Source of the DNA: Nitrospirota bacterium
GTDB taxonomy: Bacteria > Nitrospirota > Thermodesulfovibrionia > Thermodesulfovibrionales > Dissulfurispiraceae
Length of the DNA: 34,336 nt
Assembly (NCBI GenBank): GCA_021847795.1
Contig: JAJZPZ010000016.1
Span: 1 to 34,336 of the forward strand
Direction: 5' to 3'
The position numbers were made by a program, and so were the translations under genes. The notes beneath the pieces were generated by a model, which worked only from the letters and a program-made list of their open reading frames with translations, did not search any database and had not been told where the DNA came from. Below, one piece after another: positions 1 through 34,336 of the stretch. Each line of letters opens with the position of its first letter. Within the stretch, counting starts at the first letter, position 1.

Positions 1-96
1 CCCTCTGAGCTACAGAATCTCGACACAATGATGGAGATTGCAAAAGCCCAGTTTTTAACTGGTTCCACTTTTTATGATATGCCTTTGGCTGCATAG
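1..96 (+). CDS. C-terminal end of an unrecognised protein, cut by the window edge
   Basis: An open frame of 31 codons runs from base 1 to a TAG stop at 94-96 and contains the stretch EIAKAQFLTGSTFYDMPLAA. No start is visible and the product is not recognised. It converges with and overlaps the end of the truncated DedA frame on the other strand, which suggests that the DNA left of about 115 is a different segment joined to the island. It may be a chance open frame. Confidence 0.25.
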   Translation, partial: PSELQNLDTMMEIAKAQFLTGSTFYDMPLAA

Positions 97-185
97 TGCG
101 TAACTCGTGTTAGAAAGATCAGGCCGTAGGCCAGTCCGGAATGATGGGTGATAAAGGCAAGCAACGTATTCAGATACATTGTCAT
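72..185 (-). pseudogene. N-terminal stump of a DedA/VTT-family membrane protein
   Basis: The ATG at 185 overlaps the TGA stop of the MFS gene in an ATGA arrangement, so this was the next gene of the same operon. The first 25 residues, beginning MTMYLNTLLAFITHHSG, match my recollection of how DedA-family (VTT domain) inner-membrane proteins begin. After LIFL the sequence leaves the family, and it stops after only 37 residues, whereas DedA proteins have about 200. The gene was cut at about position 115. DedA proteins are undecaprenyl-phosphate or phospholipid flippases in known cases, which fits the neighbouring uppP, but this remnant should be inactive. Confidence 0.5.
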
Positions 186-1060
186 CGGGGCACCTCGGAA
201 AATGGTCGCTGTCGCCATGCGTTGAGGGCAAGGCCCACGAGCGTCAATGCCGCAAAAACCGCACCCGCATAGAAAGTGAAGGACGCACCGATACGATCCC
301 ACAACAGCCCTGCGATGACGCTGGCGATCAACATGGCGATGCCGCTGACCAGGTTAAAAAAGCCGAAGGCGGTGCCACGCAGATCTACAGGAGCGGTATC
401 GGCAACCATTGTCGCAAGCAATCCCTGGGTAATTCCCATGTGAAGGCCCCACAAGGACACTCCGACAGCCACAGTGAGCCAATGATCGTTTGCGGCCAAA
501 ACCAGATCGGCTGCGATCAGGACCATCAAGCCCAGCGACAGCAACTTACCGTGGTTCATTCGATCCGACAGCCTGCCAAACGGATAGGCTGATCCCGAAA
601 GGAACGCACCCACCGTGTCGAGTGATTGGCGCAGTCCGAATGCCGCGCCTCGCACCTCTGCAGGCGCGATGTCCGCAACCAGTGCATCGCGCGGAGCGCC
701 ACGCACACCTTTCCCCACTCGATCCAGTATACGTGCCGTGAAGACGACACCCGCAGTCGGCGCGATGGCAAACAACGGCTTGGTCAACGCGCCCAAGGAG
801 TAACCGAAGATAGCCAGCGCCTTGCGCTTGCCCAGATAGTCGCTGAGTGCGCCGGAGAAGACTTTGACAATGAGGGCTGTGGACTCGGCCAAACCTTCGA
901 TCAGGCCGACGACAAACGTGCTTGCCCCCAGGGTGCCGACCAGAAACAGGGGAAGCAGGCTGTGGATCATCTCGGACGAGATGTCCATGAACATGCTCAC
1001 CAGGCCAAGAGCCCAAATGCTGACCGGGATACGCTTGAATGGGGTGTTCTTCATATCCAT
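182..1060 (-). CDS. MFS transporter with a large in-frame internal deletion
   Basis: The product is 292 residues when started at the ATG at 1060, which overlaps the uppP stop by 10 bases. A second Met lies two codons later. The N-terminal third has typical MFS features: membrane segments, the loop motif SDYLGKRKA after segment 2, and the stretch GKGVRGAPRDALVADIAP. The C-terminal part is also MFS-like. The text passes directly from SLDTVGAFL to SAYPFGRLSDRM. In the widespread proteobacterial relatives as I know them, these two stretches are about 100-120 residues apart (segments 5 to about 8), and the whole protein is about 400 residues. The frame is open, but a working 12-segment transporter is unlikely. 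The neighbours uppP and dedA suggest a membrane or envelope-stress operon. Confidence 0.8.
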   Translation of the reverse strand: MDMKNTPFKRIPVSIWALGLVSMFMDISSEMIHSLLPLFLVGTLGASTFVVGLIEGLAESTALIVKVFSGALSDYLGKRKALAIFGYSLGALTKPLFAIAPTAGVVFTARILDRVGKGVRGAPRDALVADIAPAEVRGAAFGLRQSLDTVGAFLSGSAYPFGRLSDRMNHGKLLSLGLMVLIAADLVLAANDHWLTVAVGVSLWGLHMGITQGLLATMVADTAPVDLRGTAFGFFNLVSGIAMLIASVIAGLLWDRIGASFTFYAGAVFAALTLVGLALNAWRQRPFSEVPR

Positions 1061-2037
1061 ATCATCTTCGTTGTCAGCAGGAATACTGTCGTCGCCACAG
1101 CAATAGCCACACGATAGTAGCCAAAGATCTCCAATCCATGCCGGGACAGGTAGCTCACCATCCATTTCACGGAAATGACTGCAGCGATGAAGGCCACCAC
1201 CACGCCGACGATCAGCGAAACATGATCAAAGGTTTGCAGCATCAACTGGCCATGCTTCAACGTGTCATATGCCGTGGCCGCGCCAAGCGTCACGACCCCC
1301 AACAAAAAGCTGTATTCGACGGCCACCTCCATTGTCAGCCCAACCAGCAAACCGCCCACAATGGTCACCAGGCTACGACTGACTCCAGGCCACATGGCGA
1401 TGCATTGGGCAAAACCGATGATTAAGGCCATTCGCCAGGTCATGTCGTCCAGCAGGCTCCCGGATCGTGTCCGCTGATTCCTTTTTCGGTTGCGCCAGCT
1501 CACCGCTAATATGGCAAGGCCGCCGAGCAGCCATGCGACGACAACAGGCCACGGTCCGAAGAGATACGATTTGATCACTTTGTTGAACAGCAGGCCTAAA
1601 ACAGCCGCGGGCAGAAAACCGGCCACCACGTTGAACAGCAGACGGCGGCCGGTGGAATCCTTTCCTATCACCCCCAGCATGATCTGTTTGACCCGCCCGA
1701 AATAAAGCCAAAGCACAGCCAGGATAGCCCCGGCCTGGATGCAGATGGTGTAGGCATCCGCAGCTTCTTTTGTTTGCTCCCGTTGGGCTGGAGATTGATA
1801 AGGATCTTCGCCGATGCCCATGATCCTTTCCGCTAGCAGCAGATGGCCCGTGGAACTCACCGGCAAATATTCCGTAAGCCCTTCGACAACACCTAAAACC
1901 ACGGCCTGAGTGGTGGTCAGAATCCTCTGTTCGATGGTCGCCGGATTGTCTTCAGGCGACCCTTGAGAGGCCCCGGCAATGATGGAACATGAGAGCAACG
2001 CCAAAGTCGCAATAAAGATTTGTAACCGTTTCCCCAT
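1051..2037 (-). CDS. uppP: Undecaprenyl-diphosphate phosphatase (UppP/BacA)
   Basis: The 328-residue membrane protein dephosphorylates undecaprenyl pyrophosphate to recycle the lipid carrier for peptidoglycan and other wall polymers, and so also affects bacitracin resistance. Two family signatures are visible. The first is the acidic motif VVEGLTEYLPVSSTGH at about residues 50-65. The second is PGVSRS at 217-222 followed by LVT. Several hydrophobic segments follow. Compared with the usual 265-275 residues it has an extra N-terminal hydrophobic signal-like stretch of about 40 residues and a longer loop around 75-92. It is complete and is the first gene after the operator/promoter at 2113-2168, so it is probably controlled by the two-component system encoded just upstream. 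Chromosomal copies are usually single genes, whereas this one is in an island operon. Confidence 0.93.
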   Translation of the reverse strand: MGKRLQIFIATLALLSCSIIAGASQGSPEDNPATIEQRILTTTQAVVLGVVEGLTEYLPVSSTGHLLLAERIMGIGEDPYQSPAQREQTKEAADAYTICIQAGAILAVLWLYFGRVKQIMLGVIGKDSTGRRLLFNVVAGFLPAAVLGLLFNKVIKSYLFGPWPVVVAWLLGGLAILAVSWRNRKRNQRTRSGSLLDDMTWRMALIIGFAQCIAMWPGVSRSLVTIVGGLLVGLTMEVAVEYSFLLGVVTLGAATAYDTLKHGQLMLQTFDHVSLIVGVVVAFIAAVISVKWMVSYLSRHGLEIFGYYRVAIAVATTVFLLTTKMIWI

Positions 2038-2112
2038 GGGTATAACCTCTCAATATGTCGTATATCCGTTTCTTCGCTCAAACCAGCAAATGAAACGAAT
2101 CAATATTGGCTC

Positions 2113-2168
2113 AGTATAGAGAAGCGACGTTTACCGGAACATTCGCCCAAGTTTACTTTTTGGTAAAC
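2113..2168 (-). promoter_or_regulatory. Probable uppP promoter with response-regulator boxes
   Basis: Reading on the minus strand, GTAAAC occurs at 2156-2151 and 2134-2129, 22 bases apart as direct repeats. A third, inverted copy at 2168-2163 makes an 8-base perfect stem with the second (arms 2149-2156 and 2163-2170). A -10-like TATACT lies at 2118-2113 with only a weak -35 (TGTTCC). Two-turn direct repeats upstream of a weak -35 are typical of OmpR/PhoB-family activator sites. The regulator gene is 1.4 kb upstream, so autogenous control of the module is a reasonable inference. Confidence 0.45.
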
Positions 2169-2169
2169 T

Positions 2170-3597
2170 TCAGGAGTGGACTTGAGATGATGAGGCGGGC
2201 AGGAAGAAAGAGAAGGTGCTGCCTTGCTCGGAGCTTTGCACTGTGATATCGCCCCCGTGAACATGAATGATGGCCAGGGCCAGGCTGAGCCCGAGGCCGC
2301 TTCCGGAGGTGGAGCGGCTATGGTCGCAACGGTAGAATCGCTCAAAAATATGAGGGAGGTCGCTTTCGTTAATACCGATACCGGTATCGGCAATAGCGAC
2401 TTTCACATTCCCCGCTTCAATCTCGATTGATACGGTTATCCCGCCACCATGGGGCGTGTACTTGATTGCATTGTCCAGGAGGTTCGACGCCACGCGTTGA
2501 AGCCTTCGTCGGTCACCAATGACCATCGCCGTCCGGTACGGTTTGTTCAGTCGGATATCAATGCCTTTATCCTCGGCCATGGGCGTGAACAGGTCTGCGG
2601 CTTCTTCGACGAGTTCAAGAACATCCAAGGGAACCAGATCGAGTTCGACCGTACCCGAATCTGTCTTTGCAATCTCGAGCATGGTGCCGATCATCTCAAT
2701 GAGGTCGTCGCATCCGTCGATGACCGAAGCTGCCATCTCCTTATACTCGCAAAGATCATCCTCCCCCTTGAGAGTGGTCTCGGCCATACCTCGAATTCTC
2801 GTGATAGGGGTGCGCAATTCGTGGGCGACATTGTCGGTGACCTGTCGAAATTCGCTCAGGAGAATCTCGATCCTTTCGAGCATGGCATTAAACGCTCGGG
2901 CCAGGGCGTTTATCTCTTCCCCCTCATCAGCCAGCGGCACCCTTCGGCCGAGATCGTTTCTTCCGATGCCGGTCGCCGTGTCCGTTACTCTTTGCACTCC
3001 GGCCATGGCCTTCCTTGCCAGTAAAAAACCGAATAAACCGCCGCAACCGACCATGACCATGAGAGCGACGCCAAACGTTTCCCGGTATCTCTCCAGAATG
3101 ATTTCCTCGCGCTGGAGCGAGCTGCCGACTTCGATCCGCTGTCCGCCGCTAATCGGCATTGAAAGCAATCTTACCTTATGCCTTCGTCCAGGCAGAGAAA
3201 GCGTGCGATAATACGGCTGGTTTCCTTGACCAATGCGCTCGGCTGGACGGGAGGTACCGACTTCCTTCCATTGACTCAGATCGGAGTATGCCAGGGATTC
3301 TCCATCGGATGAACGCAGTTGAAAGAGCACGCGGCCTGTTCCTCGTGCCCCCGCCTCGCGTGTGAATTCGACCTGAAGCGCCTTAACGCCTTGTTCCCGG
3401 TAAAGTGCGGCAAACTCCGTAGATTCGTCCAGGAGCTCGCTGTCCGTCTGGTCTTGGAGACGCAACGCAAGAGACACATAAACGACCAAAAACACAGCCA
3501 CAGACAGGGCGCTGAACACAACTATGTACCAAAAGGTCAGTCGGAAGGTCGTCGTTCGTAAAAAACTACTTCCTTTTTTCCAGAACATATCCGACAC
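2170..3597 (-). CDS. Two-component sensor histidine kinase
   Basis: The 475-residue membrane kinase has transmembrane segments at about residues 20-43 and 174-194 flanking a periplasmic sensor region of about 130 residues, then a HAMP linker (about 195-248). The H-box is DNVAHELRTP with the phospho-accepting His259. The ATP-binding domain has an N-box around Asn376, G1 DTGIGI at 404-409 and G2 GSGLGL at 432-437. All catalytic motifs are present. Its start overlaps the response-regulator end by 32 bases, so the two are translated together. The architecture resembles metal- or envelope-responsive kinases of the CusS/QseC type. The signal is unknown, and the neighbours suggest cell-wall or membrane stress. 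Confidence 0.93.
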   Translation of the reverse strand: MSDMFWKKGSSFLRTTTFRLTFWYIVVFSALSVAVFLVVYVSLALRLQDQTDSELLDESTEFAALYREQGVKALQVEFTREAGARGTGRVLFQLRSSDGESLAYSDLSQWKEVGTSRPAERIGQGNQPYYRTLSLPGRRHKVRLLSMPISGGQRIEVGSSLQREEIILERYRETFGVALMVMVGCGGLFGFLLARKAMAGVQRVTDTATGIGRNDLGRRVPLADEGEEINALARAFNAMLERIEILLSEFRQVTDNVAHELRTPITRIRGMAETTLKGEDDLCEYKEMAASVIDGCDDLIEMIGTMLEIAKTDSGTVELDLVPLDVLELVEEAADLFTPMAEDKGIDIRLNKPYRTAMVIGDRRRLQRVASNLLDNAIKYTPHGGGITVSIEIEAGNVKVAIADTGIGINESDLPHIFERFYRCDHSRSTSGSGLGLSLALAIIHVHGGDITVQSSEQGSTFSFFLPASSSQVHS

Positions 3598-4243
3598 CCC
3601 GTATTGTATGGATAAGATCGTTTCCGAACGGACGGTCGATCTTATCCCGCAGTCGGCATACTCGAGATTCGACCACCGTGGTTCGCGGATCGAAGTTGTA
3701 ATCCCAAACGTGCTCCATGATCATCGTTTTCGATACAACCCGGCCCACGTTCCTCATCAAATACTCCAGCAAAGTTAATTCCTTGGGTTGCAAATCGATT
3801 GAAACCCCGTCCCGAGAGACCTTTCGCCTCACCAGATCCATTTCGAGATTTCCGACGGAGAGAAACGTCGGTGCATCCTCTCGAGAAGCCCTTCTGATGA
3901 GAGCCTGAAGACGCGCGACCAGCTCCGAGAAAGCGAACGGTTTTACCAGGTAATCATCGCCGCCCGCCTGCAATCCCTTGATGCGGTCATCCAACGAACC
4001 CTTGGCGCTTAAAACGATAACGGGGGTATGAACCCGGTTACGGCACATCTCATCAATCAGGGACAGACCGTCCAGTTTAGGCAACATGATATCGATCACC
4101 GCAGCGTCATAAGGCTCTGTCAACGCGAGATGAAGTCCGTCTTCGCCATCGGGGGCAAGGTCCACGGCAAAGCCTTCCTGCCGCAACCCCTTGGCAATGA
4201 ATTGCAAGGTTTGTTTGTCATCTTCGACTACAAGAATCCTCAC
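3566..4243 (-). CDS. OmpR/PhoB-family response regulator
   Basis: The protein has 225 residues. The receiver domain (1 to about 115) shows the acidic pair at residues 8-9, the phosphorylation site Asp51 in VIDIMLPKLDG, Ser79 in VLSAKG and Lys101 in LVKPF. The winged-helix domain follows (about 125-223) and ends DLIHTIRGVGYVL, typical of OmpR-type regulators. The start is GTG at 4243, which shares bases with the TGA of the 58-residue frame upstream, so its translation is probably coupled. It overlaps the kinase by 32 bases. The likely target is the repeated GTAAAC boxes before uppP. Confidence 0.93.
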   Translation of the reverse strand: MRILVVEDDKQTLQFIAKGLRQEGFAVDLAPDGEDGLHLALTEPYDAAVIDIMLPKLDGLSLIDEMCRNRVHTPVIVLSAKGSLDDRIKGLQAGGDDYLVKPFAFSELVARLQALIRRASREDAPTFLSVGNLEMDLVRRKVSRDGVSIDLQPKELTLLEYLMRNVGRVVSKTMIMEHVWDYNFDPRTTVVESRVCRLRDKIDRPFGNDLIHTIRGVGYVLEKRK

Positions 4244-4416
4244 CGGTCGCCCCCTTTGTCATCATGCGCCGCGCAGATAACTTTAACCGGTACATACTCA
4301 AACTCGAACAGCGTGTGCCCATGGGGGAATTTCCTTTCTGAATGGATGCGGAGAAAGCGTCCAATAAAGTTTCGATTCAGAGCTCTGGCCCACCGGCTTT
4401 TCTTGCGGCTGCTCAT
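4240..4416 (-). CDS. Small basic hypothetical protein (58 aa) coupled to the response regulator
   Basis: This frame starts at ATG 4416, overlapping the stop of the hsdM stump (ATGA), and its TGA overlaps the GTG start of the response regulator. The first half is very basic (MSSRKKSRWARALNRNFIGR) and the second half contains GHTLFEFEYVPVKVI. No family is recognised. The tight overlaps at both ends argue for real translation, if only as a device that carries ribosomes into the regulator gene. It could equally be the remaining end of a larger gene cut during island rearrangement. Confidence 0.4.
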   Translation of the reverse strand: MSSRKKSRWARALNRNFIGRFLRIHSERKFPHGHTLFEFEYVPVKVICAAHDDKGGDR

Positions 4417-4562
4417 CGTGATGGCCTCCGGAAAACTTGATTTGCGTTGTCCAGTTCGCCCGCGAACTGGTTGAACTCTTCGTACTGGTTTGGCTGGTAG
4501 GGGCCGCGAATGAGGTCGGCAACCGACCAAATGAAACTGACTTTTTCGCCGAAATTGTTCAT
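4413..4562 (-). pseudogene. N-terminal stump of a type I restriction-modification methyltransferase (HsdM)
   Basis: The ATG at 4562 lies 8 bases after the stop of the XRE regulator. The first 27 codons read MNNFGEKVSFIWSVADLIRG and continue PYQPNQY, which is how N6-adenine methylases of the HsdM class often begin. The text then changes abruptly (EEFNQFAGEL) and stops after 49 residues, against about 500 or more in intact HsdM. The catalytic domain and the specificity and restriction subunits are absent. This is a deletion scar joining a restriction-modification locus to the two-component operon. Confidence 0.55.
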
Positions 4563-4570
4563 GGCTGCTA

Positions 4571-4828
4571 CTAATTCTGATCCGGGCCCAAGTCGGCGAA
4601 ATCAATCATGTCTGCAGACAGTTTCAACTTGCCTCGTTCGAGCATCTTTTCGCAGAAGGCTTTCAGTTGGGTCTTGGCGAGCTTTGATGGCACGGATTGT
4701 CCGTTTTCCCATCGGTTGACGGTTGCGTAGCTGACGCCAAGCTGCCGAGCCAGATCCTCCTGGCTCAAGGCGAGCTGACGCCGCATCTCTTTAATCAACG
4801 CCGAAAAACTTCGACCCTCTGTGTCCAT
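4571..4828 (-). CDS. XRE-family helix-turn-helix regulator
   Basis: I chose the ATG at 4828 because GAGAGGTG lies 6 bases upstream of it. The product is 85 residues beginning MDTEGRSFSALIKEMRR. The helix-turn-helix is clear: LSQEDLARQLGVSYATVNRWENGQSVPS at about residues 20-47. The C-terminal KAFCEKMLERGKL stretch is typical of small XRE proteins found directly before HsdM-type methylases, and the hsdM stump follows here at 8 bases. It probably represses its own promoter (imperfect palindrome over the -10). Its methylase partner is destroyed, so it may now be an orphan controlling the downstream genes. Confidence 0.85.
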   Translation of the reverse strand: MDTEGRSFSALIKEMRRQLALSQEDLARQLGVSYATVNRWENGQSVPSKLAKTQLKAFCEKMLERGKLKLSADMIDFADLGPDQN

Positions 4829-4875
4829 TTGTTGCACCTCTCGACTCGATGGCAAACCACGGCCCTTGCCCGAAT

Positions 4876-4903
4876 ATAATAGCATATGTTATATCGTTCG
4901 CAA
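4876..4903 (-). promoter_or_regulatory. Promoter and likely operator of the XRE regulator
   Basis: On the minus strand a -35-like TTGCGA (4903-4898) and a -10 TATTAT (4881-4876) are separated by 16 bases, placing transcription start about 40 bases before the ATG at 4828. An imperfect palindrome, ATAGCATATGTTAT on the plus strand (4879-4892; 6 of 7 base pairs match), overlaps the spacer and the -10. That position would suit autorepression by the XRE protein. Confidence 0.5.
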
Positions 4904-4944
4904 GAGAAAGGCAAGAGAAATTCGCGGCTTGATCGAATCCGATT

Positions 4945-6177
4945 TCAGGATCGCCACCTGCCGGACGGAAGCGGTTTGGAGCCGCGATGTCCTGTCGCAT
5001 CAACAACATAGAGCCAAGTTGGGAGGATACCTCGGTTGACCTGGACCGGTACCAGAACACGGCGGCAGAGGCAGGGGCCGCCGGGGTGGAACCCCTCCAG
5101 CCGGTCGATGGCCGGGAGGCGGGTCTCGGGGTCGTTGAAGGTCAACAGCTCCCCGTACACGGGGTCCGAAGCGTAGAGAACCGCCTTGCGGCGGGGATGC
5201 CAGCGCAGTTCCAACGGCCTGTTCCCCTTGAGCACAAGGACGGTGCCCGGGTCGGTCCGGCAGGCGATGACGGCGGTGATCTGACCCCGGCAGCGTCTGA
5301 GCCGGGTTTTGAACCTCTCGATATCCATAGCCCCGTCCCGCGCCGCGTTCGCGGCCAGGCGGAACAAAATCTCGCTGTCCACCTCGGCGAAACGGCACAG
5401 CTTCCAGCGTCGGAACAGGTAGTCGGCGTTGTAGATGGTGCCGTTGTGGGTGCCGATCACCTCGCCCGCGCGGATCGGATGGTTGTTGCTGTTGACCCGT
5501 TCGTCCCCACGGGTGCGCCAACGGGTGTGCCCGAGCAGGAGCGTGATCCGGTTGTCCAGGCTGGCCAGGAGTTCGGCGAAGGCCTTGTCCGTCACAAACC
5601 GCTCGGCCGTCACCGGGCGTTTGAAAAGACGTTGGCATCCGTCGATATCGAGCCAAGCCGCGCCGGTGGCATGGGGACCGCGCTCCTCGCTCAATATCAA
5701 CAGACGGGTGAAGAGCCAGGCAAGCTGGTCCATGGCAGCCCCTCCGTTCGAGACGGCGGTGAAGGACTCGCTCACCAGCTTCTGGACTCTGGTGTGCAGC
5801 CGTTTGAGTTCACGCTCGTGACCTCGTTGTTCGGTTTCCAGTTCCGCCATGCGTTTGCCGCTCTCTTGTCGAACCTTTGCAGCCGTGGCTGCGATGATTT
5901 CCTCGTTTCTGCCGATGGATCGGATGTGTTCGACCACCGCGGTTTCGATCTCGTGCGCGTTGAGCGACTTGGTCGGACAGGACGCCCATCCTCGTTGCTG
6001 GGCGTTCAGGCAGACGTAATAGCGATCAGCGGGAATCCGCGGAGGCCTATATAGCGAGCCAACGGCACGAGGGATGGGTGTGCATCCCCGGCCGATTTGA
6101 CGACGGTGGGTTCCCCGGCGGCAACATGGAACGCCCGTTGGTTCTTGATGCTGACTCCCGGGCTTCTCCCCGGCCAC
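4945..6177 (-). pseudogene. Chimera: serine-recombinase C-terminus fused to class II glutamine amidotransferase lacking its nucleophile
   Basis: The open frame encodes 410 residues. Residues 51-136 are the end of a large serine recombinase: the RYYVCLNAQQRGWASCPTKS zinc-ribbon remnant (two Cys), then a coiled coil rich in E and R. From about residue 138 the text is an N-terminal-nucleophile amidotransferase: EERGPHATG (164-172), GHTRWRT (216-222), NSNNHPI (229-235) and GTHNGTIYN (242-250). Class II amidotransferases need Cys at position 1 of the mature chain. Here the first 25-30 residues are replaced by recombinase, so glutaminase activity is not expected. The recombinase catalytic domain is also missing, and residues 1-50 come from a third reading frame of island DNA. 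The last about 35 residues may be extra too. At least two deletions made this gene. Confidence 0.7.
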
Positions 6178-6196
6178 GGTTATTGTTTCTGCTCAT
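6047..6196 (-). pseudogene. Remnant of the small gene following DUF2924
   Basis: An ATG at 6196 overlaps the end of the DUF2924 gene by 17 bases and has AAAGGAG upstream, so a gene once started here (MSRNNNRGRGEARE). The frame then becomes low-complexity and stops at 6047. A neighbouring frame reads sensibly just after (IKNQRAFHVAAGEPTVVKSA), which suggests a small indel near 6150. A second junction lies near 6020, where recombinase coding sequence begins. The family is not recognised. Confidence 0.35.
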
Positions 6197-6518
6197 TCTT
6201 TTCTCCTTTCGGGTTTGCGGCTCCCGCCTCTGGCCGCTCCATCGGAGATACCGAAGAAGAGGAACCCGAGGCCACCGGATCACGCGGAGCCCGCGTTCTC
6301 AGGTCGGCGTCGTTGGCCAGTTCCTCGGCCCTGCGCCGGGCCCTCTCCGAAAGGTCACCCTCCGCCAGGGCCTGGATACGCCAGGCGATTCGCTTGCACA
6401 GAAACTCCCTGTGGTAGGAGCGGGTCTCTTCTCCAAAGACCTCGAGGTACTTGTCCCGGAGCTCCCCCACGGTCATCCGGGTGAGCCCCTGGACTTTTTG
6501 ATACGTTTTTGCTTCCAT
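6180..6518 (-). CDS. DUF2924 domain protein
   Basis: The product has 112 residues from the ATG at 6518, which has AGGAGG seven bases upstream. The core GELRDKYLEVFGEETRSYHREFLCKRIAWRIQ, and then LSERARRRAEELANDADLR, is the DUF2924 signature as I know it. These proteins lie next to large serine recombinases on mobile islands of Pseudomonadota, as here. A role as recombination accessory factor has been suggested by context only. The C-terminal 30 residues are Ser/Pro-rich and probably disordered. Confidence 0.85.
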   Translation of the reverse strand: MEAKTYQKVQGLTRMTVGELRDKYLEVFGEETRSYHREFLCKRIAWRIQALAEGDLSERARRRAEELANDADLRTRAPRDPVASGSSSSVSPMERPEAGAANPKGEKNEQKQ

Positions 6519-6585
6519 CCGAAACCTCCTTGGTTCATGGGCTTCGCCCCGGCGGGGAGTCCGTCCGCACCGCAATTTCAGGGCG

Positions 6586-6807
6586 TTAACTCGTGAATGA
6601 ATGAAGGCTTCGGTGGCCCGAAACATCAAGGCGTTTCTCTGTAAGCGCCTCAGATTCTTTGACTTGCGCCACATGCGCCGCTCCACCCTCCGAATCGGGA
6701 GCGAGTCGGCGGCCGTTGCGGTGGCGCATGTAGCCTCGGGCCAGGGTCGTGGCGATTTCCGATATCACCTCTTCAAGTGAGGCGGGGACGTGTTCGTTGA
6801 CCGGCAT
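6586..6807 (-). CDS. Small hypothetical protein upstream of DUF2924 (73 aa)
   Basis: The ATG at 6807 has AAGGAGG five bases upstream. The first half (LEEVISEIATTLARGYMRHRNGRR) is a helical, basic segment of the kind encoded just before DUF2924 in recombinase islands. The second half is not recognised and may be out of its ancestral frame. It ends 67 bases before the DUF2924 start. No function can be given. Confidence 0.5.
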   Translation of the reverse strand: MPVNEHVPASLEEVISEIATTLARGYMRHRNGRRLAPDSEGGAAHVAQVKESEALTEKRLDVSGHRSLHSFTS

Positions 6808-7248
6808 CCGGTCCTCCTTTTGCGGGAGGCCGCGTAAGGGTGCCGTCGTGGATGCCGCTGGGGCGGGATCGGCCTGGCGTCGAGAAGACCGTTGGAGCCC
6901 GTCCGACACCACCCGAAGGCGATGCCGTCGGTACCCACAACGGTCTCCGTTCTCACGGCCGTTTCCGCTGTCTGGTAATCCGCTTTCGCCGGCCCCCCTG
7001 GTCCGGCTTTCGGCAGATACCTACCGGAGGGGAGTTCGAAATGTCGAAGCGGGTGCCCTGATGCAACCGGGCTGTTAAACAAGGCGACTCGAAAAACGGA
7101 GAACGGGAGAATTCGGAGAGGACATTTTCGGTGAGCGCCCGCAACCCCCAGGGTTGCACCTGAACCCCGGATGGCGGGCTTCGAAACGGAGAATCAGGAA
7201 GGATGTGAAGGATGGCGTAACCGGGCGTGAGTACGGCAGAAACGACGA
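6808..7248. other. Gene-poor GC-rich edge of the island
   Basis: About 440 bases have no convincing gene on either strand. Open frames here lack ribosome-binding sites and protein-like composition. The stretch is probably the promoter/leader of the small protein and DUF2924 genes plus the island end. The change from this GC-rich sequence to the chromosomal tRNA region lies at about 7250-7310. Confidence 0.4.
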
Positions 7249-7276
7249 GACCCCGAGGGGATCACCCCACGGGGTC
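7249..7276. terminator. Strong GC-rich hairpin near the island edge
   Basis: GACCCCG at 7249-7255 pairs with CGGGGTC at 7270-7276, and inside it GGGG pairs with CCCC around an ATCA loop with a single A/A mismatch between. The plus-strand sequence continues TTGCGTT, so it is only a weak intrinsic terminator. It may act in either direction. Confidence 0.4.
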
Positions 7277-7292
7277 TTGCGTTAAACAAGAA

Positions 7293-7308
7293 CCGCTGAA
7301 ATCAGCGG
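7293..7308 (-). terminator. Terminator after tRNA-Asn
   Basis: A perfect 7-base-pair hairpin (CCGCTGA / TCAGCGG) starts 9 bases downstream of the tRNA CCA end and is followed on the minus strand by the T-rich TTCTTGTTT. It probably ends the tRNA transcript. Confidence 0.55.
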
Positions 7309-7317
7309 ATTGAATTT

Positions 7318-7393
7318 TGGCTCCCGGGGAGGGACTCGAACCCCCGACAGGGTGGTTAACAGCCACCTGCTCTGCCAGCTGAGCTACCCGGGA
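7318..7393 (-). tRNA. tRNA-Asn (anticodon GUU)
   Basis: Read on the minus strand, the 76 bases fold into a standard cloverleaf: acceptor TCCCGGG pairing with CCCGGGA, the D arm GCTC..GAGC, an anticodon loop CTGTTAA carrying GTT, and a T arm with GGTTCGAGTCC. Discriminator G and CCA are encoded. It marks the boundary between the island and the heat-shock cluster, and tRNA 3' ends are common integration sites. I saw no second copy of its 3' half within the window. Confidence 0.97.
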
Positions 7394-7684
7394 AATCTTT
7401 ATGTGGAACTTCTCTTCCGGCAGAAATATTCCTCATGTATAAGGCAACACAATCGCCGGGGATGAAAAGTATATCTAAATTTTATAGCAGAAAAGCAGCT
7501 AAGTTGTCAAACGAGAAGGCCGCAGCATGTGGCCGGCAACGTGCAATAAATCAGAGGGATCTCTTCTATTCATTGCCTATTAAGGGCCACTGCTTACGGC
7601 CTTCACCTGTTATACGTCAAGCACTGCGCATGCCGTCTTAATTCTCAGCAATCCGTACCTGTCACCCGCCGCGGATTACGGTCG
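7394..7684. other. Intergenic region between tRNA-Asn and hsp20
   Basis: About 290 bases have no supported gene. It must contain the tRNA promoter and the end of the hsp20 transcript. The only structure seen is a short imperfect inverted repeat near 7645-7685 (AATCCG / CGGATT) without a T run. Confidence 0.4.
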
Positions 7685-8146
7685 TTATGAGACTTCTATT
7701 TTAATCTCCTTCGGCTTTGACTCCTCCCTTTTCGGAATGACCAGCTCAAGGATGCCGTTTTTGAAGGAGGCCTTTGCCTTCTCACTGTCGACCTCAACAG
7801 GCAGGGCAATAGTCCTGGCAAAGGCGCCATAGTTTCTTTCGCTCGCATAATAGTCCTCTTCCTTTATCTCTTCCTCCTTTTTCACCTCTCCCTTGAGGGT
7901 CACGGTGTCCTTGGTTATGGAGAGGTCTATGTCCTCTTTGTTTACTCCCGGCAGCTCAGCATTTATGACAATCTCATTTTTCCTGTCATACATATCAATT
8001 CCCGGTACGACGATACCCCCTCCATCCTGCTTGCCGGACCATCTCCTTCTCCTCGGCGCCGGCGTAAAAAACTCCTCGAAAAGCCTGTCCATATCCCTTC
8101 TCATGTCCTCAAGCTCTTTTAACGGGCTCCACTTCACAACAGACAT
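7685..8146 (-). CDS. hsp20: Small heat-shock protein (Hsp20/alpha-crystallin)
   Basis: I chose the ATG at 8146 because AAAGGAGG lies five bases upstream, giving 153 residues (MSVVKWSPLKELEDMRR). The alpha-crystallin domain spans about residues 45-140, with the characteristic NAELPGVNKEDIDLSI and, near the end, ASFKNGILELVIPK. The C-terminal tail carries an I-x-I anchor (EIKIEV). It is an ATP-independent holdase that keeps unfolded proteins soluble for refolding by ClpB/DnaK. It is the last gene of the dnaJ-hspR-clpB-hsp20 cluster, 91 bases after clpB, and is presumably HspR-controlled. Confidence 0.95.
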   Translation of the reverse strand: MSVVKWSPLKELEDMRRDMDRLFEEFFTPAPRRRRWSGKQDGGGIVVPGIDMYDRKNEIVINAELPGVNKEDIDLSITKDTVTLKGEVKKEEEIKEEDYYASERNYGAFARTIALPVEVDSEKAKASFKNGILELVIPKREESKPKEIKIEVS

Positions 8147-8237
8147 CGCAACCTCCTTTTCCCTGCCCCTTTCCCGCGCTTTCCCCGAAAGGGGGCCAGG
8201 AATTCGCTTCTTTTGTTTTGTCGAAGTCAAAGACTTC

Positions 8238-10883
8238 CTACGACACAACTTCGGCTACGGAAATCTTATGAAATACCAGGTGATCCGATTCGTAATCCAC
8301 CTCAATGGTGTCGCCCTCCCTGAAGGCGCCGTCAAGGAGTTTCAGGGCAAGCGGATTTAGGACCTCCCTCTGTATCGCCCTCTTCAGGGGCCGTGCGCCG
8401 TATACGGGGTCGTAGCCTGCCCGGGCGATAAACTCCTTTGCAGCGTCGCTCAGAACAATATCCACCTTCTTTTCCTGGAGATACTTCTTCATTCTCGAAA
8501 CCTGGATATCCACAATCTGCTTGAGGAGTTCCTCATTGAGCGGGTTAAATATGATGACCTCGTCAACCCTGTTCAAAAACTCCGGCCTGAAGAAGGCCTT
8601 GAGATCTTCCATTATCCCGGACTTCAAGCTGCTGTCCTGGTCAGCCCAGTAGGCGGCGGGCTTCTTTACCCTCTCCTCAAGATATTCCTGGATATGGCCG
8701 CTTCCAATGTTCGATGTCATGATGACCACGGTATTCCTGAAATCCACAGTGCGTCCGTGCCCGTCGGTAAGCCTTCCGTCATCCAGGAGCTGCAGCAGGA
8801 TATTAAAGACTTCCGGATGCGCTTTTTCAACCTCATCGAAGAGTACCACGGCATAAGGCCTTCTCCTTACCGCCTCGGTAAGCTGACCTCCCTCTTCATA
8901 GCCTACATAGCCCGGAGGCGCCCCTACCAGCCGCGAGACCGTATGTCTTTCCTGGTATTCCGACATATCGATCCTGATCATAGCGTTCTCATCATCGAAG
9001 AGGAATTCCGCAAGCGCCTTTGCCAGCTCGGTCTTTCCTACCCCGGTAGGCCCAAGGAAGATAAAGGAGCCTATGGGCCTGTTCGGGTCCTGGAGTCCTG
9101 CGCGCGCCCTTCTGACGGCATCTGCCACAGCCCTGACGGCATCATCCTGGCCCACCACTCTCATACTGATGCTGCTCTCCATATTGATGAGCTTCTGCAC
9201 CTCGCTTTCGAGCATCCGGGACACGGGGATCCCCGTCCATTTGGAAACGACCTCTGCGATGTCTTCTTCGTCCACCTCTTCCTTGAGCATCTTCCGCTTT
9301 GACTGAGTTGCAACGAGCTTCGCACTCTCGCTGTCAAGTTTCCTCTGCAACTCAAGAAGCCGTCCGTACCTGAGTTCCGCGGCCTTGCCTAAATTGCCTT
9401 CCCGCTCGGCCCTTTCAGATTCGATCTTGGCCCTCTCGATCTGCTCCTTTATGTCCCTCATTTCCCGGATCACTTCTTTTTCGCTCATCCACTGCGCCCT
9501 GAGGGCATCGCGTTTTTCCCGGAGATCTGCAATCTCTTTTGATAACTTTTCGAGCTTGTCCTGCGCGTCCTGCGAGCCGTCATCACGCATTACCGCCTGT
9601 TTCTCGATCTCAAGCTGCCGCAGTCTCCTTTCTATCTCATCCAGTTCCACGGGCATGCTGTCTATCTCCATCCTCAGCCTGGCAGCGGATTCATCGATAA
9701 GGTCAATCGCCTTGTCAGGAAGGAACCTGTCGGAGATATACCTGTTGGAAAGCACGGCGGCAGCTACCAGCGCGGAGTCTTTTATCTTTACCCCGTGGTG
9801 CACCTCGTACTTTTCCTTGAGGCCCCTGAGAATTGAAATGGTGTCCTCAACCGAAGGCTCCTTGATAAACACCGGCTGGAACCTGCGCTCCAGCGCCGGG
9901 TCTTTCTCGATATACTTTCTGTACTCATCGAGAGTCGTCGCCCCCACACACCGGAGTTCTCCCCGGGCAAGGGCAGGCTTGAGCATATTAGACGCATCAA
10001 CCGAGCCTTCCGCTGCTCCCGCGCCCACAAGGGTGTGGAGTTCATCAATAAACGTTATGACCTTCCCTTCTGACTTTTCTATTTCCTTCAGCACCGCCTT
10101 CAGGCGCTCCTCGAATTCACCCCTGTACTTCGCGCCTGCCACAAGGCCTCCGATATCAATAGCAACAAGCCGCTTGTCCCTCAGGGTCTCCGGAACATCC
10201 CCGGCAACGATCCTTTGCGCAAGGCCTTCTGCTATGGCTGTCTTTCCGACACCGGGGTCGCCGATAAGCACCGGGTTGTTTTTTGTCCTTCTGGACAGCA
10301 CCTGTATTATCCTCCGTATCTCCTCGTCCCTCCCGATCACCGGGTCCAGCTTTCCCCTCTTCGCAAGGTCCGTAAGGTCTTTGCCGTATTTTGTGAGGGC
10401 CTGGTATTTCTCTTCCGGATTGGGGTCCGTTACGCTGTGCACGCCGCGAACTTCCTTCATCGCGGAGAGAATCTTGTCAGGGGTAGCGCCGTATTTCTTC
10501 AGGATTTCAGATGAAGGCCCGTAGGCATTCACAATTGCAAGAAGCAGGTGCTCCACACTGACGAATTCATCACCCAGGTGCGCTGCCTCCTCAAATGCCT
10601 TTTCCAGCACAGCCTTCAGCCGCGGGGCCAGATAGAGCTGCCCCAGCGGCGCTGCCCCTGACACTTTCGGAAATTTTTCCATCTCCCTGTCTAAATCCGT
10701 TTTTGCCGCAGCAATATCAACCCCTATGCGTTTGAGTATCCGGCCGGCAATACCCTCTCCATCCTCAAGCAATGCATACAGGAGATGCTCCACGTCGAGC
10801 TGCTGGTTGCCTTTCCTTTCCGCAATTGCCTGGGCTTCCTGTATAGCCTCCTGGCTTTTTACCGTCAATTTATCCAATCTCAT
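8238..10883 (-). CDS. clpB: ATP-dependent disaggregase ClpB
   Basis: The 881-residue product starts at ATG 10883, with TAGGAGG upstream. The order is the N-domain with two Clp repeats (about 1-150), NBD1 with Walker A GDPGVGKT at 208-215 and Walker B FIDE at 278-281, the middle coiled coil (about 405-525) that distinguishes ClpB from ClpA/ClpC, and NBD2 with Walker A GPTGVGKT at 611-618. The length and all motifs are those of a full ClpB. The hexamer threads aggregated proteins through its pore together with DnaK/DnaJ. It lies between hspR and hsp20. No dnaK or grpE is in the window, so those genes must be elsewhere. Confidence 0.98.
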
Positions 10884-10997
10884 CGTGTACCTCCTACAAA
10901 AAGACTTAACCACAGTGAGCACAGCGACATGAAGAAAACTTAAATCCTTCCCAAAAGCATTTATTCTTTCTCCGTGATCTCTGTGCGTTAACCATCA

Positions 10998-11354
10998 TTA
11001 CTCTTCCTCGCTGAATATTCTTTCCATCCGCTTTTCGAAATCGCTCCTTACATCTCGGTCCAGGTATTGCAGCATTTCCGCCATCTCGCTCTGCAGCGCA
11101 TTTATCCTGTTCCTCATTCTCAGAATTATTTCCACGCCGGCCTTATTGACGCCCAATTCCTTAATAAGCTTGACAACCAGGTCCAGTCTCTCCACATCTT
11201 CTTCCGAATACAGCCTCTGCTTGTTCACTCTGCTCGGGCAGACAAAACCCTCCCGCTCGTACATCCTGAGCGTCTGCGGATGCACTTCCAGTATCCTGGA
11301 CACAACGCTGATCATATATACAGGGCTGCTTTTATCCTGTCTCTTTTTAAACAT
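10998..11354 (-). CDS. hspR: MerR-type heat-shock repressor HspR
   Basis: The product has 118 residues. The MerR winged helix-turn-helix is at about residues 17-58 ([20 protein letters not shown] then [10 protein letters not shown]), followed by a dimerisation helix and the acidic tail [12 protein letters not shown]. MerR proteins encoded beside dnaJ and clpB are typically HspR, which represses chaperone genes and, in Streptomyces, uses DnaK as co-repressor. Its start overlaps the dnaJ end by 8 bases, so the repressor is made in step with the chaperone. The N-terminal basic stretch FKKRQDK is slightly longer than in some homologues. Confidence 0.93.
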
Positions 11355-12429
11355 GTTCGTTCACCATCCCCTTCCGTGGATCTTTCCTGTACAGGGATTC
11401 AATCTGGCGAATCGCCTCTTTCGCTTTTTCAGGGATATCTTTCGGCACCACGATTTTAATATCCACATACTCATTTCCACGGGATTTAGTATTGGGATTG
11501 TAAAATCCTTTCCCTGAAAGCTTAAATTTCTGCCCGCCCTGGGTCCCAGGCGGCAGGGTCATAATTGCAGTTCCGTCAATTGTCGGGACTTCGATTTTTG
11601 CGCCAAGCGCTGCCTCGCCGAACGTCACGGGCAAATACATGTAGATATCGTTGTTCTTCCTTGTAAATACCGGGTGATGCTTAATGGAAATTTCGAGAAG
11701 AAGGTCCCCAGCAGGGCCTCTGCCTTCTCCTGAATTACCCATGCCCCGCAACTTTACAATGGATCCGTTGTCTACGCCCGCCGGGATTTTCACCTTTACG
11801 GTTTCGGTATGCAAAGTCGCTCCTCTGCCCCCGCATTTCTTACATGCCACAGTGATTTTCCTGCCTGTCCCGCCGCATTCAGGACACGCCTGCGCCATCT
11901 TGAAAAAACCCCGTGATATCTGCGTTTGCCCTGTTCCCTTGCATTTCGGACAGGTCTGTGAGCTTTCAGCCCCGCTGCCGCCGCACTTGTCGCAGGTGAT
12001 GGCACGGGTAACGGTTATCGGCCTTGTCACTCCCTTAAACGCCTCTTCAAGGGTAAGTTCTACTCCCATAAGCAGGTCTTCGCCCCTGGAGTAAAAAGGC
12101 TCGGCGCCTTGCCTGCCGCCGAAGATATCTCCGAAAATGTCGCTGAAATCAAAACCGCCGCCTCTGGAATCGAAGCCCTTGAATCCTCCGGCGCCGGCAA
12201 ACTGCTCAAAAGTCGTACCTGACCTGTCATACTGTGCCCGCTTCTCCTGATCGCTCAGAACAGCATAGGCTTCGTTGATTTCCTTGAACTTTTCCTCGGC
12301 TGCCTTATCTTTGGGATTCAAGTCGGGATGATATTTCCTCGCCAGTTTCCTGTACGCCTTTTTGATATCATCCTGCGATGCGTCCTTGTTGACACCGAGT
12401 ACCTGATAGTAATCCTTCACAGCTGCCAT
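11347..12429 (-). CDS. dnaJ: Chaperone DnaJ (Hsp40)
   Basis: The product has 360 residues. The J domain (1-70) has the HPD triad at 34-36, which stimulates DnaK ATPase. A Gly/Phe linker follows (about 75-105). The zinc domain has four CxxCxGxG repeats with cysteine pairs at 146/149, 160/163, 182/185 and 196/199. The C-terminal client-binding domains complete a type I DnaJ. GAGAGGTG precedes the ATG, and a strong vegetative promoter lies upstream. It is first in the dnaJ-hspR-clpB-hsp20 operon. Confidence 0.97.
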
Positions 12430-12453
12430 TATCTTTCACCTCTCATTATTCAT

Positions 12454-12509
12454 AGCATAACGCTTTAGTCGCTTCTTGTCAAGTAGCCTTAGACAACCAG
12501 GTTCTACTT
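12454..12509 (-). promoter_or_regulatory. Promoter of the heat-shock operon with a possible HspR site
   Basis: On the minus strand TTGACA (12482-12477), a 17-base spacer and TATGCT (12459-12454) form a near-consensus sigma-70 promoter, about 25 bases before the dnaJ start. The -35 lies inside CTTGACAAG, and immediately upstream AAGTAG at 12509-12504 is inverted as CTACTT at 12486-12481. The classic HAIR operator (CTTGAGT-7 bases-ACTCAAG) is not present. These repeats are the best local candidates for an HspR operator. Confidence 0.65.
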
Positions 12510-12544
12510 AATTATCCTACGAAAATAAAGCAAGCGCAACTTTT

Positions 12545-12721
12545 GGTAGTGTCTCAGTTCAGCCCAAAGGCTTTGCGGCGATCCCTTTAAAAGTATTTCA
12601 TACCAGGCTTATGGCCTGATTTGAAACCACACAGGGGAATTCCGGTACTACAGGATCGGGCCGGATATGAATATGTCTTTCATCGCATTACAAAGGCTTT
12701 GGGGTGAATTGAGACACTACC
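12545..12721. mobile_element. MITE-like element with 31-bp terminal inverted repeats
   Basis: The 177-base element begins GGTAGTGTCTCA and ends TGAGACACTACC (12 bases perfectly inverted). The inversion continues to 31 bases with three mismatches. The interior has no coding capacity. It sits in the divergent gap between the dnaJ and rlmD promoters. No clear target-site duplication is visible, though both flanks contain a similar ACTTTT run. A partner transposase is not in the window. Confidence 0.7.
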
Positions 12722-12740
12722 CGACTTTTTGGGCCTCCTT

Positions 12741-12770
12741 TTACTTACCTGTCCCGCAATCTGTTAACAT
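12741..12770 (+). promoter_or_regulatory. Probable leaderless promoter of the rlmD-type gene
   Basis: TTACTT (12741-12746), an 18-base spacer and TAACAT (12765-12770) are followed after exactly 6 bases by the ATG at 12777. Transcription would then start at or next to the A of the start codon. The AAAGGG that directly abuts the ATG is too close to act as a normal ribosome-binding site. Confidence 0.45.
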
Positions 12771-12776
12771 AAAGGG

Positions 12777-14030
12777 ATGGAGAGAGTCACTATAAAAACC
12801 GAACGCCCTGCCTATGGCGGGGTCTCAATCGGCAGATGGAATAACAAGATCATCATGGTAAAAGGCGCATTGCCCGGTGAGACCGTCGAGGCCGTGATCG
12901 AGGAAGAGAGGAGAGATTACTACACAGCATCTGTTGCCCGCGTATCCGGTCCCTCGCCGGACAGAGTGGCCCCTGGCTGCATCCATTTCGGGCTTTGCGG
13001 CGGCTGCAGCCTCCAGTATGTTTCCCATGAGAGGCAGACTACCCTCAAAGAAGAGGTCCTTCAGGACTGCCTGAAAAGACTTGCAAAGATTGAGACCAGG
13101 CTTTTGCCTCCCCTTGCACTGGACAATTCCTGGGGATACAGATACCGGGGACAGTTTAAGGTCTCTCACGGTAAGATCGGGTTTTACCGGGAAAAAACAC
13201 GGGAAGCAGTGGATATCGAGCGCTGTCCGCTGATGGATGAGAGCGTAAACAAATTTCTTCACGAAACAAGGGACTTGCTGAAGAAAACCCCTGATTCCTT
13301 TACGGGAATCAGCGAGGCGCATATATCCTGTGGCAATAGCGCCCTTGCTTTTCTTAAAGAATCATCAAAGGAACGCCTTAAAACAGGGCAGGGAAAACTT
13401 GCTTCCCTATTCCTCAACGCCGGGTTTGCAGGAGTATTCATCGAGAGCAGGGACAAGAAGATATCCAGGCACGGAGCACATTACACAACCCTGCCTCTTG
13501 AAAACTTATATTATACGGTTTCGCCGGTGAGCTTCTTTCAAAGTTACTGGAAACTCAATCAAATTGTTGTGGAGCATATAAAAGGCAGCCTGCAGCCCCT
13601 TGTCGGGAAAAGGGTGCTGGATCTCTATTCAGGCGCAGGCAATTTTTCGCTTCCACTCGCACTGGACGCGCAGGAGGTGATTGCTGTTGAGGAAAACCCT
13701 TCTGCGATTGAAGACGGCAAAAGGAACGTGCAGATCAACGGGATACAAAACTGCCGGTTTATCCGCTCCTCTGCGGAAAAAATAGATATAGAGGAAAAAA
13801 TTCACATACTCATCCTTGATCCTCCGAGGCTCGGCCTCGCAAACAGGACCATTGACAGGGTAGCGGCCATGATGCCCGAAAGAATTGTTTATATATCCTG
13901 CAATCCGTCAACTCTTGCGCGGGACCTGAAAAAACTCTCTTCCCAATATGATATTGAATCCGTAAGGATGATCGACTTTTTTCCCCATACCTTCCATATC
14001 GAATCATTGGTTTTCCTGAGATTGAGATAG
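12777..14030 (+). CDS. rlmD: 23S rRNA (uracil-5-)-methyltransferase, RlmD/RumA family
   Basis: The product has 417 residues. An N-terminal TRAM RNA-binding domain (about 1-60) is followed by a four-cysteine iron-sulfur motif: Cys68, Cys74 and Cys77 in CIHFGLCGGC, plus Cys150. The SAM site is VLDLYSGAGNFSLPLA at 280-295, and the catalytic region has LDPPR at 347-351 and the nucleophile Cys375 in YISCNPSTLARD. These are the defining features of the TrmA/RlmC/RlmD family, which methylate uridine C5 in rRNA or tRNA through a cysteine adduct. The exact target base cannot be told from sequence alone. The gene stands alone between two inverted-repeat elements. Confidence 0.93.
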   Translation: MERVTIKTERPAYGGVSIGRWNNKIIMVKGALPGETVEAVIEEERRDYYTASVARVSGPSPDRVAPGCIHFGLCGGCSLQYVSHERQTTLKEEVLQDCLKRLAKIETRLLPPLALDNSWGYRYRGQFKVSHGKIGFYREKTREAVDIERCPLMDESVNKFLHETRDLLKKTPDSFTGISEAHISCGNSALAFLKESSKERLKTGQGKLASLFLNAGFAGVFIESRDKKISRHGAHYTTLPLENLYYTVSPVSFFQSYWKLNQIVVEHIKGSLQPLVGKRVLDLYSGAGNFSLPLALDAQEVIAVEENPSAIEDGKRNVQINGIQNCRFIRSSAEKIDIEEKIHILILDPPRLGLANRTIDRVAAMMPERIVYISCNPSTLARDLKKLSSQYDIESVRMIDFFPHTFHIESLVFLRLR

Positions 14031-14074
14031 GGGACTTTTCCCTTATCCATACTCCGCAACCAGGAAAGGAAGGT

Positions 14075-14216
14075 GTGCCGAAAAGCCTTTCAGTGCGATA
14101 CCTTGTGCCGACCCCTCCCGCCATATAAAGGCAATTACAGCGCCACCTCTGCCGTAAACAGGAAAACAGGCACTCTAAATAATCATATCGCATGCTGAAA
14201 GGCTTTGTAGCGGCAC
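14075..14216. repeat. Fold-back element with imperfect terminal inverted repeats
   Basis: The left end (GTGCCG, then AAAGCCTTTCAG and TGCGATA) is inverted at the right end, with small gaps, so the 142 bases could fold back over about 25 pairs. The interior has no gene. It lies between rlmD and the dam remnant. Its core word AAAGGCTTT is shared with the inner part of the 12545-12721 element, but the outer ends differ. Confidence 0.55.
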
Positions 14217-14319
14217 GCGAGAAAAGCACGCCGAAAAATGCGATAATTCGTTTTCCAAAATAGTTTGATACAGTCAAACCTTATTTGATTTTAGCACGCC
14301 GCCTATCTAATCTCACACC

Positions 14320-14929
14320 TCAATAGTTCCTGATCAGCAGCTCGGTTACCTTCTGGCTGTTCTGTCCGCCGCCAGCCGAGTACGTGGTCCCTACCTCCTC
14401 GATCGAGAAGTCCCGGAAGGTCCTCCGGATCTCGGGACGATCGTTGATCGTAGGGTTTGTTCTCAATGAACACCCTGGAGAGGCGGAGGTGAGCTACGGA
14501 AAGGTCCTCCTCGATCCGGAGGAGGTTCAGCCTCGGTGCTCTGGTTGCGCATACACCGAAAGTAGGATTCCGGATCTTGCCTGAAAAGCCCATCCTCAGC
14601 AGGTAGTAGAACCTCACTGCCCGCTGAATATCCGTGAGAACTTCCGGCCGTTCTGTCTTGAATCTCTCGAACTCATCCCTGGCAACGAGGATCCATCGGA
14701 AGTACCGTATGAACTCATCCAGGTGATGCTTCACCACCCTATAAAGCGTAACGAGATCGGTATTGATGTCATTGATAATCTCGACCTCGGACTCATCTTT
14801 TTTAAAAAGCACCCAGGCGGCTCCGGCGAACACCTCGCAGTAGCATGAATGCTGCGGGATCAGCGGGATGATTTTATTGGCCAGCAGTGATTTGCCGCCC
14901 AGGTAAGATAAAAAACTTCTTCTCTTCAT
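14320..14929 (-). pseudogene. Phage-type D12-class adenine-N6 DNA methyltransferase (Dam-like) with internal deletion
   Basis: Residues 1 to about 160 are intact: LSYLGGKSLLANKIIPLIP, the SAM motif EVFAGAAWVLF, EIINDINTDLV and YYLLRMGFSGK. At about 14438-14451, after FIENKPYD, the sequence jumps to the family's C-terminus in another frame: INDRPEIRRTF and then GTTYSAGGGQNSQKVTELLIRNY, ending at the TGA at 14320-14322. The deleted part, about 60-70 residues as I judge from relatives, contains the DPPY catalytic motif, so the enzyme must be inactive. The frame that continues without shift ends at 14303. The ATG follows a hairpin/terminator unit, see 14950-15020. Mu-like phages often carry such methylases to protect their DNA. 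Confidence 0.8.
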
Positions 14930-14949
14930 ACAAACAGCCTCCCCCTAAA

Positions 14950-14980
14950 AAAGAAAAACCCGGCAGCTTATGTGCCGGGT
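14950..14980 (-). terminator. Intrinsic terminator directly before the dam-like gene
   Basis: On the minus strand ACCCGGCA (14980-14973) pairs perfectly with TGCCGGGT (14965-14958) around a 7-base loop, and a T run follows (TTTTTCTTTTTT). The ribosome-binding site (GGGGGAGG) and ATG of the methylase come immediately after, so transcription must get through the terminator to express it. Confidence 0.85.
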
Positions 14981-15020
14981 CTAATAGCTCTCCGAAAAGT
15001 GCGGAGTTATAACCTATCCT
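14975..15020 (-). promoter_or_regulatory. Structured RNA hairpin, unit 1 (before dam-like gene)
   Basis: The unit reads on the minus strand GGATA, a stem strand, AA-CTCCG, loop, CGGAG-AGCT, the opposing stem strand, then ACCC. The last bases are shared with the 5' arm of the terminator at 14950-14980, so folding of this hairpin and of the terminator can compete. It is the third copy of the motif at 15228-15326. Confidence 0.6.
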
Positions 15021-15027
15021 CGTACTA

Positions 15028-15186
15028 CTATTCCTGTATTTCTTTGTTTACGACGACCTTTGTAATCCCTCCAGCGTTCATATGGATGAGGACCTGCCCG
15101 GTCATTTTCGGTCCGATATCCGGGCGCTCTTTCAACAATTCAACCAGCCTCTTCTCCCATGCTTTTAGCTGCTCAGTTTTTACCAT
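15028..15186 (-). CDS. Small phage-associated protein (52 aa)
   Basis: The ATG at 15186 has AAGGAGG six bases upstream, a strong ribosome-binding site. The product begins MVKTEQLKAWEKRLVELLKE, an amphipathic helix, and ends in a probable beta hairpin (QVLIHMNAGGITKVVVNKEI). No family is assigned. The second half faintly resembles the short DUF2292/YezD-type fold, a guess only. It lies between two hairpin/terminator leaders, so its expression and that of the dam-like gene are probably controlled in the same way. It could be the regulator that binds those leaders. Confidence 0.7.
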   Translation of the reverse strand: MVKTEQLKAWEKRLVELLKERPDIGPKMTGQVLIHMNAGGITKVVVNKEIQE

Positions 15187-15198
15187 CTCCGCCTCCTT

Positions 15199-15227
15199 AA
15201 AAAAGTAAACCCGAAACCTCTGCCGGG
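15199..15227 (-). terminator. Intrinsic terminator directly before the 52-aa gene
   Basis: CCCG at 15227-15224 pairs with CGGG at 15213-15210 on the minus strand, followed by TTTACTTTTTT and at once by the ribosome-binding site of the 52-residue gene. The 3' arm can alternatively pair over 14 bases with an upstream sequence (15279-15292), which would open the terminator. Confidence 0.65.
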
Positions 15228-15326
15228 CCGGATTGATCAGCTCTCCTTAAAGGAGTTGACCACTATCCTACAAAGCGTGAGATTTCGGGTTTAACAGTTC
15301 TCCGGAGAGGAGTCGTTAAATATCCG
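15228..15326 (-). promoter_or_regulatory. Tandem structured RNA hairpins, units 2 and 3 (candidate riboswitch or attenuator)
   Basis: Two copies of the motif lie in tandem, at 15326-15286 and 15269-15228, on the minus strand. Each begins GGATA and has an outer stem (TTAAC/GTTAA in unit 3, TGGTC/GATCA in unit 2), a constant asymmetric internal loop (GA or AA opposite AACT or AGCT), an inner CTCC/GGAG stem and a variable loop. The outer stems differ in sequence but keep pairing, which is covariation between copies. A TATAAT sequence at 15339-15334 lies 7 bases upstream, though with no good -35. Terminators follow, see 15199-15227. Confidence 0.6.
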
Positions 15327-15370
15327 ATTGGGTATTATACCTTACTTCATAAACTCAGCCTCCTGTCTAT

Positions 15371-15781
15371 TTATGCTGGCCACGCCGGGTGATTCACCAC
15401 GTCGAAGTCGATGATCTGCTGCCGGTCGGCCAGCGCTCGGATTCCGGCCTCTATCGTGCCTGAGGCATCTCTGACCGCTTGGCATTTCTGCTGTTTGGCC
15501 GTATAGTCAATAGGGGTTATGGTCGTTGACATCCCGAGTTCGACCTGGTCCCGATGTCTTCTGGACCGCCAGTCAGATAATATGTCATCTATTCTCCTCC
15601 CAGCTTCCTGTTTTGCCTCCTGGATTTTGCCATCCTGCAGATAGGTGAGAGAGTGGAGGGAATTCGGATCGGGGAACCCATCACTCTCTATCACTGTTTC
15701 GCCTTCCGCAGGTACATAATTGTTACCCATTCCTCTGATGTTCGCCTGCCCCGTTCCTGATAATTGATATATAAATTTCAT
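15371..15781 (-). CDS. Phage tail-fibre-associated protein
   Basis: The product has 136 residues. The N-terminus (GNNYVPAEGETVIESDG) and a central helical Arg/Glu-rich stretch, followed by TTITPIDYTAKQQKCQAVRDASGTIEAGIRALADR, resemble tail-fibre assembly or accessory proteins encoded after the fibre in Mu-like phages. The identification rests mainly on position, 13 bases after the fibre gene. After it the minus strand has an AGGAGG and a two-codon ATG-AAG-TAA frame, then the RNA hairpin units. Confidence 0.55.
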   Translation of the reverse strand: MKFIYQLSGTGQANIRGMGNNYVPAEGETVIESDGFPDPNSLHSLTYLQDGKIQEAKQEAGRRIDDILSDWRSRRHRDQVELGMSTTITPIDYTAKQQKCQAVRDASGTIEAGIRALADRQQIIDFDVVNHPAWPA

Positions 15782-15794
15782 ATAATCATTCCTC

Positions 15795-16595
15795 CTAATA
15801 TCTCCATCCGGTTAGGTAATAATTAATAATCGGCGTGCCTCCTATGGCATAACTTTTACCCCAAAACGCCTGTGGCGTAGGAAGGGCAACTCGCCAATTA
15901 CCGTCCGCCTCCTGGTTGAGCCCCTCCGCCCCTCCGACTACCTGCTCCCCCAGTCCATCTGATGTGCTCGCAAGGTAGCCGCGAACAAAGGTACATCCGG
16001 ATCCGCCAATAGCATTGCCCCATCCAGATGCTTCTTTTGCTGTCACTGGCACATATTGATTAATACCTATTTCCGAGTAAACCGCCCAATTACCTGTTGC
16101 GATCAGCGTTGGAGCACATTTTACTTCCAATCCTGTTTGGCAGATGGCGATGAAATTCCCGCCCGAAGAGTTATATATTGCCCCTGCATAGGCGAAATAA
16201 TGATAGCCTGCCGGGAGTATGGGCGTAGTTGCAGATGTGGAGAACCGTGCAGCATATCCTGTGAAATCATCTTTCTCGATCAGATGCACGTGATACCATG
16301 TACTATTTGCCTCGTTCCCCTGGTCGAGATGCTGCGTAATATCTGCCGTGATGTTAATGGCAGCGGCATTCTGGATATCAGAGTAAAACGAGATATTAAG
16401 TTGGTAATTAGGATTTGCTGCATTGTTTTTCATAACCAAATCCTTGGGCATATTCAGAGGCGCGTGGCCATCCTCGTCTTTACCGGTATGCCGATGCCCA
16501 CCCAACCCAAATATCTTATTGATAAATGCAGCAAGAACTTTTGTACCCTGGAGCCCTATTGAGGGATCTCCATCTACAAACGACGTTTTAGCCAT
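15795..16595 (-). CDS. Phage tail fibre / host-recognition protein
   Basis: The product has 266 residues. The N-terminus contains GGHRHTGKDEDGHAPL (about residues 32-47), an H-x-H-x-G type motif used by many tail fibres and spikes to coordinate metal and attach. The rest is Gly-, Ser- and aromatic-rich with no helices, as expected of a trimeric beta fibre, and ends YYLTGWRY. It follows the gp48-like gene by 8 bases, the usual position of fibres in Mu-like operons. The C-terminal half should decide the target cell surface. It is short for a phage fibre (often over 400 residues), so it may be trimmed. Confidence 0.75.
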   Translation of the reverse strand: MAKTSFVDGDPSIGLQGTKVLAAFINKIFGLGGHRHTGKDEDGHAPLNMPKDLVMKNNAANPNYQLNISFYSDIQNAAAINITADITQHLDQGNEANSTWYHVHLIEKDDFTGYAARFSTSATTPILPAGYHYFAYAGAIYNSSGGNFIAICQTGLEVKCAPTLIATGNWAVYSEIGINQYVPVTAKEASGWGNAIGGSGCTFVRGYLASTSDGLGEQVVGGAEGLNQEADGNWRVALPTPQAFWGKSYAIGGTPIINYYLTGWRY

Positions 16596-16603
16596 ATATC
16601 CTC

Positions 16604-17152
16604 CTATGCGTAAGTGAAATATACAAATGTATGAGCCGGTTTTAGCTCATTGAGAAGATTTTCTAACACCGATTGATCCGGCCACCAGAGGAGGCTCTCC
16701 CCTGCAGAGGATTCCCCTGCCCGAAAATAATAGAGAGCCTGGTCAGCAACGTTCACCCGCCAAACAAAAATGCTCTCTTCCACATAGAGTGTATCTCCCA
16801 CATAGCTGATGCCTGCCATGAAGGGATGAAGCTCCTCTATAGTAATCGCATATCCGATCGATGCGGCCAGCTGGATAAAATAGGCCTTGCTCAAGCCCCC
16901 CAGCTCACGGAGCTTCCCGATGACGGCATTCCTGCGCATCTGCAGGGTATCGTCAGCGCCGGGAACCAGGCCGCAGACGCGCTCCCAGCAGCAGAGCTGC
17001 TCATAGGTCTGATCCGGGAATATCTCCTGAAGCAGGTCGTCGGCCCTGGCCTGTGCCGCATCCAGGTGACTGCCCTCAATCTCGCTATCTTCATCGAAGT
17101 TGCCCTCGAGGGGAATGGGGAAAAGGAGTTTCAGTACGTCTTTATGTGGCAC
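16604..17152 (-). CDS. Baseplate-to-fibre linker, YmfQ/DUF2313 family (Mu gp48-like)
   Basis: The product has 182 residues. Typical features are LLFPIPLEGNFDEDSEIEGSHLDAAQARADDLLQEIFPDQTYEQLCCWERVCGL in the first third, PGADDTLQMRRNAVIGKL, and the tail ELKPAHTFVYFTYA. This is the DUF2313 pattern found between gpJ/gp47 and the fibre gene in contractile phages. It connects the baseplate edge to the tail fibres. It overlaps the baseplate J gene by 11 bases. Confidence 0.88.
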   Translation of the reverse strand: MPHKDVLKLLFPIPLEGNFDEDSEIEGSHLDAAQARADDLLQEIFPDQTYEQLCCWERVCGLVPGADDTLQMRRNAVIGKLRELGGLSKAYFIQLAASIGYAITIEELHPFMAGISYVGDTLYVEESIFVWRVNVADQALYYFRAGESSAGESLLWWPDQSVLENLLNELKPAHTFVYFTYA

Positions 17153-18128
17153 TTATAACCCCCGGCCTGATCATCTCATAGGTAGCGGGCACCACGTCCG
17201 CTGCTGGTACGGTTATCGCTGCATTGGCTGCGCCGTTCTGTATGGCAATAGACAGCAGCTGTGACTTATAGAGCGTCTGGCCAGGCCCCAGTGTGTTTAT
17301 ATAGGCCTGGATGTCAGCGGAGATTTGCGCCAGATTGACCCCGCTGCCGGTTACTGTCATAGTAACTGCCTGCGTTACGATCGTCGGTCCCATCACCCGG
17401 ACGACCGAAGCCGTTACAGGGCGTATATCGTCAATATATGTCTTGACCGTTGTCGTGAGCGATTGAATAGTATAATCCTGAGGCGTAGCTGTAAATATAT
17501 CGTCGGAGAGAGATAGCTGTGTGCCGCTGTCAGGCGCAGCAACTGTGGTTTCCGTGCCTGCCGTATTGTTGGTAATTTTATCCCCGGCCTTCACAGCGCT
17601 GAAATCGGCTCCGGCATCCACCAGCTTCCCCGGTGTGACAGCGGTGTTGCTCCCGGTAATGTCGGCATACGAACTGGGGACCTCTGAGCCGGTGTTGGTC
17701 TTATTGGCCACGAGAACCACGTCGACTGTGCCGAGTCCCTGGGCGAGAGGGAAACAATACGCTGCGGCCACGTTGTCGACCGAGAGCGCCCATTTGACGT
17801 AATCATATTTGTTCCCCCCTGCAGGCGGCCGGCGGATCAGGTCCAACAGTCTGGCCAGATATGCCGAGTCGGTCTCACCATAGGTCCTGGCCAATCCGCG
17901 CACCCATGCATGGTGCTCCAGGTTGACCGTATCGGCCGTATCCGGAAATATCTGCCGGCTGATCCAGTCCTGATATTTGTACAGGCCCCACAGAGCGCTG
18001 GACATGCAGGCCGATTTGATATAGATGAGCGAGCCCTGGGAGGTATCGGCCTCCGGAAACTGGTTTTTATAGTCCGTTAGGATCACATCGAGCAGCTCGT
18101 CAAAGGATTTTAAAAAGTATGTTGTCAT
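17142..18128 (-). CDS. Baseplate protein J-like (Mu gp47 family)
   Basis: The product has 328 residues. The start SFDELLDVILTDYKNQFPEADTSQGSLIYIKSACMSSALWGLYKYQ and the later ARTYGETDSAYLARLLDLIRRPPAGGNKYDYVKWA are hallmarks of baseplate J proteins, which form the outer baseplate ring. A Gly/Thr-rich middle insert (about 165-225) carries an extra beta domain. The gene shares 4 bases with the gp25-like gene before it. Confidence 0.92.
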   Translation of the reverse strand: MTTYFLKSFDELLDVILTDYKNQFPEADTSQGSLIYIKSACMSSALWGLYKYQDWISRQIFPDTADTVNLEHHAWVRGLARTYGETDSAYLARLLDLIRRPPAGGNKYDYVKWALSVDNVAAAYCFPLAQGLGTVDVVLVANKTNTGSEVPSSYADITGSNTAVTPGKLVDAGADFSAVKAGDKITNNTAGTETTVAAPDSGTQLSLSDDIFTATPQDYTIQSLTTTVKTYIDDIRPVTASVVRVMGPTIVTQAVTMTVTGSGVNLAQISADIQAYINTLGPGQTLYKSQLLSIAIQNGAANAAITVPAADVVPATYEMIRPGVISAT

Positions 18129-18490
18129 ACCACCTCCACAAACGTATTAAAAGGCACTACTCTGCCATCACCCTGGGTGACCTCCACCAGGAGCTTCAGC
18201 CGGTGCAGGTCCTGCGTCGTGTCGCGCTGGCTGAAGACCTCGATCTTTGTGGCCCTGCCGGTATCCAGGAGCCACTGGAGCGCCTCTTTGCAGTACTCCT
18301 CGGCCAGGGCAGCGGTCCTCTCCGTGTTCTTCTCCCGCTTCAGCAGATGGAGCCGGGAGCCGAAGTCCGGATTCTGAAAAAACGAGCCCTTCTGCACCAT
18401 GAGACTGAGAAAAATGTTGTTCATGATATTGCCTGCAGGGTCAAACGTCATTTGGCCGATGCCGTCCTCTGTCAGAATCTTGAAATCCAT
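18125..18490 (-). CDS. Baseplate wedge protein, GpW/Gp25 family (Mu gp46-like)
   Basis: The product has 121 residues. The pattern GNIMNNIFLSLMVQKGSFFQNPDFGSRLH, then a helical stretch, EALQWLLDTGRATKIEV and VTQGDGRVVPFNTFVEVV is that of the gp25-like wedge protein, which starts sheath polymerisation on the baseplate. It overlaps its neighbours by 1 and 4 bases within the tail operon. Confidence 0.88.
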   Translation of the reverse strand: MDFKILTEDGIGQMTFDPAGNIMNNIFLSLMVQKGSFFQNPDFGSRLHLLKREKNTERTAALAEEYCKEALQWLLDTGRATKIEVFSQRDTTQDLHRLKLLVEVTQGDGRVVPFNTFVEVV

Positions 18491-19056
18491 CAGGCTCCCC
18501 TCACGATATCGGTTGCGTGGTTCGCATATTCGAGCGTTGTCGTCGGAGCCCCGGTATTACCTCCGCCTGCCTGTACTCCGGAGTGAACGTGAGAATTGTA
18601 AAGCGCCCGGAATCGATCGTCGACAAAGCGCCTCAACCCGCCCCGGTCTCCCGAGAGATTAATCTCCGGGCTGTTGACCTGGCATTTCGTTGTAGCATTG
18701 ACCGTGGCCGTCTTGGTGTTAACGATCACCTCGTTCGTCGCATCGATAGTGAGCTTGTTGCCGGTGTTGATATGGATCTCCTTGCCGCGCTTGAAGCGAA
18801 TGGAATCGCCCTCATCCGTATAGAGGCATACCTCACCGGCCTGCAGGCCGATCCGGTACCGCCGATCGTCCGAGGCGATCATGAGGAAGTGATTGCCCTC
18901 TTTGATGATGATCGCTTCGGCTCCCTCGAGGGGCCGGGACGTAAAGCCGTAGTGCTGGAAGTACTCCCGATCGGTGATCGTCTCGTCGGATCTCCCCGAG
19001 GCAGTAAAGCGCTTGATCGTGCCCTCATAGACTGATTTGATTATCCCCCTGATCAT
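18490..19056 (-). CDS. Baseplate spike protein gpV-like (Mu gp45)
   Basis: The product has 188 residues. An N-terminal OB-like domain (Mu Gp45 N-terminal; DREYFQHYGFTSRPLEGAEAIII) is followed by repetitive beta-helix sequence (GNKLTIDATNEVIVNTKTATVNATTKCQVNSPEINLSG) and a tail with YNSHVHSG, whose H-x-H can bind a metal at the spike tip. It makes the trimeric membrane-piercing needle. The neighbours are gp25-like and hub proteins. Confidence 0.9.
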   Translation of the reverse strand: MIRGIIKSVYEGTIKRFTASGRSDETITDREYFQHYGFTSRPLEGAEAIIIKEGNHFLMIASDDRRYRIGLQAGEVCLYTDEGDSIRFKRGKEIHINTGNKLTIDATNEVIVNTKTATVNATTKCQVNSPEINLSGDRGGLRRFVDDRFRALYNSHVHSGVQAGGGNTGAPTTTLEYANHATDIVRGA

Positions 19057-20138
19057 TGCGGCGCCACTCCTCCCCGGATGCCGAGCTTCAGCGTCGTATA
19101 GGTGCCGCGCTCCTTGCTCAGCTCGAAGGTGCGCCCATAGATAAGATACGAGCCCTTTACGCCGAGCACATCGTCGTTTACCTCTGCAAGCTCGTTGATC
19201 GTCCAGTTCCGCCCTCCCTGGCTGTGGCCGGGCACTTTATAGGTGAGCTGAAATCCCTGGTACCGCGCCTGCTCCAGGGCCATCCGGGCAGCCAAAGCCG
19301 GAGATTGATAGTCGTTGTTGTTTCTGGCCACATAGGGCTTGTACATCCGCAGCTTGCCGTTTTCATAGAATGGCCAGGTCTTGTTCTCGATCGTCGTCTT
19401 GGTATTGATGGCCGTTGTGTCGATCGAGTCTTTCCCCTGCTGCTGGCCGACGACAGTGTACTTCGAGTGGAGCGTCGAGATGTCCTCGATAAACTCTCCC
19501 TCGAGCACATTGTTGTTCCACCCTTCCTTTGTGCAGACAAGATTGAACAGCGGGTCACCTGTTTCCTTGGGCTTCCCGAAGACGAACGTGCCATCATGGA
19601 GGGTAAAGAACATCATGCCGCGGCTGCCCGCGTAATCCTTGAGGACCTCGAAGATCGTCATGCCCGGCTCTATTTGCGAGTACGCATGCGGCGTATCCAG
19701 GAAGGCGACCGTAGAGCCTGTCTTCGCTTTGTTTTTGAGCTTACCCGAGAAGTTGCTCTGGTAGATGATCTTCTTCCGGTTGATGAAGGGCACTTTTTTC
19801 AGCAGCCGCTCGGCGAGCGCCTTCACCGTCGTGTTCTGCAGGGTGATGAACTCCTCGCAGTAGGAGTCTACGAGGAGTCCCATCAGGTCCCGACCCTCGA
19901 TTCGGAGCTTCGTGCCCCCCTTGTCGTATCCCCGGATCACGCGATCGACAATGCCGGTGAATTCATGTTTGTCGTTGATGTAGAGGTCGCATTGATGCCC
20001 TTTTTTGATCTCGATCTCCGGGTTGCTCACCTCCAGGCTGAAGGCATCGTCAGCAGTATAGAGGTCAGCCTCGATGATGTAGGATTTAAAGTTCTCGATT
20101 CGCTTATTGTCGACGAGGAGAGCGATCTTATCCGGCAT
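19053..20138 (-). CDS. Baseplate hub protein, late control D family (Mu gp44)
   Basis: The product has 361 residues. It begins MPDKIALLVDNKRIENFKSYIIEADL and contains GHQCDLYINDKHEFTGIVDRVIRGYDKGGTKLRIEGRDLMGLLVDSYCE, as in gpD/gp44 hub proteins, which trimerise at the centre of the baseplate and hold the spike. The late Gly-Arg pattern GRNWTINELAEVNDDVLGVKGSYLIYGRTFELS is also typical. It overlaps gp45-like by 4 and gp43-like by 11 bases. Confidence 0.9.
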   Translation of the reverse strand: MPDKIALLVDNKRIENFKSYIIEADLYTADDAFSLEVSNPEIEIKKGHQCDLYINDKHEFTGIVDRVIRGYDKGGTKLRIEGRDLMGLLVDSYCEEFITLQNTTVKALAERLLKKVPFINRKKIIYQSNFSGKLKNKAKTGSTVAFLDTPHAYSQIEPGMTIFEVLKDYAGSRGMMFFTLHDGTFVFGKPKETGDPLFNLVCTKEGWNNNVLEGEFIEDISTLHSKYTVVGQQQGKDSIDTTAINTKTTIENKTWPFYENGKLRMYKPYVARNNNDYQSPALAARMALEQARYQGFQLTYKVPGHSQGGRNWTINELAEVNDDVLGVKGSYLIYGRTFELSKERGTYTTLKLGIRGGVAPQ

Positions 20139-21396
20139 AAATATCTACCTCCCCGCTCGTGAAGTTCGGATTCTTGATCTTGTTGATCGAGAGGATCCGC
20201 TCGGCGTAGTTGTAGGGCAGATTGTTCTGCAGGCAGACCAGGTGCAGCGGGAGCGATGGATCCACCTCGACAGTGACGATCTTCTCGCGCTCGAGCTTGA
20301 TGTCATTCACATGCTCGACCAGGCTGACCGCCATCTCTTTGAGGCTCTCTGTTCCCCGGGATTCGTCGACCGCAGCCTGCAGATCTGTGCGCACATCGGC
20401 CAGCGATCGCTCCAGCTCGCCGATTGTCATGATCGGCTCAGTGGTCTCGGGCTTGGTGTAATTGCCCAGGGCGTCGAAGCTCTTTGTGGTCTCCATTCGC
20501 CGGACAATCTCGCGTTTTGTCTCGTCGTCCCGGTAAAGGTACGCCGCCTCCAGGGCAGTGCGCTGCGCCGAAGCAATTCTGGTATATTTGCTGAATCTGG
20601 TAGAGAGAGAGGTAAGCCCTCCCAGGGAGGTGCGCAGCGTGCTTAGGAAGCGCACCGGCGAGGAGCGGAACCCCTCATGGAGAATCGCGTACCGCTCAAT
20701 TGTCCTGGCCACGGTGCCGATGATATTCCCGGCAAGCGTGTTCGGATAATTGACGACAGCCAGGAGCGAGTCGGCGGGATTGGTGATGGCGCTCTGCGTT
20801 GCCCTCAGATCGTCCACAAAAGCGTCAGCCGCCTTGATATACTCACGCGCCTTGATCGATATGCCGCTGAACTGGCCGTGCATGGGCAGCGTGGTATCGA
20901 TCTCCTTGATGATGATATCGCCTGCCTCAGTGCCGAGATCGTTCCTGATGTCCTCCTCCACTTCCTCGATCAGCTCGAACTGGCCGTTTGCGAAAGCTTC
21001 CTCGGTAGAGCGTTCCACATTGACCTGCCGCTGCGGCTCCGCTGCAATGATCTTCCCCTCGACAAAAGAGATATCGATCTCCGCAGTGCTCGTGCGATCG
21101 TCGTGTCTTACTGCTACAGATTCGATCGAGCCTTTCAGCAGGCCGTATTTCGGATGGAGCAGCTCGAAGAGCTCTCTCTTTTCGATATGCTTCAGAAGAT
21201 CCCTGTGCGTGTCATAGGTCGCCTCGTAGAAGTAGCAGCGGATCCGGATGATGCGGGCTTTAAGTGCCATGTCTTCCAACAGCGCGCCGTCTTTGAAGGG
21301 GAACTCGTGCTTTGCGATCGCCTTTTCGAAATTGTCCTCGATCGTCTCTATCTCAAGAGTAAAGGAGTCGAGCCTGGCATTGTATCTATCGGCCAT
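20128..21396 (-). CDS. DNA circularisation N-terminal family protein (Mu gp43-like tail protein)
   Basis: The product has 422 residues. The start DRYNARLDSFTLEIETIEDNFEKAIAKHEFPFKDGALLEDM is the DNA_circ_N pattern found in Mu-like operons between tape measure and gp44. The end LPLHLVCLQNNLPYNYAERILSINKIKNPNFTSGEVDIY resembles the LysM-like tail that attaches hub components to the tape measure. Despite the family name, the role is structural, in the initiator complex of the tail. Confidence 0.87.
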   Translation of the reverse strand: MADRYNARLDSFTLEIETIEDNFEKAIAKHEFPFKDGALLEDMALKARIIRIRCYFYEATYDTHRDLLKHIEKRELFELLHPKYGLLKGSIESVAVRHDDRTSTAEIDISFVEGKIIAAEPQRQVNVERSTEEAFANGQFELIEEVEEDIRNDLGTEAGDIIIKEIDTTLPMHGQFSGISIKAREYIKAADAFVDDLRATQSAITNPADSLLAVVNYPNTLAGNIIGTVARTIERYAILHEGFRSSPVRFLSTLRTSLGGLTSLSTRFSKYTRIASAQRTALEAAYLYRDDETKREIVRRMETTKSFDALGNYTKPETTEPIMTIGELERSLADVRTDLQAAVDESRGTESLKEMAVSLVEHVNDIKLEREKIVTVEVDPSLPLHLVCLQNNLPYNYAERILSINKIKNPNFTSGEVDIYAG

Positions 21397-23145
21397 TGAG
21401 GAACCCTCCGCGATTCATGGTGTTGACGGTCGTTGTCGTGTTCATTCCCTGATTCTCTACCGTTGCCCGGTCGTTACGATCAATGTAGATATTCATGGGA
21501 ATATTGTTTTTCACTTCGGGCTTCTCGACCTTATTGATAAAGTCATAAAGAATATCTCCGAGCCATCCCTCTCCTCTGCCCGTAAGGTTGCCGATGCCCT
21601 TATTGATAAGCGTGCCAACGCCGTAGCCCGCTGCCCCAGCCAAAGCCATTTTCCCGAGAGCCCCGACAGTTAGGAATGATGCAATCTTTGGGAAGGAGCT
21701 TCCAAGCTTTTTCAGCAATCCGCCGCCCGCAGCCGCCTCTGCTGCAGCGCTCGCAGCAGAGCCCCCCAAATTAGCAGGCCAGTTCGTTACAAATACCGGC
21801 GTCACTCCCGTTGCAGCCTCAACTGCCTTACCCTCTGCAATTCCCGCTGCAGTACTGCCTGCTCCTTTCAAAAGTCCTTTGATTCCGCCAGCTCCTTTGA
21901 GCACCTTCCTGCCGTAGTAGAGTCCGGCGCCGCCCAACAACACGGTTGCTGCGGCACCCGTAGCAGCGGCGCCAAGAGATATGCCCGACACCGCTTTGCC
22001 CAGCCCCTCACTTTTCTGAGATGCTGTGCCTATTGCGGTTACGAATTCGTTCGTTTTCTCCAGGAGTTTTGTTAAGGGAGCAAGAGCAGGAATAAAAAGA
22101 TTAGCCAGGGTCGATTTGGCGGTGCCTCGAAGTCCCTCTAATTGCCGGTTGTATCCCTCCATTGCCTTTTGCAGCTTCTCTTGCAGAGCAGCAGCTTCTT
22201 TCATCGCTCTGACAATCTCCTCATAGGATCCTTTGCCCTCGTTCAAGAGAGCTATGGCAACAGACATCCCCTGTTCTCCGAAAAGCTTTTTAAGAATATT
22301 CTGCTGATCGGCATCTCCCTTGCCTTTAAGCATCGTTCTAAGCTTTTCGATGATTTTCATTGTCGGCAGCAGATTGCCTTGTGCATCTCTGAAAATCTTG
22401 TGCTTCGTCGCCTCGAGGAAGAAATTTTTCAGGGAGGTACCGGCCATGGATCCTGATATGCCAACTTGTGCCATCACAGCGGAAAGCGCAAGCATTTCCT
22501 TGTTTGACCGTCCTAACGCCGCCATAGGTCCCGCTGCATACTTCGCTGTCTCGGCTATTTCAGCAGCGCCGACCGTTGATGCCGATGCAGCCCTGGAAAC
22601 CATATCGGCCAGCTCCATATACTTATCTGCAGTGATCTTGAAGGGCGTGCCGATCCCTATAAGAGCTTCGCCGGTCCTCACCGGGTCGAGGTTCTCATAG
22701 ACGGCCAGGGCCGCTGCAGCAGCAGCGGCTCCTGTTTTGCCGGTGACATCCTCGACCGATGCGCCTGCCTTGATGAGCGCCTTTTCAAGAGCGACGACCT
22801 GAGTCATGTCGAACGGTGTCCATGCCTGCACGGAAAATGCGGTCGCCTTGATGTTCTTCAGCTCACTGTTGAGCACCTGAGCGTTTTTGCCCGCTCCCAT
22901 GAGCTCTGCCTGGACCCCGAGCATTTCGGCCTGCAGGTCACCCGCGGCACTGATGGCCGGCTTCAGCCCCTGGTGGCGACACCGGCCATCATGGCGTACT
23001 TGAAAGACTTGCCCATCTTGTCGAAGTCCTGCTGCAGCTCTTTGCTCGTGCCGGACAGCGCTTTGAGGCGGTCCTTGATTTTATCGACCCCTCGACTTAG
23101 CAGGTCAACTATGGTAAGCTGTATAGCAACGGAGGTTACACCCAT
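21386..23145 (-). pseudogene. Tape-measure protein, disrupted by a one-base frameshift
   Basis: The gene starts at ATG 23145 (MGVTSVAIQLTIVDLLSRG) and stops after 60 residues at 22963. Reading resumes one base back at about 22975 (QGLKPAISAAGDLQAEML) and stays open to 21386, giving about 585 residues in total. Family features are a helical N-terminus, the MAGVAT..GLKPAISAAGDLQ region, hydrophobic Ala/Gly-rich segments (about GAAATGAAATVLLGGAGLYYG and GKMALAGAAGYGVGTLI) and a C-terminus ending MNRGGFLNGR. The site has no X-XXY-YYZ slippery heptamer and programmed shifts are not known inside tape measures, so this is a mutation or a base-calling error. The protein fixes tail length and occupies the tail lumen, so its loss would stop assembly. 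Confidence 0.82.
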
Positions 23146-23260
23146 GTTCTATATCCTCGGCGGCATCCTTTTCATAGTTTCCCTTGCTCTCATCGAGAGG
23201 CTTATCAATAAATTTGTGAACTTCATGCTTTACGGCTCCTCTTCACCTTATACTTCTTAG
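23144..23260 (+). CDS. Putative 38-aa membrane peptide antisense to the tail operon
   Basis: The ATG at 23144 overlaps, on the opposite strand, the ATG of the tape measure. GGAGG lies 8 bases upstream, an optimal ribosome-binding site. The product begins MFYILGGILFIVSLALIERL, one membrane-spanning segment, followed by an amphipathic segment NKFVNFMLYG. It occupies a 77-base stretch with no minus-strand gene plus the end of the chaperone frame. The size and shape are like type I toxins or phage holin-like peptides, but no convincing promoter is seen, and chance cannot be excluded. Confidence 0.3.
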   Translation: MFYILGGILFIVSLALIERLINKFVNFMLYGSSSPYTS

Positions 23261-23400
23261 TCTTTCCTTTCGGCTCCAGAATATTCATATACACATCCAG
23301 ATATCCCATTGCCTCAATCTCCGACATGTCCAGAATTTCCCGGTAGCTGAACCCCAGCTTAAGCAGCGCCAGGGTCAGCTCTCGAAGGTGCTTTTTCTTC
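23223..23400 (-). CDS. Tail assembly chaperone extension, reached by ribosomal frameshift (Mu gp42'-like T segment)
   Basis: This frame has no start of its own. It opens within the A-rich run at 23391-23400 and reads EAKKKHLRELTLALLKLGFSYREILDMSEIEAMGYLDVYMNILEP, ending with a basic tail at 23223. It overlaps the end of the 23359-23715 gene in the +1 (equivalently -2) frame. A -2 slip on GAA-GAA-AAA would join EEK directly to KHLREL. A -2 frameshift has, as I recall, been described for the equivalent Mu genes. The fused protein would chaperone the tape measure during tail assembly. The tape measure follows by 77 bases. Confidence 0.7.
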
Positions 23401-23715
23401 GCCTCGAAAGGAACGGAGACGCTGCTCCAGTTCCCCCTTCTTCTTATGGATCTCCTGGAAGTCGACTTCGGTAAGCGACATTACCAGGGCAGGGGTGATT
23501 TCCTCCCTGGGGATATCGCCGAGCTTGTCGATCTGCTTCGCAAGGAGGCAGACGCCGAAGAAGCTGTCATTCTTGCTCGCTCTCTCGGCGTGCTCGCTCT
23601 CCATCACCTCGACCGAGTCCTGCACGAGCTGCGGCCTCAAGCAGAAATCCTTATGCACACTGCCGCCGTAAGGGACGCCAACAATCAATACTCCACGTAC
23701 ATTTACCGTACCCAT
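23359..23715 (-). CDS. Tail assembly chaperone, G segment (Mu gp41-like)
   Basis: The product has 118 residues and starts 4 bases before the tube-gene end region, MGTVNVRGVLIVGVPYGG. The helical, charged second half (REEITPALVMSLTEVDFQEIHKKKGELEQRL) is typical of the E/gp41 chaperone that binds tape measure together with its frameshifted longer form. The zero-frame ending after RGEEK is Ala/Pro-rich and unlike the family, which supports the frameshift as the productive route for the long form. Confidence 0.7.
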   Translation of the reverse strand: MGTVNVRGVLIVGVPYGGSVHKDFCLRPQLVQDSVEVMESEHAERASKNDSFFGVCLLAKQIDKLGDIPREEITPALVMSLTEVDFQEIHKKKGELEQRLRSFRGEEKAPSRADPGAA

Positions 23716-23718
23716 AGT

Positions 23719-24078
23719 TCATGACTCTTTCCGGTCGACGGCGACGAGATCGATCGTTCTCACGACTTCGTTTTCACTGTCGTATTTGGCAGCGCCTATC
23801 TTGCCCGGGTACACTCCGGAGAAGGTAACGCGCCTGCCGTCCTGATGATCGATCGTGAGAGTGCCATCCTTCAGAGTCCTCCAATCAAATTCCGCGACTC
23901 CCTTGGGAATGACATAATCAACCTCCACGCCGTAGCGAGGCGTTGTAGACATGACGCCGGTATGGTTCATGAGGTTGACTGCCTTATGCAGCTCGACCTC
24001 TTTCTCGGTGACGGTCTTGAAGTCGGTTATCTTCTGGCCGTTGACTTCAAGTGTTACAGTCGATACATATTCACTCAT
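23719..24078 (-). CDS. Phage tail tube protein (Mu gpM-like)
   Basis: The product has 119 residues. SEYVSTVTLEVNGQKITDFKTVTEKEVELHKAVNLMNHTGVMSTTPRYGVEVDYVIPKG and then the beta-rich TLTIDHQDGRRVTFSGVYPGKIG follow the tail-tube pattern of Mu-like phages. It forms stacked hexameric rings inside the sheath. It lies directly after the sheath gene (17-base gap), the universal sheath-tube order. Confidence 0.87.
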   Translation of the reverse strand: MSEYVSTVTLEVNGQKITDFKTVTEKEVELHKAVNLMNHTGVMSTTPRYGVEVDYVIPKGVAEFDWRTLKDGTLTIDHQDGRRVTFSGVYPGKIGAAKYDSENEVVRTIDLVAVDRKES

Positions 24079-24095
24079 CGTTCAGTTCCTCCTCT

Positions 24096-25532
24096 CTATA
24101 AGAACAGGTCTATTCTTGCTGCCAGCACGTGCAGGCCGTTGACCACGTCAGCGGGCACCCGTACATTGAGGCGGTTGGGATCCTGCAGATCATCCTCTAC
24201 GATCACGTAGCTCTTCCACTCGTCGACCGCCTCAAGGATCTCGAGATCCTGCAGTTTGTAGAGGACATCGAGCGTCTCGGTGATGATGGCCGCTTTCACC
24301 CGCACGGATTTCTTTTCCCTGGGGAATCGCAGCGAGTAGCGCTCTCTGAGCGCCTTACGCACATAGTCCAGGGTGCGGATGGTGGTGATCTCCAGGAGGG
24401 AGATATCGTCCACGTTCTGGGCGTCCTTCAGGTAGGTGGATATCGCCCTCACGATCTGGACAACTTCGCCGGGGCCGATCTCCAGAGGGGTGACGCCGTT
24501 ATAGAGCAGGGTCTCCTGCTCTGTACGGCTCAACCGCTCGGCGATATCGGCGGGAGCGATGCCCACCAGCGCCAGGGTATTCAGCGGCTTCGCGGGATCT
24601 TCCTCCCAGGCCATGACCGCGCCCATTGCCGCTGCGATCTCGTAAGGCATGCTCCTGCGCTTGGTGCTGGTGTATCTCTGATAAATGCAGAGGATACGCC
24701 CGCTGTTCACCTGTGCGGAAAGCGTTGTGGCCGTCGCGAGCGCCCCGTTCATGCCGTAGACGCCAACACCCGGACGCTGCTCGAGCGGGCCTGAAACGCT
24801 GTCCAGATGCGTCTTGAGCGTGGTGAGGTCCGTCTGGTTGTTGTAGGGCGTGACGACAATGTCGTATTTCTCCGGGAACACTGCGGCGAGCGCGTCCTGC
24901 AGCGTCGGGTTTGTCGCGCCTGCTGCCATAGCGACAATCGCTACGCCTACTCCCGCGGCGTTGGTCAGCTCGTAGCCGAGGCCGATGTCGTTGCCGCAGA
25001 GCCCCTTGTTCTTCGCGGTGATCGTGACCACGGCGTTGAGGACCGCAGCCGTCACCGGCAGGTCCGCATGCTTGCACAGCTCGGTATTGAGCGCCGCGGC
25101 GATCGCGTTGGCGGCATCGTCTTTTGCGATCGCAATATCGATCCTTTTATTAGCGACGTACAGAGTGAGCGCACCGGCTGATGTTGCCGGGCCGGTAATG
25201 GTGACGGTACCACTGGCAGCCACACCAGCGCCCGCATCATCCAGAGCTATGACCGTGAGGTCCAGATATTTATTGGCCTTGATCGCCGCCCTGGTCATCA
25301 GATGACACATAGATCCTGCACCGAAATAGGTGGAGGCGTCCGCATCGCTGCATACCATCGTCGGAATTTTCTGTGCAATCGTGCCGGCTGCGATCTTCTG
25401 GCCGATGATGAGCATGCTCTGCTTATTGTTGGGCAGCGTGCGCACGGCGAGCCTGGTGTTGAACTCGAGATACTTGCCCGGCTTCCGTATTGAAGCGGGA
25501 ATGTTGTCGAAGGTGATGTTCTTACTTGCCAT
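24096..25532 (-). CDS. Phage contractile tail sheath protein (Mu gpL-like)
   Basis: The product has 478 residues. The start MASKNITFDNIPASIRKPGKYLEFNTR, the middle FPEKYDIVVTPYNNQTDLTTLKTHLDSVSG, and RSMPYEIAAAMGAVMAWEEDPAKPLNTLALVGI are typical of Mu-like sheaths. The C-terminal domain ends ADVVNGLHVLAARIDLFL, the strand that links neighbouring subunits and drives contraction. The frame is complete. A sheath gene makes the module a contractile tail rather than a flexible one. Confidence 0.95.
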   Translation of the reverse strand: MASKNITFDNIPASIRKPGKYLEFNTRLAVRTLPNNKQSMLIIGQKIAAGTIAQKIPTMVCSDADASTYFGAGSMCHLMTRAAIKANKYLDLTVIALDDAGAGVAASGTVTITGPATSAGALTLYVANKRIDIAIAKDDAANAIAAALNTELCKHADLPVTAAVLNAVVTITAKNKGLCGNDIGLGYELTNAAGVGVAIVAMAAGATNPTLQDALAAVFPEKYDIVVTPYNNQTDLTTLKTHLDSVSGPLEQRPGVGVYGMNGALATATTLSAQVNSGRILCIYQRYTSTKRRSMPYEIAAAMGAVMAWEEDPAKPLNTLALVGIAPADIAERLSRTEQETLLYNGVTPLEIGPGEVVQIVRAISTYLKDAQNVDDISLLEITTIRTLDYVRKALRERYSLRFPREKKSVRVKAAIITETLDVLYKLQDLEILEAVDEWKSYVIVEDDLQDPNRLNVRVPADVVNGLHVLAARIDLFL

Positions 25533-25722
25533 CAGCCTTTACCTCCTTTTTCTTTGTGGTCGTCTCCGTCTCCAACAGGAGCGAGCCGTCGTCGACGAGC
25601 CGTTTGTAGTACGTTGTGGCCGGGACCGTGACCGCTTCAGCATCGGTGATGTATTCCCTGGGCTTCCCTTCCCTGGGGCACTGTGTGCCCGGTGCTGCTA
25701 TTACTCTCAAAGTCTGCTCCAT
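25522..25722 (-). CDS. DUF2635 protein (Mu gp38-like)
   Basis: The product has 66 residues, MEQTLRVIAAPGTQCPREGKPREYITDAEAVTVPATTYYKRLVDDGSL, matching the DUF2635 pattern of a small protein encoded just before the sheath in Mu-like phages. The C-terminal tail is Lys/Thr-rich. It overlaps the sheath start by 11 bases. It probably acts at the head-tail junction, though its function is unproven. Confidence 0.85.
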   Translation of the reverse strand: MEQTLRVIAAPGTQCPREGKPREYITDAEAVTVPATTYYKRLVDDGSLLLETETTTKKKEVKADGK

Positions 25723-25737
25723 AAATGTATCCTCCTT

Positions 25738-26283
25738 TTAGGATGAAAGCGTTACTGTATCCGACGCGTCTTTGGTATCGTCGCCGGGTTTCAGGTAATA
25801 GTCGATGCCGAGCTTCAGGAGATCCTCCAGCCCTTGTTCTTCCGTCGCTTCAATAAGCTCAGCCACAGGGAGATTGATGTCCACCGTGTGACAGAGTACG
25901 CTGCCGAACAGCTTCGGCACAGTTCGCCCTGCCTGCGGTACCGGATGCCCCTCAGCCCCCGATACCTTTTTAGTGACAAACTTCAAAATAACAAGGTCGA
26001 TTACCGCATTGAATGTGATCTCGGTCTCTGCGGCATCCTGCAGACCGTAGTAGCCTTTCAATACGAAGTTGTGGGTCAGCTTGTATTTTTGCGAGACTTT
26101 CTCAAGCCTGAATCCGTCCTTGGCGATTTCCCATCCAAAGATCTTCTTTGAAGTTTCATCCTGGAATAACGCAAGGAACTTGCTGTCCTCACTGGAGCGG
26201 CGATCATACTTATGCACCTTGCCGATGCCGGTCACCTCATCGAGCAGCGTCTTTATTGCCGTCCTCAATGCACTGTCACTCAT
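25738..26283 (-). CDS. Probable tail terminator / Mu gp37-like protein
   Basis: The product has 181 residues, beginning MSDSALRTAIKTLLDEVTGIGKVHKYDRRSSEDSKFLALFQ with a middle FVLKGYYGLQDAAETEITFNAVIDLVILKF. The position (between neck protein and DUF2635) and the helix-then-beta plan suit the terminator that caps the tail tube. The assignment is by position and general form. It overlaps the neck gene by 4 bases. Confidence 0.55.
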   Translation of the reverse strand: MSDSALRTAIKTLLDEVTGIGKVHKYDRRSSEDSKFLALFQDETSKKIFGWEIAKDGFRLEKVSQKYKLTHNFVLKGYYGLQDAAETEITFNAVIDLVILKFVTKKVSGAEGHPVPQAGRTVPKLFGSVLCHTVDINLPVAELIEATEEQGLEDLLKLGIDYYLKPGDDTKDASDTVTLSS

Positions 26284-26783
26284 TGATTCAATTCCCTCGC
26301 GATCTCAAAACCGCAGCGATCGAAAATACTTTGGAGCCTGCTCCAGTTGTCAGTCAGCGCATGCTCGAACATCTGAGCCCCGTGGAATCCCCTCGTACCT
26401 ATTTTTCTCCTAATCACAAACTCCAGTCGTTTTGCCTCGTATTCCGAAAGCCCCATCTTCACCTGTATCCAACGTATAAGATACCCTTCCGGAGGCATTG
26501 TCTTGCCTGCGGTGCGGCCTTTTTCGATCACGTCTCCATATTTGCTTTGATGCGCCACGATTCCCTTGATCACTGGAGTTCCTATACCAGCGACCTTGCC
26601 CTGCACTGTAGAGACCAATCCATCCTTTTCTCCATAGACTCCCTTCGGCGTCCTCGACTTGACCTCCCTCTCCAAAAATGCAGTGGCCTCATACATTGCC
26701 TCGAGGAGCTTCCCCTGGACGATCTCCGGGGCCTTACCTGCGAAGATGTTGCCCTTCTGAGTGATCGACACCCTCATTTCCAT
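26280..26783 (-). CDS. Phage neck / tail-completion protein (HK97 gp10-like)
   Basis: The product has 167 residues from ATG 26783, with GAGGG upstream. A second Met lies two codons on. The pattern VQGKLLEAMYEATAFLEREVKSRTPKGVYGEKDGLVSTVQGKV and then KYGDVIEKGRTAGKTMPPEGYLIRWIQ is that of gp10/virion morphogenesis neck proteins. Its start lies beside a REP-like insertion that separates it from the preceding gene. Confidence 0.65.
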   Translation of the reverse strand: MEMRVSITQKGNIFAGKAPEIVQGKLLEAMYEATAFLEREVKSRTPKGVYGEKDGLVSTVQGKVAGIGTPVIKGIVAHQSKYGDVIEKGRTAGKTMPPEGYLIRWIQVKMGLSEYEAKRLEFVIRRKIGTRGFHGAQMFEHALTDNWSRLQSIFDRCGFEIARELNQ

Positions 26784-26787
26784 GATG

Positions 26788-26877
26788 CCCTCGTTTGCGG
26801 GGACAGTCCCGATTCTACGGCTCCGCCCGTAAATACTGGGACAGTCCCCTTCATCTCTGTTCCCTCCGTTTGCGGGG
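26788..26877. repeat. REP-like palindrome pair between two phage genes, flanked by a 16-base duplication
   Basis: GGGGACAGTCCC at 26799-26810 and GGGACAGTCCCC at 26838-26849 are near-palindromes in inverted arrangement, with a third small stem (TACGG/CCGTA) between, as in REP or BIME units. The words CCCTCGTTTGCGGGGA (26788) and CCCTCCGTTTGCGGGGA (26862) flank it as a direct repeat. GGGACAGCGCCC lies before the RAYT gene at about 33649, so this is probably a RAYT substrate. Confidence 0.6.
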
Positions 26878-27543
26878 ATGCGTCAGCCGCTCGGCACCGC
26901 CAGGATATTTGAGGTCGAGGTCCGCTACAGCGCTTGCAGCGGGAGTGGTATCGTCCTCATTAATTCCCATGTGCTGCTTGTAGAGCTGCATCAGCGCCTT
27001 TGCTCTCGATGCGAACTCCGACCCTTTCGACCGGTGATTCACCGAGTCCGCAGCGATTGTGCTGTCGGATGTCTGCGTATATGCGTTCGCCAGTTCCTCG
27101 AGACAGAGAGACGCCGCCAGGTTGCAGAGCGCATCCTCATCAGATGCCGGGATCGTCGCATCCGTCCGGAGGATCGTCACCGTCACCCGGAACTTCTCCG
27201 TTACCGGCGGAGAGTCGGCGTTCAGCCTGAGCACCTTTCCCGTCGGCTTTTCGAATACCTCGTATCCTTCCGCTTCAAGGTATTCGGCAGGGATCTCATC
27301 TATCGGGTACTCGATGCTCTTCACCGTGGAAAAATCATCGTTCCAGCCGGTGAGCAGGGATATCGAATAGTCATGACCTCCGTTTCCGGTGATGTCCAGC
27401 ACCTTAATGCCCGGACAGTGCTTCGAGTACCGCGCGATCGCCGCATTGATATTGCGGTCGTAATCCGTGGGATTGACCAATTTTCCGGAATTGTCCCTCA
27501 CAATTCCGCTTACTTTTCCCCTTATGGTTGCAAGATCGCTCAT
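26851..27543 (-). CDS. Phage head-tail connector-region protein, unassigned
   Basis: The product has 230 residues. It begins MSDLATIRGKVSGIVRDNSGKLVNPTDYDRNINAAIARYSKHCPGIKVLDITGNG and contains PPVTEKFRVTVTILRTDATIPASDEDALCNLAASLCLEELANAYTQTSD. Helical connector proteins of the gp6/gp36 kind occupy this position, between capsid and neck, and many have this DEDALCNLAASLCLEEL plan. No family is certain. The C-terminus HPRKRREQR runs into the REP-like insertion and its stop lies one base beyond the insertion's edge, so the original C-terminus may have been altered. Confidence 0.6.
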   Translation of the reverse strand: MSDLATIRGKVSGIVRDNSGKLVNPTDYDRNINAAIARYSKHCPGIKVLDITGNGGHDYSISLLTGWNDDFSTVKSIEYPIDEIPAEYLEAEGYEVFEKPTGKVLRLNADSPPVTEKFRVTVTILRTDATIPASDEDALCNLAASLCLEELANAYTQTSDSTIAADSVNHRSKGSEFASRAKALMQLYKQHMGINEDDTTPAASAVADLDLKYPGGAERLTHPRKRREQR

Positions 27544-27615
27544 TTCGCCTCGTGATCAGTAATCCGTGATGAGTAATGAGTTTTTATGCCCATCACCCAT
27601 CACGCATTACGCTTT

Positions 27616-28065
27616 TTACAGCCGTTTCAATGCAATCAGCACTGTGATGTCATTCCAGGTAGGCGTAGTGCCGCCGATCGTAAGATCAACGCTCACATTC
27701 GCCTCGTCAGGTATCGACGGGCTGGTCGCAAGTGTCCCGTCGGAAACTGTCCCCGCTGTGACCGATATGGGTGCGGTCAGTAGCGACGTGCTGCCTTGCT
27801 TGACGTCGACCGTCAGCGTAGGAGACGTGCCTCCTGCAGCCCTGGCAGTGGCAGAGATATGCACAACCTGAAAAGGGAATGGTGACTTGAACTTTGCCAC
27901 TGCGGCGGTCGTCGCAGTATATTGTCCGCTGATCTGGATCGGAATCACCACATAGCCGCTGGATGCCGATGACGGGTTTGTGGTTGCCGCAAAGCTCATG
28001 ACAGGCAGCAGCAGTATCATCATTGTCATGAGCAAAATCAAATGTCTCTTGAAAAACTCTTTCAT
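27616..28065 (-). CDS. Secreted phage-operon protein of unknown function
   Basis: I chose ATG 28065 (GGAGG upstream), giving 149 residues. MKEFFKRHLILLMTMMILLLPVMSFA is a textbook signal peptide with a likely cut after SFA. The mature part is a small beta domain (YVVIPIQISGQY..FQVVHISATARAAGGTSPTLTVDVKQGS..LTIGGTTPTWNDITVLIALKRL). Secretion signals are unusual in virion structural operons. The fold resembles head-decoration or carbohydrate-binding beta domains, but no family is recognised. It may be a moron, a gene inserted for the host's benefit. Confidence 0.65.
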   Translation of the reverse strand: MKEFFKRHLILLMTMMILLLPVMSFAATTNPSSASSGYVVIPIQISGQYTATTAAVAKFKSPFPFQVVHISATARAAGGTSPTLTVDVKQGSTSLLTAPISVTAGTVSDGTLATSPSIPDEANVSVDLTIGGTTPTWNDITVLIALKRL

Positions 28066-28125
28066 TTTTTTAAGCCTCCGTATTTTTTTTAAGGGAGGCC
28101 CCAAGGCCTCCCGTCTATCTCACTG

Positions 28126-28485
28126 CTATGCTACTACCGCCTTGTACACACCCCTGTAGTCCACAATCTCGGCCTCGTATTCATGGCGGATCTTGTACTG
28201 TATCTTATCCGCCACGAACATCTGCCCGGCCGCAGGGTTGTCGGCTACGAACATCTCAGGCTCCTGCTGCCCGTTCAAGTATGCAATCTCGATGATCTCT
28301 CCCTCGCGCGGATTCGCAAAGAGCATCCAGTCGGTGGCATCAGTCATGAACGGGCACTCAATGATGCCCGAATCATCGGCGCCGAAGAACTGATACATCG
28401 GGTTGCCGAAACTTTGAGGTACACCTTCCTTCCCTCTTACCTCTGCCTGGAGATTACAGTTCGCCTGCTCCCGGCTAAGCCTTTC
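28126..28485 (-). pseudogene. C-terminal fragment of the phage major capsid protein
   Basis: From the first ATG (28398) 90 residues can be read, but the same frame is open and protein-like back to about 28485 (SREQANCNLQAEVRGKEGVPQSFGNPMYQFFG). The end, GEIIEIAYLNGQQEPEMFVADNPAAGQMFVADKIQYKIRHEYEAEIVDYRGVYKAVV, matches the C-terminal domain of Mu/HK97-like major capsid proteins fused with or following prohead protease. The rest of the coat gene is gone, and suhB starts 23 bases away. This is the junction where the head half of the prophage was deleted. Confidence 0.6.
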
Positions 28486-28496
28486 TTAAAAAATGG

Positions 28497-28502
28497 TATT
28501 AT
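28497..28502 (+). promoter_or_regulatory. -10 element of suhB, leaderless arrangement
   Basis: TATTAT is followed after exactly 6 bases by ATG 28509 and there is no Shine-Dalgarno sequence. No -35 is visible where it should be (28473-28479), which is next to the capsid-gene fragment, so the original -35 may have been lost with the prophage deletion. Confidence 0.4.
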
Positions 28503-28508
28503 TTATGT

Positions 28509-29318
28509 ATGCCCGACAAAAACGGATCTTTGGATATTGCCGTCAAAGCAGCAAAGCTTGCCGGAGAGGTCATCCTCGGCAATCTCGGCAAAATATCGAA
28601 AAAGGATATAGACCTTAAGCAGACCTCCGACTTTGTTACCTATGTTGATAAGGAATCGGAAGCAGTCATCATACGGACGATCAAAGAACAGTTTCCAGGC
28701 CACCATATCTTTGCCGAGGAGTCGACGAAAGACACGGAAACAGAAGGCTATCGCTGGATAATCGATCCCCTTGACGGTACGACAAACTTCATCCACTCCT
28801 ATCCCGTCTTTTGTGTTTCCATAGCGCTTCAATACAAGCGGGAGATAATCGCCGGCGTTGTTTATGATCCCCTGAGGGATGAACTCTTCACTGCAGAGAG
28901 GGGGAGCGGGGCATTTCTGAACGGTAATCGGATCAGGGTATCTGCTGTGCATGATACAAAAGACAGTCTTATCACCACCGGTTTTCCTTTTAAGAAGAAA
29001 AATATGATAGATCCGTATCTCAAGCTTTTCAAAAATGTCTTATTCAGGGTCAGCGATCTGCGCAGGGCAGGTTCTGCTGCACTGGATCTTGCCTCTGTTG
29101 CCTGCGGACGGTGTGAAGCCTTTTTCGAGATCGGGCTCAGCCCCTGGGACATTGCAGCAGGAAGCCTCCTCATACAGGAGGCAGGTGGCGTGATAACCGA
29201 TTTCAGCGGCGGAAATGACTTCCTTTCAACAGGAAACGTTGTTGCCGGGAACCCGGGAATACATAAAGAGATGTTGAAAGAGGCCCGTGGAGTATTCACG
29301 GGACTGATAACCAGCTAA
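28509..29318 (+). CDS. suhB: Inositol monophosphatase family protein (SuhB-like)
   Basis: The product has 269 residues. The metal-binding residues of the IMPase family are present: the pair Glu70-Glu71 (FAEEST), WIIDPLDGTTNF (Asp86, Asp89) and, near the end, GLSPWDIAAGSLLIQEAGG. It hydrolyses myo-inositol-1-phosphate or related sugar phosphates; SuhB in E. coli also joins the rRNA antitermination complex. The length is normal. It reads away from the prophage fragment. Confidence 0.95.
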   Translation: MPDKNGSLDIAVKAAKLAGEVILGNLGKISKKDIDLKQTSDFVTYVDKESEAVIIRTIKEQFPGHHIFAEESTKDTETEGYRWIIDPLDGTTNFIHSYPVFCVSIALQYKREIIAGVVYDPLRDELFTAERGSGAFLNGNRIRVSAVHDTKDSLITTGFPFKKKNMIDPYLKLFKNVLFRVSDLRRAGSAALDLASVACGRCEAFFEIGLSPWDIAAGSLLIQEAGGVITDFSGGNDFLSTGNVVAGNPGIHKEMLKEARGVFTGLITS

Positions 29319-29375
29319 GCATACTGCCGCTTCCACAAAACCACTTGCAGTTCCCCGGGACGCCCACATTACTTT

Positions 29376-29422
29376 TGAGGGAATTGGAGCAATGAGAATC
29401 CTGCTCTGTAGAATTTCCCTCA
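29376..29422. repeat. Imperfect hairpin downstream of suhB
   Basis: TGAGGGAA at the left pairs with TTCCCTCA at the right, and inside it GAGCA pairs with TGCTC around a 10-base loop. There is no T run directly after, so it is not a clear terminator. It lies within the 270-base gap between suhB and the SHOCT gene, where no coding sequence is supported. Confidence 0.35.
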
Positions 29423-29482
29423 CCTGGTGCATTTTGCGCTATGCTCCCGGGAAAAAAGAGCGGAAAATCAGACCATCAATTC

Positions 29483-29498
29483 TGGCACTTTTATTGCT
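29483..29498 (+). promoter_or_regulatory. Sigma-54 (RpoN) promoter of the SHOCT-protein gene
   Basis: TGGCAC-TTTTA-TTGCT matches the -24/-12 consensus exactly (TGGCAC, 5 bases, TTGCW), with GG and GC at the correct distance. Transcription would start about 80 bases before the ATG at 29591. Such promoters need an enhancer-binding activator, and none is encoded in this window. Confidence 0.75.
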
Positions 29499-29590
29499 AC
29501 TTGTCTCTTAAATTACAAGTTGAATAAGAGATTAAAAAAAGAGGCGCGGCTGGAGGAGAAGAAGCAGCCCCATCTCAAAGGAGTGCAGCC

Positions 29591-30175
29591 ATGAAAAGAG
29601 TAATCCTGCTTATAGCAATGCTTACCATTATCATTCCTGCAAAGGGTTTTTGTATGGGGGAGTTCTTACTGGTGCCGTCCATCTTTAGTGGAATTAAGTT
29701 CATAGGCTCTCTTTTCATAAACAAATCAAGCGCTCCGGAGGATAAAAAGACAGCGATAGCCGGTAAAGACCAGGTGGAATATGCCAAAGAGCAGGCAGCC
29801 CGGAGAATGAGTTTGAAGCAAAAAAATATAACCTTTGGAGATAAGTACAATGAAACTGTCATAAATTCTCAGTCCACTGTGATCACCTATTACGGCACGC
29901 TCAACGGGCAGGATACTTTAATATCCCTCGGATTCAAAAAGTCGGGAGACACACTGTACCGGTCAGTAATTGTTTGGGATGATTTTGGCGAATTCAAAAA
30001 CAATTACTCAAAAGAAAAATTAGTGAAAGTCTTTGCCTCAACAATAAGTTTCGGACCGATCGCTGAAGTCACGGCCTCGGATCTTTTGCGGGAGCTTGAT
30101 AAGCTGCGCAAGGACAACATTATAAGTAAAACCGAGTACGAATCCAAGAAAAAGGAGATCCTCAGCAGGATATAG
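29591..30175 (+). CDS. Secreted SHOCT-domain protein
   Basis: The product has 194 residues. A signal peptide (MKRVILLIAMLTIIIPAKGFC) has Cys21 close to the cut. The surroundings AKGFCMG are not a clear lipobox, so export rather than lipid attachment is likelier. The body is unassigned (TVITYYGTLNGQDTLISLGFKKSGDTLYR). The C-terminus ASDLLRELDKLRKDNIISKTEYESKKKEILSRI (about 162-194) is a SHOCT motif, a short C-terminal module associated with oligomerisation and surface or shock proteins. AAAGGAG lies seven bases before the ATG. It is under the RpoN promoter, so it is probably expressed under nitrogen, surface or stress signals. Confidence 0.8.
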   Translation: MKRVILLIAMLTIIIPAKGFCMGEFLLVPSIFSGIKFIGSLFINKSSAPEDKKTAIAGKDQVEYAKEQAARRMSLKQKNITFGDKYNETVINSQSTVITYYGTLNGQDTLISLGFKKSGDTLYRSVIVWDDFGEFKNNYSKEKLVKVFASTISFGPIAEVTASDLLRELDKLRKDNIISKTEYESKKKEILSRI

Positions 30176-30280
30176 GACAACTATCCGAGGCAGCAGAGAT
30201 TGAATAAAACCGGCAATTACAACAAATTGTCACCACATGAGATACAGGAACAGAGGAAAGAGCTTCATGCCGGGGATGCT

Positions 30281-30314
30281 CTAAAAATTAGCCGTGAAAA
30301 ATGCTAAAATTAGC
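30281..30314 (+). promoter_or_regulatory. Two inverted repeats over the promoter of the 172-aa gene
   Basis: CTAAAAATTAGC (30281-30292) and GCTAAAATTAGC (30303-30314) are small inverted repeats with the same core, 22 bases apart, about two turns of the helix. The second contains TAAAAT (30305-30310), which lies exactly 6 bases before ATG 30317 and could be the -10. A dimeric regulator binding both would cover the promoter. Confidence 0.4.
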
Positions 30315-30316
30315 GT

Positions 30317-30835
30317 ATGCCGCTGCTATGCCCCATAGACAACCTGAAGGACAGCCATGAAGTCGTAGTCTGTGACACTGAATTTTCCCGGCAGGCCCAC
30401 AAAGAATTGTTCCGTTTCAGCGATGAGGTGTACATCACTGCTGACGATTCCGCAAAAGTTTTCGCTGCCCTTGAAAGCATTGTAAACTCCTGCAACTCGG
30501 AGTCCTCAGTAAGCCCATCAAAAATCCATGTAGTTATTGTATGGGAAAACCTCATAAAGATCTCTTTGTGGAAATCAGCGAAACCAACAGTTGGAGATGC
30601 CTTCACAATACTGAAGAATACGGGGATCAGCTCCCAGGAATTGCAGCCTTTCAAGACCGCCGATATAAATGACCTCTTCCCCTGGCTCTATTATGGCAAA
30701 CGCTTTGACATCCTGAGAAAAATCTGCCATGCGACAAAGAAGCAGGTGGAGAGCCGCCTGAAAAACCACACCATCCGCGTTGACAGCCACCTTATTGCTG
30801 AAGATACGAAACGGATCGTGGCAAGCAGTCTCTGA
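30317..30835 (+). CDS. Hypothetical protein (172 aa)
   Basis: The product is not recognised. It begins MPLLCPIDNLKDSHEVVVCDTEF, has regular helix/strand alternation (KIHVVIVWENLIKISLW, LFPWLYYGKRFDILRKICHATKKQVESRL) and an N-terminal Cys pair at residues 5 and 19. There is no signal peptide or membrane segment. Its plan could be a small cytoplasmic alpha/beta domain. The start has no Shine-Dalgarno sequence but has a -10-like box 6 bases upstream, like the other leaderless candidates. Two inverted repeats cover the promoter. It converges with hemG. Confidence 0.6.
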   Translation: MPLLCPIDNLKDSHEVVVCDTEFSRQAHKELFRFSDEVYITADDSAKVFAALESIVNSCNSESSVSPSKIHVVIVWENLIKISLWKSAKPTVGDAFTILKNTGISSQELQPFKTADINDLFPWLYYGKRFDILRKICHATKKQVESRLKNHTIRVDSHLIAEDTKRIVASSL

Positions 30836-30920
30836 AAGAACTGCTAGCCTCCGGCGGAGGCTCTAAAAAAAGCAGTAACGAGTAGTGGAACAAGTGACGA
30901 GTCTTAGGTACTATTATCTT

Positions 30921-32117
30921 TTAACTCGTTACTGTCTTTAACCGCAGGAACTCTTTGAGCGACCTTGAGACGCAATCTTCAATTGCCATGCCGTCGAAAT
31001 AATTCCCTGTCAGGAAAAGCCGGGTTTCGGATATCGTCTCATCGATTTTGCGGACGAATTTGTCATGGCCGACCTTGAGCGCGGGGACGAAATTCCTCTT
31101 TTCTACTACAAAAAGCAGCTGCTCCTGTTTCACACCGAGCACCTCCGCAATGCGCGCCGGTTTTATCTCTCGCTTCAGGGCTGCCGGCTTGAAATGGAAG
31201 GTGAATCCGCGGTAGGCAGCATGGCTGACCGTATCTCTGGAGACAGCGGAAAAAAAGTTGTCGGAGACCGGTATGAGCCCGGCAACAAGGGGTAGGCTTA
31301 TCGCATCCTTCCGGACTGCAACACCCACTGATTCCACCGGCTCAACCTTTATGCGCGCCAACCGCTCTGAAAGTTCCGGGAAGGCTTCGCGTAAAAGCCA
31401 TGCGGCGACTGAGGCAGGAGTTGCGAGGGCGAGGCTGCCTGCCTCATAGGACGCGCCCTCGGTCACCACCCCGAAATGTCCGTCGGTCCGCCGGACGGAA
31501 AGCACCTCTTTCCCTTTTACGATCTCGATCCCCTTTTGCGCTGCAAGAGAATCAGTGATGCCCTGGACCCCGCCCTCCAGGGTAAATTTCTTCAGAACGT
31601 CTTTTCTGCGAAGGCGTTTTTTAAAAAGCATGTCCGCAGGAAAGTCCCTGGCATCCTGGGATATCACCGCATTCATGGCAGGGCCGATCACCCGCTCGAA
31701 ATTCCGGGGTCCCACAAGCCGGGAATAGTATGACCCAATACTCTGCCCCTCTTTCCTGAGCGTAAAGAGCCGGGGCGCTGAAGAGAGGAGTTCGAGGAAG
31801 TTAAGCTGTGAGGGTATGGATTTAATGCTGCCAGCGATCAGCATTTTGAAGGGGACTTTTTCACGCGCTATCACCCGGTCAAGGGCCTTGCACCCTTCCA
31901 TGATCCCTATCAGGTTGCGGTACGAGTTATAGCAGGTGTGGGCGCCCAGTTCGATCCAGAATCCATTTCCTTGTTCAAAGCGGTGGGAATGAAGAGTGCC
32001 GCCGATATGATCGGTCTTCTCGATCACCAGGGTTTTGAGTCCTTCCCCGGCACAATAATGGGCAAGGCTCAATCCGCTTATTCCCGCCCCGATGATAATG
32101 ATGTCATATCCGCCCAT
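30921..32117 (-). CDS. hemG: Protoporphyrinogen/coproporphyrinogen oxidase (FAD type)
   Basis: I chose ATG 32117 (GGAGGG upstream), giving 398 residues. The N-terminal FAD site is YDIIIIGAGISGLSLA. Further family features are GGTLHSHRF, and near the C-terminus RLFLTGNYFDGMAIEDCVSRS, the second FAD contact. It oxidises the porphyrinogen before metal insertion. Its start overlaps the hemH end by 10 bases... both genes therefore form one unit. Whether it uses coproporphyrinogen or protoporphyrinogen cannot be told from sequence alone. Confidence 0.9.
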   Translation of the reverse strand: MGGYDIIIIGAGISGLSLAHYCAGEGLKTLVIEKTDHIGGTLHSHRFEQGNGFWIELGAHTCYNSYRNLIGIMEGCKALDRVIAREKVPFKMLIAGSIKSIPSQLNFLELLSSAPRLFTLRKEGQSIGSYYSRLVGPRNFERVIGPAMNAVISQDARDFPADMLFKKRLRRKDVLKKFTLEGGVQGITDSLAAQKGIEIVKGKEVLSVRRTDGHFGVVTEGASYEAGSLALATPASVAAWLLREAFPELSERLARIKVEPVESVGVAVRKDAISLPLVAGLIPVSDNFFSAVSRDTVSHAAYRGFTFHFKPAALKREIKPARIAEVLGVKQEQLLFVVEKRNFVPALKVGHDKFVRKIDETISETRLFLTGNYFDGMAIEDCVSRSLKEFLRLKTVTS

Positions 32118-32137
32118 CTTGCACCCTCCTCTGTAAC

Positions 32138-33079
32138 CTATACCCATCCCGCGGCCGTTGCCTTCTTTATCACAATATCTGCAAGCGCCTCGATGAATTT
32201 TGGCGAAGTGTTCAGCGATTCCACCCTTCTGAGATTTATTCCTAGTCCCTGCGCCATATTTTTATACAGCATATCGATCTCGTATAGTGTCTCAATGTGG
32301 TCTGACACAAAACTGACAGGCACTACCAGGAGGTCCCTTACCCCTTTGCCTGCAAGCTCATGCAGCATGTGTTCCGTGGTCGGCTCAAGCCATTTCACCG
32401 GTCCGGTCTTGCTCTGGTAGGAGAGATGCCACTGCATATCCACTTTCTTTGCAAGTGCCTCAATGGTGCCCCTGATCTCGAACTCATAGGGATCTCCTGC
32501 ATCGATAAACTTCTGCGGGAGGCTATGGGCGCTGAAAAGCACAGCAGGTTTTTCATGGAATGTTTCCATCCCCTGCCGGATCTTTTCCGCAAGGGCATCG
32601 ATATACCCGGGGTGTTCGAACCAGGAGTTGATGCAGGCATATTCAACGGGGTAGCGCGCTGCAGCCTCTTTGAACGCCTTTACCGAAGAGCCGGTGGTAG
32701 CGATGGAGTAGTGGGGATAGAGGCTCAGGACAACGATCCTGCTGATGCCGTCCCTGTGCATGCGCTCCACCGTGTCGCTTATAAAGGGCTTCCAGTAGCG
32801 CATGCCCACATAAACGGGCATGGCGGGGCCCAGTCTTTCCCTGAGCGCAGACGCCTGCGCAGTTGTGATCTCCTCCAGGGGGGATTTCCCGCCGATGAGC
32901 GCGTAGAATTCCCTGGCCTTTTTGGCCCGCAGGTTTACTATGAGTGAGGCAAGGGGCTTCTGAAGGAACGGGGGTCCGAGCCTGATGATGTCCCTGTCCG
33001 AAAAAAGATTATAGAGAAAAGGCTTTACCGCCTCAAGGGAATCAGGACCGCCGAGATTTAAAAGGATAACACCTGTCAC
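32138..33079 (-). CDS. hemH: Ferrochelatase
   Basis: The product has 313 residues from a GTG at 33079. It begins VTGVILLNLGGPDSLEAVKPFLYNLFSD. The catalytic His185 is in FSAHSLP, SYQSKTGPVKWLEP is at 220-233 and Glu264 is in DHIETLYEID. It inserts Fe2+ into porphyrin. The GTG has no Shine-Dalgarno sequence, and a TATCTT lies exactly 6 bases upstream. The length is that of bacterial coproporphyrin- or protoporphyrin-type enzymes without the iron-sulfur C-terminal extension. Confidence 0.95.
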   Translation of the reverse strand: MTGVILLNLGGPDSLEAVKPFLYNLFSDRDIIRLGPPFLQKPLASLIVNLRAKKAREFYALIGGKSPLEEITTAQASALRERLGPAMPVYVGMRYWKPFISDTVERMHRDGISRIVVLSLYPHYSIATTGSSVKAFKEAAARYPVEYACINSWFEHPGYIDALAEKIRQGMETFHEKPAVLFSAHSLPQKFIDAGDPYEFEIRGTIEALAKKVDMQWHLSYQSKTGPVKWLEPTTEHMLHELAGKGVRDLLVVPVSFVSDHIETLYEIDMLYKNMAQGLGINLRRVESLNTSPKFIEALADIVIKKATAAGWV

Positions 33080-33085
33080 AGATTA

Positions 33086-33115
33086 AAGATAACGGATTAG
33101 GGGAAAATGATTCAA
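33086..33115 (-). promoter_or_regulatory. hemH promoter, leaderless arrangement
   Basis: On the minus strand TTGAAT (33115-33110), an 18-base spacer and TATCTT (33091-33086) precede the GTG start by 6 bases. The same geometry (-35, 18, -10, 6, start) occurs at the RAYT gene and at rlmD. Confidence 0.55.
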
Positions 33116-33471
33116 GCATCCGCCACGCTCCGGTAGAACAATGATCGTTAAATCTCCACTTCAGGAGCAGTCTTATCGAATGATACACAAGGAATTTTCT
33201 TGTCCTTGGTTTTTGTTATCTCGACAAGTCCAAGTTATGGAAACGTACACAGTGTCTTCGTGAGGGGGGGGAGCGATTACCTTGAAAATACCGGGCATGC
33301 CTGCAACTTGCGGGTCTATAGGTACGGACTGGATAAATTCTAAGAATCCCTCATTCAAGTCGTAGACTGTATGTTAAGCAGAAAACTTGATAACATGACA
33401 AACTGAACATTGTCGCGTTAAAAAACATAATTAACTTCGGAGGTTATGTCAAAATAGCATTATCTTTTTTC
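33116..33471. other. Gene-poor region with a possible gene remnant and a G8 tract
   Basis: A minus-strand frame at 33173-33358 (61 codons from a TTG; stretch EFIQSVPIDPQVAGMPGIFKVI) looks protein-like but has no ribosome-binding site and no recognised family. It contains a run of eight G on the plus strand (33264-33271), which could shift the frame by slippage. Otherwise nothing is supported here. Confidence 0.3.
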
Positions 33472-33500
33472 TTGAACTTGCACAGGCAGTTTGTTATTAT
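33472..33500 (+). promoter_or_regulatory. Sigma-70 promoter of the truncated gene at 33545
   Basis: TTGAAC (33472-33477), a 17-base spacer and TATTAT (33495-33500) form a good promoter. AAGGAG precedes the ATG at 33545, so this transcript has an ordinary leader. Confidence 0.65.
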
Positions 33501-33544
33501 CGAGAAACTATCTAATAACTGGTTAACCATAATAAGGAGCCAAG

Positions 33545-33694
33545 ATGGCATTGGTCACAGACAACCAGGCAAAGCGATTTTGGAACTGCTGCAGAGACTA
33601 CCTGACATCAAAAACTAATCTCGCATTTGTTTCAGGGACCGGTAAAAATAGGGACAGCGCCCGTTTATTGACATCAGCGACAGGGAAGAATTAA
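33545..33694 (+). CDS. Truncated hypothetical protein cut by the RAYT element
   Basis: A good promoter and AAGGAG support a real start (MALVTDNQAKRFWNCCRDYL). After about 30 codons the frame enters the REP-like sequence before the RAYT gene (GTGKNRDSARLL) and stops at 33694 after 49 residues. The original gene was evidently interrupted. No family is recognised and its continuation is not seen after the RAYT gene in the window. Confidence 0.45.
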   Translation: MALVTDNQAKRFWNCCRDYLTSKTNLAFVSGTGKNRDSARLLTSATGKN

Positions 33695-33697
33695 TAT
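33668..33697 (+). promoter_or_regulatory. RAYT promoter, leaderless arrangement
   Basis: TTGACA (33668-33673), an 18-base spacer and TAATAT (33692-33697) give a near-consensus sigma-70 promoter that ends 6 bases before ATG 33704. The REP-like GGGACAGCGCCC (about 33651-33662) lies just upstream. Confidence 0.65.
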
Positions 33698-33703
33698 CGA
33701 AGT

Positions 33704-34231
33704 ATGCCGAGGATAGCACGAGCAGTTGCAGTCGGATTCCCGCATCATATCACGCAGCGGGGCAACTATCGCCAGCGGGTGTTTGAAAGCGACGCAGACT
33801 ACCTCCAGTATTTGGAGTGGCTGCAGTTCTACAGCAAGAAATACACTGTAAAGATATGGGCCTACTGCCTGATGAGCAATCATGTGCATTTCATCGCAGT
33901 ACCCAACGAAGAGGATTCGCTGGCAAAGACATTCAATACTCTCCATATGAGATACTCGCAATACGTTCACATGAGGAAGGAATGCAGGGGGCATCTGTGG
34001 CAAGGGAGATTTTTTTCCTGTGTACTTGATGAGAGGCATTTGTATTCGGGAGTGCGTTATGTTGAAAACAATCCTGTAAGGGCGCATATGGTAAAAAGAG
34101 CGGAACAATATCGATGGTCGAGCGCACGAGCGCATGTGAAGATGGAGATGGATGATGTTCTGTCGGACAATTGTTATTTGGTGGATACAATAGAGGACTG
34201 GTCGTCATATCTGAGGGAGTGTAGGTGGTAA
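33704..34231 (+). CDS. REP-associated tyrosine transposase (RAYT, TnpA_REP family)
   Basis: The product has 175 residues. MPRIARAVAVGFPHHITQRGNYRQRVF is the usual RAYT start. The HUH metal site is His60-Val-His62 in YCLMSNHVHFIAVP, and YVENNPVRA at 119-127 carries the candidate nucleophile tyrosine. Also present are RGHLWQGRFFSC and EYRWSSA-like AEQYRWSSARAH. Such Y1 enzymes cut single-stranded DNA and move the small REP palindromes scattered in the genome. The enzyme appears complete. The GGGACAGTCCC palindromes at 26799-26849 in the same window are probably its substrates. Confidence 0.93.
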   Translation: MPRIARAVAVGFPHHITQRGNYRQRVFESDADYLQYLEWLQFYSKKYTVKIWAYCLMSNHVHFIAVPNEEDSLAKTFNTLHMRYSQYVHMRKECRGHLWQGRFFSCVLDERHLYSGVRYVENNPVRAHMVKRAEQYRWSSARAHVKMEMDDVLSDNCYLVDTIEDWSSYLRECRW

Positions 34232-34336
34232 TCTAAAGTGCCCCAAAAAGAGTAATCCTTTTTGCCTGTAGTTTCTTTGTCCCTGCCGTAGCCCTGCCAA
34301 ATATGTTATTCGAGTCATTTCATTTCATCATTCTGG
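34232..34336. other. End of the window, no gene seen
   Basis: About 100 bases after the RAYT stop. A short weak inverted repeat (AAAAAG / CTTTTT) at about 34243-34261 may end the transcript. Nothing else is supported. Confidence 0.35.

What the first reader, a model, noticed from the sequence alone, without database searches (positions are those of the whole stretch)
14950..15339. Three copies of a structured RNA motif, each leading into an intrinsic terminator before a gene start (candidate new riboswitch or attenuator)
On the minus strand the motif GGATA - stem - RA - CTCC - loop - GGAG - ARCT - stem occurs three times (15326-15286, 15269-15228, 15020-14975). The outer stems differ (TTAAC/GTTAA, TGGTC/GATCA, and a bulged GGTTAT/ATTAGACC) yet still pair, while the internal loop and the GGATA flank are kept. 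A tandem pair plus terminator precedes the 52-aa gene, and a single copy plus terminator precedes the dam-like gene. In both cases the ribosome-binding site comes right after the T run. Bases 15279-15292 can pair with 15207-15220 and so open the terminator. I do not recognise it as a known riboswitch class.
Basis: partly seen in the sequence, partly recalled or inferred. Interest (0 to 1): 0.75.

Follow-up and report, generated by a model that had tools for sequence, protein, structure and literature searches.

The report
Phage RNA switch beside tiny gene
Three copies of a previously uncatalogued RNA hairpin in a prophage sit right in front of transcription stop signals around a tiny 52-amino-acid gene; the same pairing of RNA and gene recurs in other phages and prophages, which suggests a new self-controlled on/off switch for phage genes, probably worked by the tiny protein.

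Summary
Three copies of GG(A/U)UAG-P1-AA-P2-loop-P2'-ANCU-P1'-CCCG lie on the minus strand; the core pattern is expected 0 times by chance in the window. I collected 26 copies from 11 phage or prophage loci: all 10 base pairs of P1 and P2 show compensatory changes, 93.6% of cells pair against 72% after shuffling. No Rfam family matches. Every copy lies next to a 49-74-aa protein gene of one uncatalogued family, and confident motif hits in the genomes searched occur only at such loci. Each copy runs into the 5' arm of an intrinsic terminator. In all nine leaders the 5' end of copy 1 can pair with that arm (helix P0); folding predicts P0 before the 3' arm is made and the terminator afterwards. 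This is LicT/RAT logic, but these hosts encode no CAT-domain protein. Best reading: a phage antiterminator/attenuator, most likely bound and autoregulated by the small protein, that also gates the next gene (Dam here, a reverse transcriptase in relatives). Binding and direction of control are inferred, not shown.

The parts
15330..15339 (-). -10-like TATAAT (with ACCC) just upstream of copy 1; RNA would start a few bases before copy 1
   Evidence: sequence; TATAAT at the same place in C183, G131 and L047, CATAAT in G001 and L228; no sigma-70 -35 found
15286..15325 (-). Motif copy 1 (GGATA-P1-GA-P2-loop-P2'-AACT-P1'-CCCG)
   Evidence: 45-47 bits; covariation
15324..15327 (-). P0 5' strand (UCGG), pairs with 15288-15285 (CCGA) in the antiterminator form
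15279..15292 (-). 5' arm of terminator 1 (AAACCCGAAATCTC); its CCGA is also the P0 3' strand, so the two are mutually exclusive
15229..15268 (-). Motif copy 2, lying in the loop of terminator 1
15207..15220 (-). 3' arm of terminator 1 (GAGGTTTCGGGTTT), also able to pair with the short arm after copy 2
15199..15209 (-). T run of terminator 1, followed directly by the Shine-Dalgarno of the 52-aa gene
15028..15186 (-). 52-aa gene, uncatalogued small protein family, predicted alpha-beta-beta; proposed RNA-binding regulator
   Evidence: no match in Pfam, PHROGs, NCBIfam or PDB
14976..15019 (-). Motif copy 3
   Evidence: 48-50 bits
14947..14981 (-). Terminator 2, whose 5' arm starts at the P1' end of copy 3
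14303..14929 (-). Downstream Dam-like (D12) methylase gene, internally deleted here

Best explanation
This is a phage-borne transcription attenuator built from a new antiterminator RNA and, most likely, its cognate 52-aa protein. RNA starts just upstream of copy 1. Left alone, the strong terminator (arm after copy 1 with the GAGGTTTCGGGTTT arm) ends transcription before the small gene. The nascent RNA can first fold into an antiterminator: P2, P1 and the basal helix P0 (5' UCGG with CCGA) separated by two conserved asymmetric internal loops (AUAG/AC and AA/ANCU). P0 takes bases away from the terminator. A factor that binds the conserved loops and holds P0 closed allows read-through. I propose that the factor is the 52-aa protein itself, giving positive autoregulation, and that copy 3 lets the same protein open terminator 2 and express the next gene. 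Shown by computation: motif, covariation, association with the gene, overlap with terminators, predicted fold switch. Inferred: that the RNA is made, that the protein binds it, and that binding favours read-through.
For: 26 copies with compensatory changes at all 10 pairs, 55 two-sided-change cells against 17 in shuffles. G-U cells outnumber A-C cells 19 to 5, so the strand read is the RNA. 11 of 11 loci carry the small gene within a few hundred bases; with the models, confident hits occur only at such loci in 230 and 396 genomes. The order promoter-copy1-[arm-copy2-arm-T run]-gene is kept in nine leaders, and copy 3 in eight loci. P0 probability is 0.61-1.00 before the 3' arm is made and 0-0.13 after, when the terminator takes 0.86-1.00. 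On copy 1 alone P0 averages 0.97 against 0.46 with shuffled 5' tails. The N0 pair of P0 is present in 16/17 of copies 1 and 3 but 2/9 of copy 2.
Against: P0 shows no statistically significant covariation of its own. It is weak for copy 3 in the window and in G131. Folding energies always favour the terminator once complete. The protein has no recognisable RNA-binding domain and its model is of low confidence. No expression data. The prophage is partly decayed (Dam deleted), so function in this copy is not assured. Known instances are few (11 loci).
Confidence: 0.5

Rival explanations
1. Same RNA-protein pair but opposite sign: the small protein, once abundant, binds the motif and promotes termination (negative autoregulation, as PyrR does at the pyr attenuators).
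For: Copies before the regulator gene and again before the next gene resemble the pyr layout (my knowledge; PyrR stabilises an anti-antiterminator, PMC4347634). The window copy 3 forms little of the P0 seen at copy 1.
Against: The motif's basal helix competes with the terminator directly; no separate antiterminator helix that the motif would block was found.
Confidence: 0.2
2. A metabolite-binding riboswitch: the loops bind a small molecule, and the small protein is a regulated gene or a partner.
For: Conserved unpaired bases, tandem copies and terminator overlap are usual for riboswitches (my knowledge; motif and loops).
Against: Found only beside this one gene family in phage-like loci, never before metabolic genes; no Rfam match. 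The core is small.
Confidence: 0.12
3. A put-like RNA that binds RNA polymerase itself and makes it resist terminators, with no protein needed.
For: Copy 1 is at the extreme 5' end of a phage transcript, followed by terminators, as putL is (PMC9378689).
Against: Each terminator has its own abutting copy, which a processive mechanism would not need. put is ~70 nt of two stem-loops, here single ~40-nt copies. Strict co-occurrence with a protein gene. Two loci have only the copy after the gene.
Confidence: 0.08
4. Ordinary strong terminators whose hairpin neighbours have no regulatory role.
For: Terminators are strong and sit between phage genes.
Against: Covariation of P1 and P2, conserved unpaired bases, and conserved position relative to both gene and terminator need selection on more than termination.
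Confidence: 0.07
5. A DNA-level element (recombination or transposon-end hairpin) rather than an RNA.
For: SD-ATGAAG string repeated on both sides of the element; the element sits at different places in different phages.
Against: G-U pairs exceed A-C pairs 19 to 5; strict orientation relative to terminators and gene.
Confidence: 0.03

Closest known systems
BglG/LicT/SacY antiterminators and the RAT RNA
   Same: [quoted passage not shown] regulator often encoded in the controlled operon, with copies before more than one gene (PMC3369936, PMC9981650).
   Different: No CAT_RBD (PF03123) protein in any of 7 motif-bearing genomes, with controls positive. The small protein does not match CAT_RBD, is predicted alpha-beta-beta rather than a four-stranded sheet, and has no PRD domains.
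ANTAR (NasR/EutV) two-hairpin antiterminators
   Same: Two hairpins in the leader, one overlapping the terminator (PMC3369936).
   Different: ANTAR targets carry critical A1 and G4 in the hairpin loops; here terminal loops vary in length and sequence and the conserved bases are in internal loops.
HK022 put RNA
   Same: Phage RNA at the very 5' end of a transcript acting on terminators.
   Different: put is ~70 nt, two stem-loops, RNA-only and processive (PMC9378689); here single ~40-nt copies abut each terminator and a protein gene always accompanies them.
PyrR attenuators of the pyr operon
   Same: Regulator is the first gene; a binding site plus terminator precedes it and the next gene (my knowledge).
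   Different: PyrR stabilises an anti-antiterminator (PMC4347634); here the motif overlaps the terminator itself, and the protein is far smaller.

Membership tests
BglG/LicT (CAT-RAT) antitermination | RNA antiterminator hairpin mutually exclusive with an intrinsic terminator | tested here: met
   P0 and terminator share CCGA; predicted switch in 9/9 leaders; prediction only
BglG/LicT (CAT-RAT) antitermination | CAT RNA-binding domain protein | tested here: not met
   PF03123 absent from 7 motif-bearing genomes, found in 4 of 14 controls; family members do not match it in Pfam
BglG/LicT (CAT-RAT) antitermination | stem with two asymmetric internal loops bound by a protein dimer | not testable with these tools
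   two asymmetric loops are predicted (AUAG/AC and AA/ANCU); binding not testable
ANTAR antitermination | paired hairpins with A1 and G4 in their terminal loops | tested here: not met
   terminal loops vary in length and sequence across 26 copies (alignment A5)
HK022 put | ~70-nt double stem-loop acting on RNA polymerase without protein factors, processively | tested here: inconclusive
   size and single-copy layout do not fit; activity not testable
known Rfam riboswitch or leader | covariance-model match at gathering score | tested here: not met
   only a tRNA in the whole window; the best sub-threshold hits mainly match the terminator hairpin
PyrR-type attenuation | binding site acts as an anti-antiterminator | tested here: inconclusive
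   no separate antiterminator helix seen in predicted folds

The most novel reading that the evidence does not exclude
A self-contained antitermination module of phages, made of a new ~40-nt RNA class and a new ~50-60-aa RNA-binding protein family unrelated to N, Q, CAT, ANTAR or put, that switches itself on and then opens terminators in front of accessory genes such as Dam or a diversity-generating reverse transcriptase.
Probability: 0.45. Interest if true: 0.75.

Novelty: new variant of a known kind. Interest (0 to 1): 0.6.

Why it matters
Both halves are uncatalogued: the RNA is not in Rfam 15 and the protein is not in Pfam, PHROGs, NCBIfam or the PDB. If the protein binds the RNA, this would be a very small dedicated RNA-binding antiterminator, and a case where motif, partner and target terminators sit together in one 400-base cassette. 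It would show how some phages gate accessory genes, including reverse-transcriptase cassettes, and could serve as a compact genetic switch.

Tried and rejected
A strict pattern scan of viral and genome contigs gave almost only chance hits, judged by lack of P1 pairing; only L047 was real. A promoter-anchored pattern gave no new instance, nor did the last pattern. The phage and plasmid collections hold no relative of the proteins tried. Alignment A3 was too diverse for the search for related loci. An extended outer pairing of GGAU with AUCC was considered and dropped as not general; only GG with CC is kept. Covariation of P0 was tested and was not significant. Fold search of the protein model gave nothing above noise. 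The variant GGTAACTTAAG motif was searched in the class and occurs once. Weak model hits in G316, G307 and G163:C36 are judged chance: G316 and G307 appear to lie in coding sequence, G163:C36 was not assigned.

Full report
CHECK. The core pattern GGATA-N4..10-RACTCC-N3..14-GGAGARCT matches exactly three times in the window, never in 100 shuffles. Rfam 15 gives no match at gathering score apart from a tRNA; the best sub-threshold hits in the region mainly align to the terminator hairpin.

RELATIVES. The same genome has a second prophage (contig C183) with the same layout. A viral contig (L047) has it downstream of a gene whose product matches Pfam Mor. Searching by protein and by covariance model added G131, G163, G306, G001, G362, G342 and two viral contigs carrying reverse-transcriptase cassettes, L226 and L228. 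This makes 11 loci and 26 copies.

RNA STRUCTURE. On alignment A5 all ten pairs of P1 and P2 have two-sided changes: 93.6% of cells are paired against 72.3% in shuffles, covariation score 0.602 against 0.220, and every slid control is far lower. P2 alone appears as CUCC/GGAG, CCCGC/GCGGG, UCCCGA/UCGGGA, CCUGC/GCAGG and CCC/GGG. G-U cells outnumber A-C cells 19 to 5 (P 0.007), so the strand read is the RNA. Unpaired positions are also conserved: GG 23/23 of the rows aligned there, A 25/26 and A 20/26 on the 5' side of the upper loop, A-N-C-U on its 3' side, CCC after P1'. The alignment was made with the motif in view and includes related sequences, so the counts are not independent events.

LAYOUT. 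In nine leaders the order is: -10-like box, copy 1, terminator 5' arm, copy 2, terminator 3' arm, T run, Shine-Dalgarno, small gene; the box is clear in about six of them. Copy 3 follows the gene in eight loci, with a second terminator in seven of them; G362 and G342 have only that copy, and L226, L228 and G001 have only copies 1 and 2. The next gene is a Dam-like methylase in the window; in L228 it is a reverse transcriptase (RVT_1) followed by Dam. The window segment is a prophage with contractile-tail genes.

SWITCH. The competing helix is P0, formed by the 5' UCGG of the RNA and CCGA inside the terminator arm. Without the 3' arm P0 is predicted in all nine leaders (probability 0.61-1.00); with it the terminator takes over (0.86-1.00). 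On copy 1 alone, P0 averages 0.97 against 0.46 with shuffled 5' tails; in G001 and L228 the shuffled tails do nearly as well, so those two say little. The third pair of P0 (N0) is present in 16/17 of copies 1 and 3 and 2/9 of copy 2 (Fisher P 0.0004), as expected if P0 matters only where the motif abuts its own terminator arm. Covariation at N0 is not significant, and P0 is weak for copy 3 of the window and G131. These are thermodynamic predictions only.

PROTEIN. Members are 49-74 aa, with an N-terminal helix and a TG-x-I-x-(I/L)-N-x-GG-I-T core. No Pfam, PHROGs, NCBIfam or PDB relative was found. The AlphaFold2 model is helix-strand-strand with mean pLDDT 65, too low for conclusions, and fold searches gave nothing.

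ASSOCIATION. Model R1 in 230 genomes of the class and R2 in 396 of the phylum gave confident hits only at loci with the small gene. Conversely, all protein hits with E below 1e-7 in the class carry the motif; weaker relatives do not, apart from a divergent version in G210. So RNA and protein travel together, which is why I favour the protein as the binding partner. That step is inference.

COMPARISON. [quoted passage not shown]). It is not a member: CAT_RBD is absent from seven motif-bearing genomes while present in 4 of 14 controls. ANTAR loops are not met. put and PyrR differ in layout.

VERDICT. A real and, as far as these libraries show, undescribed cis-regulatory RNA family of phages, most likely an antiterminator/attenuator with its own small protein. 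Read-through and binding remain to be tested.

Noticed in passing
14303-14929 (-): The Dam-like gene is internally deleted relative to the 255-aa gene in L228: the stretch with the catalytic DPPY motif is gone and the frame changes.
   Followed up: yes
15364-15342 (-); L178 about 5827-5848; L182 about 1318-1339: A Shine-Dalgarno plus two-codon frame ATG-AAG-stop lies just before the -10 box in three relatives, each with a different stop (TAA, TAG, TGA); a similar SD-ATGAAG string (16 of 19 bases) starts the Dam gene at 14945-14924.
   Followed up: partly
L226, L228, L204 (G001:C9): In relatives the element lies between a template-repeat-like stretch with an Avd-like frame and a reverse transcriptase, i.e. 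inside what looks like a diversity-generating retroelement cassette.
   Followed up: partly
L216/L299 (G210:C148:4817-4852): A divergent motif GGTAACTTAAG-UCCC-loop-GGGG-GAACUUUAG-CCCG plus terminator follows a distant relative of the small protein; only one genome of the class matches its pattern.
   Followed up: partly
G000:C158:5998-6117, G228:C96, G405:C2, G408:C46: Short distant relatives (KFTGYIKINF.RGTV.KVEKFEEI) without the motif, followed by terminators; function unknown.
   Followed up: no
L178 6166-6290: In the second prophage of the same genome copy 3 is fused, apparently by a deletion, to what looks like the end of a Dam gene, with no T run left.
   Followed up: no
L228 about 5226-5270: A hairpin with weak likeness to the motif (GGACAG...AATCCTATG...CATAGGA) lies between the reverse transcriptase and Dam.
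   Followed up: no
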